A stretch of 64,000 bases of DNA, taken from Corynebacterium fournieri (lineage in GTDB: Bacteria; Actinomycetota; Actinomycetes; Mycobacteriales; Mycobacteriaceae). Positions within the stretch are counted from its first letter, which is position 1. Every line of letters starts with the position of its first letter. A model generated the notes under the pieces. It made no database searches, was not told the DNA's origin, and saw nothing but the letters and a program-made list of their open reading frames with translations. Shown here in pieces: positions 1-64,000 of the stretch. The DNA is taken from assembly GCF_030408775.1 (NCBI RefSeq), contig NZ_CP047210.1, positions 806,001 through 870,000 on the forward strand, in the 5' to 3' direction. The translations under genes were made by a program, and so were the position numbers.

Positions 1-1157
<1,157 letters not shown>

Positions 1158-1260
1158 GATTGTCCTTTACTACTGTCGCGTGCACGTCGCGCACGGTAAG
1201 GTGCACGCGTGCCTGTCCACTGGACGATTATGCATCAACCGGACATTTGGAGGAGCGGAT

Positions 1261-1953
1261 ATGCCCGAACTTGACACCACGAAAGCCCCCACTTTGAGGG
1301 ACGCGCTAGTGGCGGCGGCCGCGATGGTGTCCGTGGACGTCCTGCTTCTCGGTCAGGGTCTGCTTCTGCTGCGCGCTGACCTGCCCCGCTCGGTGGCGCT
1401 GACGGTGCTGCCGGTTGCTGTGGTTGTGGCGCTTGCGGTGCCCACGGTGATGCTCGTGCGCCACATGCGCCGCCGGGGGCTGGAGCTCGGATTCTCGCGG
1501 CTCGGGCGCCGGGGCTGGCACCTGCTGTGGCAGGCTCCAGTGGTGGTGCTCGGCTCTGCGTCAGCGACCGCTCTGGTTGCGCCGCTGTTCGGCATCGAGT
1601 CTGGCGGCGGTTCCACGGGGGAAGTCTTGGCCAGAGATTTAGATAGCGCCACACCGGTGCTGATGCTGTTGGCTGGCTACCTGCTCATCGGGCCGTGTAT
1701 TGAGGAGATCGTGTTTCGCCGCGTGCTCATGAGGTACTTCGACACGCTCATGCCGCCGGCTGCGAGCGTGGTGGCCACCTCAGCGATTTTCGGGGCGGCC
1801 CATATTGCGCCACCAGCGATCGTGTTCACCTTCTTCTCCGGCATTGGCCTGGCGCTTGTGGCGCGCTTCCACGGCAACATCACGTCCAGTTTCATTGTGC
1901 ACGTGGTGAATAATCTGCTGGCCAGCGCGGCCGTCATTGGCGCGCTGTTTTAG
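1261..1953 (+). CDS. CPBP family intramembrane metalloprotease
   Basis: 230-residue multi-pass membrane protein of the CPBP (CAAX protease / bacteriocin-processing) family. The family signature is visible: EEIVFRR with Glu148-Glu149, His181 in a GAAHI segment, and HVVNN with His214 and Asn218, in the usual order. ATG 1261 is chosen because GGAGGA lies 6-11 bases upstream; a longer frame back to 1156 has no such site. The substrate is not known. A second, broken copy of its C-terminal half follows at 1954-2259. Confidence 0.85.
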   Translation: MPELDTTKAPTLRDALVAAAAMVSVDVLLLGQGLLLLRADLPRSVALTVLPVAVVVALAVPTVMLVRHMRRRGLELGFSRLGRRGWHLLWQAPVVVLGSASATALVAPLFGIESGGGSTGEVLARDLDSATPVLMLLAGYLLIGPCIEEIVFRRVLMRYFDTLMPPAASVVATSAIFGAAHIAPPAIVFTFFSGIGLALVARFHGNITSSFIVHVVNNLLASAAVIGALF

Positions 1954-2259
1954 CTGCAGGAGAAGTTCCGGTTCGTCGATTTCGCCGTCGCGCTCGCTGT
2001 GGTGTCGGGATTTTCTGCCGTCCAGAGGGGCACCGCCCAGCTTCTCGGTATCTCCTCGCGCCGCCGGGCTCGAGAGCCGGCCGAGGCGCTGTTCGCCGCG
2101 CCTCACATCGAGCCCGCCCAAGTCGTGCACGCATTCTTCGGCGGGATCGCGTTCGCGCTGGTGGCGCGGCGGCATAAGTCGCTGTGGGCTTCGATCGTCG
2201 CCCACCTAGCCAACAACCTGCTGGTGGGGATCATCGTGATCGCGGGGCTGTTGGCGTAG
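1954..2259 (+). pseudogene. Decayed tandem copy of CPBP protease C-terminal half
   Basis: Directly after the TAG of the intact CPBP gene the same frame stays open for 101 codons to 2259. Its last 40 residues align with the end of the intact protein: FFGGIAFALVARRHKS against FFSGIGLALVARFHGN, then HLANNLL against HVVNNLL. The glutamate-pair segment is absent (an SAVQRGTAQLL stretch stands in its place), as are the N-terminal helices. The only ATG is internal (1999). I read it as the remnant of a tandem duplication with internal deletion. Readthrough of the TAG cannot be excluded. Confidence 0.6.
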
Positions 2260-2262
2260 CGG

Positions 2263-3273
2263 CTAGTTCTTCGGGTCGGAGTAGTCCACCACGGAGTAGT
2301 CCTGCAGCTTGGACAGCTGGTGCTGGGACTCCACGTAGCGCACGGTGCCGGACTTCGAACGCATGACCAGCGAACGCGTGGTTGCGCCGGACTTGCGGTA
2401 CGTCACCCCGCGCAGCATGTCGCCGTTGGTCACGCCGGTGGCGGCGAAGTAGCAGTTGTCGGAGGTGACCAGGTCGTTGATGCCCAGCACGCGGTCCAGG
2501 TCGTGGCCGGCCGCGAGCACCCTTTCGCGCTCGACGTCGTCCTGCGGGGCGAGCATGCCCTGGATCTCGCCGCCGAGGCACTTCAGGGCGCACGCCGTGA
2601 CGACGCCTTCCGGGGTGCCGCCGACACCCATGGCGATGTCGATGGAGCTGGCGTCCTGCGCCGCTGCGATAGCGCCGGCGACGTCGCCGTCCATGATGAA
2701 GCGGACCTTGGCGCCGGCGGCACGGATGTCGTCGACAAGCTGTGCGTGGCGCGGACGGTCCAGCACGACGACCGTGACATCGGAGGTGCGCAGGCCCTTC
2801 GCCTTCGCCACAGCCTCGATGTTTGCCTTGACCGGTGCAGTGATGTCGATAACGCCGGTGGCCTCCGGGCCAACGGCGATCTTGTTCATGTAGAACGCAT
2901 CCTGCGGGTTGAACATGGACCCGCGGTCAGCGGCGGCGATCACGGAGATCGCATTCGGGCGGCCCTCTGCCATCAGGCGGGTGCCGTCAACCGGGTCCAC
3001 GGCCAGGTCCACGGCGGCGCCGCGGCCGGTGCCGACCTGCTCGCCGTTGAACAGCATCGGGGCCTCGTCCTTTTCTCCCTCGCCGATGACGATCACGCCG
3101 TCCATCTCCACGGAGTTGATCATCTTGCGCATGGCGTTGACCGCGGCACCGTCGCCCTCGTTTTTCTGCCCGCGGCCCACCCAGCGGCCGGATGCCAGTG
3201 CGGCGGCCTCGGTGACGCGCACCAGCTCCATTGCGAGATTACGGTCGGGGAAAAGATCGGACTGTTCGGTCAT
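2263..3273 (-). CDS. glpX: Class II fructose-1,6-bisphosphatase
   Basis: Hydrolyses fructose 1,6-bisphosphate to fructose 6-phosphate, the committed gluconeogenic step. At 336 residues it is the usual GlpX length. Metal and substrate motifs are present: [10 protein letters not shown] near residue 65 and [12 protein letters not shown] near residue 93. The ATG at 3273 gives the N-terminus [17 protein letters not shown], which matches the family. It is convergent with the CPBP remnant and divergent from the DUF4245 gene, the arrangement known from other corynebacteria, where GlpX is the main FBPase. Confidence 0.96.
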
Positions 3274-3395
3274 TGGGGAGGCCTTCCTAAAAGCGATGCA
3301 AAAAAGACCCCTCTATTGTGGCACTACCGACTGCAAATGTGTCCGATCTTCCCACCTTTAAGGGGGAAAGTGGGGCGCATGACATACTGAAGCGC

Positions 3396-3974
3396 GTGGC
3401 AAACAACAAAAAACCGCGGATTTTCCAGGACGGACGCGACATCGCGATCAACGCTGTGCTCATCGTGGTGCTGATGGTTGTGGCAGTCGGCGCAACCGGG
3501 CTGTGCACCTTCAACCCGGGAGCGCCCGAACAGGGGCCGGTGCAGGAGGTGGATGCGAAGACCTTCCTCGATCTGGAGGCCCGCGCCGTGGATTTTCCGG
3601 TGCGCTACCCTGAGATGCCGGAAGGTTGGATCACCAACTCCGCGCGCCGCACCATGCTCGGCGGCCAGCCCGCACCCGTTGTCGGCTGGGTCACGCCCGA
3701 CCGCGGATTTATCCAGCTCACGCAAACCGGCGTCGACGCAAACGCCGCCGCCGAGCAGGCGGACGGGAAGCCGCGCACGTTGAACCGCACCGTCGACATC
3801 GACGGCCGCAGCGCCGAGGTCTACACCTCCGAAGAAGAAGACGTGCGAGACCTGTGGGTCGTCGACGCCGGCGACGCCCGCTTCGTCCTCACCGGCGCGG
3901 GCGAGGACGGCGAGTACGAGCAGCTGATCTCAACCGCGCTGGCTACTGCTCCGATTGCGCAGACTGCGGGCTAG
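3396..3974 (+). CDS. DUF4245 membrane-anchored protein
   Basis: 192-residue protein with one N-terminal membrane helix (about residues 15-36) and a DUF4245 extracytoplasmic domain, a conserved actinobacterial family of unknown function. I chose GTG 3396 ([10 protein letters not shown]...) over an upstream ATG at 3318 because the intervening stretch includes the likely promoter sequence TGACATACTGA and family members begin at this point. The 3' end overlaps the end of convergent xseB by 32 bases. Conserved next to glpX and xseBA in corynebacteria. Confidence 0.85.
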
Positions 3975-4227
3975 CCTCCCCGCCTTGGCGTGAGTTGATG
4001 GCTTCTTCGACGCGCTGCGAAGCTCCGTCGAGAAGCACCTCGCACCGCTTCGCCAGCGCCTCGCCGCGCTCCCAGTACTTCAGCGACTCGTCGAGGCTCA
4101 TCTGGCCCAGCTCGAGGATCTTGACGGTTTCTACCAGCTCGTCGCGGGCTTGCTCGTAGCTCAAAGTGGACGGGTCTGGCAGTGCGTTGTCGTTTGCCTG
4201 GCCGGAGCCGAAGGTGTTCTCGGTCAT
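3943..4227 (-). CDS. xseB: Exodeoxyribonuclease VII small subunit
   Basis: 94-residue XseB, the small subunit that assembles in several copies on XseA to form exonuclease VII, which degrades single-stranded DNA. The family core [18 protein letters not shown]...[14 protein letters not shown] spans about residues 22-62. It starts 11 bases beyond the xseA stop codon in the same direction, so the two are co-transcribed. The 3' end overlaps the convergent DUF4245 gene. Confidence 0.93.
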
Positions 4228-4238
4228 TGGTGCGTTCC

Positions 4239-5504
4239 TTAATCTGCTTGCGTGGTGGACATGGCGGCGGCGGTGATGGAACCGTCGCCGACGCGGATGC
4301 GCAGTTGCGATCCGGGCGGGGATTGGTCGATGGAGGTGACAACCTCCGGCTCTGAGCCGTCGCGCGGCAGTACCTGCACCACGGCGTAGCCGCGGGCGAG
4401 CGTGGCCGACGGGCCCAGCGCCGAGACTTGGGCGCGCAGTGCGCGCACGTGCTGCGATTCGCGTTGCACAAGGTGGGAGATGTCGCGCCGGATCAGCGCG
4501 GAGGCGCGCTCTACCTCGTCGCGGCGGCGGGTGATGGCCATCATCGGGTCTGCGAGCGCGGGGCGCGTGCGTACCGACGCCAACCCGTCGCGCTCCCGGC
4601 GCACCCAGCCGCGCAGGGCAGCGGCCATGCGGGCCTGCGCCTCTTCAATCAGCGCGCGCTCCTGCGCCACGTCGGGCACGGCGCGCTTCGCCGCGTCGGT
4701 CGGGGTAGCGGCGCGCACGTCGGCGACGTTGTCCAAGACCGGGTTATCCGGTTCGTGGCCGATCGCGGAAATGACAGGCGTGTGCGCGTTGGCCACCGCG
4801 CGCTGCAGGGCTTCCTCCGAAAACGGCAGGAGGTCTTCGACCGACCCGCCGCCGCGGGCGATGATGATCACGTCCACGTCCGGGTCGGCATCGAGCACCC
4901 CGAGCGCCTCGATCACCGCCGGCACCGTCGTCGGGCCCTGCACGGGGGTGTTGATGATCTCGAAGCGCACCTGCGGCCAGCGATCCTGCGCGACCGAGAC
5001 CACGTCGCGCTCCGCGGCGGACCCGCGGCCGGTGATGAGACCGACCTTCGTGGGCAGGTAGGGAAGCGGCTTCTTTCGGGCCGGATCGAACAGGCCTTCT
5101 GCGGCGAGCTGTTTGCGCAGCGCCTCGATGCGCGCCAGCAGTTCGCCGGCGCCCACGTGCCTGATTTCGCTCACCCGCATGGAGAAGGTGCCGCGGCCCG
5201 GGTAGAAGGACGGTTTGCCGAAGACGACGACGCGGTCGCCGTCCTTCAGCGGCACCTGCATCCCGGTCAACAGCGACGTCTCCGCGGTGAGCTGTACGCT
5301 GGCCTGCTCTTGGGTGTCGCGCAGCGTGAGGTAGGAAAACCGCCACGACGGCTTGGTGTTGACCTGGGTGAGCTGACCTTCGATCCACAACCACCCGAGG
5401 CGCTCGATCCATCCCTTGACCGACGTGTTCAGCTTCGACACCGACCACGGCGACTCAGGCGAGCTTTTCGACGGCGCACGCTGGCCGTCCGATGTGTCTG
5501 CCAC
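4239..5504 (-). CDS. xseA: Exodeoxyribonuclease VII large subunit
   Basis: 421-residue XseA, the catalytic large subunit of exonuclease VII. An N-terminal OB-fold (about residues 20-120, including [10 protein letters not shown]) is followed by the Exonuc_VII_L domain with the [13 protein letters not shown] and [16 protein letters not shown] motifs. I start at GTG 5504 because AAAGGAG lies 6 bases upstream of it; the TTG ten codons earlier (5534) has no ribosome-binding site. Divergent from ispH. Confidence 0.94.
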
Positions 5505-5599
5505 CGCTTGCTCCTTTCCGTTTGACACAGGCAACGTTACCCGGCGGACTGACGTTGCCCGCCTATTGTTTTTGACGTTGATTAGTTAGGGTTGGTTCC

Positions 5600-6577
5600 A
5601 TGACAAATCAGGGTAAGAAAGTCCTCCTCGCATCCCCCCGCGGCTACTGCGCCGGCGTCGACCGCGCCGTGGAGACCGTGGAGAAGGCCCTGGAGAAATA
5701 CGGTGCGCCCGTCTACGTGCGCAAGGAAATCGTCCACAACAAGTACGTCGTGGAAACGCTGCAGGAGCGCGGCGTGATCTTCGTCGACGAGACCGACGAG
5801 GTGCCCGAAGGTGCCCACCTGGTGTTCTCCGCCCACGGCGTGTCCCCGGCGGTGCGCGACTCCGCCAAGGACCGCAACCTGCTCACCCTCGACGCTTCCT
5901 GTCCGCTGGTGACCAAGGTGCACAACGAGGCGAAGCGCTTCGCCCGCGACGGCTACCACATCCTCCTGGTCGGCCACGAGGGCCACGAAGAGGTTGAAGG
6001 CACCGCAGGCGAAGCTCCCGAGATCACGCACCTTGTCGACGGCGTGGACGGCGTCGACCGCCTGCCGGACTTCCCGGAAGACCAGAAGCTGGTGTGGCTG
6101 TCGCAGACCACGCTGTCCGTGGACGAAACCATGGTGATCGTGGACAAGCTGCACGAGCGCTACCCCAACCTGGAAAACCCGCCGAGCGACGACATCTGCT
6201 ACGCCACCCAGAACCGCCAGGCCGCCGTCAAGGAGATCGCATCGCGCTGCGACCTGGTCATCGTGGTCGGATCGCAGAACTCCTCCAACTCCCGCCGCCT
6301 GGTCGAGGTGGCGCTGGAGGCCGGAGCGCAGGCCTCCTACCTGGTGGACTACGCCTCCCAGATCCAGGACGAGTGGTTCGAGGGCGTGGATACCGTCGGC
6401 GTGACCTCGGGTGCGTCGGTACCGGAGATCTTGGTCAAGGAACTGGTGGAGGAGCTCGCCCGCCGCGGCTACGAGGACGCGGAGGAAGTGACCACCACCG
6501 TGGAGACCATCACCTTCGCGCTGCCGCGCGATCTGCGCTTGCCGCGCCGCGAGGATCCGGCGGTGGCACAGGGCTAG
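5600..6577 (+). CDS. ispH: 4-hydroxy-3-methylbut-2-enyl diphosphate reductase
   Basis: IspH (LytB) catalyses the last step of the non-mevalonate isoprenoid pathway, making IPP and DMAPP, and uses an iron-sulfur cluster. All three cluster cysteines are present: Cys17 (SPRGYCAG), Cys101 (DASCPLVTK) and Cys200 ([11 protein letters not shown]), with conserved histidines in IVHN and SAHG. 325 residues, full length. ATG 5600. Its conserved position between xseA and the DUF6542 gene supports the corynebacterial assignment. Confidence 0.96.
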
Positions 6578-6586
6578 GCCTGCGGG

Positions 6587-7246
6587 TTAGCCCTTGTACA
6601 GGTCCTCGCCGAGCCGGTCCGTAATTTTGGAGGAACCGGTTCGCGGGGACTTTTTCGTTGCCCGCTTCGCGCTGCGCTCCGTGTCCGCGCGACGCAGCAG
6701 TTCCTGCACCGGCACGGCCTGCGCGCGCTCGCGGGCTCTCCTGCCCGCGGAGTTGGTGCGGCGGTTGCTCTGGTTGAGCCGGGTGCGCTCCGCGGTCTCG
6801 CGGCGTCGCAGCTGCTGGTTATGGCGCTTAATCAGCTGGATGCGCACCACCGCGATGATGATGGAGCCGAGCGTGACGGTAAACAGCGCCGGAAACAGTT
6901 CGGTGACCGGGTAGAACACCAGCAGGAGGGCGGCCTTGCCGGAGGTGCCACCGGCGGAGATTTCGGCGCGCGACATCACCCAGCCCGCAACCAGCACAGC
7001 CGCGACGAACATGATCGGCGCGCTGGCCACGTTGATGAACAAGCCCCGCGGGTTGACCAGGGTGGCCACCGCTAACACCGCGATGGCGTACAGGGCTAGA
7101 AACGGCCAGCCGATGGCCCCGGCAGAAAGCGACAGCAACACGCCGGTAAACAATGCGGCGAAGATGATGCCGATGCCGGAGCCCGTAGGCAACCCTAGAA
7201 ACGTTGCGGACGGGGACGCGGATTTCCGGCTCGAGACATGCGACAC
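6587..7246 (-). CDS. DUF6542 membrane protein
   Basis: 219-residue protein with about four hydrophobic helices between residues 25 and 130 (for example SGIGIIFAALFTGVLLSLS and WPFLALYAIAVLAVATLV), then a long basic cytoplasmic tail rich in Arg, Lys, Gln and Thr. The C-terminus resembles the DUF6542 proteins found between ispH and ychF in corynebacteria. GTG start at 7246. Function unknown. Convergent with ispH with nine bases between the stops. Confidence 0.8.
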   Translation of the reverse strand: MSHVSSRKSASPSATFLGLPTGSGIGIIFAALFTGVLLSLSAGAIGWPFLALYAIAVLAVATLVNPRGLFINVASAPIMFVAAVLVAGWVMSRAEISAGGTSGKAALLLVFYPVTELFPALFTVTLGSIIIAVVRIQLIKRHNQQLRRRETAERTRLNQSNRRTNSAGRRARERAQAVPVQELLRRADTERSAKRATKKSPRTGSSKITDRLGEDLYKG

Positions 7247-7257
7247 GGGAAGCTAGC

Positions 7258-8301
7258 TTACTCGGTGGAATCTTCTGCAGCGTGGCGGGCTCGCGAGGAC
7301 ACCGGCTTGAGTGCCGGAGCCGCCCCGCGCCGCGACGGCACTTTCACCTCTTCCAGCTTGCGGGCTGTGACCATCACGCGCGAGTCCATGGACGCCAACG
7401 TGGCGTTGTAGGCCTCCACCGCCTTGTCCAGGGAAGCACCGACGCGGTTGTAGTGCTCCGCCATGGTGGACAGACGCTGGTGCAGCTGCGCGCCGAGGCG
7501 CTGGATCTCCTTCGCGGCGTCGTTGAGCGACTCCTGGCGCCACCCCAAGGCCACGGTGCGCAACAGCGCGAACAAGGTGGTGGGGGTGGCGATGACAACA
7601 TCGCGGGCGAACGCGTAATCCAACAGCTCAGGGTCGATGGTCAGCGCCGCATCCAAGAATGGGTCCGCCGGGACGAACAGGACTACAAACTCCGGGGTGG
7701 GTTGGAATGCGTCGATGTAGGCCTTCGCGGACAGCGTGTCCACGTGCGCGCGCACCAGGTGCGCGTGGCGTCGCATGAACGCCTGTCGCTCTTCCGGGTC
7801 TTCGGTGCCCAGCGCGTCCAAGTACGCCTGGAAGGGAACCTTCGCGTCCACGACAATGTTGCGGCCCTGGGTGAGGCGGACGATCATGTCGGGGCGCACG
7901 CGTGAGCCGTCGATAAGCATGTGTTCTTGGGTGTCGAAGTCGACGTGTTCGAGCATGCCGCCGAGTTCCACCACACGCTCGAGCTGCATTTCGCCCCAGC
8001 GGCCGCGGGTCTGCGGGGAGCGCAGCGCGGTGATGAGTTGGTCGGTGCGGTCGCCCAGGCGCGCCGAGGTGCGCCCGATCGCCTGCACCTGGCCCGCGAG
8101 CGAGGACGCGGAGACAGCCTGCTGCTTGTCCATAGCGTCGAGCTGGTCGCGCATGTCCTTCAACGCCCGGGCGACGGGACGCAGGTCCTGCGCCGGTTGC
8201 GGGGTGGCGCGGCGCATCCACGCGGCGCCGACGAAGATGCCGACGACGAACCCGGCGAGCACGCCGGTGGCGAGAATTAAAAGCACGGTGGCGGTGGACA
8301 T
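7258..8301 (-). CDS. rmuC: DNA recombination protein RmuC
   Basis: 347 residues. One N-terminal helix (MSTATVLLILATGVLAGFVVG), a coiled-coil region (about residues 40-90), then the RmuC nuclease-like domain with the typical RPDMIVRLTQGRNIVVDAKV and FVPADPFLDAAL segments. RmuC limits inversions between short inverted repeats. I start at ATG 8301 because the membrane helix begins there; the frame open to 8382 overlaps the next gene. Same direction as the DUF6542 gene, 11 bases apart. Confidence 0.88.
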   Translation of the reverse strand: MSTATVLLILATGVLAGFVVGIFVGAAWMRRATPQPAQDLRPVARALKDMRDQLDAMDKQQAVSASSLAGQVQAIGRTSARLGDRTDQLITALRSPQTRGRWGEMQLERVVELGGMLEHVDFDTQEHMLIDGSRVRPDMIVRLTQGRNIVVDAKVPFQAYLDALGTEDPEERQAFMRRHAHLVRAHVDTLSAKAYIDAFQPTPEFVVLFVPADPFLDAALTIDPELLDYAFARDVVIATPTTLFALLRTVALGWRQESLNDAAKEIQRLGAQLHQRLSTMAEHYNRVGASLDKAVEAYNATLASMDSRVMVTARKLEEVKVPSRRGAAPALKPVSSRARHAAEDSTE

Positions 8302-8332
8302 GCCTGGCAGTAAACCACACCGCCGCGACACG

Positions 8333-9739
8333 CTACCGCTCGGGTTCGCTCGTGTGTTCGCCTGGGGTCCCGGCGGGCCCATTGTCTGAGCCGTCGTCGG
8401 AACGCCGGCCGCGCAAACGGTTGAGGCCGCTGACCCGCAGCTTTTTCAGGCTGGTGGTGCCGAAGCGCTCACGGGGATCCTGCTCCGGGGTGTCCTCGGC
8501 GACAGGGGCGTTGACCCACTCGCGCTCGCCGCGCCACTCCTGGCGCTTGTGCACCGACTCTTCCTCCACGATCTCCGCGATAACGCGGCCTTCGTCGGTG
8601 GCGAAATCGATCTCGGCCGCGCCGATCTCGCCGGCGTTGATGCGCAGCACCTCCAGGGCGTAGCGGTACACCACCGCGATCATGGCCGCCGCCGGCACCG
8701 CGAGGAAGCCGCCCATGAGCCCGAACAGGGCGCCGCCGACGGTCACGGAGACCAGCACAATCACCGGGTGCAGATCCATCGCGCGCGACTGCAGCATGGG
8801 CGACAAGATGTTGCCCTCGAGCTGCTGGGTGGCCAGCACGATGCCCAGCACGATCAGGGCCTTGGTGAACCCGAGGGTCACCAGCGCGATGAGCACGGCA
8901 AAAGCGCCTGCAGCAACCGCGCCGACGATGGGGATGAAACCGGCGACGAACGTGATCAGCGCCAGGGTGAACGCCATGGGCACGCCCACAATGGCGATGC
9001 CGGTGCCGATCACGATCGCGTCCACCAGCGAGCACACCGCCTGCGCCCGGATGAAACCGGACAGGGTGTTCCAGGCGCGGGTGAGCAGCTCGGTGAGGTA
9101 AAGGCCGGTGCGGCCCCCGGTCGCGCCGCGCAGCCACGGCAGGAAGCGGTGGCCGTCCTTGAGGAAGAAGAAGGTGAGCACGAACAGCACCATCAGGGTC
9201 ACCGACAGCCCGGCTGCGGTGTTGATGCCGGAGAACACGCCGCCGGCGATCGCGCCCGCCTGGTTTTGCACCCACTGCTGGATCTCGTCGACGCCCTCGT
9301 TGAGGTTTTCCGGGTCCATGTTCAGCGGCGGGCCCTGCGCCCACAGCTGCAGGCGCTGCACGCCCTCGAACGCCTGGATGTACAGCAGGCGGGATTGGCC
9401 CACAAGGTCCGGGGCGATGATCATGCCCAGCGCCGCCAGTACCCCGAAGAACAGCAGCATGGTCAGCAGGGCGGCCAGGCCGGCGGGGACCCTTTGGCGT
9501 CGTAAAGCAGCTGCCACAGGCGCGAGCACAGTGCACACGATCAGGGCGAGCACGACGGGCAAAATGCCGGCCCAAAAAGCGCCGATGAGCTCGCCGACCG
9601 CGTACAAAAACACCGCGATGACGAGGATGCGCAGCGTGAACTTCGCGCCGGAGGAGATCCAGTGGTTGAACACGACGTTGCGGTCGACGCGGTCTTCGCG
9701 CTGCTGGGGTAACTGGATCGGTTTGCTCACGCGCACCAT
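8333..9739 (-). CDS. AI-2E family transporter (PerM-like)
   Basis: 468-residue multi-pass membrane protein of the AI-2 exporter/PerM family. Around eight helices lie between residues 35 and 370; features include FFFLKDGHRFLPWLRG in the middle and the characteristic LEGNILSPMLQSRAMDLHP segment. The charged C-terminal tail (~100 residues) carries VAEDTPEQDPRERFG and an Arg-rich end. ATG 9739 is chosen over 9754 since MVRVSKPIQ matches a cytoplasmic N-terminus. Divergent from ychF. The substrate is not shown by sequence. Confidence 0.85.
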   Translation of the reverse strand: MVRVSKPIQLPQQREDRVDRNVVFNHWISSGAKFTLRILVIAVFLYAVGELIGAFWAGILPVVLALIVCTVLAPVAAALRRQRVPAGLAALLTMLLFFGVLAALGMIIAPDLVGQSRLLYIQAFEGVQRLQLWAQGPPLNMDPENLNEGVDEIQQWVQNQAGAIAGGVFSGINTAAGLSVTLMVLFVLTFFFLKDGHRFLPWLRGATGGRTGLYLTELLTRAWNTLSGFIRAQAVCSLVDAIVIGTGIAIVGVPMAFTLALITFVAGFIPIVGAVAAGAFAVLIALVTLGFTKALIVLGIVLATQQLEGNILSPMLQSRAMDLHPVIVLVSVTVGGALFGLMGGFLAVPAAAMIAVVYRYALEVLRINAGEIGAAEIDFATDEGRVIAEIVEEESVHKRQEWRGEREWVNAPVAEDTPEQDPRERFGTTSLKKLRVSGLNRLRGRRSDDGSDNGPAGTPGEHTSEPER

Positions 9740-9823
9740 TGTGCACCATCGCACATTGCCTTGCGACGGCCACCTGACGGCCCCCGCCGGGCACAGGTAA
9801 AGCGTCCGCTAGGATATGTCGCC

Positions 9824-10909
9824 GTGAGCCTTACACTTGGAATTGTCGGTCTGCCCAACGTAGGCAAGTCCACCCTGTTCAACGCGCTGACGCGCAACGA
9901 GGTGCTTGCCGCGAACTACCCGTTCGCCACCATCGAGCCCAACGTGGGCCTGGTGGAGCTGCCGGATCCGCGCCTGTACCGCCTGGCGGAAATCTTCGAC
10001 TCCGAGCGCGTGCTGCCCGCGACCGTGTCCTTCGTGGACATCGCCGGCATTGTCAAGGGCGCCTCCGAGGGTGAAGGCATGGGCAACGCCTTTTTGGCCA
10101 ACATCCGCGAAGCGGACGCGATCTGCCAGGTCGTGCGCGCATTCAGCGACGACAACGTCATCCACGTCGACGGCAAGGTCGACCCGTCTGCGGACATCGA
10201 GGTCATCAACACCGAGCTGATCCTCGCCGACCTGCAGACCATTGAGAAGGCCCTGCCGCGCCTGGAAAAGGACGGCCGCAAGGACAAAGACGTCGCAGCG
10301 CAGGCGGAGGAGGCGAAGAAGGCCCAGGCGGTCCTCGAAGACGGCCGCACCCTGTTTGCCGCCTCGAAGAGCGGGGAGGTGGACCTGGCGCTGCTGCACC
10401 ACCTGCACCTGATGACCGCGAAGCCGTTCCTCTACGTGTTCAACTCAGACGAGGACGTGCTCACCGACGACGCGAGAAAGCAGGAGCTGCGCGAGCTGGT
10501 CGCGCCCGCCGGGGCTGTGTTCCTGGACGCGCAGACCGAAACCGAGCTGCTCGAGCTTGACGACGAAGACGCCGCCGAACTGCTCGCCGCCGTCGGACAG
10601 GATGAGCCGGGGCTGCAGACCCTGGCCAAGGCCGGCTTCGACACCCTCGGCCTGCAGACTTACCTCACCGCGGGCCCGAAGGAGGCGCGCGCCTGGACGA
10701 TCCGCAAGGGCGACACCGCCCCGAAGGCCGCCGGCGTGATCCACTCCGACTTTGAGAAGGGCTTTATTAAGGCCGAGATCGTCGGCTTCGACGACTTGAA
10801 CGAGGCCGGCTCCATGGCCGAGGCCCGCGCCAACGGCAAGGTGCGCCAGGAGGGCAAGGACTACGTCATGGCCGACGGCGACGTCGTTGAATTTAAGTTC
10901 AATGTGTAG
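9824..10909 (+). CDS. ychF: Ribosome-binding ATPase/GTPase YchF
   Basis: 361-residue Obg-family P-loop NTPase that binds ATP and 70S ribosomes. It has the G1 motif GLPNVGKST at the N-terminus, FVDIAGIVKGASEGEGMGN (G3/switch), a coiled-coil insertion near residues 130-200, and a TGS domain that ends GDVVEFKFNV. Start is GTG 9824 (VSLTLGIVG). The last eight codons use T/A third positions (gtt gaa ttt ... aat) unlike the GC-rich codons just before them, and a GC-rich copy of the same eight codons lies at 12249-12272; see the separate entries. Confidence 0.96.
   Translation: MSLTLGIVGLPNVGKSTLFNALTRNEVLAANYPFATIEPNVGLVELPDPRLYRLAEIFDSERVLPATVSFVDIAGIVKGASEGEGMGNAFLANIREADAICQVVRAFSDDNVIHVDGKVDPSADIEVINTELILADLQTIEKALPRLEKDGRKDKDVAAQAEEAKKAQAVLEDGRTLFAASKSGEVDLALLHHLHLMTAKPFLYVFNSDEDVLTDDARKQELRELVAPAGAVFLDAQTETELLELDDEDAAELLAAVGQDEPGLQTLAKAGFDTLGLQTYLTAGPKEARAWTIRKGDTAPKAAGVIHSDFEKGFIKAEIVGFDDLNEAGSMAEARANGKVRQEGKDYVMADGDVVEFKFNV
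10886..10909 (+). repeat. ychF 3'-end repeat, copy 1 (in the intact gene)
   Basis: Final 24 bases of ychF, encoding VEFKFNV and stop. Four of the 24 bases differ from copy 2 at 12249-12272, and all four are third-codon-position changes. Together with copy 2 it brackets the AT-richer epimerase segment. Confidence 0.8.
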
Positions 10910-10910
10910 G

Positions 10911-10997
10911 TTAGCCGAATAAGAAGCTCTGGCAGATGGTGGGGTAATCCTGCTCTGACATCTTATTCCAGCTTGGATGCGCTGGGATTAGGACTGG
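10911..10997 (-). pseudogene. Minus-strand C-terminal remnant next to ychF stop
   Basis: One base after the ychF stop codon a minus-strand frame ends (TAA complement at 10911-10913) that is open back to 10997 and encodes PVLIPAHPSWNK followed by MSEQDYPTICQSFLFG. The composition looks like a genuine protein C-terminus; I do not recognise the family. An ATG at 10961 would give a 16-residue peptide without a clear ribosome-binding site. It is most simply the 3' stub of a gene that was convergent with ychF in the source of this segment. It overlaps the epimerase promoter region. Confidence 0.35.
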
Positions 10998-11032
10998 TCA
11001 CGTGTGAGAAAGTTTCGTGTACAACTAGTGAC

Positions 11033-12007
11033 ATGAACTTTTTATTGCTCGGTGGTACCGGTTTCCTTGGAGGACACATTGCGGCTGCAGCAATCGACCG
11101 AGGACATCAAGTTACCTGCCTCGCGCGGGGTAACGGGAAGGTTCCCAACGGAGCCGAATTTGTGAGTTCAGACCGTGACCGTGACGGTGCGTACGATGAG
11201 GTTGCGGGGAAAACTTGGGACACCATTGTGGATCTGACGAGTCAGCCGAAGCATGCGCGGGATGCGGCGGCGAAACTCCAGGCCAAGCATCGTATATTTG
11301 TGTCTTCGAGCAGCGTATATGAGGACCAAGGAAGTATTTCTTCCGAGTCTGATTCCATAGTCACTCCGCTTGAAATTGACTACATGGAGAACATGGGGCA
11401 GTACCCAGCTGCAAAGTCTGCTTGCGAAACGATTTATCGCAACATAAATAGGTCGGTAATGGTAGTTCGACCCGGTCTGATCGCCGGCTACGGCGACGAA
11501 ACAGGGCGCAGTGGTTACTATCCGTGGCGCTTCGCGCATCCCACGGGTGAGAACGTGATCGTCCCAGACCCGGCGTTTCCCGTCGCTATGATTGATGTGA
11601 AAGACCTTGCAGACTGGATAGTTGAGTCTGCAGAAGTTGGAACTTTCGGAACCTTTAACGCCACGGGGTTTGCTACTTCCTTGTCCGATGTGTTCAAGAT
11701 TTCGCGTGAGTTAACCGCATCGGAGGCTACGGAGCGACCTTGCTCTGATGAACTGCTTCTCGCTAATGATGTAACCCCGTGGATGGGCCCAAAATCGTTG
11801 CCGTTGTGGGTGCCAGGTGAACAGTTTCGCAACATCGCGCTACTCGATTGCGCCACAGCCTACGAAGCTGGCCTGCAGATTCGCCCGTTGAAAGAAACAT
11901 TGGCGGATGCGCTGCGATTCGAAGAAGAACAGCAGGGGGAAAGACTCGCTGGGCTCAGCGATGAGGAGGAAGTCGTGTTTCGCCAGCGGTTAGAAGATGG
12001 TATTTAG
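11033..12007 (+). CDS. NAD-dependent epimerase/dehydratase (extended SDR)
   Basis: 324 residues. The N-terminal Rossmann motif GGTGFLGG (residues 7-14) binds NAD(P). The SDR active site is visible: the serine run IFVSSSSVYE (about 88-97) and YPAAK (Tyr124, Lys128). The C-terminal half (WMGPKSLPLWVP...) is typical of isoflavone-reductase/epimerase-like proteins acting on nucleotide sugars or similar; the substrate cannot be told. ATG 11033 is the start that aligns with the Rossmann fold. The gene is visibly AT-richer, with mixed codon use, than ychF or the genes after 12273, and it lies between two copies of the ychF tail, both suggesting acquisition. Confidence 0.85.
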   Translation: MNFLLLGGTGFLGGHIAAAAIDRGHQVTCLARGNGKVPNGAEFVSSDRDRDGAYDEVAGKTWDTIVDLTSQPKHARDAAAKLQAKHRIFVSSSSVYEDQGSISSESDSIVTPLEIDYMENMGQYPAAKSACETIYRNINRSVMVVRPGLIAGYGDETGRSGYYPWRFAHPTGENVIVPDPAFPVAMIDVKDLADWIVESAEVGTFGTFNATGFATSLSDVFKISRELTASEATERPCSDELLLANDVTPWMGPKSLPLWVPGEQFRNIALLDCATAYEAGLQIRPLKETLADALRFEEEQQGERLAGLSDEEEVVFRQRLEDGI

Positions 12008-12143
12008 TTTCGGCAGGAACAGTTTTAGTTGCAGTCGGGACCGTACTAAGTTGGTTTTCGTTCCGCGACTGACTGTGAGAATGAGTCCGAATCTGACTTG
12101 AGGGGAACTTCGGCGGTGCTAGCTCTTCATGACGTGGAACGAT

Positions 12144-12245
12144 CTAGCCTGCGGAGGTTGCCTTTCCGAGCAGGAAACGCCTTGCGGCACACTTTTCAGC
12201 TTCTCGAATCGCTTGCAACTGAGTGAGGTAGCCTTCTTTCGCCAC
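12144..12245 (-). pseudogene. Small minus-strand ORF or gene remnant in the epimerase segment
   Basis: 33 codons from a GTG at 12245 to a TAG at 12144, encoding VAKEGYLTQLQAIREAEK and then CAARRFLLGKATSAG. Charge pattern and lack of rare residues look protein-like, but no family is recognised. It is in frame with the VOC gene upstream, just past that gene's TAA, and its 5' side touches the ychF-tail copy. It could be a small protein gene, a 3' stub, or chance. Confidence 0.25.
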
Positions 12246-12248
12246 TCC

Positions 12249-12272
12249 GTCGAGTTCAAGTTCAACGTGTAG
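12249..12272 (+). repeat. ychF 3'-end repeat, copy 2 (orphan tail)
   Basis: Encodes VEFKFNV and a stop codon in the plus direction, with GC-rich codons (gtc gag ttc ... aac gtg tag) like the body of ychF. Nothing upstream of it continues the ychF reading frame (AFFRHS precedes it). The next base begins the complement of the VOC gene's stop codon, as expected if this was the original ychF end abutting a convergent neighbour. Confidence 0.8.
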
Positions 12273-12623
12273 TTACGCTTCGGGGCTGCCCACGCAAAAC
12301 TCGTTGCCTTCCGGATCTTGCATAACGGTCCAAACGAGTCCCGGAGCCTCATGGCTGCCGAGTTCAGTGGCGCCCAACGTCTTGAGGCGCTCTACTAGGG
12401 GTTCGCGTTCAGTGCCGACGCCGTCGATATGAACGCGGTTCTTGCCGGGGGTGGGGTCGGCGACACGCTGAAAACCTAGTGCCGGGGTGGAACCGACCAT
12501 GACAAAGTCTCCGTAGTCGGCGACGATCTCGCATCCTGTCGCGGAGGACCAGAATTCGGCGAGCCGAGAGGGATCGTTGCAGTCGAGGGTTATCTGGCGG
12601 ATAGCGAAAGTTGAGTCACGCAT
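12273..12623 (-). CDS. VOC-family (glyoxalase-like) protein
   Basis: 116 residues with the vicinal-oxygen-chelate/glyoxalase-like fold: IRQITLDCNDPSRLAEFWS at the start (beta-alpha unit), a central NRVHIDG strand with a metal-ligand-type histidine, and the closing DPEGNEFCVG strand with the usual glutamate. The N-terminal counterpart ligand position is an Asp/Cys (LDCND), so metal use is uncertain. ATG 12623 preferred over the upstream GTG at 12650. Function unknown; such proteins are often lyases, dioxygenases or resistance proteins. Confidence 0.8.
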   Translation of the reverse strand: MRDSTFAIRQITLDCNDPSRLAEFWSSATGCEIVADYGDFVMVGSTPALGFQRVADPTPGKNRVHIDGVGTEREPLVERLKTLGATELGSHEAPGLVWTVMQDPEGNEFCVGSPEA

Positions 12624-12711
12624 AGTCCGCACCGTACCCGTGCTTCGCACTCCACGTCTCGCTTCGCCTTCTTCAAGGATTCGCAGGACGCCCCGAGTCG
12701 CCGAAGCGGTT

Positions 12712-13155
12712 TTACGGCAGCCGGGGCCGGCGCCTCGTCGACTTCAGCTCCGAGCGTCGCTTCTTTGCCTCGAGCCGGCGCCGCACCGAGCCGCGAGTCG
12801 GTTTCGTCGTGCGCCGCGGGGGAGGTGGCGGGGCGAGTGCCTCGCGCAACAGGGCGGCTATGCGTTCCCGGGCCTCGGCGCGGTTGCGGACCTGTGAGCG
12901 CTGCGTCGACGCGCTGACGGTGAGCACCGTGCCGTCCAGGCGGTGCTCGAGGTTGCGCAGGGCGCGGCGGCGTTGGGCGTCGGAAAGTGATGCGCACGCC
13001 GCGATGTCGATGGAGAGCTGGACCTTGCTGTCCGTCGTGTTGACGCCCTGGCCGCCTGGGCCCGAAGACTTTGCGAAACGCTCGGTAAGATCCCCAGCGG
13101 CGACGACAACGCCGTCGGGGATCCCCGGTCCGGGCGCAATGGTTAAGTCGTGCAT
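12712..13155 (-). CDS. arfB: Peptidyl-tRNA hydrolase ArfB (ribosome rescue)
   Basis: 147 residues. Contains the release-factor catalytic motif in SSGPGGQGVNTT (GGQ at residues 34-36) and a basic C-terminal tail (TRGSVRRRLEAKKRRSELK) that in ArfB/YaeJ inserts in the mRNA channel of stalled ribosomes. No stop-codon-recognition domain, so this is the rescue factor and not RF1/RF2. ATG 13155 (MHDLTIAPGPGIP) fits the family start; the frame open to 13230 is longer than needed. Confidence 0.9.
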   Translation of the reverse strand: MHDLTIAPGPGIPDGVVVAAGDLTERFAKSSGPGGQGVNTTDSKVQLSIDIAACASLSDAQRRRALRNLEHRLDGTVLTVSASTQRSQVRNRAEARERIAALLREALAPPPPPRRTTKPTRGSVRRRLEAKKRRSELKSTRRRPRLP

Positions 13156-13236
13156 GCCGCCCACCTTACGTTTGCAGGTGGTGGGCGCTGAACCTGCGGG
13201 GGCGAGGAAACGGAGCTCGTCGTCAAGCAAACCGCT

Positions 13237-14295
13237 CTAGCGCTGCGGCAGCACAACCTCCGGATACTTGCGCACGTATCCCACCGCGATGATCACGAGC
13301 GCCGCCGCGGCGCCGATGACGGTCTCCGCGGTGCGGGCGAGCAGCATCGGCCAGACGGGGGCGGTGTCGACTACCTGGATCATCAACAGGGCCGTGGGTG
13401 TGATGAAGCTGGCGGCGATGGTGTAGTTGCGTGTCACGTACATCTCGGTGAGGTACTGCAAGATGACAATCCAGACGACGATCTGCCAGCCCTGCATCGG
13501 GTGGGACAGCAGGAAGCCGGCCACTGCGATGCCGGTGAGGGTGCCGAGTACGCGCTCGATCGCCCGGTAGTACTGCACCTTAAACCGCGAGTTCACCAGC
13601 GGGGCGACGGAGGCGACCATTGCCCAATAGGAATGCGACAACGGGTCGAACACCGTCACAGAAATCAGCCCTAAAACACCGGCGAGCAGCGGGGCGAAGA
13701 AGAACCGGCGGGCCTCCACCCGCAGGCGCCGCCACGGCACACGCCCCGCACCCGGGTCGCGCGTGGGGTGCTCGGTGTCCTTCGCGTCGCCGCCGGGACC
13801 TTCGCCGATGGGGTGCGAAAGCTGGCCCAGCCCCAGGCAGAGCAACGCCGCGCTGCCGGCGATGGCGAAGGCGAGCAGCGGATGGACCGGATTATTCAGC
13901 GAACCGACCGCCGCCACCGAAAAGATGACGAAAACCGACCCTGTCGGCTTCATGTCAGCGGCCAACGCGGTGGTGGCCCATGTGGAAGAAACTAGGGAGG
14001 TCACCACAATGAGCACCCACGGGCTGACATCCAGCCACGCCATGGTCGCGCCCAACGTCACCGACAATGTGAGCGCGATACCCGCCAGGATCTGGTGCTT
14101 CAGGCGGGTCACGCGCGTGGTGTGCCTGCCATAGACGCCGGTGAACGCGCCGAAGTTAGCGTAGATGGCCAAATCGAGCCGCCCGATCGCAAGGAGAGCG
14201 AACATGGGGAGGGCCACGCCGAGCGCGGTGCGGAAGGCGGGGATGTGGTCGCGCCGGGCAGGACCCATCTGAAACAGCGGGCTGAAGTGGTGCAA
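13237..14295 (-). CDS. FUSC-family membrane protein
   Basis: 352-residue integral membrane protein of the FUSC/aromatic-acid exporter (PET/YccS-like) family, with two blocks of hydrophobic helices (about residues 20-160 and 215-335) separated by a hydrophilic loop. The segment FKVQYYRAIERVLGTLTGI is characteristic of the second repeat. I choose TTG 14295 because AAAGGAGG lies five bases upstream of it; the frame extends to 14346 but that start is also TTG and has no such site. Likely exports small organic molecules; substrate unknown. Confidence 0.82.
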   Translation of the reverse strand: MHHFSPLFQMGPARRDHIPAFRTALGVALPMFALLAIGRLDLAIYANFGAFTGVYGRHTTRVTRLKHQILAGIALTLSVTLGATMAWLDVSPWVLIVVTSLVSSTWATTALAADMKPTGSVFVIFSVAAVGSLNNPVHPLLAFAIAGSAALLCLGLGQLSHPIGEGPGGDAKDTEHPTRDPGAGRVPWRRLRVEARRFFFAPLLAGVLGLISVTVFDPLSHSYWAMVASVAPLVNSRFKVQYYRAIERVLGTLTGIAVAGFLLSHPMQGWQIVVWIVILQYLTEMYVTRNYTIAASFITPTALLMIQVVDTAPVWPMLLARTAETVIGAAAALVIIAVGYVRKYPEVVLPQR

Positions 14296-14449
14296 CCTAG
14301 TCCTCCTTTGTTCGCTCTGTTCGCTCGGCGCTGCTGGGCCGTGCAAGTCTATCGCGGGGGCGGCGGAGGCGAGGCGGGGGAAGCGGCACTCGAGCTTTGG
14401 CTCTATGATGGCGCGGTCATCGCAGTTAGAAGAAGGAGTTTTCGTCGCA

Positions 14450-15277
14450 GTGTCTCACCCAGGACAGTATTTTTTCGCGTCCAGGAACCAGCCCAACTAC
14501 GCGTGGTGGAGGCCGCTTGCGGAAATCGTCGTCGCCGCCGTGCTCACCGTCGCGTTCGTAGCGGTCATCGGCTTGTCGCTGCAGGCGGCGGGGGTGGATC
14601 CCACCGGCGGCGCCGCCGATAAGTACTTCGGCTACGGGTCCGTCGTGGTGGAGATTCTGGCGGTGATCCTTGCGGTGCGGTTCGTCGGACGCAGGCCGGT
14701 GGCGTCGGTGTGCGCGGGTCGCCCGGGCACCAAAGCATGGGTGCCATTTGCCGCCTACGCGCTGGCGTTCGTGGTCATCGCGGCAGTCTTAAGTGTGGTC
14801 GGCGTGTTCGGCTACGGCGCGTCATGGGGCCAGGTCTTCGGCGGGATCGGCAGTGATTTCCCGGTGGAGCTGGTTGCGATTGTGCTGGCCGCGCTCGCAG
14901 AAGAGATGGCGTTTCGCGGCCTCTTTCTTCAGGCGTTCACGGCGTGGACAAAGCACCCGGTTGCCGGTGCGCTGCTCGCGGCGCTGCCGTTCGTTGCGAT
15001 GCACCCGCAGGCGTACAACTCCCCGGTCGCATTCGCGCACTACTTCCTCGACGCGTTGTTGTACGCGCTGCTGGTGTGGGCGTTTAACAGCATTTGGGTC
15101 GCGGTGGCGGTGCACGCGGCGTGGAACACCTTTGGTTCGATCGAGGCGCTCGGGATGCCTAACTCGGCCGCAGTCCTGGTGGCGACATTTGCGGCGTCGG
15201 CGCTGGCCACGGCAGTGGTCATCGCGGTGTTGCGCCGCGTGGCTACGCCGCAGTCGCCCTCGCCAGCCTCGGCCTGA
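14450..15277 (+). CDS. CPBP family intramembrane metalloprotease (second locus)
   Basis: 275-residue polytopic membrane protein with CPBP motifs in order: LAEEMAFRGLFLQ, FVAMHPQAY and AVAVHAAWN. GTG 14450 lies 11 bases after AGAAGGAG (14431-14438). Only the general motif pattern is shared with the CPBP gene at 1261, so the two are different subfamilies and not a recent pair. Divergent from the FUSC gene across about 150 bases. Confidence 0.85.
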   Translation: MSHPGQYFFASRNQPNYAWWRPLAEIVVAAVLTVAFVAVIGLSLQAAGVDPTGGAADKYFGYGSVVVEILAVILAVRFVGRRPVASVCAGRPGTKAWVPFAAYALAFVVIAAVLSVVGVFGYGASWGQVFGGIGSDFPVELVAIVLAALAEEMAFRGLFLQAFTAWTKHPVAGALLAALPFVAMHPQAYNSPVAFAHYFLDALLYALLVWAFNSIWVAVAVHAAWNTFGSIEALGMPNSAAVLVATFAASALATAVVIAVLRRVATPQSPSPASA

Positions 15278-15379
15278 CCTCGTTGTACTGTTGCTTTGCG
15301 ACGCCCCTTCGGCCCACACCCGAAACAATTCCGCACCGCCGAGGGCGCCCGGCGCGGCGGGGCTGAATGGGGCGGTCCT

Positions 15380-15817
15380 GTGATTCGGAAGGCAACGGTG
15401 GGAGACGCGGAGCTCGTCGCAAAGCTATTGCACGACTTCAACACCGAATTCGACACCCCGGTCCCCGACAACCTGGAGCGCAGATTTTCCTCGCTGCTCG
15501 CGCGCGAAGACGTGGTGGTCGTGCTGGCGGGCAAGGTTGGGTTCGCGTACCTGACGCTGCGGCCGAGCCCGTACTACGACGGCCCGGTGGCCATGCTGGA
15601 AGAGCTTTACGTCGCACCCGCGCAGCGCAATCAGGGGATTGGCACCGCCCTCATGCGCCGCGTGCTGGAGGAAATCGCAGGCGCCGGGGAGATGCAGATC
15701 AACGTCGACGAGGTCGACGCCGATGCCCGGCGGTTCTACGAACGCCACGGGTTCACCAACATCGAACAGGGCTCGCGCATGCTGCTCTACATCCGCGAAC
15801 TGCAGCAGCTTGAGTGA
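15380..15817 (+). CDS. GNAT-family N-acetyltransferase
   Basis: 145 residues. The acetyl-CoA binding motif A is clear: LEELYVAPAQRNQGIGTALMRRVLE split across about residues 72-96 (QRNQGIGTAL, an R/Q-x-x-G-x-G/A form), followed by the C-terminal DADARRFYERHGF motif B. GTG 15380 (VIRKATVGDAELVAKLL) is the start that matches GNAT N-termini. Acceptor substrate unknown. Confidence 0.85.
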   Translation: MIRKATVGDAELVAKLLHDFNTEFDTPVPDNLERRFSSLLAREDVVVVLAGKVGFAYLTLRPSPYYDGPVAMLEELYVAPAQRNQGIGTALMRRVLEEIAGAGEMQINVDEVDADARRFYERHGFTNIEQGSRMLLYIRELQQLE

Positions 15818-15836
15818 CAGGGAATACTATTGCCCT

Positions 15837-16937
15837 ATGACGAGTAGAAACCAGGCAGAAGTGACGCAAACCGTGATCCTCCCGCAGTCGAAGGACGCGC
15901 TGTTTATCACCCTCGGCTTCAAAGAAGGCGGGGAGCAGGCGGCGCTGGAGGTGCTCTCCAGCCTGTCCAGCCTGACCGGCGGCGTGGGCTTCCGCTACCC
16001 GGAGGCGCACCTGACCGCGGTGGCCGGCGTCGGCGCGAAGATGTGGGACCGCCTCTTCGCGCTGGACAAGCCGGAGCACCTGCACGAGTTCGTGGAGCTG
16101 CAGGGCGCAAAGCACCACGCGCCGTCCACCTCGGGCGACCTGTTCTTCCACATCCGCGCCGACGAGTACGACGTGGCCTTCGAGCTGGCGCGGCGCATCA
16201 ACGCGATCGTGGAGGACGACATCGACTACTACGACGAGGTCCACGCCTTCCAGTACCAGGACTTCCGTGACCCGCTCGGCTTCGTCGACGGCACGGAAAG
16301 CCCGCGCGGCCAGGAGGGCGTCGAGGTGGCGATCATCCGCGACGGCATCTGGAAGGGCGGCAGCTACATCGTCGAGCAGAAGTACGTGCACAACCTCAAG
16401 TCCTGGAACGAGATGACCGTGGAGGAACAGCAGGAGGTCATCGGCCGCACCAAGCACACCGACGAGGAGCTGGACAACAAGGCTGCCAACAGCCACGTCG
16501 CCGTCAACCAGGTAGAAGACGAGGACGGCAACGGCCTAGAGATCGTGCGCAACAACCTCTCCTTCGGCGACGCGCTGGGCAAGCAGGGCACCTTCTTCAT
16601 GAGCTACGCCCGCGACCCGCGCGTGACCGAGGTGATGCTGCGACGGATGTTCATCGGCGAGCCGGAGGGCAACTACGACCGCATCCTGGACTTCTCCGAG
16701 GCGCTGACCGGCTGCAACTTCTTCGCTCCGCCGCGGGTGTTCTTGGATCACTGCGCCGACTACGCCCACGAGCACCTGCGCCCCGAGGCAGGCGAGGAGC
16801 CGAACCAACCGGCGATCAACTTGCCGCAGGGCAAGGCCGTCTTCCCGGACCGCGCCGATGTGCCCACCTCCCACAACGCCGAGGACGTCGCCGCGGCGAA
16901 GGCCCGCTACGACGAGGCGCTACGCGGGCAGCAGTAG
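15837..16937 (+). CDS. Dye-decolorizing (DyP-type) heme peroxidase
   Basis: 366 residues. The DyP signature is seen as GFVDGTESP near residue 140, with the catalytic distal aspartate; a candidate proximal heme histidine is in AANSHVAVNQ; the distal-side arginine is in FFMSYARDPR. There is no Tat or Sec signal at the N-terminus (MTSRNQAEVTQTVILP), which places it in the cytoplasm, and the C-terminus (DEALRGQQ) does not resemble an encapsulin targeting tail. ATG 15837 follows a short gap after the acetyltransferase gene. The 3' end overlaps the convergent histidine kinase gene by 18 bases. Confidence 0.92.
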   Translation: MTSRNQAEVTQTVILPQSKDALFITLGFKEGGEQAALEVLSSLSSLTGGVGFRYPEAHLTAVAGVGAKMWDRLFALDKPEHLHEFVELQGAKHHAPSTSGDLFFHIRADEYDVAFELARRINAIVEDDIDYYDEVHAFQYQDFRDPLGFVDGTESPRGQEGVEVAIIRDGIWKGGSYIVEQKYVHNLKSWNEMTVEEQQEVIGRTKHTDEELDNKAANSHVAVNQVEDEDGNGLEIVRNNLSFGDALGKQGTFFMSYARDPRVTEVMLRRMFIGEPEGNYDRILDFSEALTGCNFFAPPRVFLDHCADYAHEHLRPEAGEEPNQPAINLPQGKAVFPDRADVPTSHNAEDVAAAKARYDEALRGQQ

Positions 16938-17978
16938 CCTGACCACAAGCCCGCCTTCGGCCCGCGGCGAGAGTTCCACGGAACCGCCGTGGGCCTTTGC
17001 TATTGCCTTGACCAGGGCCAGGCCCAGCCCGTGGCCTTCGCCGGAGGTGCGCCGCGCGCGGGCAAACGGCTCGGTCCAGGTGGCCACCTCTTCTGGGGCG
17101 AGCACATCGCCGCCGGAGACGACGGTGATTTCGGCGGCGCCAGGGGTGCCGGGGTCGCCGGGGATGCGCCGCAACGAGAGCCTGGCGGTGCCGGGCGCGC
17201 CGTGGACGACGGCGTTGCGCACGAGGTTGTCCACCGCCTGGCGCACCAGGGCGGGGGAGGCCTGAACCGAAACCTCCGCGGCGTCCACCAGCACGCCGCG
17301 CTCGGCGCCGACCTCGCGGCACACGGCGGCGAGGTCGACGGTGGTGCGGTCGCGAACCTGCACGTTGGCCAGCTGCAACAGCGACGAGACGGTCGTGGCG
17401 CTTCTGGCGTTGACCTCCCGGATGCGTGACAGGGCGGGGCGCAGGTCGGCATCCTCGCCGCTGAGGGCCACGTCGGCGACGGTCTGGATGGTCGCGATCG
17501 GGGTCTTGAGCTCGTGGGAGGCGTTGGCGGCGAAACGGCGCTGGCGCTCCACCGCGTCCGCGAGCTCGTCGAGCATGGCGTTGAGCGCCTCCGAAAGCTC
17601 GCCGACCTCGTCGCGGGGCCCGTCGTAATCGATGCGGGCGGCGAGGTTGCCGCGGGTGACCTCGCGGGCGTCGTCGGCGATGGCGCGCAGCGGGGTGATC
17701 ACCAGCCCGGCCACGAACCAGCCCACCACCCCGGCGAGCGCGGTCAGCAGCGCCAACGCGCCCAGGGAGGCGGTGAGGATCCTGTGCAAGATCTCGTCGG
17801 TCACGGGCACCGCGCCGTCGATGACCACCCCGTCCGGCCCGGCCGGAAACTCCGCCATCACCGGCACAGGGGTGAGCTTCAAATACGCGTACACCAGCCC
17901 GATCAGCGCGCAGCCGACGCCGAGCACGGTGGCCACGAACATCACGGTGATGCGGGCGCGCAGGCTGAGTTTGCGCAT
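16920..17978 (-). CDS. Sensor histidine kinase
   Basis: 352 residues: TM1 about 10-33, a short ~35-residue outside loop, TM2 about 68-94, HAMP domain (95-147), H-box SHELKTP with phospho-accepting His155, N-box NLVRNAVVH (251-259), and G2 box GEGHGLGLALVKAIAKAHGG (313-332). The small outer loop suggests sensing in or near the membrane. Starts within the stop of the response regulator gene (shared base at 17978), so the pair is translationally coupled. Confidence 0.94.
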   Translation of the reverse strand: MRKLSLRARITVMFVATVLGVGCALIGLVYAYLKLTPVPVMAEFPAGPDGVVIDGAVPVTDEILHRILTASLGALALLTALAGVVGWFVAGLVITPLRAIADDAREVTRGNLAARIDYDGPRDEVGELSEALNAMLDELADAVERQRRFAANASHELKTPIATIQTVADVALSGEDADLRPALSRIREVNARSATTVSSLLQLANVQVRDRTTVDLAAVCREVGAERGVLVDAAEVSVQASPALVRQAVDNLVRNAVVHGAPGTARLSLRRIPGDPGTPGAAEITVVSGGDVLAPEEVATWTEPFARARRTSGEGHGLGLALVKAIAKAHGGSVELSPRAEGGLVVRLLLPA

Positions 17979-18652
17979 CAGCGCTCCTTTTCGGCGACGT
18001 AGTAGCCAGCGCCGGTGACGGTGTGCACGATGCGCGGCTCGCCGAGCTTTTTGCGCAGGTGAGACACCGTCACGCGCGGGGAGTTAGTGAAGGGGTCGGC
18101 GTTTTCGTCCCACGCCTCGGCCAGCAGGTCCTCGGCGGAGATCACCCCGCCGTCGGCCTCCATGAGCACTTGCAGCACCGCGAACTCCTTCGGGCTGAGG
18201 CTTACCGGTTCGTCGCCGCGGGTGACCTCGCGCCGGAAGGTGTCCAGGCGCACGTCCCCGCAGCGGTACACCTCGCCGCGCGCCGGGGCGTTGCGCTTGG
18301 TCAGGGCCCGAACGCGCGCCACCAGTTCCGGCAGTTCGAAGGGTTTGGCCAGGTAGTCGTCGGCGCCGAGGTCGAAGCCCTCCAACCTGTCGTCCAGCGT
18401 GCCGGAGGCGGTCAGCATGATCACGCGCGTCATCGGCTGCGTGTCCACGATCCGGCGGCACACCGCGTCGCCGTGCACCCCGGGCAGGTCGCGGTCTAGG
18501 ACGACGACGTCGGGCGGGAGCGCGTCGATAAGCTCGAGCGCCTCGAAGCCGTCGTAGGCGACGCGAGTTTGCATGCCGGCGCGTGCCAGCCCGGTGGCGA
18601 TGGCGTCGGCTAAAAAGGCCTCGTCGTCCACGATCAACACCCTGATTGTCAT
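17978..18652 (-). CDS. OmpR-family response regulator
   Basis: 224 residues. Receiver domain with acidic pocket VDDE, phospho-acceptor Asp53 in VVVLDRDLPG, and the lysine in DYLAKPF; then a winged-helix DNA-binding domain ending NSPRVTVSHLRKKLG...TVTGAGYYV. First gene of the two-component pair, overlapping the kinase start. The stimulus and targets cannot be read from the sequence; the adjacent convergent DyP gene and divergent membrane gene are candidates only by position. Confidence 0.94.
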   Translation of the reverse strand: MTIRVLIVDDEAFLADAIATGLARAGMQTRVAYDGFEALELIDALPPDVVVLDRDLPGVHGDAVCRRIVDTQPMTRVIMLTASGTLDDRLEGFDLGADDYLAKPFELPELVARVRALTKRNAPARGEVYRCGDVRLDTFRREVTRGDEPVSLSPKEFAVLQVLMEADGGVISAEDLLAEAWDENADPFTNSPRVTVSHLRKKLGEPRIVHTVTGAGYYVAEKER

Positions 18653-18741
18653 GGTGGAGATGGTAAACGCCGCGATGTTGCGGCGGCATAAACACGCGCG
18701 TTAATGCTGGTGCAACACCGGGGTTTCTAGCTTGAGCTGAC

Positions 18742-19581
18742 ATGCAGACCAGAATCGTAGGCATTGACGCGGCGCGAGCCGTGGCGCTGGCCGCCATGAT
18801 CGTCGCCCACCTCACCGCGCCCACAGGGGTCGCGGCGCAGCTGCTTTTCGGCTTCCCGGCGGGACTGTTCGCGTTGCTGGCCGGGGTGTCCATGGAGCTC
18901 ATGCGCGCCCGCCCGGTGCAGTTCGCTGTGCGGGGTGCGTGCCTGATCGCGCTGCACGTCGCGCTCGTGCCGTTCGCCGGCACCATTGAGGTGGTGCTGG
19001 GCACGATCGGGGTCTGCATGATCGCGCTCGCCTGGGCGCCCCGGCTGGATTCGGCCTGGCTGGCCTGGCTCGCCGCGGCGCTCACGCTCGGTTCGGCGGC
19101 GCTTGCCCCGTCCGCTTCCCCGTACCCGCCGCTGATGTGGGCGGCGCTCATGGTCTCCGGGATGCTGTTTGCCCGGCACATGCCGTGCGTGCCGGGGCTT
19201 GTGGTCGGCGGGGTGCTGTTCGCGGCCGATGTGGCGTTGCGGTGGTGGGTGGCGCTGCCCCCGCTTCTCGACGCCTCCGGTCACACCGGCGGGCTTGCCG
19301 ATGTGGTGGGCACCGTTGGGGCGTCGCTAAGCATCTGCTCCCTGTGCTGTTTAGCCGGGCGCTGGCTGGGGTGGCTCGCGCCGCTGGGGCGGATGACGCT
19401 GACGCTGTACTGCCTGCACGTGCTGAGCGCGCAGTGGGTGGGGGTGTGGCCGAGTCTGCTGGGTGCCGCGCTGCTCGCGTACGGCTGGCTGGCGGTGTTC
19501 GAGCGCGGTCCTTTGGAAAGTATTGTTCGCCGCCTGGTGGCGGTGGTTGGAAAGGTGAAAAATGAAAAAGTTGGCGTTTAG
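18742..19581 (+). CDS. DUF418/DUF1624-like polytopic membrane protein
   Basis: 279 residues, about eight to nine hydrophobic helices. The N-terminus RIVGIDAARAVALAAMIVAH resembles the DUF1624/heparan-glucosaminide acetyltransferase-like start (RxxGxDxARGxA...H), and the C-terminal APLGRMTLTLYCLHVL resembles DUF418. Such proteins are thought to transfer acyl groups across the membrane, but no activity can be claimed here. The 3' end runs 20 bases into the protease gene in another frame. Confidence 0.72.
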   Translation: MQTRIVGIDAARAVALAAMIVAHLTAPTGVAAQLLFGFPAGLFALLAGVSMELMRARPVQFAVRGACLIALHVALVPFAGTIEVVLGTIGVCMIALAWAPRLDSAWLAWLAAALTLGSAALAPSASPYPPLMWAALMVSGMLFARHMPCVPGLVVGGVLFAADVALRWWVALPPLLDASGHTGGLADVVGTVGASLSICSLCCLAGRWLGWLAPLGRMTLTLYCLHVLSAQWVGVWPSLLGAALLAYGWLAVFERGPLESIVRRLVAVVGKVKNEKVGV

Positions 19582-20431
19582 CGTTGCAGTTGGTCTCACT
19601 TTGGCGGCGCAGCCCGCGTGGGCGATGGAATCCGAGCAGTTCGCCGGAGATGTCGCGGAAGCGGAACCGGTGGTCTCGGTGCGCGTGGACGACTCCGACC
19701 CCGACGACGGCGTGTGCACCGGCACCGCTATCGACCCGCACTGGGTGATCACCGCGCGCCACTGCGTGGAGGCGGCAGCCAAGGCGGGCGGCTCGGTGCG
19801 CACCGGGCAAGGCGACAACCAGAAGGTGTACAAAGTAGACCGCCACGAGGTGGCTCCGCGCGGCGACATCGCGCTGCTGCACACCGAAGAAGACATGGGC
19901 CTGAACAAGTACGCTTCGGTGGCGGATTCGGTGCCGGACGGGGACGTGAACATCTACGGCTGGTCCTCCGACGGCTCCGGCGGCTCCACCCGCCTGCCTT
20001 CCGCCGAGGCCACGGTGCGCGGGGAATCGCCGATGGCGCTTTTCGACGCCCCCACCGCCCTCGACGTCGCCCTGAACCACGGCGCGCGCATCCAGCCGGG
20101 CGACTCCGGCGGCGCCATCTTCGCCGACGGCAAGGTCGCAGGTGTCATGTCGGCCGGACTGTTCGAGGACCCCAACAACCCCACCGAGGAGGAGATGACC
20201 TCCAACGCCGCGGTGGCGGTGGCGCCGGTGGCGGAGCAGGCCGAGTGGATCCGCGGCGTGGTCGCTGGTGAAGCTGGTACTGCTGGTGCTGGTGCTGCTT
20301 CGGATTCGGCGTCGAGCGAATCTGCGCAGCCCTCCGCCTCCCTGCGCTACGTGGTCCTCGGCCTCGGCGCGCTGGCGCTGGTGGCGGCCGGCCTGTTCAT
20401 GGCCACCCGCCGCAAGGGGGCTAGCGCTTAG
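19562..20431 (+). CDS. Secreted, membrane-anchored trypsin-like serine protease
   Basis: 289 residues. Sec signal peptide (MKKLAFSVAVGLTLAAQPAWA, cleavage after about residue 21), then a chymotrypsin-fold S1 domain with the triad His67 (TARHC), Asp102 (RGDIALL) and Ser182 (QPGDSGGA). A Ser/Ala-rich linker leads to a C-terminal helix (about 261-281) and a short basic tail (TRRKG), so the protease stays on the outer face of the membrane. Its start overlaps the preceding membrane gene; the 3' end overlaps the convergent nucleotidase gene by 11 bases. Confidence 0.9.
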   Translation: MKKLAFSVAVGLTLAAQPAWAMESEQFAGDVAEAEPVVSVRVDDSDPDDGVCTGTAIDPHWVITARHCVEAAAKAGGSVRTGQGDNQKVYKVDRHEVAPRGDIALLHTEEDMGLNKYASVADSVPDGDVNIYGWSSDGSGGSTRLPSAEATVRGESPMALFDAPTALDVALNHGARIQPGDSGGAIFADGKVAGVMSAGLFEDPNNPTEEEMTSNAAVAVAPVAEQAEWIRGVVAGEAGTAGAGAASDSASSESAQPSASLRYVVLGLGALALVAAGLFMATRRKGASA

Positions 20432-22421
20432 CGATCGGCCCAAGCACCCTGTCCACCGCAAACGGGAACAGCAGGGCCACCAGGTTCGCGAGCCCGAAGG
20501 CGCCCGCGATGGCAACCGGGATGATCCAGCCGAGGTCCTGCGAGCTCGAGCCGTTTTCGGCAGCGGGTGCAGCCGGGGCGGGCTTGTTCGGTTCCGGTTT
20601 GTTCGGTTCCGGCTTGCTCGGTTCGCGTTTGTCCGGCTGAGCCTGATCCGTAGCGGGCGCGACCTCGACGGGCACGGCCACCTCGGTGCCGGCGTCGGTG
20701 GTGATGCGCAGCTCCTGGGCGCCCGACAGGCCTGCGGGGACGGTCAGCTTCACGGTGGCGGTGCCGTACTCGTTGGCCGTCAGGCCCTCGTTGTCGGGGG
20801 AGATGGGGGCGCTGGCTTTAGCGTCGCCAAGCATCGCGGTGGCGGTGGTGGCGGTCTCGCCCTGGTCGAACAGCAGCGAGCTCAGCTCGATGGTCGCCTC
20901 CTCGCCGGCCTTGAGCGGGGCGGGCAGGTGGACGCCGACGTTGGACTGGCTACGGCGCTGCGCCTGGCCGCCGCCGAGCGCCTCCACGAACGCGTTGAGG
21001 TCCACGTACCCCAGGTTCGCCGGGGCGGTGCCGCGGGTGAAGGCCTTGAAGTTGTCGCCGCCGCCCAAAAGGAACGTGGAGCCGGCCACCACGTAGGTCC
21101 TCTCCGGGTCGATCGGGGCGCCGTCGACGGTCACTGACGTGATCTTCGAGCCGACCGGCGCCTCCGGATCGTAGGTGTAGGAGACGTTATCGGAGATGCC
21201 CAGGGGGAACATGGGGCGCTCGGGGTCGTCGCGCCACTGCTCTTCCAACGCGGCCACGACGTCGGAGCCCTTCAGCTCCACGTAGGTGTTTTCGCCGCCG
21301 AAGGGCTGCACGGAAAAGGCCTGTTCGTAGGTGACGTCGCCGGCTTCGATCTCGGCGCGCACACCACCGGCGTTCATCACACCGATGTCTGCGGTGACCG
21401 ACGAGTTTTTGGACACGCCCTGGCGGGTGGCTTCGGCGATGTAGTTGTTCAGCTGGGACTCCTTGTCGCCGGCCTTGTACATGTCCGCGTCCGCGCGGCC
21501 GATGACCTTCTTGCCCTCGGCGCCAGCCTTCTCCAACGCGTCCTTGACCACCGCGTCGATCTCCGGCTGCGGGGTGTCGCAGGCGCGGATGGCGTCGGCG
21601 TCTAAGAACTCGGCGTTTTTCACCGTCAGCTTTTTGGAGGTGCGGTCGAAGCTGAAGTCCACGTTGGCCAGGTTGTTGCCGTAGAAACCGGCCTGGATGA
21701 GCAGCGGCTTTTCGCCGGCGGGGGCGATGACCTGGTGGGAGTGGCCCAGAAATGCCACGTCGACCGCGTCGGAGAACTCGTTGGCCTTGATGCCGCCTTC
21801 GTGTACGAGGGCAACCACCACGTCCGCCTCGCCGTCCTTTTTCAGCTTCTCCGCGAGCGTGTTCGTGGTTTCTACCGGGTTGTTCCAGGTGATGCCTTCG
21901 ATGGACTTCGGGTTGACCAGGTTCGGCATGTCGTCGGTGACGGTGCCGACGAAGGCGACCTTCGCGCCGTCCAAGTCCTTGACCACGTAGTCCTTCGTGT
22001 TTTTGACGGTCTCGGCGTTGGCGGCGAGGTAGTCGAAATTCGCTGCCTTGGTCACGTTGGTGGAAAACTCCTCGGCGCCTTCATCCAGTTCGTGGTTGCC
22101 CAGCGCGGAGACCTGCAGGTTCATCAGGTTTAGGATTTCTAGGGTGGGTGCGTCGTTGAGCAGCTTGGAGGCGAAGGGGGAGGCGCCGATGTTGTCGCCG
22201 GCGGAGGTGAAGATGTGGGTCTTGCCCGCGGCGGCTTCGTCCACGGCGCACTTGAGGTGGGCCGCGCCCGGGACGCGCTTCGTTTCCTCCCAGTAGCCGT
22301 GGAAGTCGGTGATGTTGGAGATGGTGAACTCGGAGGTCTCCGCCGCCATCGACGCGGGGGCGAGGACGGCCGCCAGCGCGGCGGTGGTGGTGGCGGAGAT
22401 CAGGCGGATGCGGGCGGACAC
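20421..22421 (-). CDS. Surface-anchored 5'-nucleotidase (metallophosphatase)
   Basis: 666 residues. Signal peptide (to about residue 27), then a calcineurin-type metallophosphatase domain with ITDFHGYW (Asp39, His41), SAGDN (74-77), GNHELDEG (108-115) and FLGHSH, then a 5'-nucleotidase C-terminal domain (GGVRAEIEAGDVTYEQAF). A repetitive Pro/Lys/Glu linker (KPEPNKPEPNKP) and a C-terminal membrane helix with a basic end follow. Likely releases phosphate and nucleosides from extracellular nucleotides. GTG 22421 is chosen since the signal peptide starts there; the frame open to 22589 covers non-coding DNA. Confidence 0.9.
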   Translation of the reverse strand: MSARIRLISATTTAALAAVLAPASMAAETSEFTISNITDFHGYWEETKRVPGAAHLKCAVDEAAAGKTHIFTSAGDNIGASPFASKLLNDAPTLEILNLMNLQVSALGNHELDEGAEEFSTNVTKAANFDYLAANAETVKNTKDYVVKDLDGAKVAFVGTVTDDMPNLVNPKSIEGITWNNPVETTNTLAEKLKKDGEADVVVALVHEGGIKANEFSDAVDVAFLGHSHQVIAPAGEKPLLIQAGFYGNNLANVDFSFDRTSKKLTVKNAEFLDADAIRACDTPQPEIDAVVKDALEKAGAEGKKVIGRADADMYKAGDKESQLNNYIAEATRQGVSKNSSVTADIGVMNAGGVRAEIEAGDVTYEQAFSVQPFGGENTYVELKGSDVVAALEEQWRDDPERPMFPLGISDNVSYTYDPEAPVGSKITSVTVDGAPIDPERTYVVAGSTFLLGGGDNFKAFTRGTAPANLGYVDLNAFVEALGGGQAQRRSQSNVGVHLPAPLKAGEEATIELSSLLFDQGETATTATAMLGDAKASAPISPDNEGLTANEYGTATVKLTVPAGLSGAQELRITTDAGTEVAVPVEVAPATDQAQPDKREPSKPEPNKPEPNKPAPAAPAAENGSSSQDLGWIIPVAIAGAFGLANLVALLFPFAVDRVLGPIAKR

Positions 22422-22509
22422 GGCGGGCCTTTCTGTTGTGGGGTATGTGAGAGCAACCTTAGAAAGGCCGTTTTGCGGTGAGGTTTCGCGCAGGTGAATT
22501 TTTGGTGTT

Positions 22510-22637
22510 TTACGTCGCGGGGCAGCGCACGAGGAGGTCGCCGCCGGGTGCGAGCAGGAGGGCGCCCAGGCAGCGTTGACTAGTGCCACAAACTATTCGA
22601 ACTCGAGGCAGGAATGCCCCACGGCGAAAATGCGCAT
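22510..22637 (-). pseudogene. Possible decayed N-terminal fragment, metallo-hydrolase-like
   Basis: In this otherwise gene-free gap an ATG at 22637 opens MRIFAVGHSCLEFE before a TAG at 22593; this resembles the first strand of MBL-fold hydrolases (xxxGHSCxLxE). In another frame, open to a TAA at 22510, lies GALLLAPGGDLLVRCPAT, where such proteins have a ...LLxDPG strand. It may be a shifted, truncated remnant. Short length makes this tentative. The rest of 22422-22663 is the upstream region of the nucleotidase gene and a CCTGCAGG hairpin at the end of the HNH gene. Confidence 0.25.
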
Positions 22638-22663
22638 GCTTACACACCTAGCCTGCAGGGAGG

Positions 22664-24196
22664 TCACACCTGCAGGGGCGTGAACGTGTCCTTTGTTGGC
22701 GGGTGGTCTGGAGGGTAAAACGCTGGGTCGTGTCCCGGGCCGTGCGCGCAGTTGCACCGGCCTTTCGCGGCATAGATCCTGCTCACCGCCGAATGTTTCG
22801 CGGGGACCGACTGGTTGAATTTCAACGGGTCACCGGGGCGCCGTCGGAACCCTGACCTGCCCGTATTCGGGTCGAAATCCATGTACCCCTTGTTAAAGGA
22901 GCCGTCTCTGTGGTCGTTGTTACACCTGTGGTGCTCGCGACACAGCCCGGTGAGGTTTTCGATGTCGGTGTTTCCGCCCTTGATCCACGCGAGGATGTGG
23001 TGCGCCTCGCACTCGGTCATCGCGGCGGTGCAGCCGAGCCAGGAGCAGACCCCTTGCACCGCGAACATGGCGATGCGCTGCGCCACCGACGCGAGACGGC
23101 TGGTGCGCCCCATCCACAGCGGCACGGAGCTGACCCCGTCGACCTGCAGCAGGAAGTCGGTTGTGCCGTCCATGCCGAGGCGCACGAGGTCGAAGCAGTC
23201 CACCTCGATGCCGGTGTTGGTGTCGAAGAGCATGGCGGCGTCGCCGTCCGCGAGGTCGTCGAGGGTCAGCGCAAGCACCACGGACGCGGCCCCGTCATTG
23301 GATTTCTGACACTGCTCCTCATACTGCCCGAAGATGGCGAAGAACTGGTCGAACCGGCGTTGCTGCGGTGTGCGCGAATCCGCCTCGCCCTGCTGTTCCT
23401 CCGGCAGGTTCGAGTTCGGCGCCAGCCCCTTGTCCATGTGCGCTTTCATCAGCGCCGCGTGGCCAGCGGTGGCGTTGATGTGGATGTCCACGGTGCCGTC
23501 TGCCTTGCGACGGCCAAAGGAGACACTCCTCTTTTCAAACCCAGCGTTCGGGTTGGAGTGCGGCGCGTGCTTCCGGTTTGCCGCGTCTACCGCCTTGCGC
23601 ACGAAAAGACGCAGGTCCTCGGGGCTGCGGTGCAGCGCTTCCTCCATCGCTTCGGCGTGGATGCGGGTGCGCTCGCAGGATGCAGCCTTGAGTAGCTTGT
23701 CCAGCTCGCGCCGGATGATGTCTTGCTTTTCCGCGCTGACCTTCGACGAGTTTTCGCGCGCTTTCTTCTGGCGGGCGCGTTCTTCCTCGGCTGCAGCCTC
23801 CGCGGCGGCGTGGGCTTCGGCCTCGGCGTCCTCCTCGGACATGTCGAACAGGTCCTCTGCGTCATCGGGCAGGGGAGGGGTGGGCTCCGGCGGGGCGCCG
23901 TACAGCAACCGGCCGCGCTCGAGGCGGTTATATGCCTCACTCTTGGATAGGTCCAGGCACTGCTGCAGGTACGCGTTTGGGTAGTTGGCTCCAACGATGC
24001 GTCCGGCATCGTCCCGGTCGGCGATAAAGGCGAATGCTGCGTCGATAGTCGCCTTCTTTTTAAACTGCTCCTCTAGGCGCTCCAAGTCGTGCCGGACGTC
24101 CTCAAATGCGAGGGCGGAGGGGTCCTCGAACAGTGTGCTAAGTGTGCACAGCGCTGAAGCAATCTCGTTGACGCACCGGGTGATCTCGCTGGTCAT
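22664..24196 (-). CDS. DUF222 / HNH endonuclease (13E12-type)
   Basis: 510 residues. The N-terminal DUF222-like helical region (about 1-330) contains an acidic, Ala/Glu-rich coiled-coil stretch (about 115-165). The HNH nuclease domain is at about 384-425: CSWLGC, CEAHHILAWIKGG and LCREHH supply the zinc cysteines, catalytic histidines and Asn. A Cys/His-containing tail follows. This family is common in actinobacteria, often multi-copy; its role is unknown. ATG 24196. A near-consensus LexA box lies 83 bases upstream, so SOS induction is likely. A second, shorter relative is at 57784. Confidence 0.87.
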   Translation of the reverse strand: MTSEITRCVNEIASALCTLSTLFEDPSALAFEDVRHDLERLEEQFKKKATIDAAFAFIADRDDAGRIVGANYPNAYLQQCLDLSKSEAYNRLERGRLLYGAPPEPTPPLPDDAEDLFDMSEEDAEAEAHAAAEAAAEEERARQKKARENSSKVSAEKQDIIRRELDKLLKAASCERTRIHAEAMEEALHRSPEDLRLFVRKAVDAANRKHAPHSNPNAGFEKRSVSFGRRKADGTVDIHINATAGHAALMKAHMDKGLAPNSNLPEEQQGEADSRTPQQRRFDQFFAIFGQYEEQCQKSNDGAASVVLALTLDDLADGDAAMLFDTNTGIEVDCFDLVRLGMDGTTDFLLQVDGVSSVPLWMGRTSRLASVAQRIAMFAVQGVCSWLGCTAAMTECEAHHILAWIKGGNTDIENLTGLCREHHRCNNDHRDGSFNKGYMDFDPNTGRSGFRRRPGDPLKFNQSVPAKHSAVSRIYAAKGRCNCAHGPGHDPAFYPPDHPPTKDTFTPLQV

Positions 24197-24279
24197 GGCC
24201 CCTCCTTCCCGTCAAAAACGCAGTTTGTTGAAAGTAATGAACTCAATCTAACAACGCGTCCGACACGGCCATCGAAAAA

Positions 24280-24295
24280 TAGAACAGACGTTCGA
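24280..24295 (-). promoter_or_regulatory. LexA (SOS) box upstream of HNH gene
   Basis: Read on the minus strand the 16 bases are TCGAACGTCTGTTCTA. The actinobacterial LexA consensus is TCGAAC-N4-GTTCGA; only the second-last base differs, and the T before GTTC also fits the corynebacterial form. It lies 83 bases upstream of the DUF222-HNH start and between that gene and the 3' end of the lipoprotein pseudogene. Confidence 0.6.
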
Positions 24296-24302
24296 AAGGG
24301 GG

Positions 24303-24651
24303 TTAACGCAGCACTTCAATGCCCGCGTTGTCGTTGAGTATGAGCTGGCTGCCGAAGGGCAGGCTACCTCGGACGAGTACGAGAACTACTCAATGAGAAC
24401 CCGCAGCCGCACCCGCTTTCCTGCGTATTCGTCCCAGCCGTGGGTGTTGTCGAAAGTCCCGTACTTGTTGCCTCGGTTTCAACCCCATCAGGCTCCGCAA
24501 CCTCCTCGGACTCCACCAGCTCGCCCGAATCCGGATCCACCCACTGCGTGGACGTGACCACCACGGTTTCGCGCTCGCCACCCCCGGCGCAACCCGAAAC
24601 CACGCCGACAGAACCGATTACAGCAAGCGCGAGCGCGCGAGGAATACGCAC
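24303..24651 (-). pseudogene. Frameshifted lipoprotein gene
   Basis: The first frame (ATG 24651) encodes a lipoprotein signal peptide with lipobox VVSGC (Cys21), then TSTQWVDPDSGELVESEEV..., but drifts into low-complexity sequence from about residue 62 and stops at 24364. In the second frame, from about 24478 to the stop at 24386, a plausible continuation reads NKYGTFDNTHGWDEYAGKR then VRLRVLIE. In the third frame LPFGSQLILNDNAGIEVLR ends at 24303. Two shifts plus a nonsense codon would restore one ~115-residue lipoprotein. If sequence errors caused this, the gene is intact. Family not recognised. Confidence 0.55.
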
Positions 24652-24666
24652 ACAGGAAACTCGGGA

Positions 24667-25161
24667 CTATTTTCCAAGCTCTCTGCGGCGCTCGGCGGCG
24701 AGTTTCAACCGCTCGGCGCGATCAGAACGTTCCTTCTCTAACAGTTCCTCGAGGATCTCGTCCTCCTCGTCGGAGATGTCGAAGACGGTGTACCAAGCGA
24801 CCGCGAGAATGCCCACCACCGGCCACACCACCCAGGCGTAGTCCAAGTCAAGCCCGATCTGCAGTACGAAAAAGATCGCCAAGCCGCCAATGAGCGTGGC
24901 GTAGATCGCGGTGTCCAGCTTCCGCTTCGCCGCGAGTTTCTCATCTAGCTCGACCTCGGACGGCGTCCGCTTCTCCAATGCGACCGGTTCGGCCGGGAGG
25001 TCGTCGAAAAGCGCTGAGAGCTCCCCGCGCGTGCGCGCCACCGCGGCCTGACCTGTGCGTTCCTCGAACTCGCTGACATCCAGGTAACCGTCCGTGAACA
25101 GGGTGCCCAGCCGGTCCAACGCTGCCGAACGTTCGTTGTCGCCGACGCGAATCTCGCTCAT
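24667..25161 (-). CDS. DUF1707 domain two-helix membrane protein
   Basis: 164 residues. The N-terminus MSEIRVGDNERSAALDRLGTLFTDGYLDVSEFEERTGQA is split over the DUF1707 domain (about residues 3-55), a SHOCT-like domain found in actinobacterial membrane proteins. Two adjacent membrane helices follow (about 88-125), then a charged coiled-coil tail (DEEDEILEELLEKERSDRAE). ATG 25161 aligns with DUF1707 starts. Divergent from the MerR-type regulator gene over 51 bases. Function unknown. Confidence 0.85.
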   Translation of the reverse strand: MSEIRVGDNERSAALDRLGTLFTDGYLDVSEFEERTGQAAVARTRGELSALFDDLPAEPVALEKRTPSEVELDEKLAAKRKLDTAIYATLIGGLAIFFVLQIGLDLDYAWVVWPVVGILAVAWYTVFDISDEEDEILEELLEKERSDRAERLKLAAERRRELGK

Positions 25162-25180
25162 TTTCTCTCCCAACTTGTGC

Positions 25181-25195
25181 TTGCCCCTGCGGCAA
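25181..25195. promoter_or_regulatory. Inverted repeat TTGCC-N5-GGCAA, likely MerR operator
   Basis: Perfect five-base inverted repeat within the 51-base divergent gap between the DUF1707 gene and the MerR/TipAS gene, 17 bases before the regulator's ATG. MerR proteins bind such dyads inside their own promoter spacer. Inference by position and symmetry. Confidence 0.45.
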
Positions 25196-25212
25196 CCTGT
25201 TCAATCGCACTC

Positions 25213-25986
25213 ATGGCAGATGGTAACGAGTACACGATCGGCGAGGCGGCCGAGGCACTCGGCGTGTCCACGAAGGCCTTGCGCCACTGGGAGACGCTGG
25301 GGCTTCTTGAGCCAGCCCGCACCTGGGCGGATCACCGCATCTACACGGAAGCGGACCTTGAGCGGGGCGCGACGATTGCGCTCTACCGCGGCGTTGGCGT
25401 GCCGCTTGCGCAGATCGCCACGCTTATCGACGCCTCCGGTGCCACCCTCACCCGCGCACTCAAGCACCACCAGGAAGCCCTGGCCACGCAGAAGCGCGCG
25501 CTGGACGCGCAACTCGCATCTGTCCAGACCCTCATCCAACAAGCAACGAAAGGATCCATCGACATGGACGCAATGAAGAAGTACCTCGGCGAAGACATGC
25601 CCGCTTACCAGGCTGAAGCCGAGCAGCGCTGGGGCGATACCCCGGAGTGGGCAGCATCTCAGGAGAAACTCGCGCAGATGGGCGAGTCCGACTTCGCCCG
25701 CCTGCAGCAGGAGCAGGACGCGCTCGCCGCGGACCTGGTCGCTGCTCGCGACGCCGGTGTCGAGCCGGGGTCAGATGAGGCCGCAGCGCTGGTGGAGCGC
25801 CACCGCGAAAGCATCGCGCAGTGGTACGACGTGACCCCGGCCCGCCAGCTCATCCTGGCGCGCATGTACGTCGGCGACCCGCGGTTCCACGAGGCGTACG
25901 ACGGCGCGCAGGATTACCTGCTCGAGCTGGTCACCGCCCACGCGAAAGCCGAGGGCGTGGACGTGGACGACCCACAGTGGGACTAG
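25213..25986 (+). CDS. MerR-family regulator with TipAS domain
   Basis: 257 residues. MerR winged helix at the N-terminus (YTIGEAAEALGVSTKALRHWETLGLL, split over residues 7-32), a coiled-coil dimer helix (about 85-115), and a TipAS-type effector domain (about 120-257) with KYLGEDMPAYQAEAEQRWGD and QWYDVTPARQLILARMYV...DPRF. TipAS domains bind thiopeptides and other drugs, so this may sense an antibiotic. ATG 25213. No dedicated exporter is adjacent; the siderophore ATPase gene is convergent, four bases away. Confidence 0.88.
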   Translation: MADGNEYTIGEAAEALGVSTKALRHWETLGLLEPARTWADHRIYTEADLERGATIALYRGVGVPLAQIATLIDASGATLTRALKHHQEALATQKRALDAQLASVQTLIQQATKGSIDMDAMKKYLGEDMPAYQAEAEQRWGDTPEWAASQEKLAQMGESDFARLQQEQDALAADLVAARDAGVEPGSDEAAALVERHRESIAQWYDVTPARQLILARMYVGDPRFHEAYDGAQDYLLELVTAHAKAEGVDVDDPQWD

Positions 25987-25989
25987 ACG

Positions 25990-26742
25990 CTAGACGGGGC
26001 AGACGACGGGTACGCCGCCATCGTCGAGCACACGTGCGCGGATGCCGTAGACCTCTTCCAGCAAGTCCGGTTGCAGCACCTGGTGGGGAGTGTCGTGGGC
26101 AATGACGTGCCCCGCTTTGACCACCAGCAGCTCGTCGCAGTACCGGGCAGCCAGGTTGAGGTCGTGGAGAGCGACCAGCGCGATCTTGTCCGACTCGTGG
26201 ACCTCGTCGCGGACGATTTGCAGCAGCTCGACTTGGTGACGGAGATCGAGGGCGGACGTGGGCTCGTCGAGAAGCATGACGCTCGGCTCACGCACAAGCA
26301 TCTGGGCCATGGCGACGAGCTGCCGCTGACCGCCGGACATGTCCGACACCAAGCGGTCGGCCAGGTGGGTGATACCCAGCCGCTGCATCACGTCTGCGCT
26401 GCGCTCGAGCGGATCCCACGACGCGTCGCCGCGGCGGCGGGCGGAGACCATCACCGACTCGAACGCGGTGAGTGAGGCGCTGCTCAGCAAATCCTGCGGC
26501 ACATAGCCGACGGCTCGCACACGCTGCTTGCCGACGAGCTCCGCATCACCCACGCTGACGGAAACCGAGCCTTCAGTTGGCTGCTTGATCCCCGCGATGG
26601 TCTTGACCAGAGTCGACTTGCCCGCCGCGTTCGGGCCAATCAACCCGACCACGCTGCCAGGTGTCAGGGGGCCGAACGACAGCGAATGGAGAATGGTGGT
26701 GCGGCCGTAGGCGACCGTGAGATTTTCCGCGCGAATCGACAT
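25990..26742 (-). CDS. Iron-siderophore ABC transporter, ATP-binding protein
   Basis: 250 residues, FecE/FhuC-type ATPase. Walker A GPNAAGKST (about 37-45), Q-loop, signature MSGGQRQLVAMAQ, and Walker B VMLLDEPTSALD, followed by the switch histidine in VALHDLNLA. Last gene of a three-gene operon (binding protein, permease, ATPase), three bases after the permease stop. Drives uptake of an Fe(III)-chelate. Confidence 0.94.
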   Translation of the reverse strand: MSIRAENLTVAYGRTTILHSLSFGPLTPGSVVGLIGPNAAGKSTLVKTIAGIKQPTEGSVSVSVGDAELVGKQRVRAVGYVPQDLLSSASLTAFESVMVSARRRGDASWDPLERSADVMQRLGITHLADRLVSDMSGGQRQLVAMAQMLVREPSVMLLDEPTSALDLRHQVELLQIVRDEVHESDKIALVALHDLNLAARYCDELLVVKAGHVIAHDTPHQVLQPDLLEEVYGIRARVLDDGGVPVVCPV

Positions 26743-26745
26743 GAC

Positions 26746-27831
26746 TTACGCCCCCTTCCGGCGGGCACGGGTGAAAATGAGGAACACGAAAAACGGAACG
26801 CCGACCAGCGAGGTGATGATGCCTATCGGGATGGCCACGCCCGGGATGATGGAAATAGACACCGCGTAGGCCAAGCTCAAAAGCATCGCGCCGGCGGCAG
26901 CCGCGCCGGGGAGGAAGAACTTCTGGTCCTCGCCGACAAGCATGCGTGCCACGTGGGGGCCGACCAGGCCGATGAACCCGATGATGCCGGTAAACGCCAC
27001 CGACGCGGCGGCGAGCACCGAAGCGACAAGCAGGGTGGTGATGCGCAACCGCTTGACGTCGATGCCGAGGGCGGCGGCGCGGTCGTCGCCAAGCCGCAGC
27101 GCGGTCAGCCGCCAGGCGTTGGCCAAGCAGAAGGGGATTGCCCCCGCCAAAATGACCGCCAAGATGATGTTTGCGGTCCAGTTTGCGCGCTGCATCGAAC
27201 CCATCGTCCAGAACACAATCTGCTGCAGCGCCTCGACGTTCGCACCGTACTGCAGCAGGGAAAGCAGGGCTTGGAAGAAAAAGGACAGCGCAATGCCCAA
27301 CAAAATCATGGACTCGGCAGTGGCGCCGCGCCACACCGACGCCACAGCGACGACCGCCACCGCGACAAGCGCCGCCAACGCGGCGATGAGCGCCAAGTTG
27401 AACTGCGGATTCGCAATGAGCGTCCAGCCCATGACAATGGACAGCGCGGCACCGAACGCCGCCGCAGCGGAAATGCCCAACGTGAACGGCTCCGCGAGTG
27501 GATTGTCCAAGATGGTCTGCATCTGCCCGCCCGCCAAGCCGAGGGCTGCGCCGCACAGCACCGCCATCACGGCTGCAGGCAGGCGCAACGTCTGGATCAC
27601 CACACGAGTTTGCTGGTCCACCTGATCCGGCCGGAACACTGCGTTGAACACGTCGGAGACCGAAAGATCGAGCGGCCCGACGATGACGGCGAAAAGAAAG
27701 CTCGCAGCAACGGCGACCGTCAGCCCCGCAATCGCGAGCGCCTTAGTGCGCCCGCGCTTGCGGTAGCTGTCAATCGCGGCTCGACGAGCATCCGCGGCCA
27801 ATTCCGATCCTGCAGATACGTGCGTGGTCAT
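26746..27831 (-). CDS. Iron-siderophore ABC transporter, FecCD permease
   Basis: 361 residues, BtuC/FecCD family with about ten helices. An N-terminal cytoplasmic stretch precedes the first helix (LAIAGLTVAVAASFLFAVIV). Family motifs include LRLPAAVMAVLCGAALGLAG and GIIGFIGLVGPHVARMLVG, the coupling region. A single permease in the operon indicates a homodimer. Its start directly follows the binding-protein stop codon. Confidence 0.94.
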   Translation of the reverse strand: MTTHVSAGSELAADARRAAIDSYRKRGRTKALAIAGLTVAVAASFLFAVIVGPLDLSVSDVFNAVFRPDQVDQQTRVVIQTLRLPAAVMAVLCGAALGLAGGQMQTILDNPLAEPFTLGISAAAAFGAALSIVMGWTLIANPQFNLALIAALAALVAVAVVAVASVWRGATAESMILLGIALSFFFQALLSLLQYGANVEALQQIVFWTMGSMQRANWTANIILAVILAGAIPFCLANAWRLTALRLGDDRAAALGIDVKRLRITTLLVASVLAAASVAFTGIIGFIGLVGPHVARMLVGEDQKFFLPGAAAAGAMLLSLAYAVSISIIPGVAIPIGIITSLVGVPFFVFLIFTRARRKGA

Positions 27832-29079
27832 CTACTGATTGTCCCCCGGGTTGGCTGGATCCATGAAAAATGCGCCGGTGTACTCGAACGGCATCCACTC
27901 CTTGTGGAACTGCTCGAAGTCTCGCTCAGGATCGAGGTCGCCGAACTCCTCCGGGTGGATCCACTTCGCAAACGCCTCGAGAGCGAAGACGTTGAACGGG
28001 TTGTCGTAGAACTGGTGGTAGACCGCGTAGTAGTTGCCGGTCTTCGGGGCGTCGAGAAGCTCCATGCCTGCCTGGCTCAACGGGCCGTCGCACGTCTCCA
28101 GCGCGAGCTCCGGGTTGGACTGGTAGCCAAGCTCCACGTGGCGGAAAGCTTCCGCCTTATCCGGATCGCGCGCCCACTCGCCGCCGGTGACAATGAGCTT
28201 TTCTGGGTTGAGCTCAACGAGCTTCTCCGGTGTGAGAGTCGTCGTGTCCGTCCCCAGCACCTCTGGGCCGAGGTTGTGCCCGCCCGCCGCGGTGACGAGC
28301 GTGCCGAGGTGGACATCGCCCGCGACCGGGCAGCAGTCGCTGAACCCGGCTGCAGTCCAAATCAGCACATCCGGTTTCTCCGTCGTCTTCGCCGCGCGCT
28401 CAGTGATGTTCTTGACCTTCTCGGTGTAGAACTCGTTGTACTTCGCGGCGCGTTCGCTCTGCCCCAGCAAATCGCCGAGGAGCTGCATGGAGACCGGGGT
28501 GTTTTCCAGCGGCTTCTGGCGGAAGTCGATGAAGGCGTAAGTCATGCCCGCCGCGTCCATGTCGGCGAGCAAACCGCTTTCCTCCACGGACTTCTTCTGA
28601 TCCAGCGTCATGATCACCACGTCCGGATTCTGTGCGAGCAGGTTCTCCACGGTCACGTCGCCCTTTTGAATCGCGCCGATTGCAGGCATGTCCTTCGCCT
28701 CGGGCTGCAGCTCGAACAGTTTGTCGCGGAACGCCCCTGCGGCCTTTTCCAGGTCCTGCCCGTACGCGACGACGTTGTCGAGGGGCTTGTCCTGCAAAAG
28801 GGCAGTGGCGTAGGCGGCGCGGCCTTCTGCCAGCACGATGCGTTCCGGCAGCTCTTCGAAGTCGATTTTCCGTCCGGCCGCGTCGGTGACCGTGATGCTG
28901 CCGGCGGTAGCTCCCGGCTGGGAGGCGTTGTCGGTCGACGCGGTCGAGGCCACCTCAGGCGCAGTGTTTACCGGTGACTCTGCGTCCTGGCCGTTTTCGC
29001 TGCCCGCGCAGGCAGCAAGTCCGAGTGCGGTTGCCAGGGCGACAGAAACGGCGCCGATTCGGTGTGACAGCTTCACCAC
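27832..29079 (-). CDS. Iron-siderophore ABC transporter, substrate-binding lipoprotein
   Basis: 415 residues. Lipoprotein signal peptide with lipobox LAAC (Cys24), an acidic Ser/Thr-rich linker, then a class III periplasmic-binding domain (PF01497): ERIVLAEGRAAYATALL at the start and DVVIMTLDQ in the middle, joined to the C-lobe. GTG 29079 follows AAAGGGGAAA. Two DtxR-like palindromes upstream (29101-29152) indicate repression by Fe-DtxR. The chelate is not identifiable. Confidence 0.93.
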   Translation of the reverse strand: MVKLSHRIGAVSVALATALGLAACAGSENGQDAESPVNTAPEVASTASTDNASQPGATAGSITVTDAAGRKIDFEELPERIVLAEGRAAYATALLQDKPLDNVVAYGQDLEKAAGAFRDKLFELQPEAKDMPAIGAIQKGDVTVENLLAQNPDVVIMTLDQKKSVEESGLLADMDAAGMTYAFIDFRQKPLENTPVSMQLLGDLLGQSERAAKYNEFYTEKVKNITERAAKTTEKPDVLIWTAAGFSDCCPVAGDVHLGTLVTAAGGHNLGPEVLGTDTTTLTPEKLVELNPEKLIVTGGEWARDPDKAEAFRHVELGYQSNPELALETCDGPLSQAGMELLDAPKTGNYYAVYHQFYDNPFNVFALEAFAKWIHPEEFGDLDPERDFEQFHKEWMPFEYTGAFFMDPANPGDNQ

Positions 29080-29100
29080 TTTCCCCTTTGTGTTTTTAAG

Positions 29101-29114
29101 TAAGCCTAGGCTAA
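29101..29114. promoter_or_regulatory. DtxR-like box 1
   Basis: TAAGCCTAGGCTAA, a perfect seven-base inverted repeat resembling the core of the DtxR consensus (TTAGGTTAGCCTAACCTAA). Located 22 bases upstream of the siderophore-binding lipoprotein start codon. Confidence 0.65.
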
Positions 29115-29134
29115 TTAATAGGAACGTGAGTGAA

Positions 29135-29152
29135 TGTAAGGTAAGCCTTACA
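29135..29152. promoter_or_regulatory. DtxR-like box 2
   Basis: TGTAAGGTAAGCCTTACA: seven-base arms TGTAAGG/CCTTACA around TAAG. It keeps the AGGnnAGCCT core of the DtxR consensus. It lies 34 bases centre to centre from box 1, consistent with two dimers controlling one iron-uptake promoter. Confidence 0.6.
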
Positions 29153-29234
29153 TGCTGTCAAATACGCGGCCCCAGCGTGGGGGGATGGCGGCCAGGCGAG
29201 CGGCCGCCGCACGAAACGCGACGCGGGGGCGGGA

Positions 29235-30284
29235 CTAGAACCGAGTGAGCAGGTTCTCCAGTTCTTGCTGCAGCTTCGGCCACGGCTGGGCGAGGTTGAG
29301 CGTCGTCGCGCCGAGCCGATGTCCGGCAATCATGGCGTCCAGCTCCGGCTGCACGTGACCGTCAGTTTTGGCGTAGAGCAACAAACCCGCCACGTGGGGG
29401 CGCGTCGCGGCGGCATGCTGGACGTACGTGCTCAGCTGGTAGAGGTTCCCAGAGTGGAACGTTGCTTTGCCGAACCGGCCGTCCTGCATCGAATCGCTGT
29501 AGAACTTCGTGTCCACAATGAGTGTGTCTGTCCCGCGCTGAAGCGTGATGTCGGTTCGCATCCTGGGCAAGTAGCTGGTGCCGACGGGAGAGAGCCCACC
29601 CGGATCCGCCACATTCCAGGGAATGTGCGCGGCGCTTACCCCAAGTTCCGGGTGGTGAAAGCGGAAATACTCCCTGACGAACCGCTCGAACAGTGAGCTC
29701 ATCGCGTCCTCGTCGAGCCAGGGCAACAGTGACTCGCCTGCGCCGTCTTTCGGCAGCAGACCTTTCACCGCGAGTTCGCACGCGTTCAAGAGAAACCGAT
29801 ACGAGGAGTTCTGACGGTGCAGCCCAATATCGGCCCAACGGATCATTCGAGGTGAAACTGCAGCAACGCCGTCGAAGAAGGGCAGCAAACGGGAAAGCGC
29901 TTGCTGTCTCGGTTCCGTCACTGAGTCGCATCGTGCAAGCATCAGTATCGTCGCCCTGACCGCCTGGTTGACGGGGGTGTCGGCCACGTACTCGTCGTAT
30001 CGGCAGACAAGTTTGCCGCGCACGAACGACTGGGAGCGCAGAGAAGATTGCATGTCGATTCGTCCGCGAACCGTGGCCAATTCCTCCGACTGCTGCACGT
30101 AACAGTGATCGAGCCCGCGCTTCACCTGCTTCGCTGTCTCTTGGGCAATGATCTCGGCGAGGAGGTCGTGGACATGTTCGAACTCGGTGGTGGCTTGCGG
30201 GACGCCGTCGACAAGCGAAAGCGCTCTAAACGCGTACGCCATCATGACGTACACATTGCCCACAAGCACTGAAGACTTAGACAT
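29235..30284 (-). CDS. mcrC: McrC-like nuclease subunit of a type IV restriction system
   Basis: 349 residues. The N-terminal McrC region carries GNVYVMMAYAFRAL and CYVQQSEELATVRGRIDM; the C-terminal PD-(D/E)xK core reads MRTDITLQRG...LIVDTKFY, with the metal-binding Asp and Asp-x-Lys. McrC is the endonuclease recruited by McrB to cut DNA with modified cytosines. ATG 30284 overlaps the 3' end of the mcrB-like gene by eight bases. Stop at 29235, then a 155-base gap with the DtxR boxes. Confidence 0.88.
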   Translation of the reverse strand: MSKSSVLVGNVYVMMAYAFRALSLVDGVPQATTEFEHVHDLLAEIIAQETAKQVKRGLDHCYVQQSEELATVRGRIDMQSSLRSQSFVRGKLVCRYDEYVADTPVNQAVRATILMLARCDSVTEPRQQALSRLLPFFDGVAAVSPRMIRWADIGLHRQNSSYRFLLNACELAVKGLLPKDGAGESLLPWLDEDAMSSLFERFVREYFRFHHPELGVSAAHIPWNVADPGGLSPVGTSYLPRMRTDITLQRGTDTLIVDTKFYSDSMQDGRFGKATFHSGNLYQLSTYVQHAAATRPHVAGLLLYAKTDGHVQPELDAMIAGHRLGATTLNLAQPWPKLQQELENLLTRF

Positions 30285-32463
30285 CGAGCGCACCGCGAAG
30301 GGTCAGGCTCCACTGCTGGGCACGCTCAGGCTGGTCGAACCAATACTCCTCCAACAGAGGAACCAGCTCATCTTCAACCACGGAAAGCAACCAGAGGTCA
30401 TCGCTTCGGCTCGCTTCATTGGCGGAGAGGTAGCTGTGGCCGATCGCGAAGCCGTGGCCGAGCCCCGGATCCTGAGAGATTTCGTGGTTGAGCGCTTGCA
30501 GGGCCTCCACCAGCGCGGTGAAAGCGGAGCTGTCCTCTGCTTCAATGAAACGGCGAAATTGTGCGGTGTCGAACCCGGGGGCCATCTCGAAGAACCCGAA
30601 GCGACGCCGCAGTGCGTAGTCGAGCACCGCGAGGCTGCGGTCTGCAGTGTTCATCATCCCGATGATGTGCACGTTCGCCGGCACCGAGAAGACCTCGTTG
30701 TTGTACACCATCCGCAGACCCTGGCCGTCGCGCTTGTCTGCCTCGATGAGCATGAGCAGCTCGCCGAAGATCTTCGAAATGTTGCCTCGGTTGATCTCGT
30801 CGATGATGAAGAAGTAGTCGCGTTCGGAGTCTTCTCTCGCACGTTCGCAGAACGAGTAGAACGGGCCCTCGACGAGGTCGAACCCTCCCTCGGCGTTCGG
30901 GCGGTAGCCCATGACAAAGTCCTCGTAAGAGTAGCTCTGGTGGAACTGCACCGACTGGATACGCGAGGTGTCCTTTTCCCCCATGACGGAAAACGCCAGC
31001 CGTCTCGCCGCGTAGGTCTTGCCCACACCTGGAGGGCCAGCCAAAATCACATTTTTCTTGCGCAAGAGCAGTGAACGCAGCCTGTCGTAGCGCTCGGCGG
31101 ACATGTACACGTCGTGCAGAAAGTCTTCCTTTGCGTACCCGTCGACCTCTTTCGGGGCGGGCGTGAGCTTCGGGGTCTCGTCGAACAGCGCCTCGAGTCG
31201 TTCCACATACCCGGTCTTGCCGGTGATGTCGGTCAGCGTCTTCACAATAGCGCCGCCCGGATTCGGCCAGCGTCCCGTGTGCGTCCATTCGACCGAGCGG
31301 ACATTGCGGTAGATTTCGCGCTCCGGCTCGTAGCGCGGCTGCGAGATGACGCGTCCTCTGCCCACAATGTGTTTGCCTCCGCGTTTGGCAAACACGATGT
31401 CACCCGGCTGCATGTCATGCTGGAACTGCCAGATCGCCAGTTTGTCGTGCATGTAGGACAAACCGGCCGCGTCAGTGTCGAGTGCGTCGCGGATCGCCTC
31501 CTTGCTCGTGTACTGCGCGAAGTCGCCGATCTCATCCCACCCCAACGCCATCAGGCCGCTTTCTTGGTGGTCCTGCCAGTAGATCGCGTCGGGGCCCGGC
31601 GCGAATAGCCAGTAGTGCACTCCGCGAGGTTCGAGCTCCTCATCGGGGCGCGTCGGCGGCGAGTCCCACATCTCATTCACCCCGGGCGACCAGAAGTGGA
31701 AGGGCGCGCGGCCTTCACGTGCAAGTGAGGTGCGGATAGCGAGCAGTTGCTTGTCGACGTCCTCCGGTTCCTGCCCAACCGCTCCTTCCAGCTGGTCTGC
31801 AAGCCCGCTGCAAATCGCCACTTTCATCTTTTGGGAGGAAATCGGTTCGAACACATCCGGGCGGATCAGGAACTGTACGGCGTTGCGGATGTCAGAACGG
31901 TCCTCTCCGGATTCCAGCATCACGCGTTGCATCGTCCACGGGTCCTGCAGCGCTTCAGTGCGAACGTCCGGGGCGACCTGGTGCCAGTGCTCGATGAACT
32001 GCGCGAACCAGATAAGGTGGCGCCACAGTGCACCGTTGTAGCCTTGGTTGGGCTTGAAACCGGCAGGGCTTTGCGTGCTCATCCAATTAGCTACGGCCTC
32101 CGGGATCGCTGGCGGGTCCGGAGATATTGCCAGCACCTGTTCCACGTGGCCACGCCGGGTTTGAGGTCTTGCCATGTGGATGGGATGCTCGCGCAGCAAG
32201 ACCATCTCCGCGGCAAGCAAGACAACCTGGCGGGGTGCGCCCTGAAGTTGTTGCTCCAACTTGGACCACTGCGTTTCATTGCCCTGGATGGGGTTGTCGG
32301 CGATCCGGTGCCTTAGTTCGTGCGCGGCTTCGGCGGTCCAGATTGTTGCGGCGGGGTCGAGGACCGATTGGCCGCCGCCAAGCATCTGCTCGATGATGGG
32401 CCGAACCTGCCGAGCCATTTCCATGTCATCGGCTGGGCGGGAGAGGGCGACAAAATCGTTCAT
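30277..32463 (-). CDS. mcrB: McrB-like AAA+ NTPase with EVE-like domain
   Basis: 728 residues from ATG 32463. Three parts are visible: an unrecognised N-terminal region (about 1-270); an EVE/PUA-like module (about 281-425) with HYWLFAPG, LMALGWDEIGDF, GDIVFAKRGGKHIVGRG; and an McrB AAA+ motor with Walker A GPPGVGKT (476-483), Walker B FFIIDEINRG (551-560), the family signature MNTADRS (604-610) and arginine finger RRRF. EVE domains bind modified bases, so this part probably recognises modified DNA and the motor translocates to activate McrC. The frame extends upstream to 32586 without a ribosome-binding site. Confidence 0.88.
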   Translation of the reverse strand: MNDFVALSRPADDMEMARQVRPIIEQMLGGGQSVLDPAATIWTAEAAHELRHRIADNPIQGNETQWSKLEQQLQGAPRQVVLLAAEMVLLREHPIHMARPQTRRGHVEQVLAISPDPPAIPEAVANWMSTQSPAGFKPNQGYNGALWRHLIWFAQFIEHWHQVAPDVRTEALQDPWTMQRVMLESGEDRSDIRNAVQFLIRPDVFEPISSQKMKVAICSGLADQLEGAVGQEPEDVDKQLLAIRTSLAREGRAPFHFWSPGVNEMWDSPPTRPDEELEPRGVHYWLFAPGPDAIYWQDHQESGLMALGWDEIGDFAQYTSKEAIRDALDTDAAGLSYMHDKLAIWQFQHDMQPGDIVFAKRGGKHIVGRGRVISQPRYEPEREIYRNVRSVEWTHTGRWPNPGGAIVKTLTDITGKTGYVERLEALFDETPKLTPAPKEVDGYAKEDFLHDVYMSAERYDRLRSLLLRKKNVILAGPPGVGKTYAARRLAFSVMGEKDTSRIQSVQFHQSYSYEDFVMGYRPNAEGGFDLVEGPFYSFCERAREDSERDYFFIIDEINRGNISKIFGELLMLIEADKRDGQGLRMVYNNEVFSVPANVHIIGMMNTADRSLAVLDYALRRRFGFFEMAPGFDTAQFRRFIEAEDSSAFTALVEALQALNHEISQDPGLGHGFAIGHSYLSANEASRSDDLWLLSVVEDELVPLLEEYWFDQPERAQQWSLTLRGALDV

Positions 32464-32533
32464 GCTGGCCAGTGTGCCACGGCGGTCCCAGTGTGTGGGC
32501 CCCGGCGGAAAGCGTGTTGGTAGGCTCGCCCCA

Positions 32534-33025
32534 ATGTCGCCCGAAAACATCTTGCTGCGCCTGCCAGAGGAGGAAGAGCAGACCATCAGGGCGATTTACG
32601 CGCAACTGGCCGAGCGGGGCCTGCCCGAGCAGCACCAGCGCCCGCACATCTCCGTCACCTTCGCGCCGAAGATGCACCGCCGCGCGATCGGCGAAGCGAC
32701 GGCGTTGCTGCCGCCGCATCTGCCGGCAGCTTTGCGACGGTCCGGCTTCGCCATCTTCGGCACCAAGTCAAAGCAAACTGTGGCTTGGTTGCTGGAAGCG
32801 CCGGAGGGGCTCGAACGCGCCGCCAGAGAAGTCAGCGCAGCAAACCCGGAGGGGCGCGGCGAGCGCTGGATCCCGCACCTGACCATGGGGCTGCGCCTGC
32901 CCAAGCGGGTCGTGCCGGACTACATTGCCGCGCTGCAGGAGGTCACCTCGCCGCACCTCAAGGAGATTACTGCGCAGCGCGCGGCGTTTTACCAGCCGAG
33001 CCTTGGCGCCGAGCTGGAGCTTTGA
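32534..33025 (+). CDS. 2H phosphoesterase (2'-5' RNA ligase family)
   Basis: 163 residues with the two conserved His motifs of the LigT/2H fold: HISVTF (about 44-49) and HLTMGL (about 115-120). Such enzymes act on 2',3'-cyclic or 2'-5' phosphodiester bonds in RNA or nucleotides. ATG 32534 chosen because the fold starts there; the open frame upstream is antisense to mcrB. Divergent from the mcrBC pair over 70 bases; any functional link with it is only positional. Confidence 0.82.
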   Translation: MSPENILLRLPEEEEQTIRAIYAQLAERGLPEQHQRPHISVTFAPKMHRRAIGEATALLPPHLPAALRRSGFAIFGTKSKQTVAWLLEAPEGLERAAREVSAANPEGRGERWIPHLTMGLRLPKRVVPDYIAALQEVTSPHLKEITAQRAAFYQPSLGAELEL

Positions 33026-33026
33026 G

Positions 33027-33755
33027 TCAGTCGTGGAGGGGCGAAGCGCCGTCGATAGGCAGCTGTTCGCCGGGCAGAGCAGCATTCGAAGCTGCGACGA
33101 CCACGTTGCCGTAACCGCGGCCGACGCGCCGGACGGCGGTGTGCGCGAAGACCTGCTGCAGCCCGGCGAGCTCCGCACGGGTGCGCGGCAGCCCATCGCT
33201 ATCGCCGACATTGGCTACGAACAGTCCATCGGGGGACAGGGCGCGACGCGCAGCGTGGAAGAACTCGACGGTGGTCAGCGGCCGTGGCGTGTCTGGGCCG
33301 GAGAAGACGTCGCGCACAATCACGTCCACTGACCCCGGCGCGAGCGCGTGGGTGAACGCGCGGGCCTCGGCGACCACGATCTCCACGGGTGGGTCGAACG
33401 TGTCGCGCACCAGTGTTGCCAAACCGCGGTCCAGCTCCACGGCAATGTTGCGGCTCGGCCACCGGTGCTGCACGTAACTTGGCAGCGCGCAGCCGGCGGC
33501 GCCGAGGTGCACCGCCGTAAACGGCTCCGGAAGCTTGCAGGAGCCGATGAACTCTGCGATCCACTGCATGTAGTCGTACTCGAGCACCTCGGGCGCGCCG
33601 GGCACGACGTATGAGGAGGGCACCCGGTTGACCTCTAGGACGTATGCGCCGTCGCGCTGCGGATCGGCGACGATGCAGGCAGTGCCCGTGTCAATGGGGT
33701 AGGAACCCTCGATGCGCTTCTTCGCCGCGCGGGGCTTGCGGGTGCGGTCTGCCAT
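33027..33755 (-). CDS. Spermidine synthase-like SAM-fold protein
   Basis: 242 residues. Rossmann-type methyltransferase/aminopropyltransferase fold: TAVHLGAAGCALPSYV (motif I variant), IAVELDRGLATLVRD, and VDVIVRDVFSG. It matches the short spermidine synthase-like proteins of actinobacteria, not full polyamine aminopropyltransferases, and the decarboxy-SAM site cannot be confirmed. ATG 33755 is preferred over 33767. Ends one base after the convergent 2H phosphoesterase gene. Confidence 0.75.
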   Translation of the reverse strand: MADRTRKPRAAKKRIEGSYPIDTGTACIVADPQRDGAYVLEVNRVPSSYVVPGAPEVLEYDYMQWIAEFIGSCKLPEPFTAVHLGAAGCALPSYVQHRWPSRNIAVELDRGLATLVRDTFDPPVEIVVAEARAFTHALAPGSVDVIVRDVFSGPDTPRPLTTVEFFHAARRALSPDGLFVANVGDSDGLPRTRAELAGLQQVFAHTAVRRVGRGYGNVVVAASNAALPGEQLPIDGASPLHD

Positions 33756-33775
33756 GGGACCATACATACCTGCTG

Positions 33776-33791
33776 TGTGACTGTTATCGCA
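33776..33791. promoter_or_regulatory. Weak GlxR/CRP-like site
   Basis: TGTGACTGTTATCGCA in the divergent gap between the spermidine synthase-like gene and the PNPOx gene. The first half matches the GlxR consensus TGTGA-N6-TCACA; the second half and centre have about three mismatches. Low confidence. Confidence 0.25.
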
Positions 33792-33836
33792 TGTGGTTTC
33801 GGCGCCTGCGGGGGGTTTCGTTGATACGATCGCGCC

Positions 33837-34352
33837 ATGATCTACCTGTCGCAGGACTATGTCGCGGGGCTGGAGAAGACGCAGACCTCGCGGATTGAGG
33901 TCGACTTCGCCTCGCTGCCTCGCGACCCCAACGTGTTATTCGCCGAGTGGTTCGAGCACGCCGTGGACGAGGGGCTTCGCGACGTCTCCGCCGTCTCCCT
34001 CGCGACCGTGGACGAGCTCGGGCTTCCCGAGGTTAAAATCGTCGACATTCTCCACCTGGATTCCGACGGGTTCCACTTCGGCACCGGGAAGCGAACCGCC
34101 ACCGTCAAGCAGTTGGAGATGTCCGGAGCCGCGGCGCTGAACTTCTGGTGGCAGCCGCTGCGCCGCTCCGTGCGCGTGAAGGGCACCGCGCATAGGAAAT
34201 TCGACGGCGAACGTCTCAACGTGTGGTGCATCCAGCCGGAGCACTTCGAGTTCTTCCAGCTCTGGGGCAGCCGAGAAAACGCCGACAAGCTGATCTACCG
34301 CCGCGACGAGTTGGGGGACTGGGAACGCATCCCGCTGCCCGGCGGCGTGTAG
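33837..34352 (+). CDS. Pyridoxamine 5'-phosphate oxidase family protein
   Basis: 171 residues, FMN-binding split-barrel. The PNPOx-like order is clear: DPNVLFAEWFEHAVDEG, SLATVDELGLPEVKIV, FHFGTGKRTATVKQLE, AALNFWWQPLRRSVRVKG, then a dimerisation tail with ELGDWERIPL. It is shorter than classical PdxH (~210) and the FMN-contacting RxVLLK strand is KIVDIL, so PNP/PMP oxidase activity is uncertain. ATG 33837. Confidence 0.8.
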   Translation: MIYLSQDYVAGLEKTQTSRIEVDFASLPRDPNVLFAEWFEHAVDEGLRDVSAVSLATVDELGLPEVKIVDILHLDSDGFHFGTGKRTATVKQLEMSGAAALNFWWQPLRRSVRVKGTAHRKFDGERLNVWCIQPEHFEFFQLWGSRENADKLIYRRDELGDWERIPLPGGV

Positions 34353-35795
34353 TCAGTCGTTCCAGGATTTCGTCCGGGCGAAGCAGCACGCCGCGACCGC
34401 ACCTGCCGCGATGACGGCGCACGGCAGCCACATCGAGTTGCCCATTGCCTGGGCGAACGGGACGTGCAGTGCCTCCGGCAGAGGGCCGGTTTGCTGGCCC
34501 GCGGCCGTCTCGCCCGCGCCGCCGCCCAGCTTGGCTGCCAGCTGGGAGGACATCATTGCGGCGATGGCGGCGGAGCCGATCACCGCCCCGATCTGGCGGG
34601 TGGTGTTGTACACGCTGGAGCCAGCTCCGGCCAGGCGCGGATCCAGGTTGCGGGTGGCGATCATGGAAAGCGGGCCCCACATCATCGAATTGGCCACGCC
34701 GTAGACCACCGCGATGGCGTACATCCAGCGCGGATCCACCTCCGGGGTGGTAATCAGCGCGGAAAGCGCCATCGACACGGCAGCCAAGGACAAGCCCGCG
34801 ATCGCGTACGGCTTCGGATCGTGGGTGTTGGTCAACTTGCCGATAAACGGCGAGAGCACACCCGAGACCAGACCCGAGGGCAGCACAAGCAGCGCGGCCT
34901 GGGTGGGAGTAAAGCCCTGCACCGTCTGCACGTAGATCATCCACGGGATGATGTAGGTGGAAATGGCGAAACCGACAGTGGAAATGGTCACCCCGGCGAG
35001 GGAGAAGTTGCGGTCCTGGAACAGTGCCAGCGGCACCAGAGCGCGCTCGCCCTGCGTGGACTGCCACCGCAAAAACACCGCCATGGCTGCGGCGCCGACC
35101 GCAAGCAACGCCCACACGCGCCAGTCCCAGTCGAAGGTCTCCGCCTCCTGGATACCGAAGACCAAACAGAACATGCCGACAGAGCTCAACGCCACGCCCA
35201 CCCAGTCGAAGTGGCGGTTCGTCTTCTCCAACCGGGGGACGTGGATCCAGGCCAGAATCAAACCGAGCACGCCGACCGGGACGTTGACGAAGAAGATCCA
35301 GGGCCAACCGGAGGCGTCGACAAGCACACCGCCCAACAACGGCCCGACGACGGTGGCGAGGCCCGCAGTCGCGCCCCACACACCCATCGCCCCACCGCGC
35401 TCCTTCGGAGAGAACGTGCGGATCATCACCGACATCGTCTGCGGAGTCACCATCGCCCCGCCGAGGCCCTGGAACGCGCGGGCGGCGATGAGCGCCGCTG
35501 GCGACGCCGCCAGCCCGCAGGCCAACGAAGACGCAGTAAACAGCGCCAGGCCCGCAAGGTAAATCGTGCGGGGGCCGAAGCGATCGCCCAAACGCCCAGT
35601 GATCAGCAACGGCACCGCGTACGCGAGCAGGTAGGCGGAGTTGACCCAGATGACCTCGTTGTACGACGCCCCCAAGCCCTCCGAGATCGCGGGGATAGCC
35701 ACGGAAACGATGGTGGAATCCACCAAAATCATGAAAAAGCCCAGCATCATCGACCACAAGGCCGGCCACGGCGAACGAGTTACGTTTTGCTGCAC
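34353..35795 (-). CDS. MFS drug exporter, DHA2 (EmrB/QacA) family
   Basis: 480 residues with about 14 helices. The N-terminal helix carries FFMILVDSTIVSVAIPAI, the DHA2 motif D-type sequence; GRLGDRFGPRTIYLAG is the MFS loop 2-3 motif A; motif C-like residues follow in helix 5. Probably proton-coupled export of toxic compounds. Ends on the convergent PNPOx gene's stop (34352/34353). No regulator gene adjoins. Confidence 0.9.
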   Translation of the reverse strand: MQQNVTRSPWPALWSMMLGFFMILVDSTIVSVAIPAISEGLGASYNEVIWVNSAYLLAYAVPLLITGRLGDRFGPRTIYLAGLALFTASSLACGLAASPAALIAARAFQGLGGAMVTPQTMSVMIRTFSPKERGGAMGVWGATAGLATVVGPLLGGVLVDASGWPWIFFVNVPVGVLGLILAWIHVPRLEKTNRHFDWVGVALSSVGMFCLVFGIQEAETFDWDWRVWALLAVGAAAMAVFLRWQSTQGERALVPLALFQDRNFSLAGVTISTVGFAISTYIIPWMIYVQTVQGFTPTQAALLVLPSGLVSGVLSPFIGKLTNTHDPKPYAIAGLSLAAVSMALSALITTPEVDPRWMYAIAVVYGVANSMMWGPLSMIATRNLDPRLAGAGSSVYNTTRQIGAVIGSAAIAAMMSSQLAAKLGGGAGETAAGQQTGPLPEALHVPFAQAMGNSMWLPCAVIAAGAVAACCFARTKSWND

Positions 35796-35828
35796 CGGGG
35801 CGATGATACTGGGCTTGGCTGACAGGAC

Positions 35829-37253
35829 CTACTGGGGCAGCATCGCCTGCACCGATTCCGGCAGCATGTCCTTGTACAGCGGCAACGTGGCCGCGCCGAT
35901 GGCGCCGACACCCGCGAGCACACCCAGGATGATTGCCAAGGTGCGCACGGTGGAGGAGGAGCCGGACGCTTCCGACTGGTCTTCAGCCTGGTTGCCTTCA
36001 GCCTCCGCATCGGGCGTTGCCTCGGCGCCGGGCTCCAGGACCTCCACCACGGGTTCCTCGCGCACGGCGTCGGCGTCGATGCCGTACAGCTTGTCCAGGC
36101 CCTTCACGTTGAACTGGGTGGCGGTGTAGCGGTCGCCGGTCTTGGTGTTCCACTGGGACACGACGATGTCCATGTCGTCCAGGTGCGACCCCGGCACGAT
36201 GTAGCCGCCGTAGGGCTGGGACCAGTTCAGCGGGGTCTGATCGCGCTCCCACGGTCCGTTGTGGGCCACAGTGGCCACGCGCACATCATTCCAGTTGCGC
36301 TCGAGCGTGTCGGAAATGCGAACCTCCACATCCTCCGTTTCCTCGTTGAACATCACCAGGACCCAGTGCCCGTCGATGTAGCGCAGGTTCATCTCGCCTG
36401 CGCGCACGTCGCGGTCCAGGATCGGCTCGGCCTCCTTGCCCCACTCGCCCGAAGATTTGCTGTACACCTCCCAGTTGGCCGGCTTGCCAATGTCTTCCGG
36501 CTCGAAGCGGAACAGGAAGACGGGCGATTCGCGGCCGAACTTCGTGCCCGTGGCGTAGATGTAGCCGTCCGGTCCCTTCTCCCAGCTGATCAGCTGCGAC
36601 AAACCGCTCAAGTAGTCGCCGGGGGTGGAGGCGACGGAGGACCAGGATTTGCCCTGGTCGGTGGACTTCCACACCTGGGAGGAAAGCACGGTGCCGAGCG
36701 GGGCGTGCCACGTGCCCTGCATGTACAACACGCCGCCGATGTTGATCACGTCGGAGGGGATCAGCGTTTTCTCACCGACGCGGTGGTAATCGATCATGTC
36801 GGTGACTTCGGAGGTGTTGTCGATGGGGCGGACGATCTTGATAAAGCCGTCCTCGTCCTTCGTCGCCACCACGCCCACCGGGCTCATCCAGCCGTTGCCG
36901 AAATCGCCGCGGAAGGAATCGCCGAAGATCATGGCGAACTCGTCGTCGCTGATCGGGGCCATCGTGCCCAGATCGCCGGTGCGGAAGCCGGTGTGCTCGG
37001 AGTACTTGCCCAGTACGTCGTCCATGATTTGGATGGTGGTGCCGTTGGGCATCCGCATCGGTGAGGAGGCGGTCTTCTTCGGTGGTTCCACGTTCACCCA
37101 CGGTTTCTTCTCGGTCCGCTTCTTCGCGGGGGTGCCGGAGGAGCTGCTCAGGCTCGATTGCGCGTGCGCCGCAGGCAGGGGCACGGCAGCCAATGCAAGT
37201 GCGCCGGCCACGCCAGCACTGATCAGGGACAGGGGCTTCGACGAGGTGCGCAT
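35829..37253 (-). CDS. DUF4185 surface protein, possible arabinan hydrolase
   Basis: 474 residues. Signal peptide (cleavage near AHAQ, about residue 32), a DUF4185 beta-propeller-like domain (about 75-380; for example MIFGDSFRG, SPVGVVATKDEDGF, YIYATGTKFGRESPVF), an acidic Glu/Ala-rich linker (about 395-425), and a C-terminal helix (about 432-452). DUF4185 members in mycobacteria have been shown to be endo-D-arabinanases (family GH183), so action on cell-wall arabinogalactan is a reasonable inference. Start is ATG 37253; an adjacent TTG is three bases upstream. Catalytic residues were not checked. Confidence 0.82.
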   Translation of the reverse strand: MRTSSKPLSLISAGVAGALALAAVPLPAAHAQSSLSSSSGTPAKKRTEKKPWVNVEPPKKTASSPMRMPNGTTIQIMDDVLGKYSEHTGFRTGDLGTMAPISDDEFAMIFGDSFRGDFGNGWMSPVGVVATKDEDGFIKIVRPIDNTSEVTDMIDYHRVGEKTLIPSDVINIGGVLYMQGTWHAPLGTVLSSQVWKSTDQGKSWSSVASTPGDYLSGLSQLISWEKGPDGYIYATGTKFGRESPVFLFRFEPEDIGKPANWEVYSKSSGEWGKEAEPILDRDVRAGEMNLRYIDGHWVLVMFNEETEDVEVRISDTLERNWNDVRVATVAHNGPWERDQTPLNWSQPYGGYIVPGSHLDDMDIVVSQWNTKTGDRYTATQFNVKGLDKLYGIDADAVREEPVVEVLEPGAEATPDAEAEGNQAEDQSEASGSSSTVRTLAIILGVLAGVGAIGAATLPLYKDMLPESVQAMLPQ

Positions 37254-37343
37254 CAAGTTAGCCTTTTCAACAAATGTTACTCAAAGTGTGCAAAGAGACA
37301 GAGAGCACTGTAGCACCTGGCGCCGACTCGGGTGTGGGCTAGA

Positions 37344-37378
37344 AAAGCCCGGATGCGAGCGTGTCGCATCCGGGCTTT
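37344..37378. terminator. Rho-independent terminator after cupin gene
   Basis: Perfect 15-base stem (AAAGCCCGGATGCGA and its complement) around the loop GCGTG, flanked by A/T runs on both sides. It lies between the cupin stop (37396, minus) and the DUF4185 gene; in the minus direction the stem ends in TTTT. Confidence 0.85.
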
Positions 37379-37395
37379 CACCTGCGTAGTAGAGG

Positions 37396-37815
37396 CTAGA
37401 CCGCGTCGGTTTCGTTCGGGTCGTTGTCGGCGTCCGCCTTGGTTTCGTGGCGGGTGCCCGGCTTGTGCTCCGCCGGGGCGTAGATGGAGTAGAGCTTCGC
37501 CGGCGCGTCGGACTCGTTGACGAAATTGTGCCACTTGCCGGCGGGCACGAACGCCGCCCAGTCAGCCTTGATCACTTCGTCGATCTCGAGGTCGTCCTCG
37601 GACGGGCCGATCTTCGCGCGCAGCTCGCCTTCCTCGAGGCGGAGGAACTGGTCGTGGTCGTCGTGGATCTCGGCGCCGATCTCGCCGCCGACCGGGATGG
37701 TCATGACGGTCAGCTGCAGGTTCTTGCCGGTCCACAGCGTGTCGCGGAACGCCCCGTTGTCCAGCGTCGCCTTCTCAATGTCCACCACGTACGGGTTCGG
37801 TCCCTTATCAGCCAT
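37396..37815 (-). CDS. Cupin domain protein
   Basis: 139 residues, single cupin barrel. Motif 1 is seen as GGEIGAEIHDDHDQFLRLEEGEL (split; His-x-Asp-x-His plus Glu) and motif 2 as PAGKWHNFVN, giving the usual 3-His/1-Glu metal set. Similar proteins occur widely as uncharacterised cupins resembling mannose-6-phosphate isomerase C-domains. ATG 37815. Monocistronic, with its own terminator. Confidence 0.88.
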   Translation of the reverse strand: MADKGPNPYVVDIEKATLDNGAFRDTLWTGKNLQLTVMTIPVGGEIGAEIHDDHDQFLRLEEGELRAKIGPSEDDLEIDEVIKADWAAFVPAGKWHNFVNESDAPAKLYSIYAPAEHKPGTRHETKADADNDPNETDAV

Positions 37816-37868
37816 CGTTGCTCCTTTGTTGTTGGAATCACTCCAATTCCGACTGTAGGAGCATTTGC

Positions 37869-38915
37869 TTAGCGACGGTGCCTCCCGCCCCGCCTGCGAC
37901 GCCGGTTCTTGCGTCTGAGCTGGACTTTCTCCACCTCCGTGAGGTAGCCGTCCCCCTTATTTTGCGCGGCCACGGCCGTCGGCTCGGGGCGTTGCGGTTC
38001 CTCGGCGGGCTCGTCGATGCGCCCGAACATCTCCGTCGGTGCACCGAGTTCCTGGGGCCGCGCGCCGCCGCCGAGGGAGACGTAGCGCGCAGTGTGCCGC
38101 GGTTTTACCTCGTCGTCGGGGTCGGTGGCGAAGTCCCGGTCCACCGTGACAGCCCACCCGCCGCCGGGGAAATCGATGAGCTGCCACGGTTCGGTCCGCC
38201 GCTGCGGCGCGCCCGAGAGTGCGGGCACCTGCTCGGTGCCCTCCTCCGGAGCGGCGGCGTCCACACCGGCCATCCCGTCCAGCAGCAAAACGCGCGCCCA
38301 CAGCTCACCGTGCTCGAATCCTTGAAGCCAACGCAGCGCAGCTTCACTGTCGGGTTCGGTGAGGGCGCCGAGGACTCGACCGTCGAGGGTGGCAAGCGTT
38401 GCGCCGTCCATAGGCAAAAGCCCCACGAACCACTGGCCGGGGGAGCGCTGTTCGAGCTCGGCGGCGCCAAACTCGCCGACGGACGTATCCACCACCAGCA
38501 TGTCGCCGGGCCGCAGCACCGCCGCGTCCTCCGGAGCGTTGTTGCGCGGCACCGCAAGTTGCGGCTCCGGCAGGACCACGTGCACGTCGAACCGGCCCGT
38601 CTGCCCGTTGAGGCTAACCGCGGCCACGGTCGCCGGCTGCAAGAAAGAGGAGTGGATGCGCTCGATCTCAGGAAAGTGGGCGCGCCACTCGGGCGCGACC
38701 TCGCCAAGCACAGGGCCGGGAAGATCACCGGTGCTGCGCCGGCGGACCCGCCACGACCGGTTGAGCGGGTTAGCTTCCAGCACCACGTCCACATACGTAG
38801 TGCCTCGCCGCCCCGCGAAATCCGAAAAGAGGGCGGCCTGCGAGACGTGGTCCACGGGCACTTCCACGCCCGCGCCCCACGTGGACGGGGCGAGGGGGTA
38901 CTGCTTGGCTGCCAT
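37869..38915 (-). CDS. Uncharacterised protein with basic tail
   Basis: 348 residues, no family recognised. The first ~260 residues look like a globular soluble protein rich in beta-type segments (TYVDVVLEANPLNRSWRVRR, AVLRPGDMLVVDTSVG); the rest is disordered and proline-rich, ending in a strongly basic tail (RRKNRRRRRGGRHRR). No signal peptide or membrane helix. Such tails bind nucleic acid or ribosomes, but nothing else supports a role. ATG 38915, 21 bases after the DUF808 gene stop in the same direction. Confidence 0.75.
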   Translation of the reverse strand: MAAKQYPLAPSTWGAGVEVPVDHVSQAALFSDFAGRRGTTYVDVVLEANPLNRSWRVRRRSTGDLPGPVLGEVAPEWRAHFPEIERIHSSFLQPATVAAVSLNGQTGRFDVHVVLPEPQLAVPRNNAPEDAAVLRPGDMLVVDTSVGEFGAAELEQRSPGQWFVGLLPMDGATLATLDGRVLGALTEPDSEAALRWLQGFEHGELWARVLLLDGMAGVDAAAPEEGTEQVPALSGAPQRRTEPWQLIDFPGGGWAVTVDRDFATDPDDEVKPRHTARYVSLGGGARPQELGAPTEMFGRIDEPAEEPQRPEPTAVAAQNKGDGYLTEVEKVQLRRKNRRRRRGGRHRR

Positions 38916-38936
38916 AGGGCGAATTGTAGGCAGGCG

Positions 38937-39845
38937 CTAGCGCAGCTTCTTCACCAGCTGCACCACGCCGAGCACGATGAAGCCGACGATCAAGCCCGCG
39001 ACCATGGAAATGCCGGTCTCCACGAACCAGCCGAGCGCGCCGCCGCCGACGGCTTCCTGGCCCAGGGCGATGATGTGGTGCGGCCAGTGCCAGCCCACCA
39101 CTTCGTCCAAACCGCGGATAATCAGGTGGCCGCCCACCCACAGCATCGCGACGGTGCCGATGACGCCGATGGCATTGAGCACGTGCGGCATCGCCTTGAC
39201 CAGCGCACGGCCGAGCTTCGGTGTGTTGCCACGCTCGATCATGCCGCGGCCGATGTCGTCGATCTTGACCAACAGCCCAACTGCCCCGTAGACGGCAAGC
39301 GTGATGAAGATGCCCACGGCCACCAGCACGGCCGCCTCCATCCACACCGGCTGGTCCTTCACCTCGTCGAGGGAGATGATCATGATTTCCGCCGACAGGA
39401 TCAGGTCGGTGCGGATGGCGCTGTTGGCCAGATGGTCTTCGTCTTCTTCGGACTTGTTCGCGGCCTTCTCCGCTTCCTCATCCGCGTTGGAACTGAACTT
39501 GTGCGCGATCTTCTCCGCGCCCTCGAAGACGAGGTACGTGCCGCCGAGCATGAGAATCGGGGTCAGCGCCCACGGGGCGAAGGCGTTGAGCAACAGCGCG
39601 ATCGGCAGGATGATCAGCAGCTTGTTGCGCAGCGAGCCTTTGGTGATGCGCCAGATCATCGGCAGCTCACGCGCCGGGGTGACACCGGAGACGTACTGCG
39701 GGGTCACCGCCGCGTCGTCGATGACTACGCCAGCGGCTTTGGCGGATGTTTTCGCGGTCATGCCGGCCACGTCGTCCGCGCTCGCGGCGGCGGTGCGGGC
39801 GATCAGGGCGACGTCGTCGAGCAGGGCAAGTAGGCCACCGGCCAT
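38937..39845 (-). CDS. DUF808 inner-membrane protein (YedI-like)
   Basis: 302 residues, matching the DUF808 family: N-terminal MAGGLLALLDDVALIARTAA, then DDAAVTPQYVSG, and about five to six membrane helices between residues 75 and 300. It also carries LSAEIMIISLDEV, a conserved family segment. Function unknown. ATG 39845 follows the family start; the frame open to 40697 covers the riboswitch and ykoE antisense. A small inverted repeat ACGGTGTAAACCGT (39886-39899) lies in its promoter region. Confidence 0.88.
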   Translation of the reverse strand: MAGGLLALLDDVALIARTAAASADDVAGMTAKTSAKAAGVVIDDAAVTPQYVSGVTPARELPMIWRITKGSLRNKLLIILPIALLLNAFAPWALTPILMLGGTYLVFEGAEKIAHKFSSNADEEAEKAANKSEEDEDHLANSAIRTDLILSAEIMIISLDEVKDQPVWMEAAVLVAVGIFITLAVYGAVGLLVKIDDIGRGMIERGNTPKLGRALVKAMPHVLNAIGVIGTVAMLWVGGHLIIRGLDEVVGWHWPHHIIALGQEAVGGGALGWFVETGISMVAGLIVGFIVLGVVQLVKKLR

Positions 39846-39935
39846 GTGGGATCCTTCCGGTCGGAGCTGGGAACTCGACCAGCATACGGTGTAAACCGTG
39901 GTTGATGTAGCATCATTCGTGCATAACTGAACCGC

Positions 39936-40031
39936 ACACGGGTGCCGCCGCAGAGCACGCGGCGGCTGAGATGCCGAACACTCCTCGGCGAACCGTCGAA
40001 CCTGATCCGGGTAATTCCGGCGATAGGAAGG
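39936..40031 (+). ncRNA. TPP riboswitch (THI element)
   Basis: All conserved parts are readable: CACGGGTGCC at the 5' side, the P2/P3 helices with GCGGCTGAGATG (invariant CUGAGA), and ACCTGATCCGGGTAATTCCGG followed by CGATAGGAAGGAAG at the 3' side, ahead of the ykoE start at 40038. Because the 3' strand merges with the AGGAAGGA ribosome-binding site, TPP binding probably blocks translation initiation. Confidence 0.95.
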
Positions 40032-40037
40032 AAGCAC

Positions 40038-40655
40038 ATGACTGCACCCGCCAATCCCGCGGCGCCGAAAAACAATTCCTGGCGCGTCATCGACATCGTC
40101 ACTGCAGCCGTCCTGGGCGTTGCCTGCGGCCTGTTGTTTTGGGTGTGGAACAGCGTCGGCTACGCCGGATTCAAGGCGCTCGACGCACTGACACCGGGGC
40201 TGGGCGGGCTGGTCACCGGCATCTGGTTTACCGGTGGTGTGCTCGGCGGGCTGATCATCCGTAAGCCAGGCGCGGCCGTCTTCGTCGAGGTGCTCGCTGC
40301 GTCCGTGTCGGCAGTGCTCGGCAGCCAGTGGGGCCCTGAAACCGTGTACTCCGGTCTTGCGCAGGGTCTCGGCGCGGAGCTTGTGTTCCTGGTGTTCGCC
40401 TACCGCCGCTTCGGGCTTCCGACCGCGGTGCTTTCCGGCATCGGCGCTGGCGTCGGCGCGTTCATCCTGGAGCTCTTCCTCACGCCGAACCTGGCCATGA
40501 GCCTGCAGTTCAACCTCATCTACCTGACGTGCCTGATCATCTCCGGTGCGGTGCTCGCCGGCGTGCTCAGCTACTACCTGGTCAAGGCGCTGGCCCAGAC
40601 TGGCGCGCTGGACCGCTTCGGTGCGGGCCGCGAGCGTTTCAACACCGCCGCGTAG
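40038..40655 (+). CDS. ykoE: ECF transporter substrate-binding component YkoE (HMP/thiamine)
   Basis: 205 residues, six hydrophobic helices, with the YkoE-type N-terminus WRVIDIVTAAVLGVACGLLFW and the segment EVLAASVSAVLGSQWGPETV. YkoE is the S component of ECF transporters for thiamine precursors (hydroxymethylpyrimidine). Directly behind the TPP riboswitch; its stop abuts the ykoD start. Confidence 0.93.
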   Translation: MTAPANPAAPKNNSWRVIDIVTAAVLGVACGLLFWVWNSVGYAGFKALDALTPGLGGLVTGIWFTGGVLGGLIIRKPGAAVFVEVLAASVSAVLGSQWGPETVYSGLAQGLGAELVFLVFAYRRFGLPTAVLSGIGAGVGAFILELFLTPNLAMSLQFNLIYLTCLIISGAVLAGVLSYYLVKALAQTGALDRFGAGRERFNTAA

Positions 40656-41984
40656 ATGTCGCTGGCCATTCGAGCGCAGGGGCTGAGCTACCAGCACGCC
40701 ACCCGCCCGGCTCCCGCGTTTACCGGCGTGGACCTCGACGTCGAGCGCGGGGAGCGCGTCCTCATCACCGGCGACTCGGGCTCCGGGAAATCCACGTTGC
40801 TCGCAGTGATTGCGAAGCTTATCGACGACTCAGAGGACGGCAGCCGCTCCGGCACCATCGACGTGGACGGAACCGTCGGCATGGTCATGCAGGACCCGGA
40901 AGCGCAGACCATCTTGTCCCGCGTGGGCGACGATGTCGCCTTCGGGGCCGAAAACCTCGGCGTGCCCCGCCATGAGATCTGGCCGCGGGTGGAACGCGCG
41001 CTTGATGCGGTGGGCCTGGATGTGCCTTTGGAGCACAGCACCGCGCACCTGTCCGGCGGGCAGAAGCAGCGCCTTGCACTGGCGGGCGTTATCGCGATGG
41101 GAGCGGACATCCTCGTCCTGGACGAGCCCACCGCCAACCTGGATCCGCGCGGCCGCGACGAGGTCATCGCCGCGGTGGACCGGGTCTGCCAGCGCACCGG
41201 CGCCACCTTGATCGTGGTGGAGCACCGCCCGAAGCACTGGGCGGATGTGGTGGAAACCTACTACCGCCTAGACAATTCGGGCCTGGTGCGCATCAGCGCC
41301 GCCGAGCTACCGGACGCGCCGGCGCTGCCCCCGGCGAAGAAGGTGGCAGCGGGGGTGCCTGCGGCCGTCGCAACGCACGACCTGCTCACACGCTTCGGGC
41401 CGCCGCGCACAGTGCGCGCGCCGGAGGGTTACTCCACCGTCATCACAGGGGAAAACGGCTCGGGCAAAACCACGCTCGTCGAGGTGCTGGCGGGGCTGAC
41501 TGCTCCGAAGCAGGGGCGGGTGGAGTACTCGGACGCCGTCGCGCAGGGGCTGGAAAAGCCGTCCATTCAGTGGTCGTCGAAGGACCTTGCACACCGCATC
41601 GGTTACGTGTTCCAGGAACCGGAGCACCAATTCGTCACCGCCACCGTGCGCGAGGAGATGGCGCTTTCGGGCGCGCCGCAGACACGCATAGACGACCTTC
41701 TGCACCGGCTGCGCCTCGAGCACCTGGTCAACGCGAACCCGTTCACCCTCTCCGGCGGGGAGAAGCGGCGCCTGTCCGTGGCCACCGCCCTGGTCAACGC
41801 ACCCCAGCTGCTGATCTTGGACGAGCCGACGTTCGGCCAAGACGACCGCACCTTTGTGGAGCTCGTCGGGCTGATCCGCGAGCTGACCGAACAGGGCGTG
41901 ACCGTCATTTCCATCACTCACGACGAAGCATTCATCGCCTCCTTGGGCGACCACGTCGAGCACATCACGGCGGGTGAGCGGTAA
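40656..41984 (+). CDS. ykoD: ECF transporter fused double ATPase YkoD
   Basis: 442 residues holding two ABC ATPase modules. Module 1: GDSGSGKST, LSGGQKQRLALAG, ILVLDEPTANLDP. Module 2 (from about 245): GENGSGKTT, LSGGEKRRLSVATALV, LLILDEPTFGQDD. The fused pair energises the ECF importer. Starts directly after the ykoE stop and ends directly before ykoC. Confidence 0.94.
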   Translation: MSLAIRAQGLSYQHATRPAPAFTGVDLDVERGERVLITGDSGSGKSTLLAVIAKLIDDSEDGSRSGTIDVDGTVGMVMQDPEAQTILSRVGDDVAFGAENLGVPRHEIWPRVERALDAVGLDVPLEHSTAHLSGGQKQRLALAGVIAMGADILVLDEPTANLDPRGRDEVIAAVDRVCQRTGATLIVVEHRPKHWADVVETYYRLDNSGLVRISAAELPDAPALPPAKKVAAGVPAAVATHDLLTRFGPPRTVRAPEGYSTVITGENGSGKTTLVEVLAGLTAPKQGRVEYSDAVAQGLEKPSIQWSSKDLAHRIGYVFQEPEHQFVTATVREEMALSGAPQTRIDDLLHRLRLEHLVNANPFTLSGGEKRRLSVATALVNAPQLLILDEPTFGQDDRTFVELVGLIRELTEQGVTVISITHDEAFIASLGDHVEHITAGER

Positions 41985-42746
41985 ATGAATCTCCTTCGCG
42001 GCATCAACCCCGTCACGCGCATCCTCGGCCTGGCGCTTTTGACCACGCCGCTGATGTTCACCATCGACTGGGTCTCCGCCACCGTCGTGCTCGCCTTCAC
42101 ACTGTCGATGGTGCCGCTGTGCGGCTTGAGCTTCGGCCGTTTTCTCAAACGCGCGGCGCCGATTCTGCTTGTCGCACCGCTCGCGGGCATCCCCATGGCC
42201 CTCTACGGCCAGGCGGGAGGGCAGACGTATTTCGAGTGGGGGCTGGTGCACGTCACTGAACTGTCGGTCTCGCTCGCGTGGGCTGTGATCCTGCGCGTGT
42301 TGGCGATCGCGCTGCCTGTCGTGCTGCTTTCGGCAGACGTGGACCCCACGGACCTCGGCGACGGACTGGCGCAGGTGCTGCACCTGCCTGAGCGCTTCGT
42401 CATCGGCACCGTCGCGGCGCTGCGCATGCTCACGCTTCTTCGCAGCGACCTCGACGCCATGCGCCGCTCCCGCCGGGCGCGTGGCATCGCCGACCAGGGC
42501 AAGATCAAGTACTGGTTTTCCCTCTCGTTCGGCCTTTTGGTGATGTCGCTGCGCCGCGCCGGCAAGCTGGCCTCCGCCATGGAAGCGCGCGGTTTCGGCG
42601 GGCCGCACACGCGCATGTGGGCCCGCGAATCCAAACTCCGCACCCGCGATTGGGCAGTCATGGCCGCGTGCGTTGCCGTCGCCGCCGCCGCGCTCGCGCT
42701 CGCGTGGGCGACGGGCTATCTGCGCCCGGTGTGGGCTGTGCGATGA
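41985..42746 (+). CDS. ykoC: ECF transporter transmembrane component YkoC
   Basis: 253 residues, CbiQ-type T component. About six helices and the coupling motif region with MRRSRRARGIADQ and MEARGF (the A-R-G signatures that contact the ATPases). Third gene of the riboswitch-controlled operon; its last four bases overlap the following kinase gene start. Confidence 0.93.
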   Translation: MNLLRGINPVTRILGLALLTTPLMFTIDWVSATVVLAFTLSMVPLCGLSFGRFLKRAAPILLVAPLAGIPMALYGQAGGQTYFEWGLVHVTELSVSLAWAVILRVLAIALPVVLLSADVDPTDLGDGLAQVLHLPERFVIGTVAALRMLTLLRSDLDAMRRSRRARGIADQGKIKYWFSLSFGLLVMSLRRAGKLASAMEARGFGGPHTRMWARESKLRTRDWAVMAACVAVAAAALALAWATGYLRPVWAVR

Positions 42747-43210
42747 CGTACACCTTGCTTATCGACGGGCCTTCGGGCGCCGGCAAAACCACCCTGGCCA
42801 ACCAAATCGGCCACGCCTTGGGCATCCGGGTGGTGCACCTGGACGATTTCTACCCCGGCTGGAACGGCCTGGCCGCGGGCGCCCGGATGGTAGCCGAGGA
42901 CGTGCTCGATCCGCGGCACCCGGGGTTTTGGCGCTGGGACTGGCAGCGAAACCGGCGCGCCGAGTGGGTCCCGCTCGAACCGGGGGCGGATGTGATTGTT
43001 GAGGGGGTGGGGGCGGTCACGGAGGCGTCGATAGGCGCTGCGAAAGCGCGCGGGGACGTGGACACGCTGCGGGTGAGCGCGGCCGCGGTAACGAGGAAAG
43101 CCCGGGCCCTTGAGCGTGACCCGGGCTACGCGCCGTGGTGGGACATGTGGGCGCAGCAGGAAAAGCTGCTGCCCAAAGTGGACGTGGACGTGGAGGTTAA
43201 GAGGGTGTGA
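42743..43210 (+). CDS. Small P-loop kinase, uridine kinase-like
   Basis: 155 residues. Walker A GPSGAGKTT (about 8-16), then LDDFYPGWNGLAAG, typical of the uridine kinase/phosphoribulokinase fold, and RAEWVPLEPGADVIVEGVG. The ATGA overlap with ykoC indicates translational coupling, so it falls under the TPP switch. Substrate unknown; a role in handling a thiamine precursor is possible but unproven. The 3' end overlaps the convergent peptide-ABC ATPase gene by 14 bases. Confidence 0.8.
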   Translation: MTYTLLIDGPSGAGKTTLANQIGHALGIRVVHLDDFYPGWNGLAAGARMVAEDVLDPRHPGFWRWDWQRNRRAEWVPLEPGADVIVEGVGAVTEASIGAAKARGDVDTLRVSAAAVTRKARALERDPGYAPWWDMWAQQEKLLPKVDVDVEVKRV

Positions 43211-45164
43211 CCTCCTCGGGCGTGTACACCGTGCGCACACGGGAGCGCTCCGCGTCCGGGTCCGGAATCGGAATCGCCGACAGTAACGCCTTGGTGTACG
43301 GGTGCTCAGGGGTATCGAAGACATCGTCCGTGTCGCCGAACTCCACGAAGTTGCCCTTGTACATCACAGCCACGCGGTCCGACAGGTGGCGCACCACGGA
43401 CAGATCGTGTGCGACAAACAAATAGGACAGACCCAATTTGCGCTTCAAAGAATCCAGCAAGTTGATCACGCCAGCTTGGATGGACACGTCGAGCGCGGAG
43501 ACCGGCTCGTCCAGCACAATCACGGACGGGTTGGTGGCCAGCGCGCGGGCGAGGCCGATGCGCTGGCGCTGCCCGCCGGAGAAGTGGCCGGGGAAGCGGT
43601 CCAGCTGCTTCGCATCCAAGCCCACGGTGCGCATCAGCTCTGATATGCGGGCATCTTTGTCACCTTCGTACCCGAGCGCGTCGAGCGGCTCCTGGATGAT
43701 TTCCTTGACGGTCATGCGCGGGTTCAGCGAGCTCATCGGATCCTGGAACACCATCTGGATGTTCTTGCGCGCCTCGCGCCGCTGGGACGCGTTCATCTTC
43801 GCGGCGTCCTGGCCGCAAATGACAATTCGGGAGTCGCCCTCCGGCTCCAGGTTCATAATCTCCAGCAGGGTAGTGGTCTTGCCAGAGCCGGACTCGCCCA
43901 CGATCGCCATGCACTCGCCGGCGCGCACGTCGAAAGAGATGTGGTTGACGGCGGTGACGGTGCCGATGCGGCGCTTCACCAGCGCGCCCTTGGTCAGGGG
44001 GAACTCGCGGTGCAGGTTCTCCACCTCGAGCGTGACCTCGCGCTGATCGCGCGGGATGCCGGCGAACTTGTTCTCCGGCAGGACCGGGGCGGGAAACAGC
44101 GGCTTGCCGTTGATCTTGCCTTCGACGATTTCCTCGCGCCGGATGCAGGCAACCAGGTGGTCGTCGTTGTCGCCCTTGTCGGGGATGAGCGCCGGTTCTT
44201 TGGCCAGGCACTCGTCCACGGCGATGGGGCAGCGGGGCGCGAACTGGCAGCGGTCCGCGACGTCGATGAGCATCGGCGGGTTGCCGTCGATGTAGGTCAG
44301 CGGCTCAGAGGACGGCTGGTCCACGCGCGGCGTTGAGCCGAGCAAACCGACCGAATACGGCATCTTCGGGCTGCCGAACAGCTCGTGCACCTCGGCGCGC
44401 TCGACCGGGCGGCCGCCGTACATCACCAGCACATCGTCGGCAGTGCCAGCGACGACACCCATGTCGTGAGTGATCATGATGCAGGCCGCGCCGGTTTCGC
44501 GCTGCGCCTTCTTAATCACCTCGAGAATCTGCGCCTGGATGGTCACGTCCAACGCCGTGGTCGGCTCGTCTGCGATCAGCACCTTGGGGTTGTTGGCGAT
44601 CGCGATGGCAATGACCACGCGCTGGCGCATGCCGCCGGAAAACTCGTGAGGGAACGACCGCAGGCGCTTTTTCGGCTCGGGGATGCCCACCAAGTCCAGC
44701 AGCTCCGCTGCGCGGTCCATCGCCTTCGACTTGGAGATGGTGTTGTGCGCCTGGATGGCTTCCACCAGCTGGGTACCGATGTCGTAGACCGGGGTCAGGG
44801 CGGAGAGCGGGTCCTGGAAGATCATGCCGATGCCGTTGCCGCGGATCTTGGACATCGCGGCGTCGGACTTGCCCAACAGCTCGTCGCCCGCGAACTTCAC
44901 CGAGCCGGTGACCTTGGCGTACTCGGGCAAAAGGCCCATCACCGCCAACGACGTCACGGACTTGCCGGAGCCGGACTCGCCCACGATGCTGAGGGTGCGG
45001 CCGGGGTAGAGGTCGAAGTCGACGCCGCGCACCGCGCGCACCACGCCCGCTTCCGAGGGGAAGGAGACGTGCAGGTCGCGCACGGCGAGCACCGGGTCGC
45101 CCGTCGGGGCGGGAGCGGCACCGTTGAAGCGTGCGCCGCCGGGATTGTGGATGCTGGTTGTCAT
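43197..45164 (-). CDS. Oligopeptide ABC transporter, fused DppD-DppF ATPase
   Basis: 655 residues, two ABC modules joined. Module 1 (about 25-330): [37 protein letters not shown] and the oligopeptide C-terminal Cys-rich motif with RCQFAPRCP. Module 2 (about 375-650): [40 protein letters not shown] 45164 overlaps the stop of the permease gene by four bases. Last gene of the operon. Confidence 0.94.
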
Positions 45165-46237
45165 GCTGCGGAGCCTCCGGAGTTCGAGTTCGGATCCAGC
45201 GCGTCACGCAGGCCGTCTGCGATAAACGCCATGGACACGGTGAGCAGGGTCAGGATCAGGGCGGGGAAGTAGAACTGCCACGGTGCGGTAATCAGCGTCG
45301 ATGTACCGGTTTGCAGCAGGGTGCCGAGCGAGACGTCCGGCAGCTTCACACCGAGGCCCAGGAAGGACAGTGCGGTCTCCGACATGATGGTGGAGACGAT
45401 GCCCAGCATCAGTTGGATGATCAACAGCGAAGCGACGTTCGGCACCACGTGGCGCACGATGGTCTTTGGGCGGGAAACACCCATGAACTTCGCCGCGCGC
45501 ACATAGTCGTTTTCGCGGATGGACAGCGACAGCGACCAGATCACACGCGCTGAGTACATCCAGCCGAAGGCGATGAGCACCACGGTGAGCACCTTCCAAT
45601 CGCCGCCTGAGCCGGAAACCAGCAGGGCGATGATGAGGAAGGTGGGCACGGCAAGCAGGAAGTGGATGATGGCCAGGACGACCTTTTCCACGCTGCCGCC
45701 GTAAAGCGCCGCGCCTGCACCCACGATGGCGGAGATGATCGTGGTGGCGATCGACGCTGGGATCGCGATGGTCAGCGAGCGCCCGAGGCCGTGGACCACT
45801 TGGGCGAACAGGTCGTTGCCGGAGTCGGTGGTGCCGAACCAGTGCTCGGATGACGGGCCGACCGACAGGTTCAAAAAGTCGGGGTCTTGGTAGTTCCACG
45901 GGGTGAGGAACTTGCCAAAGACGGCGAGGAGGACAAGCAGGAAGAAGATGATCAGGCCGATGACTGCCGCCTTGTTGCGCATGAAGCGACGGTAGTAGAT
46001 CTTCGCCTTGCGGGTGGCCTTCATCGTCTGCTGGTCGTCGATGCTGTTGCCCTGTTTCGGGATGGGGCGGGGAGTGTTTTCCTCCTTGCTCATCACGCCG
46101 TCGGCTTGGCGGCCGGTCTCGGAGATGGCGGTGAGGTCGTTGAGCGGCATGTTCGCGTGCATGCCCAGGCTGGTGGAGCTGTGCGCGCGGGGGTCTTTGA
46201 GTTTGCGGGATGCGCCGCGTGAAGTGTTCGGTGCCAT
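45161..46237 (-). CDS. Oligopeptide ABC transporter, permease (DppC type)
   Basis: 358 residues. A long hydrophilic N-terminus (~85) precedes about six helices; the DppC-type first helix is AVIGLIIFFLLVLLAVFG and the EAA-like coupling loop reads YVRAAKFMGVSRPKTIVRHVVPN. Pairs with the DppB-type protein to form the channel. Twelve bases after the dppB-like stop. Confidence 0.93.
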   Translation of the reverse strand: MAPNTSRGASRKLKDPRAHSSTSLGMHANMPLNDLTAISETGRQADGVMSKEENTPRPIPKQGNSIDDQQTMKATRKAKIYYRRFMRNKAAVIGLIIFFLLVLLAVFGKFLTPWNYQDPDFLNLSVGPSSEHWFGTTDSGNDLFAQVVHGLGRSLTIAIPASIATTIISAIVGAGAALYGGSVEKVVLAIIHFLLAVPTFLIIALLVSGSGGDWKVLTVVLIAFGWMYSARVIWSLSLSIRENDYVRAAKFMGVSRPKTIVRHVVPNVASLLIIQLMLGIVSTIMSETALSFLGLGVKLPDVSLGTLLQTGTSTLITAPWQFYFPALILTLLTVSMAFIADGLRDALDPNSNSGGSAA

Positions 46238-46249
46238 GTTCGGTGCTCC

Positions 46250-47233
46250 TTAGCTCACGCGCACGCGCGGGTCGAGGGCGACGACGATGAGGTCGGCCAG
46301 GATGGCGGAGACGGCGGTCATGGCGGCGCCGAACGCAGCCACGACGACAACCCCGTGGACGTCGTTACGCGAAATTGTCTGGATGAAGTACTGGCCCATG
46401 CCCTGCCAGGCGAAGATGCGCTCGGTCATCACCGCGCCGGTGAAAATGCCGGGCACGGAGAACGCCACCGAGGTCGCCACGGGGATCAGCGAGGTGCGCA
46501 GTGCGTGACGACGAACGGCCTGCGCCTTGGTCAGACCCTTCGCCCGGGCCGTGCGCACGTAGTCGGCGTTTAAGTTGTCCAGTAGCAGCGTGCGCTGCAT
46601 GAAGTGGTAGCCGGCGTAGGAGATGATCAGCAGCGACAACGTGGGCAGCACCAGGTGCTGGGCGTAGTCCAGCATTTTTGGGCCGAAGCCCTCGATGCCC
46701 GGGGTGGACGCGCCGGTGACGTAGAAGATGCGCTTGCCGGTCCATTCGTTGATTTTCAGTCCGAGCCACACCACGGCGATGGACGCGACCACCACGTGGA
46801 TGTTCATGGTGATGATGGAGATGCCCTGCCACATGCGGTCGGCGCGCTTGTACTGGCGCGACGCGGTGTACACGCCCAGGGCGACACCGATGATGATGGA
46901 CAGCAAGGTCGCACCAAGCGTCAGCTGGGCGGAGACCCAAATGCGGTAGGAGACCTGTTCGTTCACAGAGTCGCCGAGAGGGGATTTTCCCCAGTCCCAG
47001 CGGGTGACTACGCCGGTCAGCCACGTCCACCAGCGCTCGATGAGTGGGGTGTTCGGGCTCAAGTTCAGCGGCTCGAGCAGTCGGTCGATCTGGTCGTCGG
47101 GCAGGGGAGGGCGCCGGCCGAAGTAGTTGGCGCGCGGGTCGAGGAAAAAACTGGCGAGGAAGTACGTCAGGTTGGTGGCCAGGAAAACGATCAGGCCCCA
47201 GCTCAGCGTTTTTCGGAGCAGGTATCGAAACAT
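46250..47233 (-). CDS. Oligopeptide ABC transporter, permease (DppB type)
   Basis: 327 residues, about six helices with the DppB N-terminus MFRYLLRKTLSWGLIVFLATN and the coupling loop YVRTARAKGLTKAQAVRRHALR. Separated from the binding-protein gene by 130 bases that contain a strong hairpin, which may lower its expression relative to the binding protein. Confidence 0.93.
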   Translation of the reverse strand: MFRYLLRKTLSWGLIVFLATNLTYFLASFFLDPRANYFGRRPPLPDDQIDRLLEPLNLSPNTPLIERWWTWLTGVVTRWDWGKSPLGDSVNEQVSYRIWVSAQLTLGATLLSIIIGVALGVYTASRQYKRADRMWQGISIITMNIHVVVASIAVVWLGLKINEWTGKRIFYVTGASTPGIEGFGPKMLDYAQHLVLPTLSLLIISYAGYHFMQRTLLLDNLNADYVRTARAKGLTKAQAVRRHALRTSLIPVATSVAFSVPGIFTGAVMTERIFAWQGMGQYFIQTISRNDVHGVVVVAAFGAAMTAVSAILADLIVVALDPRVRVS

Positions 47234-47293
47234 GTGGGTTCTCGGTTCCGGTGTCGACGGGTATGCAGGTTAAGGGCGGTAAACCAAGTGCCG

Positions 47294-47323
47294 AAGCCCG
47301 CCCAGCGTGTCGGCTGGGCGGGC
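47294..47323. terminator. Intra-operon hairpin
   Basis: Perfect 12-base stem AGCCCGCCCAGC / GCTGGGCGGGCT around GTGTCG, between the binding-protein and permease genes. No T run follows on the minus strand, so it is more likely a partial terminator or mRNA-stabilising structure than a full terminator. Confidence 0.55.
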
Positions 47324-47363
47324 TCGCACTCACTGCGGCTGTTTCACCAGGTTGTGAGCGGGG

Positions 47364-49067
47364 CTACTTGGCCCAGCCCACGTTTTCGATCGGCAGGACA
47401 GCAAAGGAGTTGGCGCCGTAGTTGGCCAGGCCCTTCTTCACAGCCACGATCTGGGGGCCGTTGGCGTAGGGCATGATGCCGTACTGGGCCAGAGCTTCCT
47501 TTTCCAGTTCGTTGGCGCGCTTGATCTGCTCGTCGGCGTCCGGGATCTGCTGCAGCTCCTCGATCTTCTTGTCCATCTCCGGGGTGCCGGTGCTGGACTT
47601 GTTCAGGTCGGAGTCGGAGGCGTAGGTCTGGCCGAAGTACGCCACACCGTACGGGTCGGAGGAGCTGAAGCCGGACATGAACAGGTCGAAGTCGCGCTCT
47701 GCGGTGACCTTGGAGAAGTCGGAGCTGGGGCGCTCTTCCACCTGCACGTCGACGCCGATGTTGCGCAGCATCGCCTGCAGTGCGGAGGTGGTTGCCTGCA
47801 CCATCGGGGAGTCGCCGAGGGTGACGTAGCGCACCGAGAGCGGGTTGGACTCGTCGTACCCCGCTTCCTTGAGCAGCTCCTTGGCCTTCTCCGGGTCGTA
47901 CTGTACAACCGCGCCGAAGTTGTCCTCGTAGCCTTCCTGAGTCTGGTACAGGGTGAACGAACCCGGCAGCTCCTCCGTGTAGCCGAGGCCCTGGAAGCGG
48001 ATGGCGGCGAGCTGCTCGCGGTCAATGCCGCGCATGATCGCCTCGCGCACCCTGATGTCGTCCAGGCCGGGAGCGGTGGAGTTGATGGTCATCAGGTAGT
48101 TCGACGGCTGCAGCGCGGTGCGGATTTCCACTGCGTCGCCCATCTCCTTGGCGGTGGCCAAACGGTCGCGGGTGCCGGCGCCGGTGGCGTCGACCTCGCC
48201 TGCGCGGAAGGCGTTGAGGGACGCCTGGTCCTCCATCTGGCGGTAGCTGATCTTGTCCAGCTTCGGCTTTTCGCCCCACCAGTTTTCGTTGGGCACGAAC
48301 GAGGCGGTGCCGGATTCGAAGTCGACGTTTTCCACCTTGAACGGGCCTGCGCCCCACTCGGGGTGGACCTGCTTGAGGTAGGCGTTCATGAACGTGTCGG
48401 CGTCTTTGACCTGCGGGGGCACGAGGGTGTCGAAGAGACCTTCCCACCAAGGATAGGCCTGCTTGAAGGTCACCACTGCCTGCTTTGCGTCCGCACCCTG
48501 GGTGACGGATTCGATCAGCTCGTAGCCGTCGGTGGAGTTGACCTGCACTTCCGGATTGGTGCCGTTGTTGAACTTCCAGGTGTTTTCGTAGGCGGTCCAG
48601 TCGAGCGGAGTCCCGTCGTTGTACTTGGCCTCCGGGTTGATCGTGTAGGTGACTACGGTCTTACCGTCGACGTCCTCGCTTTTCACGTCGGTCAGGTACG
48701 CCGGGTTCGGGTGGTAGGTGCCGTCGCCGTCGGAGAGGGACATCTGCGGGTTGTATTTGCTCCACAGCGTGCGGGTGTAGAGGTTCATGTTCGCGTGGAA
48801 GACGTTTTGCTGTTCTGCGATCTCGGTGATCGCGAGTGTGAGCTCGCCACCGTCTTGGATCTGGTCGCGCTCGAGCGGGTTGTAGTCGCCAGCGGCGTTG
48901 ACCTGGAGCTGCTCGCCGTCGCCGGATTTCTCCGACTTGCTGTTGGCGGTTTCTTGGCCGCTCCCTGCCCCTGTGCTTTCAGAGTTGCCGTCCGAGGAGC
49001 AGGAGGCGAGTACGAGGGAGAGGGAGGACAAGCCGGCGAGAGCCGCGACGCGGAGGCGTTTGCTCAT
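47364..49067 (-). CDS. Oligopeptide ABC transporter, substrate-binding lipoprotein
   Basis: 567 residues from ATG 49067. Lipobox LASC (Cys23), acidic Ser/Glu linker, then an SBP_bac_5 domain (about 80-560) with the typical DGTPLDWTAYENTWKF and PSNYLMTINSTAPGLDDIRVREAI segments. Binds peptides, or another SBP_bac_5 ligand, outside the membrane. A GlxR-like site lies 164 bases upstream; the first gene of a four-gene operon. Confidence 0.93.
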   Translation of the reverse strand: MSKRLRVAALAGLSSLSLVLASCSSDGNSESTGAGSGQETANSKSEKSGDGEQLQVNAAGDYNPLERDQIQDGGELTLAITEIAEQQNVFHANMNLYTRTLWSKYNPQMSLSDGDGTYHPNPAYLTDVKSEDVDGKTVVTYTINPEAKYNDGTPLDWTAYENTWKFNNGTNPEVQVNSTDGYELIESVTQGADAKQAVVTFKQAYPWWEGLFDTLVPPQVKDADTFMNAYLKQVHPEWGAGPFKVENVDFESGTASFVPNENWWGEKPKLDKISYRQMEDQASLNAFRAGEVDATGAGTRDRLATAKEMGDAVEIRTALQPSNYLMTINSTAPGLDDIRVREAIMRGIDREQLAAIRFQGLGYTEELPGSFTLYQTQEGYEDNFGAVVQYDPEKAKELLKEAGYDESNPLSVRYVTLGDSPMVQATTSALQAMLRNIGVDVQVEERPSSDFSKVTAERDFDLFMSGFSSSDPYGVAYFGQTYASDSDLNKSSTGTPEMDKKIEELQQIPDADEQIKRANELEKEALAQYGIMPYANGPQIVAVKKGLANYGANSFAVLPIENVGWAK

Positions 49068-49399
49068 GGTCAGGTTCCTTTCGTAGGTCGTCCGTCCGCA
49101 GATGCTTTGCGACGGTTGCCCAAGGCGGGCACTGGTGCCGGCGGAATGTTCCGGCGTCTCCTGCACACTGCTCGGTTAACGCGATTCGGTAAACACGACG
49201 TGAATCAGGTTGAGCACAACTTACCGCACGTGTCATGTAGTTCACATTGCTTTGGCAAAGTATTTTGCGTTTTATGCGAAGAATTTTTCAACCGAAGTGG
49301 CGCAGATTGGAAAGTCTGCATGTAGTGGTGGGTGAACGACCACAACCGCTATAGCTATCAAACTATAGGTAAAAATGAATTTTATTCTTGCAAAGTAAA
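49068..49399. other. AT-rich intergenic regulatory region
   Basis: About 330 bases with no supported gene. It holds the promoter region of the oligopeptide operon, the GlxR-like site, and near 49350-49372 a palindromic cluster CTATAGCTAT...CTATAG. The sequence is far more AT-rich than its surroundings. No open reading frame with a ribosome-binding site was found here. Confidence 0.5.
49231..49246. promoter_or_regulatory. GlxR (CRP-type) site
   Basis: TGTCATGTAGTTCACA matches the corynebacterial GlxR consensus TGTGANNTANNTCACA at all but one fixed position. It lies upstream of the oligopeptide-binding lipoprotein gene and would tie the transporter to cAMP/carbon status. Confidence 0.55.
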
Positions 49400-49430
49400 A
49401 ACCCCACCCGACGGAAGTGCGGGTGGGGTT
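49400..49430. terminator. Rho-independent terminator after DUF402 gene
   Basis: 11-base perfect stem AACCCCACCCG / CGGGTGGGGTT with a nine-base loop; on the minus strand it is followed by TTTTAC. It closes the DUF402 transcript (stop at 49444). Confidence 0.8.
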
Positions 49431-49443
49431 AACGCGAGGTGAA

Positions 49444-49980
49444 TTAGCCGACGGGGGTGAGCTCCACTTCGTCCGCCCATGTCAGTTCGATGCCCTGAGC
49501 GCGCAGCCATTCCATCGCGTCGTCGCCGTGGCGGGTGATGCCCTCGACGGCGGCCAGCGTGACGTCGATAGTCATTTCTGCTTCTTCGGCCGAGATGTAG
49601 CCCGCTGAGGTGGCGGCGGCGAGCTCGTCGATGTCCAGCACGTCGATCGGGTTGCCGGTCAGCGAGACGAGGTCGACGTAGAGGTCGCGGGTGTGCCAGA
49701 CCTCCCCGTCGACGTCGATGTCCGCGACGTCGAAGTAGAAGTCCTGTTTGCGCTCCGATCCCTCCCGGAAGTGGAAGATGTTGGCGCGCAGTCCCAGCTG
49801 GGGTAGCAGCCAGCTTTCCAAGTATCCGAACTCGGGGTGGTCTGCGCCGCGGCCCATGTACAGGCCGAAGTCGGTGACGCGGAAGGTGTCCACCTCGCGC
49901 AAGAATCCTTTGGGGTCGGTGTTGATGCGGGCTGCGGTGTCGAACGTCTCCTGCTTGACGGGGTGCAGATCGGCGGCCAT
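49444..49980 (-). CDS. DUF402 domain protein
   Basis: 178 residues. Matches the DUF402 (FomD-like/nucleoside phosphatase-type) family: VDTFRVTDFGLYMGRG, KQDFYFDVADIDVDGEVWHTRDLYVDLVS (split), then EEAEMTIDVTLAAVEGI. Family members hydrolyse nucleotide phosphoester bonds; the substrate here is unknown. ATG 49980, three bases after the stop of the upstream secreted-protein gene. Confidence 0.82.
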   Translation of the reverse strand: MAADLHPVKQETFDTAARINTDPKGFLREVDTFRVTDFGLYMGRGADHPEFGYLESWLLPQLGLRANIFHFREGSERKQDFYFDVADIDVDGEVWHTRDLYVDLVSLTGNPIDVLDIDELAAATSAGYISAEEAEMTIDVTLAAVEGITRHGDDAMEWLRAQGIELTWADEVELTPVG

Positions 49981-49983
49981 GGG

Positions 49984-50679
49984 TTACCTCACGTCTATAG
50001 ATGCGGCGGTCGGTGCGAACGGGCAGACCTTGTCCACGGTGCGCACGCTGCCGTCGACAACTGCCAGGACCCGCCCGGAGCCTGTGTCTGCGGTGGCGGA
50101 CAAGGTGGCCGGTCCTGTGGGGTTTATCCCGTTGTTGCCCAATGGTGTTACGCCGGTTTGCAGGTTGGTCAGGTTGATCCAGTAAACCTTCATCTCTCCC
50201 TGGTCCTGTGCGGCGGCTGGGGTGCCCAAGGCGGTGAAGACGAACGTGGTTTGCCCCGCGCCCGCACCCGGGGCGGGCGCTTGCGCAGGTCCTGGCACTG
50301 CAATGGCGGAGGCGGTTGAGTGCAGCCCCTCGCCGATGCAGTTGCCGGAGACGGTGGGCCAATAAAACTGTGTGAACTGGGGTGCGTTTTCCGGCAGGGG
50401 AGGCCCGCCGAGTTCTCCGGTGCCGGCGAAGAACTGCACGGCGGTGCGCAGCGCGTTGCCCACCTGCTGCGGCACATAGGGCTGGTCGGCGAACGCGTTG
50501 ACGCGCGCAACGGCCTGCGGCGTGGGGCGGCCGAGCGGGTCTACTAGAGACGACTGGGCGTGGGCAGTTTGCTTTGCGACGCCTCCGGCCACCACCAAAC
50601 CGGCAGCGCAGACCGCCGCAACGGTGGCGCGAGCGAAAGATCGATAGTTGTGCACTTGCGCCACATTAGTCACATCCAT
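49984..50679 (-). CDS. Secreted protein, Rv1157c-like
   Basis: 231 residues. A short N-terminal stretch (MDVTNVAQVHNYRSFARA) precedes a signal helix (TVAAVCAAGLVVAGGVAKQTAHAQ) and an extracellular domain with GNCIGEGLHSTASAIAVPGP and an Ala/Pro/Gly-rich insert. It resembles the conserved Rv1157c-type secreted proteins found upstream of typA. I chose ATG 50679 since the signal peptide begins soon after; the frame open to 50841 overlaps the typA promoter region. Function unknown. Confidence 0.7.
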   Translation of the reverse strand: MDVTNVAQVHNYRSFARATVAAVCAAGLVVAGGVAKQTAHAQSSLVDPLGRPTPQAVARVNAFADQPYVPQQVGNALRTAVQFFAGTGELGGPPLPENAPQFTQFYWPTVSGNCIGEGLHSTASAIAVPGPAQAPAPGAGAGQTTFVFTALGTPAAAQDQGEMKVYWINLTNLQTGVTPLGNNGINPTGPATLSATADTGSGRVLAVVDGSVRTVDKVCPFAPTAASIDVR

Positions 50680-50860
50680 AACAACGTCAAGCGGAACTGG
50701 CGTTTTGCTGTGTGAATTTTGGCTGAATTGGCAGCCGAACTTCGTTGACGCCGTCGTCGAGCCACGCGCCACGCTCAGCGGGTGACGAGATAGTGCGAAC
50801 TGGCTGGGCGGGGAGTATCGTTTAGGCGTTCTTTCCGCCAACCCTCAAAGGATCTGTCGA

Positions 50861-52777
<1,917 letters not shown>

Positions 52778-52788
52778 CCTGTTCTTTC

Positions 52789-54435
52789 ATGCACCAGAGG
52801 AGAACGCGTCGCCCAGTTATGCATGCTGCGGCGGCGCTTTCTGCGCTGTGCCTCGTTTCCTCGTGCGCGGCCGACCCCGGCCCGCCGCCGCTGGTGGAGC
52901 CGGAAGATCGGCCTGCAGAAGCGTCGCAGGAGACGGAAACCACCTCCTCCAGCGCCGAGGAACCAGACCAGCAGTCGGACAGACCCCAAGCGCAGGTGGG
53001 CATCGACCCAATCCGTGCCGGTTTTAACCCGCATTTGATCGGCGACGAGTCCGCCGCTGTCCGCGGCATCGCCGATCTTGTGCTGCCCAGCGCATTTACC
53101 CCCGACGGCGTAAAGGATCCCAACTTGCTTGACGGTGCGTCTGTGCTGGCGACTTCGCCAGACGCGTTCACCGTGCGTTACGTGATTGCGAACAACGCGC
53201 AGTGGTCCGACGGCACCCCGATCACCGGCGCCGATTTCGCCTATTTGTGGCGCGGCATGACCCAGACGCCCGGTGTTGTGGACCCGGCTGCCTACCGTGC
53301 GGTGTCCGACGTGCGCGTCAGCGGGCCCGGCGGCAAAGTCGTAGACGTTGATTTCGCGCAGCCGGTGGGGGATTGGCGCGTGTTGTTCCGGCACCTGTTG
53401 CCGTCGCATCTTCTCGCGGCGGACGCGGCTGATTTCGCTTATGCGCTGCGCAACACGGTGCCAGCGTCTGCGGGACGGTACTTGGTGCGCACTGTGGACC
53501 GTGCGCACGGAACGGTCACGCTGAACCGCAATGACAGGTTTTGGGGGCCGGATCCGGCGCCGATCGACATCCTCACCCTTGCTGCGACCCGCGAGACGAC
53601 GCAGGTGGCGGATCAATTGCGCAGCGGCCAGCTCGCTTTCGTGGATATGGCGCCGCAGGACACTACCGCGGATGTGCTCGGTCTCATTCCGGGGGCGCAA
53701 ACGCGCGTGTTTCCAGGCGCTCGCACGCTCGGCGTCACGATGTCGGCCACGAGCGGGTTGAACGCGCAGGCGCGCGCAGAGGTGCGTTCGCTTGTCGACG
53801 TCCCCCTGCTCGCCCACATCGCTGCCCGCCGCAGCACCCACGTGGACGCTGCCTCGCCGACCGCCCCCGGTTCGTTGGCGCTGCTGCACGCGCTCGCCGC
53901 GGAGGGCAGGGTGCTGCGGGTCGCTGCGGATGCCGCCGATCCGTCGGCGTCTGCTGCCGCGCGTTCCCTTGTGGATTTGCTCGACGCGGCTGGCGTGCCT
54001 GCCAAAGTGGTGGCCAATGAGTTGCCGGCCGTCGCCGGTGGTGGGCTGCCGGCGGGGGAGGTGGACCTTGTGGTGCATTGGCGTGACGACGGCGATTCCG
54101 CCGCCACCTTGGCCAGCCGCATCGCGTGCCCGCCTGAGAAGGCGCTCGCCGGCAATCTTTCCGGCTTGTGCTCTGTCGCGGGCGACGACATCGCGCGGCG
54201 CATACTTTCCGGCGAAATACCGCCGGCACTCGCCGCCGAGCGCGTCGCGGAGATCGAGGACCGCGAGGTGCTGTGGGTGCCGATTTTGCGCGAGACCCGT
54301 CTCGCGGCGACCGCAGGCGGCGTGCGCGGCCCGGGCGCGCCGGTTGACGCGTGGCCCGGCGGGCTGTCGTCGGCTGGCGGGTGGAAGCTGGCCGATACAG
54401 TGGGGCGTCGATCAACGATTCAGGAGGTTCAATGA
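52789..54435 (+). CDS. lpqW: LpqW-like lipoprotein (SBP_bac_5 fold)
   Basis: 548 residues. Lipoprotein signal with lipobox VSSC (Cys26), a Glu/Ser-rich linker, and an SBP_bac_5-like domain (about 70-540; VRYVIANNAQWSDGTPITGADFAYLW, split). No transport genes adjoin. Position between typA and mshB matches LpqW of mycobacteria and corynebacteria, which controls the balance of phosphatidylinositol mannosides and lipomannan/lipoarabinomannan. The last four bases overlap mshB (ATGA). Confidence 0.85.
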   Translation: MHQRRTRRPVMHAAAALSALCLVSSCAADPGPPPLVEPEDRPAEASQETETTSSSAEEPDQQSDRPQAQVGIDPIRAGFNPHLIGDESAAVRGIADLVLPSAFTPDGVKDPNLLDGASVLATSPDAFTVRYVIANNAQWSDGTPITGADFAYLWRGMTQTPGVVDPAAYRAVSDVRVSGPGGKVVDVDFAQPVGDWRVLFRHLLPSHLLAADAADFAYALRNTVPASAGRYLVRTVDRAHGTVTLNRNDRFWGPDPAPIDILTLAATRETTQVADQLRSGQLAFVDMAPQDTTADVLGLIPGAQTRVFPGARTLGVTMSATSGLNAQARAEVRSLVDVPLLAHIAARRSTHVDAASPTAPGSLALLHALAAEGRVLRVAADAADPSASAAARSLVDLLDAAGVPAKVVANELPAVAGGGLPAGEVDLVVHWRDDGDSAATLASRIACPPEKALAGNLSGLCSVAGDDIARRILSGEIPPALAAERVAEIEDREVLWVPILRETRLAATAGGVRGPGAPVDAWPGGLSSAGGWKLADTVGRRSTIQEVQ

Positions 54436-55304
54436 CCGCTCGAGACCTTTCCGGCTACCGCGTGGTGGCCGTGCACGCACACCCGGACGACGAGGCGATA
54501 ACCACCGGTGGCGCCATCGCGGACCTTGCCGCCCGTGGCGCCGACGTGCTGGTGGTCACCTGCACCCTCGGCGAAGAAGGTGAGGTCATCGGCGAGCCGT
54601 ATCAGCACCTCGTGGTGGACGAGGCTGACCAGCTGGGCGGTTTCCGCATCCAGGAGTTGCAGCGCTCCTTGGCGGCGTTGGGCGCGCGAGGGCAGTTCCT
54701 CGGCGGCGCCGGCTGCTACCGCGATTCCGGCATGGCGGGCTCGCCCGCGAGCCGTAACCCACGGGCGTTTGTGAATTCGGGTGAGGGGGCCGTCGAAAAG
54801 CTTGCCGCGATCTTTGCACAGGAACGGCCGCACCTCGTGCTCACCTACGGCCCTGACGGCGGTTACGGCCACCCAGACCACATCCGCGCGCACGAGATCA
54901 CGCATGCCGCGGCACAGCGGGTGGAGATTCCGCGCGTCCTGTGGGCGGTGCGTCTCGCCGAGGAGACAGCGGCGCTCATGCCCGAACAGGTACCGGACAG
55001 CTGGCGTTTGCCCGAAGACGGCGAGCTCGACGGTGTGGAGTCGTCTGACGCCGCCATTGCACTCGACGAGCGCGCCTACAGTGCCAAGGTCGAGGCCATG
55101 CGCGCGCACGCCACCCAGTTGTGGATCGCGGACGGGCGCACCACCGACGTCAATCCGCACGCCGCGCTCGCTGCCGGGCCGGTGGTCTACTACGCACTGT
55201 CCAACCTCATCGTCCAGCCCATCCAACGCGTGGAGCACTACCAGCTTGGCGCGGGGCTTCCGCTTGACGACGCAGCTTCGCTCTTAAGCGGGATCGCGCG
55301 ATGA
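54432..55304 (+). CDS. mshB: Mycothiol biosynthesis GlcNAc-Ins deacetylase
   Basis: 290 residues, LmbE/PIG-L fold. MshB removes the acetyl group from GlcNAc-inositol, the second committed step to mycothiol. Zinc ligands are visible as AHPDDE (His17, Asp20) and the second site GHPDH (His147, His150). GAGGTT precedes ATG 54432. Translationally coupled with lpqW and, by a four-base overlap, with the following small membrane gene. Confidence 0.95.
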   Translation: MTARDLSGYRVVAVHAHPDDEAITTGGAIADLAARGADVLVVTCTLGEEGEVIGEPYQHLVVDEADQLGGFRIQELQRSLAALGARGQFLGGAGCYRDSGMAGSPASRNPRAFVNSGEGAVEKLAAIFAQERPHLVLTYGPDGGYGHPDHIRAHEITHAAAQRVEIPRVLWAVRLAEETAALMPEQVPDSWRLPEDGELDGVESSDAAIALDERAYSAKVEAMRAHATQLWIADGRTTDVNPHAALAAGPVVYYALSNLIVQPIQRVEHYQLGAGLPLDDAASLLSGIAR

Positions 55305-55624
55305 GCCACCCCGTCGTGCGCGACGACTTCTCCCGCGGCGAGGCCGTCGCCGGACTGGTCTGGCTCAGCATCGGTGCCGCCGTATCCCTGTTGCTGGAGG
55401 TGGTCTACCTCAACTGGTTCTGGGTTGTCGCGGCGCTGCTGTTTAACGCCGTGCTGACGAAAACCGCGCGGCTATGGTCCCAACGCCACGCACTTCTCCC
55501 GCTGGGGGTGTGGGCGGTAGCGTTTTTGGTTTCACTTGCGGTGCTGCCGCCAACCGGCTGGTCACTCGCGTTGTTGTTTGCCGGTGTAGCGGGTGGCGTT
55601 TGGCCCCTTATCCGCGCGAAGTGA
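55301..55624 (+). CDS. Small conserved membrane protein downstream of mshB
   Basis: 107 residues with about four hydrophobic helices ([34 protein letters not shown] and two more). The position equals that of the Rv1171/DUF6113-type proteins after mshB. Overlaps mshB by four bases. Function unknown. Confidence 0.75.
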
Positions 55625-55637
55625 CATACTGTGTGCC

Positions 55638-55961
55638 ATGACTTACGTGATTGCTCAACCGTGCGTCGATGTCATGGACCGCGGCTGCGTTGAAGAGTGC
55701 CCCGTCGACTGCATCTACGAGGGCAAGCGCATGCTCTACATCCACCCCGACGAGTGCGTCGACTGCGGCGCCTGCGAACCGGCTTGCCCGGTCGAGGCTA
55801 TCTTCTACGAGGACGACACTCCCGACGAGTGGAGCGAGTACTACGACGCCAATGTCGGCTTCTTCGACGAGCTCGGCTCCCCGGGCGGCGCCGCCAAGAC
55901 CGGCCCGCAGGACTTCGACCACCCGTTTGTGGCCGCTTTGCCGCCGCAGAACCAGGACTAG
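55638..55961 (+). CDS. fdxC: 7Fe ferredoxin
   Basis: 107 residues. Cysteine positions fit a [3Fe-4S][4Fe-4S] ferredoxin: Cys9, Cys17 and Cys50 for the 3Fe cluster, Cys21, Cys40, Cys43 and Cys46 for the 4Fe cluster, and Cys25 free, as in Azotobacter FdI. An acidic C-terminal extension ([14 protein letters not shown]) is typical of actinobacterial FdxC. TGACATACT upstream may be its promoter. Carries electrons for cytochromes P450 or other reductases. Confidence 0.94.
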
Positions 55962-55965
55962 GCCG

Positions 55966-57066
55966 TTGGCTCGCACCCCCCTCGGCTCCCGGCTACCTGA
56001 TTTTCCGTGGGACACCATCGCCGATGTGCGCGAGCGCGCTGCGGCGCACGAAGGCGGGTTGATCGACCTGTCGGTCGGCGGACCTGTGGACCCGGTTGCG
56101 CCGTCGATCCAGCTCGCGCTGACTGAAGCCGCCGCTGCCCCCGGCTACCCGCAAACAGCGGGCACGCCCGAGCTTCGCCGCGCCATCGTGTCCGCACTCG
56201 CGCGCCGCTTCGACATCGCCGGGCTGACGGAAAAGTCGGTCTTACCGGTCATCGGGTTGAAGGAAGCTGTGGCCTGGTTGCCCACGTTGCTGGGGCTGCG
56301 CGGGGCCACCGTGGTGATCCCGGAGGTTGCCTACCCCACCTACGAGGTCGGCGCGCTCATGGCCGAGTGCACTGTCGTGCGTTGCGACGACCCTTCGGCC
56401 GCCCCCCGCGACGCCTCCCTCGTCTTCATCAATTCCCCGTCGAACCCGACCGGGGCAGTGCTGTCGGTCGAGCAGATGCGCGCCTGGGTCGCCTTCGCCC
56501 GCGAAACGGGAGCGATCATCGCCTCCGACGAGTGCTACCTGTCGCTGGCGTGGTCCGCGCAGCCGGTGTCCATCCTGCACCCGAAAGTCACCGACGGCGA
56601 CAACACTGGGTTGCTGGCGCTGCATTCACTGTCGAAGACGTCCAACCTGGCGTCCTACCGCGCCGGCACCATTTCCGGCGACGAAGATCTCGTGCAGGAG
56701 CTGCTGCTTGTGCGCAAGCACGCGGGGCTTATCGTGCCTGGTCCGATTCAGGCCGCGATGGTCGCCGCGCTTTCCGACGATGTCCACGAAAAGCTGCAGC
56801 AGTCCATCTACGCCACGCGCCGCGTCACGTTGCTCAAGGCACTCACTGAAGCGGGCCTTGCCGTCGACGACTCCGATGCCGGTTTGTACCTGTGGTGCCG
56901 TCGAGAAGCGATGAGCTCCCGCGAGCTGCTGGACTGGCTGGCGGAGCGCGGCATCTTGGCCGCCCCCGGCCACTTTTACGGCCCCGCCGGTGCCGACCAC
57001 GTCCGCATCTCGCTGACCGCCACGGACGAGCGCATCGCGGACGCGGCGAAACGCCTGGTTTCGTAA
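55966..57066 (+). CDS. dapC: N-succinyldiaminopimelate aminotransferase
   Basis: 366 residues, class I/II PLP aminotransferase. Fold markers: SPSNPTGAVLS (cofactor site), SDECYLSLAW with the PLP-contacting Asp, and the PLP lysine in SLSKTSN (internal aldimine). DapC catalyses transamination in the succinylase branch of lysine/diaminopimelate synthesis; its place after ferredoxin is conserved. TTG 55966 is the only start consistent with the family N-terminus, four bases after the fdxC stop. Confidence 0.92.
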   Translation: MARTPLGSRLPDFPWDTIADVRERAAAHEGGLIDLSVGGPVDPVAPSIQLALTEAAAAPGYPQTAGTPELRRAIVSALARRFDIAGLTEKSVLPVIGLKEAVAWLPTLLGLRGATVVIPEVAYPTYEVGALMAECTVVRCDDPSAAPRDASLVFINSPSNPTGAVLSVEQMRAWVAFARETGAIIASDECYLSLAWSAQPVSILHPKVTDGDNTGLLALHSLSKTSNLASYRAGTISGDEDLVQELLLVRKHAGLIVPGPIQAAMVAALSDDVHEKLQQSIYATRRVTLLKALTEAGLAVDDSDAGLYLWCRREAMSSRELLDWLAERGILAAPGHFYGPAGADHVRISLTATDERIADAAKRLVS

Positions 57067-57081
57067 CAACAACCACGCGGG

Positions 57082-57108
57082 ACTACACTTACGAAAGTTT
57101 TGTGTAGT
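57082..57108 (+). terminator. Hairpin between dapC and the GtrA gene
   Basis: Seven-base arms ACTACAC / GTGTAGT around a 13-base loop, followed by TTTTCC, 15 bases after the dapC stop and before the GtrA ribosome-binding site. Acts either as a weak terminator or as a regulator of the GtrA gene. Confidence 0.45.
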
Positions 57109-57126
57109 TTTCCAAGGAGGTTGGCA

Positions 57127-57696
57127 GTGACGTTGGAACAGTCCACCGCGCCCACCGCGACACGCGGCAGCACCGCGGTGAGGCTCGCTGCCGGGCTGCG
57201 CCAATTCATCAAATTCGGCATCGTCGGCGGCTCGGGCGTGCTGGTCAACTTCGTCGTGTTCTACCTGGCCAACAAGGCCCTCGAAAACGGCCTGCACCTC
57301 CACGCCAACGACGTGGTCTCCCAACTCGGCTCCACCCGCTGGAACGTGCGCTGGTACCACGTCATGTCCACACTGGCATTCCTGCTGGCCAACACCTGGA
57401 ACTACCAGCTCAACCGCTCCTGGACCTTCCGGGGCGTGCACGCGCGTTCGTGGCTGCGCGGATTTTTCCCCTTCTTGGCCACCGGCGCATTGGCATTCGT
57501 GGTGTCACTGACCTGCATGACGCTGCTGATGAACCCCACCACCCCCATCGGCCTGCCGGACAGCGTCTTCGACGACTCGTCGGGCCTGCGCACCAAGTCG
57601 TACTGGGCGCAAGCTATTTCCACCTTCATCGCGATGCCGGTGAACTTCATCATCAATAAATTCTGGACCTTCGGAAAACCAAAAGGTGCCTCCTAG
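57127..57696 (+). CDS. GtrA-family membrane protein
   Basis: 189 residues, four helices, GtrA family (KFGIVGGSGVLVNFVVFYL at the start, ANTWNYQLNRSWTF in the middle, IINKFWTFG at the end). GtrA-like proteins flip or help transfer lipid-linked sugars; in corynebacteria this may serve arabinogalactan or lipomannan assembly. GTG 57127 follows AAGGAGG; the earlier start at 57100 overlaps the hairpin. Confidence 0.86.
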   Translation: MTLEQSTAPTATRGSTAVRLAAGLRQFIKFGIVGGSGVLVNFVVFYLANKALENGLHLHANDVVSQLGSTRWNVRWYHVMSTLAFLLANTWNYQLNRSWTFRGVHARSWLRGFFPFLATGALAFVVSLTCMTLLMNPTTPIGLPDSVFDDSSGLRTKSYWAQAISTFIAMPVNFIINKFWTFGKPKGAS

Positions 57697-57783
57697 CTGC
57701 GGATTGTGAAATTCTCAGGTTAAGTTATCCACATTTCGGCCACGGTCTTTCGCCGGGGCTTGCGGTGATTTAGCTTCTGGGGC

Positions 57784-58869
57784 ATGACACCATTCCAGCA
57801 ATTCCTCGACACCCAACCGACCATCGAAGTACTCGTCGGTTTTGAAAAACGCGACGCCATCGCCGCCGGCATCATCCCGAATCTCGCGAGCAAATGGGCC
57901 GCACTCCACGCGGTCTATTACGGGGCCACGCGATGGGCCAAACAACAACGCCGCGGACTCGAAGCAGCCCGCGCATTCTCCCTGAGCCAACTCGTCTACA
58001 TCGAAGACCGCCTCAAAGCCATCCCCAACGAGGCAGAACGCTGGCGCGTGCGCCACAAACTCCTGGAAAAGCGCACCACGCATCACGCATTGAAAGCGAA
58101 AGCGGACAAACTCATCCTCAAACCTGCCCGCACGAAGCCGAAACTTAAGGTCACCATCACAAAATCGGTCCACGGAACACGCACCATCCGCGCGACCGTG
58201 GACGAGCACGACGCCGCCGACATCGAGCACTACCTGCGCGACGGGCTCGACCCCTCCAAACCACCGGGGCCTCAAATGCTGCGCAGATTCCTCGACCTCA
58301 TACAAGGCAGCGGGAGCATACCGACGAGCGTTCGTCGCCCCATCGTCGTAGTGGGGCTGGACCAGCATGTGGAGATCCTGCGCGGCGAGGGCGACGAAGT
58401 GATCCTCGGGCTGACCGACGGCACCACAATCACCGGGGCCGAATACCTAGCGATGCAACCCGAACTCGACGAGGTGGCGCTGTTTCACCCGGCAGAAGGG
58501 CCCGTTAACCTCTACCGCGGCCAGCGCCACGCCAACGATAAGCAGCGCGATCTCGCACGCACGACGCTGACGGTGTGCCCCTGGCCGGGGTGCCGCCACG
58601 GCTCCGACTACTGCGAGATTCACCACATGCTGGCGTGGTCGCAAGGTGGCGAGACGAACATGGAAAACCTCGCCCCAGTTTGTCCGTACCACAACCAGAT
58701 CAACCACGACGATCCTTCGCACACCAACACACGCGGCGGGGTACAGCGCAGGAGCGGCACGCCGACATGGGTCTCGCCCAACGGGTGGCCAGCGGTCAAC
58801 GGCTACCACCCCTACGGGGCGATGGCAGTGCTGTTCGGCGACGAATGCGCGTGGGCGAGCGCGACGTAG
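57784..58869 (+). CDS. HNH endonuclease-like protein, short form
   Basis: 361 residues. The N-terminal helical region lacks the acidic coiled coil seen in the copy at 22664. The HNH domain (about 265-310) has CPWPGC, CEIHHMLAWSQGGETNMEN and CPYHN. ATG 57784. No LexA box was seen upstream. It interrupts the dapC-gtrA-dapD block and its last 58 bases overlap the convergent acetyltransferase gene, a sign of insertion or loss of intergenic DNA. Confidence 0.85.
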   Translation: MTPFQQFLDTQPTIEVLVGFEKRDAIAAGIIPNLASKWAALHAVYYGATRWAKQQRRGLEAARAFSLSQLVYIEDRLKAIPNEAERWRVRHKLLEKRTTHHALKAKADKLILKPARTKPKLKVTITKSVHGTRTIRATVDEHDAADIEHYLRDGLDPSKPPGPQMLRRFLDLIQGSGSIPTSVRRPIVVVGLDQHVEILRGEGDEVILGLTDGTTITGAEYLAMQPELDEVALFHPAEGPVNLYRGQRHANDKQRDLARTTLTVCPWPGCRHGSDYCEIHHMLAWSQGGETNMENLAPVCPYHNQINHDDPSHTNTRGGVQRRSGTPTWVSPNGWPAVNGYHPYGAMAVLFGDECAWASAT

Positions 58870-59342
58870 CGGACGATGCGGTCCTCGTGTCCGCGCAGGC
58901 GCACAGTCTCGGGGAGGAGGCCGTCGGCGATGAAACCCGCTTTCTCAGCGACTCGGCGCGACGCGGCGTTGCCCTCGGCGACGTGAATCTCCACCCGCGG
59001 CAGACCTTGTGCAAAAGCGTGGCCGGTGACGAGTTTGGCCGCCTGCGTGGTCAGTCCGCCTCCGCGGGCCCACGGGGCGGTGTTATAGCCCAGGGTGCCG
59101 TCCGGTAGGCGCAGCTCGATGTTGCCGCAGTAGCGACCGTCGACCACGTACGCCCAGCGCTGCACGTGCGGTGGCGGGGCAGCAAGGAATTCCTCTGCAT
59201 GACGGCTGGTGTAGGGGTGGGGCACGGTTGTCCAGCGCACCGTGTGCGGGTCGTTGCACGACGCCACGATGTCGCCGCGCACCCCTGGCAGCGCCGCCAC
59301 GTCGCGCCAGGGCAAAAGTTGTAGTTGGCCGTTAGTTGGCAT
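58812..59342 (-). CDS. GNAT-family N-acetyltransferase (RimJ/RimL-like)
   Basis: 176 residues. RimJ-type order: an N-terminal strand ([14 protein letters not shown]), [14 protein letters not shown], the acetyl-CoA region [16 protein letters not shown], and [15 protein letters not shown]. The acetyl-CoA loop (ARGGGL) departs from the usual Q/RxxGxG/A, so activity needs caution. Begins 11 bases inside the dapD 3' end (same strand) and ends 58 bases inside the convergent HNH gene. Confidence 0.8.
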
Positions 59343-60306
59343 GTAGGGCTTCGTTGAGCTCGATGCCCTTCGCGGGCACCGCCTCGACGGCGCCGGTGAC
59401 GGAGTTGCGGCGGAACTGCAAACCGTTCGCCCCAGAAAGCTCGAGCGCCTTGATTTCGGCGCCGGCTTCTTTGCCCAGTGCTTCGGCGACCGGGGCGGTC
59501 AACACCACCTTGGTGCCCGCAGTGACGTAGAGGCCGGCTTCGACGATGCAGTCGTCGCCAAGCGAAATGCCCACACCGGCGTTCGCACCGAGGAGGCAGC
59601 GCTCGCCCAGCGAGATGACTTCCTTGCCGCCGCCGGACAGGGTGCCCATGATGGAGGCGCCGCCGCCGATGTCGGTGCCGTCGCCGACCACAACACCTGC
59701 GGAGATACGGCCCTCCACCATGGAGGCACCAAGAGTGCCGGCGTTGAAGTTAACGAATCCTTCGTGCATGACGGTTGTGCCCTCGGCGAGGTGCGCGCCC
59801 AATCGGATGCGGTCGGCGTCGCCGATGCGCACGCCGGAAGGCACGACGTAGTCGACCATGCGCGGGAACTTGTCCACTGAGAACACCACGACGGGACCCT
59901 GCGCGGCGAGGCGGCCGCGGGTCATTTGGAAGTCGTTGACAGCGCAGGGGCCGTAGTTGGTCCACACCACGTTCGACAACAGACCGAAGATGCCGTCCAT
60001 GTTCGCGCCGTGCGGGCGGATCAGGCGGTGCGACAGCAGATGCAGACGCAGGTAGACGTCGTACGCGTCCACGGCAGGCTCGGTGAGGTCTTTGATGGCC
60101 GTTTCTACTGCCACGCGGGCGACACCTCGCGCATCGTCCGGCCCGACGAGGTCGGCGAAGCGTGCGTCGGGCTCTGCTAAGCGACGCGTCCCGGTTTCCT
60201 CAACCGGTTCATCTACCTTGGGGGCGGGGTACCAAACGTCGAGGACGGTGCCGTCGTGGGTGATGGTGGCGACACCGCGGGCAATCGCGGAAGTAGGGGA
60301 AACCAT
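59332..60306 (-). CDS. dapD: Tetrahydrodipicolinate N-succinyltransferase
   Basis: 324 residues. DapD uses succinyl-CoA to acylate tetrahydrodipicolinate in lysine/diaminopimelate synthesis. Left-handed beta-helix repeats cover about residues 170-290 ([39 protein letters not shown]), with the conserved MVEGRIS and GGGASIMG around the active site. ATG 60306. The adjacent permease gene ends five bases upstream. A second, diverged DapD is at 63115. Confidence 0.93.
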
Positions 60307-60311
60307 GCCCG

Positions 60312-61679
60312 CTACCTTACGACACCTCGGTTGCGGGTGAGGAACGAGCACGCCACAAGTACGACGGACAAAATGCTCACGCTGATGACTTGGGAGCGTG
60401 AAGCGTCGTCGAAAAGCATGAGCACCGCCAGCCCCACAAGCGCCGCCAGCGTCACCCACGGCACCCACGACGCGCCTCGCACTCGCACGGCGGAGGAGCG
60501 GATGCGCGGGTGGAGCTTGATAAAGCTCAGCGTGATCATGATCCAGGTGACGATGAGGCAGCCGCCGGTAGCGGACATGATGAAGTCGATCATCCCCGGC
60601 GGGTTCCACCACTGCAGGCCCACGGCCAAAAACGCGAACAGCACGGAAACCAGCACCGAGTTGCGCGGCACGCCCGCTGAATTGGTGCGCGCCATCCACG
60701 CCGGTGCGTCACCTTCGAGCGCTTGCTGGTAGCCCAGACGGGAGGTGCCGTAGATCTGCGCGTTGAATGCGGACAGCAGCGCAAGCACGATGACGACCTC
60801 CATCAAGCCCGCGGCACCCGGGATGTTGGCTATTTCCAGCACTGCGGTGAACGGCGAGTCTGCCGCGGAGTCGGCGCCGTCGATGGCGGCGTAGGGCAGA
60901 AGCAGGATGATCACGGCCACGGAGCCGATGTAAAACAGTGCGATGCGCCAGATGATGGAGTTGACGGCGCGCTTGACGTTATCCGAGGGGTTTTCGCTTT
61001 CCGCGGCGGCGATGGTGACCACTTCGATGCCGCCGAAGGCGAACGCCACTGCGAGCAGGCCAGCGGCGATGCCGGCGATGCCGTTGGGGGCGAAGCCAGA
61101 TTCGCGTACGTGCTCGAAGCCGACGAAGCCGCTGGCGGGCAGTACCCCGGCCCACAGCAGCACCCCGATGACCAAAAAGCCGAGGATCACGGCGATTTTG
61201 ATCATGGCGAACCAGTACTCGAATTCGCCGAATCCTTTCACCTGAGAGAGGTTCACGGCGGTCAGCACGGCGACGACGATCAGTCCGGGCACCCACTGCG
61301 GCACTGAGAACCAGCCGGCCATCATGGCGGATGCGCCTGTGAGCTCAGCGCCGCAGGCCATGATGAGCAGGAAGTAGTAGATCCAGCCGAGGAGGAATCC
61401 GGCCCAGTGCCCGAACGCCATGCGTCCGTAGGTGGCGAAGGAGCCGGAGGACGGGTGAGCGGCGGCCATCTCGCCGAGCATGCGCATCACGGCGATGACG
61501 ATTAGGCCGGCGATCGCGTATGCGATGAGGATTGCTGGCCCGGCGGCGCGGATGCCAACGCCGACACCGAGGAACAGGCCTGCTCCGACAGCGGTGCCGA
61601 GGCCCATGAGGGTTAGGTGGCGCGATTTCAGGCCGGAGCCGAGGTCGCCTTGGCTTGTCGACGTTCCTTCGGTCGCCAT
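60312..61679 (-). CDS. Amino acid permease (APC family), copy A
   Basis: 455 residues, about 12 helices, of the AAT subfamily. N-terminal [22 protein letters not shown] carries the APC helix-1 motif (GxGxxG type), and helix 6 has [19 protein letters not shown] 61679 shares a base with the stop of copy B (TGATG), so the two are coupled. The pair are paralogues. Substrate unknown; probably a small neutral amino acid. Confidence 0.9.
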
Positions 61680-63064
61680 CAGCCTTCCTTCCTCTGCAGG
61701 TTCTGGTGGATGGCTCCCGCGATGGCGATGATGCCGACGACGACGGTGACGGCGAGCATTTGGTAGCGGCCGTCCGGATCAGACAGCATGAGTGCGATGA
61801 CGCCGCCGGCGAGTGCGATCATCACCCACGGCAGCACACCCGGCGCCCACATGCGCACCTCTGTGATCTCACCGGTAGCGACGAGCTTGGGGTGGATGCG
61901 CACGAACGACAGCGCGACGACGATCCACAGCACGATCAGGCAGCCGCCGACCGCGTTGAGCAAAAAGGCAAGCAGGCCGGGCGGGTTCCAGTACTGCAGG
62001 GCGACCGCCGCGAAGCCGAAGGCGACGGAGACCACGACGGCGCGCACGGGGACGCCGCGTGCGTCGGTGCGGGCGAAGGACTGGGGGGCGTCGCCGCGCG
62101 CGGCGAGGTTTTGCATGAAGCGCGAGGAACCGTAGATCTGCGTGTTGCAGGCGGACAGCAGCGCGATGACGATGACGGCTTCCATGATGCCCACTGCGCC
62201 TGGAATGTTGGCCATCTCCAGCACGGCGGTAAATGGCGAGTCCGCGGCGGAGTCGGCGCCGCCGATCTGGTCGAACGGCAACAGCAGCACGATCAGTAGC
62301 ACGGAGCCGATGTAAAACACGGAGATGCGCCAGATGATCGAGCGGATGGCGGAGTGGACGCCGGCTTGCGGGTCCTCGGACTCCGCCGCGGCGACGGTGA
62401 CCAGCTCGATGCCGCCGAACGCGAACGCGACTGCGAGCAGGGCGGTGGCGACGCCGGACCAGCCGTTGGGCATGAACCCGATTTCGCTGACGTTGGTCAG
62501 GCCCACGAAACCGCCGGCAGGCAGCAGGCCGAGCCAAAGTGCGATGCCGATGATGAGGAACGCCACGATCACGGCGACCTTGATCAGGGCGAACCAGAAC
62601 TCGAATTCGCCGAAGTTTTTCACCGCGGAGAAGTTGATCACGGTAAACATCAGGATCGCAGCCAGGGCGGGAATCCACGGGGAGATGCCGAACCACGCGG
62701 CCACGATGGCGGATGCGCCGGTGATTTCCACGGCCATGATCATGATCATCATGAACCAGTACAGCCACCCGATGGTGTAGCCGGCCCACGGTCCGAACGC
62801 TTGCTCGGCGTAGGTGGAAAACGTGCCGGAGGAGGGGCGAGCGGCCACCATCTCGGCGAGCATCTGCATAAAGCAGACGGTGATGAACCCGGCGATGACG
62901 TACGCGATGAGTACCGCGGGCCCGGCGGCGGCGATGCCCACGCCGGTGCCCAGAAACAGTCCGGCGCCGATGGCGGAGCCGAGGCCCATCATGGTGAGGT
63001 GGCGTGTCTTCAGCCCGCGGGCGAGCGCGGTGGAGTCCGCGACGGGGGAAACAGGTGTCGACAT
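61679..63064 (-). CDS. Amino acid permease (APC family), copy B
   Basis: 461 residues, closely related to copy A along the full length: LKTRHLTMMGLGSAIGAGLFLG and GGIELVTVAAAESEDPQ correspond to the same motifs. ATG 63064 is preferred over 63073. Lies 50 bases downstream of the second dapD gene. The tandem pair is a duplication that has since diverged. Confidence 0.9.
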   Translation of the reverse strand: MSTPVSPVADSTALARGLKTRHLTMMGLGSAIGAGLFLGTGVGIAAAGPAVLIAYVIAGFITVCFMQMLAEMVAARPSSGTFSTYAEQAFGPWAGYTIGWLYWFMMIMIMAVEITGASAIVAAWFGISPWIPALAAILMFTVINFSAVKNFGEFEFWFALIKVAVIVAFLIIGIALWLGLLPAGGFVGLTNVSEIGFMPNGWSGVATALLAVAFAFGGIELVTVAAAESEDPQAGVHSAIRSIIWRISVFYIGSVLLIVLLLPFDQIGGADSAADSPFTAVLEMANIPGAVGIMEAVIVIALLSACNTQIYGSSRFMQNLAARGDAPQSFARTDARGVPVRAVVVSVAFGFAAVALQYWNPPGLLAFLLNAVGGCLIVLWIVVALSFVRIHPKLVATGEITEVRMWAPGVLPWVMIALAGGVIALMLSDPDGRYQMLAVTVVVGIIAIAGAIHQNLQRKEG

Positions 63065-63114
63065 GTCGAACACCTTAAACGCAACCTTTTACGTCGAGGG
63101 CAATATATTCCGCC

Positions 63115-64000
63115 TCAGGCGCGTCGCCGCACCACAGGAGAGGTGGAAAACGGCTCGTGTTCGATGCGGATGTCGTCGCGCCCGGCGATTGTGCGCGCGG
63201 GCACCTGGGTGCCCGAATCCACGTCGAAGACCATCGTTTCCGGCTCGAGCATGACGCCGACGCCGATTTCGCAGCGGTCGCCGAGGTCGACGCCGATGAT
63301 GCCCGACGACGGGTGCAAACGGCAGTCCCGGCCCACCCGCATGGGTGCGCGTTCGTGCTCGCTGATCCGCGAAGCCATCAGCGCCGACGACAGTGACAAG
63401 TCCGTGCCACCGCCGACGACCACCGCCGAGGACAGCCGCCCCTCGATCCGCGCCGGTCCCAGTGCTCCCGCGTTGTAGGAGACGTAGCCTTCGCGCAGCA
63501 CCGAGGACCCTTCCGCAAGGTAGGCGCCGAGCCGCACGCGTTCGGCCTCGGCGATGGTCACCCCGGAGGGCACGACGTAGTCGACCATGCGCGGCAGCCG
63601 GTCGATTCCGTAGACGTGGATCAGCCCGCGCGCCCGCAGGTTGGTGCGCACGGTTTCGAAGTTGTCGGCCAAACACGGGCCTTTGTTGGTCCACACCACC
63701 GGTTCCAGCAGGTCGAGCGCGCCGGACATGTTGATGGTCAGCGGCTCGACCATACGGTGCGACAGCAGGTGCAGGCGCAAGAACACGTCGTGGGCGTCGA
63801 CCGGCGCTGCGTCGAGGTCCGCGATCTCGGTGCGCACCGGCACGAGTTCGACCAACCGGTCGTGGTCCGCGCCAATTAGTTTCAAAAACTTCGGCGACAG
63901 CTCATGGGCGGAGACGCGGTGGGTGCCGGAGGTGGCGTCGATAGGCAAAAGCTCTGGGGATGGAAACCAGGTATCGAGCACTGTGCCATCCATGGCAATG
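63115..64000 (-). CDS. Diverged DapD paralogue, N-terminus beyond window edge
   Basis: About 295 visible codons. Strongly related to dapD at 59332: [44 protein letters not shown], and VVWTNKGPC match it. It lacks the last ~45 residues of DapD, the GASIMG segment is SSALMA, and the helix ends in EPFSTSPVVRRRA. An ATG at 63993 is internal when aligned with DapD (DGTVLDTW), so the true start is outside. Corynebacteria carry such a second copy (dapD2-type). Activity is not assured. Confidence 0.85.
   Translation of the reverse strand, partial: IAMDGTVLDTWFPSPELLPIDATSGTHRVSAHELSPKFLKLIGADHDRLVELVPVRTEIADLDAAPVDAHDVFLRLHLLSHRMVEPLTINMSGALDLLEPVVWTNKGPCLADNFETVRTNLRARGLIHVYGIDRLPRMVDYVVPSGVTIAEAERVRLGAYLAEGSSVLREGYVSYNAGALGPARIEGRLSSAVVVGGGTDLSLSSALMASRISEHERAPMRVGRDCRLHPSSGIIGVDLGDRCEIGVGVMLEPETMVFDVDSGTQVPARTIAGRDDIRIEHEPFSTSPVVRRRA

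What the first reader, a model, noticed from the sequence alone, without database searches (positions are those of the whole stretch)
10886..12272. A ychF 3'-tail duplication brackets an AT-rich epimerase gene
Seen: the last eight codons of ychF, VEFKFNV-stop, occur again at 12249-12272. All four differences are synonymous third-position changes; copy 2 is GC-rich like the ychF body, copy 1 is AT-rich and begins exactly where ychF codon use switches. Between them lies an epimerase gene of unlike composition. Each copy abuts the stop codon of a different minus-strand frame (TTA at 10911 and at 12273). Inference: foreign DNA entered at the ychF 3' end, bringing its own tail that restores the gene, as site-specific elements or a donor-strain recombination would do. 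The 24-base overlap could be a core attachment site. A chance match of seven residues plus stop at this spot is very unlikely.
Basis: partly seen in the sequence, partly recalled or inferred. Interest (0 to 1): 0.75.

Follow-up and report, generated by a model that had tools for sequence, protein, structure and literature searches.

The report
Mobile gene cassettes behind ychF
A small gene in this Corynebacterium genome is one of a family of mobile gene cassettes that slot, one behind another, into the end of the same housekeeping gene in many human-associated actinobacteria, probably moved by a serine recombinase and carrying metal-resistance, drug-resistance and anti-phage genes.

Summary
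In detail: the last eight codons of ychF (10886-10909) recur at 12249-12272 with four synonymous changes, bracketing a 1,363-bp unit with an epimerase gene. It is not chance, and it is one case of a large system. In 201 Corynebacterium genomes the tail-plus-stop motif occurs twice or more in 46; the reversed motif never occurs. Behind ychF lie tandem cassettes, each starting with its own ychF tail and ending in a conserved arm, shared between species in different orders. The epimerase cassette is 100% identical (1,344 nt) in three species whose ychF genes are 82.8-88.0% identical. Seven genomes have a full-length large serine recombinase directly behind ychF. The circle junctions of six such elements are imperfect palindromes centred on the GT that opens the repeat, the inferred crossover point. 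Cargo includes mercury, cadmium and copper resistance, an Erm methylase and defence genes. Related units sit behind ychF in Gleimia, Varibaculum and Brevibacterium, in other orders. Closest precedents: SCC and Dehalococcoides ssrA islands. The window genome lacks this recombinase, so its cassette is non-autonomous and perhaps a relic. No recombination was shown experimentally.

The parts
9824..10909 (+). ychF (YchF GTPase); its 3' end is the target site
   Evidence: Pfam YchF-GTPase_C and MMR_HSR1; a match in 201 of 201 genus genomes, of which G082, G112 and G118 have only weak ones (E 3e-9 to 5e-16) that may be other GTPases
10886..12248 (+). mobile cassette 'E', 1,363 bp, from one inferred crossover point to the next
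   Evidence: Same unit of 1,364 bp in G189, G158, G103, G161 at different array positions; a 1,367-bp variant with another right end in G125
10886..10909 (+). tail copy 1: cassette-borne ychF 3' end (right half of the attachment site) that restores ychF
10886..10887 (+). GT dinucleotide, inferred crossover point at the left junction
   Evidence: Centre of the LSR-element junction palindrome; displaced tail of G053 keeps everything right of it;
11033..12007 (+). cargo gene: NAD-dependent epimerase/dehydratase family protein, 324 aa
   Evidence: Pfam PF01370 E=1.4e-11, above cut-off; only one NCBIfam hit, far below cut-off
12224..12248 (+). right-end arm of the cassette, TGAGGTAGCCTTCTTTCGCCACTCC
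   Evidence: Same 25 bases in G189, G158, G103 and by identity in G161; compare the arm consensus, strongest at -20G, -19T, -8C, -7G, -4A
12249..12272 (+). tail copy 2: displaced former ychF tail, now the right boundary
   Evidence: the same displacement is seen at G078/G053
12249..12250 (+). GT dinucleotide, inferred crossover point at the right junction
   Evidence: As for the left junction
12273..12650 (-). VOC/glyoxalase-like gene right of the insert; native, or an older cassette without a recognisable right end
   Evidence: Pfam Glyoxalase_6; VOC genes stand before arfB-FUSC in G069, G158, G189
12712..14346 (-). native flank: arfB-like (RF-1 domain) and FUSC-like genes (the second name is recalled, not from a scan)
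   Evidence: RF-1 domain; the two genes in this order behind different inserts in G016, G069, G158, G179, G189

Best explanation
The feature is a non-autonomous mobile gene cassette inserted site-specifically at the 3' end of ychF. It belongs to a cassette-array system of Actinomycetes that uses the conserved ychF tail as attachment site. A large serine recombinase (LSR), encoded by bigger elements that sit directly behind ychF in some genomes, is inferred to recombine the ychF site (left half ..GGCGACGTS, right half GTNGARTTYAARTTYAAYGT) with the junction of a circular cassette (left half ..GGTTA..CGACAYNCC, right half a synonymous copy of the ychF tail) at the GT that opens the repeat. ychF gets new but equivalent last codons and its old tail is pushed to the far end. 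Because cassette and target share the right half, each insertion leaves a ychF junction that still looks like the target, so further cassettes can stack up. Shown: repeats, units, shared and permuted cassettes, cross-species identity, one displaced-tail insertion pair, the LSR genes and their place. Inferred: that this LSR moves the LSR-less units, circular intermediates, the exact dinucleotide, and that units still move.
For: Motif counts 49 sense, 0 antisense, 0 shuffled in 81 regions. 46 of 201 genomes with two or more tail copies, 45 of the 46 on one contig strand only, control 0 in 201 (my hand count of its table; its list of places was cut, so not every copy was checked to lie at ychF). 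Units cluster with constant ends in different orders: E after ychF (G000, G189), after S (G158), after C (G103), after the LSR element (G161). E 100.0% over 1,344 nt among G158, G103, G161, ychF 82.8-88.0%. G078 versus G053: cassette A between ychF and the old tail with its unusual GTA codon; 99.22% over 6,000 nt to the right. Native flank behind different inserts. LSR with PF00239 and PF07508; full-length copies of at least 98% identity first behind ychF, same strand, 18-20 nt after its stop, in 7 genomes of the fetched set. Junction palindrome centred at 1.5 in 6 of 6 LSR elements, 13-14 of 21 pairs; runner-up centres 7 of 15 to 10 of 21. Variable tail positions 3, 6, 9-12, 15, 18 associate with the right-hand cassette (0 of 1,000 permutations; 92 of 205 distinct boundaries usable). 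The same elements behind ychF of 68-72% aa identity: Varibaculum, two genomes, LSR 96% nt; Gleimia S 96%; Brevibacterium mcbrellneri A 96-98% in two pieces.
Against: No recombination experiment or read evidence. The window genome has no LSR at E<=1e-20, so its cassette may be a stranded relic. LSR-less cassettes have a poorly symmetric junction (5-11 of 21 pairs at the proposed centre, 13 units; E 6-7 of 21 with better centres elsewhere). Positions 3 and 6 vary within the E family, which alone would allow exchange up to position 8; positions 7, 9-12 and 18 also associate with the left neighbour (p 0.001-0.039). The six LSR junctions are nearly identical, close to one observation. 52 of 77 regions of 5 kb or more have no second full tail within the fetched length. 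Of ten genomes with a full-length LSR of at least 98% identity, seven have it at ychF, two (G036, G050) at another site, and for G068 I did not locate ychF. Some arrays may move in blocks by homologous recombination (G125/G078 98.99% over 13.1 kb, ychF 92.2%).
Confidence: 0.88

Rival explanations
1. The insert came in by homologous recombination with donor-strain DNA at ychF and its downstream flank; the tail repeat is a by-product.
For: Long near-identical blocks are shared between some species (G125/G078 98.99% over 13.1 kb versus ychF 92.2%), so block transfer is possible.
Against: Boundaries fall at the repeat; single units are shared in different neighbourhoods; E is identical beside ychF genes that are 82.8-88.0% identical; cassette A is 96-99% identical in arrays behind ychF of 68-76% aa identity.
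Confidence: 0.07
2. The cassettes are dead relics: decayed LSR elements and passengers left by past integrations, not mobile in their own right. (Overlaps with the best explanation on origin, differs on present mobility.)
For: S units keep an LSR N-terminal remnant and the LSR element's right end; I units keep LSR fragments; the window genome lacks an LSR; E, A and P junctions lack the palindromic symmetry.
Against: Perfect identity of E in three species at different places and 96-99% identity of A across orders point to recent movement of LSR-less units.
Confidence: 0.25
3. A different recombinase, not the ychF-linked LSR, moves the small cassettes.
For: 155 of 201 genus genomes have no LSR match at E<=1e-20, among them cassette carriers such as G000, G002, G054, G103, G177 and G189.
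Against: LSR element and cassettes share target, repeat and right-arm consensus; the LSR element and the S units end in the same arm.
Confidence: 0.12
4. The repeat is a chance match or a small tandem duplication.
For: The repeat is only 24 bp.
Against: No control match in 201 genomes; sense-only matches behind ychF.
Confidence: 0.01

Closest known systems
Dehalococcoides ssrA genomic islands (ssrA-GIs; PMC3146451, abstract and sections 5 and 10 read)
   Same: Tandem islands bounded by a short direct repeat of the target gene's 3' end; serine recombinase gene (DsiB) next to attL in the 16 of 31 islands with an integration module, 15 islands without one; the motif left of the repeat differs from the native gene.
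   Different: Target is the tmRNA gene, in one genus; here a protein gene whose coding tail is carried synonymously, in several genera and three orders, with many units of about 1-5 kb.
Staphylococcal cassette chromosome (SCC) at rlmH/orfX (recalled; only search listings seen)
   Same: Serine recombinase, 3' end of a conserved gene, composite arrays, resistance cargo, members without recombinase.
   Different: The LSR scores 74.1 bits against NCBIfam CcrB with a cut-off of 900. Different target gene.
Integrons (recalled)
   Same: Array of gene cassettes with a common boundary site, a new unit added next to one fixed site, adaptive cargo.
   Different: Serine instead of tyrosine recombinase; the boundary is a copy of a coding tail; the LSR sits in a mobile unit, not on a fixed platform.
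Serine integrases of actinobacterial phages
   Same: Same protein type; best row Microbacterium phage UtzChips serine integrase, 42.2% over 73% of the query.
   Different: All 944 matching phage records are below 60% identity; no phage structural family among the Pfam matches of the ten element proteins scanned, two of which had no match.
Pneumococcal prophage next to ychF (PMC6375853, passages read)
   Same: Site-specific insertion next to ychF.
   Different: A 14-bp site in the ychF promoter region, unrelated sequence, not the 3' end.

Membership tests
Large serine recombinase element | Recombinase with Resolvase N-terminal and Recombinase domains | tested here: met
   PF00239 E=2.4e-31 and PF07508 E=1.3e-13 in the protein of G179
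Large serine recombinase element | Junction (attP) with imperfect inverted arms around a 2-bp core | tested here: met
   13-14 of 21 pairs, centre at GT, in 6 of 6 LSR elements; not met for E, A, P (5-8 of 21)
Large serine recombinase element | Recombinase gene present in the element | tested here: not met
   For the window's cassette: no LSR gene in it, none in G000 at E<=1e-20
SCC | ccr recombinase gene | tested here: not met
   LSR 74.1 bits to CcrB, cut-off 900
SCC | insertion at rlmH | tested here: not met
   Insertion at ychF
ssrA-GI | insertion at ssrA with its 20-bp repeat | tested here: not met
   The repeat is the ychF tail; no tRNA or tmRNA gene in the window
Integron | tyrosine recombinase IntI | tested here: not met
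   The linked recombinase matches serine-recombinase families only
Integron | attC sites that work as folded single strands | not tested
   No folding was run
Integron | new cassettes enter next to one fixed site | tested here: met
   One pair shows it, G053 versus G078; LSR element first behind ychF in 7 of 7 fetched cases with LSR at ychF

The most novel reading that the evidence does not exclude
An integron analogue built on a serine recombinase. Target (ychF) and cassette junctions differ in their left half and share the right half, so each exchange at GT regenerates one target-type and one cassette-type site. Cassette gain and loss would then be a symmetric shuttle with little need for a directionality factor, able to trade small units between orders of Actinomycetes, with recombinase-less genomes as passive hosts. 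(An HTH_17 protein in the LSR element, could instead be a directionality factor.)
Probability: 0.35. Interest if true: 0.92.

Novelty: new variant of a known kind. Interest (0 to 1): 0.82.

Why it matters
It points to a shared route by which human-associated actinobacteria exchange metal-resistance, macrolide-type resistance and anti-phage genes at one predictable place in the genome. The repeat lets anyone delimit the units in any genome. It offers an LSR with a natural target inside the conserved end of ychF, and a mobile element that pays for its landing by carrying a synonymous copy of the host gene's last codons. Among the titles and abstract starts listed by my library searches (for some only 20 of 264 and 20 of 102 papers were listed) none describes ychF-tail arrays.

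Tried and rejected
Chance match: rejected. tRNA or tmRNA target: none found in the window. Epimerase unit on plasmids: no match in 72,556 plasmid records. LSR in phages: only matches below 60% identity. Crossover between positions 6 and 9 (my first idea, from E alone): weakened by the association test and the G078/G053 pair. Cassette junctions as palindromes in general: true for LSR elements, not for E, A, P. The pneumococcal ychF prophage: upstream and unrelated. Two Corynebacterium resistance-island papers, searched for terms, passages only: ychF not mentioned in either. My own rule-of-thumb gene caller was used for cassette ORFs; small ORFs there are unreliable. The output was cut, so part of the table from L152 to L155 was not seen. 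The listings were also cut.

Limits: one genome per species; the 81 regions were taken from the top of the ychF ranking, not at random; cassette types were assigned by hand-picked end signatures; the association test used 92 of 205 distinct boundaries and is not corrected for descent; 36 of the 38 genomes mapped had ychF in the fetched piece, and the longer stretches were fetched because those genomes carried arrays or LSRs.

Full report
1. The observation. GC3 drops from 0.95 in the last 60 codons before the repeat to 0.43 in copy 1, and is 1.0 in copy 2. The motif with stop codon occurs exactly twice in the 2.39-Mb genome.

2. The same repeat in relatives. A YchF query matches in 201 of 201 genus genomes, in three of them only weakly. 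The tail-plus-stop motif is found in 130 of 201 genomes; by my count of that table 46 of 201 have two or more copies, 45 of these on one contig strand only (G002 has both), and the reversed pattern gives none in any genome. In 81 regions (the window and 80 fetched) there are 49 full matches downstream on the sense strand against 0 antisense and 0 in shuffled sequence. Of 77 regions of at least 5 kb, 25 hold one to four extra full tails and 52 hold none within the fetched length. The 52 include genomes such as G179 and G069, whose second tail lies beyond a long LSR element.

3. Units. Cutting at the repeats gives 83 units in the first set, some of them from weak 15-of-18 boundaries, and 95 units (median 3,178 bp, at least 17 of 18) in 34 of the 36 genomes mapped further. 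Recurrent families have constant ends. The right-end consensus is roughly GGTTA..TTTGC..CGACAYNCC before the repeat, strongest at -20, -19, -8, -7 and -4 (74 boundaries). Orders differ: G000 E; G189 E-A-V; G158 S-E-C-V; G103 C-E-A; G161 LSR element-E-C-A; G054 S-A-C-V; G125 A-E'-x-C-S-I (letters are mine). Names for G158 (C. haemomassiliense), G103 (C. gottingense), G125 and G133 (C. jeikeium), G177 (C. glaucum) and G078 (C. sp. HMSC08A12) rest on equal contig lengths.

4. Movement. E is 100.0% identical over 1,344 nt among G158, G103 and G161, with ychF at 82.8-88.0%; the window's E is 95.4% to these and 96.1% to G189. G078 and G053 differ by cassette A between ychF and the former tail; from that tail on they are 99.22% identical over 6,000 nt, and the former tail with its GTA codon has moved intact. 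Behind the arrays of G016, G069, G158, G179 and G189 the arfB-FUSC pair of the window reappears.

5. The recombinase. Several genomes have a 492-aa protein with Resolvase and Recombinase domains directly behind ychF. Of 201 genomes, 46 match at E<=1e-20 and the window's genome does not. Ten have a full-length copy of at least 98% identity, one of them (G036) with an internal stop codon. In seven of the ten (G016, G034, G038, G069, G161, G179, G195) it starts 18-20 nt behind the ychF stop; in G036 and G050 it stands at another site; for G068 I did not locate ychF. Full-length relatives of 48-53% identity lie behind ychF in five genomes whose YchF ends in TGLTS..K instead of FNV (L058, L075, L094, L097, L099), and one of 45% lies in reverse orientation in G106. 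The element in G161 is 20.1 kb and also encodes SSB, DUF4192, two MFS transporters, a 1,474-aa protein with a DNA polymerase A domain and a small HTH_17 protein.

6. Where the strands exchange. Variable tail positions 3, 6, 9-12, 15 and 18 are associated with the unit on the right (none of 1,000 permutations reached the observed value); positions 7, 9-12 and 18 are also, less strongly, associated with the left. In six of six LSR elements the junction of right end and left end is an imperfect palindrome with its best centre at 1.5, that is at G1-T2. The E family varies at positions 3 and 6 and E's own junction is not symmetric; the GT is therefore inferred, not shown.

7. Cargo. A: mercury(II) reductase MerA above cut-off, with a MerR-type regulator and an ArfB-like protein, both below cut-offs. 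C: cadmium-type P-ATPase and CmtR above cut-off; in a variant an ArsO-like protein just below. A G177 unit: copper P-ATPase above cut-off and a multicopper-oxidase-like protein below. S: Erm-type 23S rRNA methyltransferase, above cut-off of the broad Erm model (described only); an ORF with the same start lies in the LSR elements of G069 and G016. Others: type I-like methylase and specificity proteins (I unit of G009), a type II methylase and nuclease (unit of G042, a TSG-type element), PDC-S56, and a weak PDC-M54A match in the 1,519-aa protein of P; an ApeA/HEPN protein. E: an epimerase-family protein of unknown substrate. Several further cassette proteins matched nothing.

8. Beyond Corynebacterium. 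A scan of 84,980 species genomes for arm plus tail gave 50 stretches. All 50 titles name actinobacteria: mostly Corynebacterium, and Varibaculum, Gleimia, Brevibacterium and Pseudoglutamicibacter, which lie in three orders. The pattern needs a CC-type arm, so other arms were not sought. At ychF itself in seven such genomes: Varibaculum, two genomes, LSR 96% nt; Gleimia europaea S 96%; B. mcbrellneri A 96-98% in two pieces; P. albus V 80% over 357 nt; P. cumminsii a C-type unit at 91-93% from about 0.7 kb behind; Brevibacterium sp. HMSC07C04 no cassette match within 1.5 kb of ychF.

9. Placing it. It works like SCC and the Dehalococcoides ssrA islands, and in layout like an integron, but fails the recombinase or target test of each. 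I call it a new variant of a known kind. The listings of my library searches showed no description (long hit lists seen in part); the library lacks most subscription papers and preprints, so description elsewhere is possible.

Noticed in passing
L035, L046, L058, L059, L067, L075, L094, L097, L099, and L054 in part: In 10 of 81 regions YchF ends in a different tail (such as VEFKTGLTSGAKR), diverging within the same repeat; five of the ten have a full-length 48-53% LSR relative in the fetched stretch. An element seems to rewrite the C-terminus of a conserved GTPase.
   Followed up: partly
   Followed up: partly
L188; L167 3403-3849: B. mcbrellneri and P. albus have a second, partial YchF-coding stretch (about aa 212-361) near the array; in B. 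mcbrellneri an E-like stretch (73% nt) follows it.
   Followed up: no
L051 9181-13737 (unit P): A 1,519-aa protein nearly fills a 4,739-bp unit found in several genomes; no Pfam match, weak PADLOC PDC-M54A match: a candidate defence gene.
   Followed up: no
units A, K and others; window 12712-13185: ArfB-like genes recur within one array (three in G016), as if the native neighbour of ychF had been captured repeatedly.
   Followed up: no
L111 14541-18962: The LSR element of G161 encodes a 1,474-aa protein with a C-terminal DNA polymerase A domain, and an SSB, hinting at self-replication.
   Followed up: no
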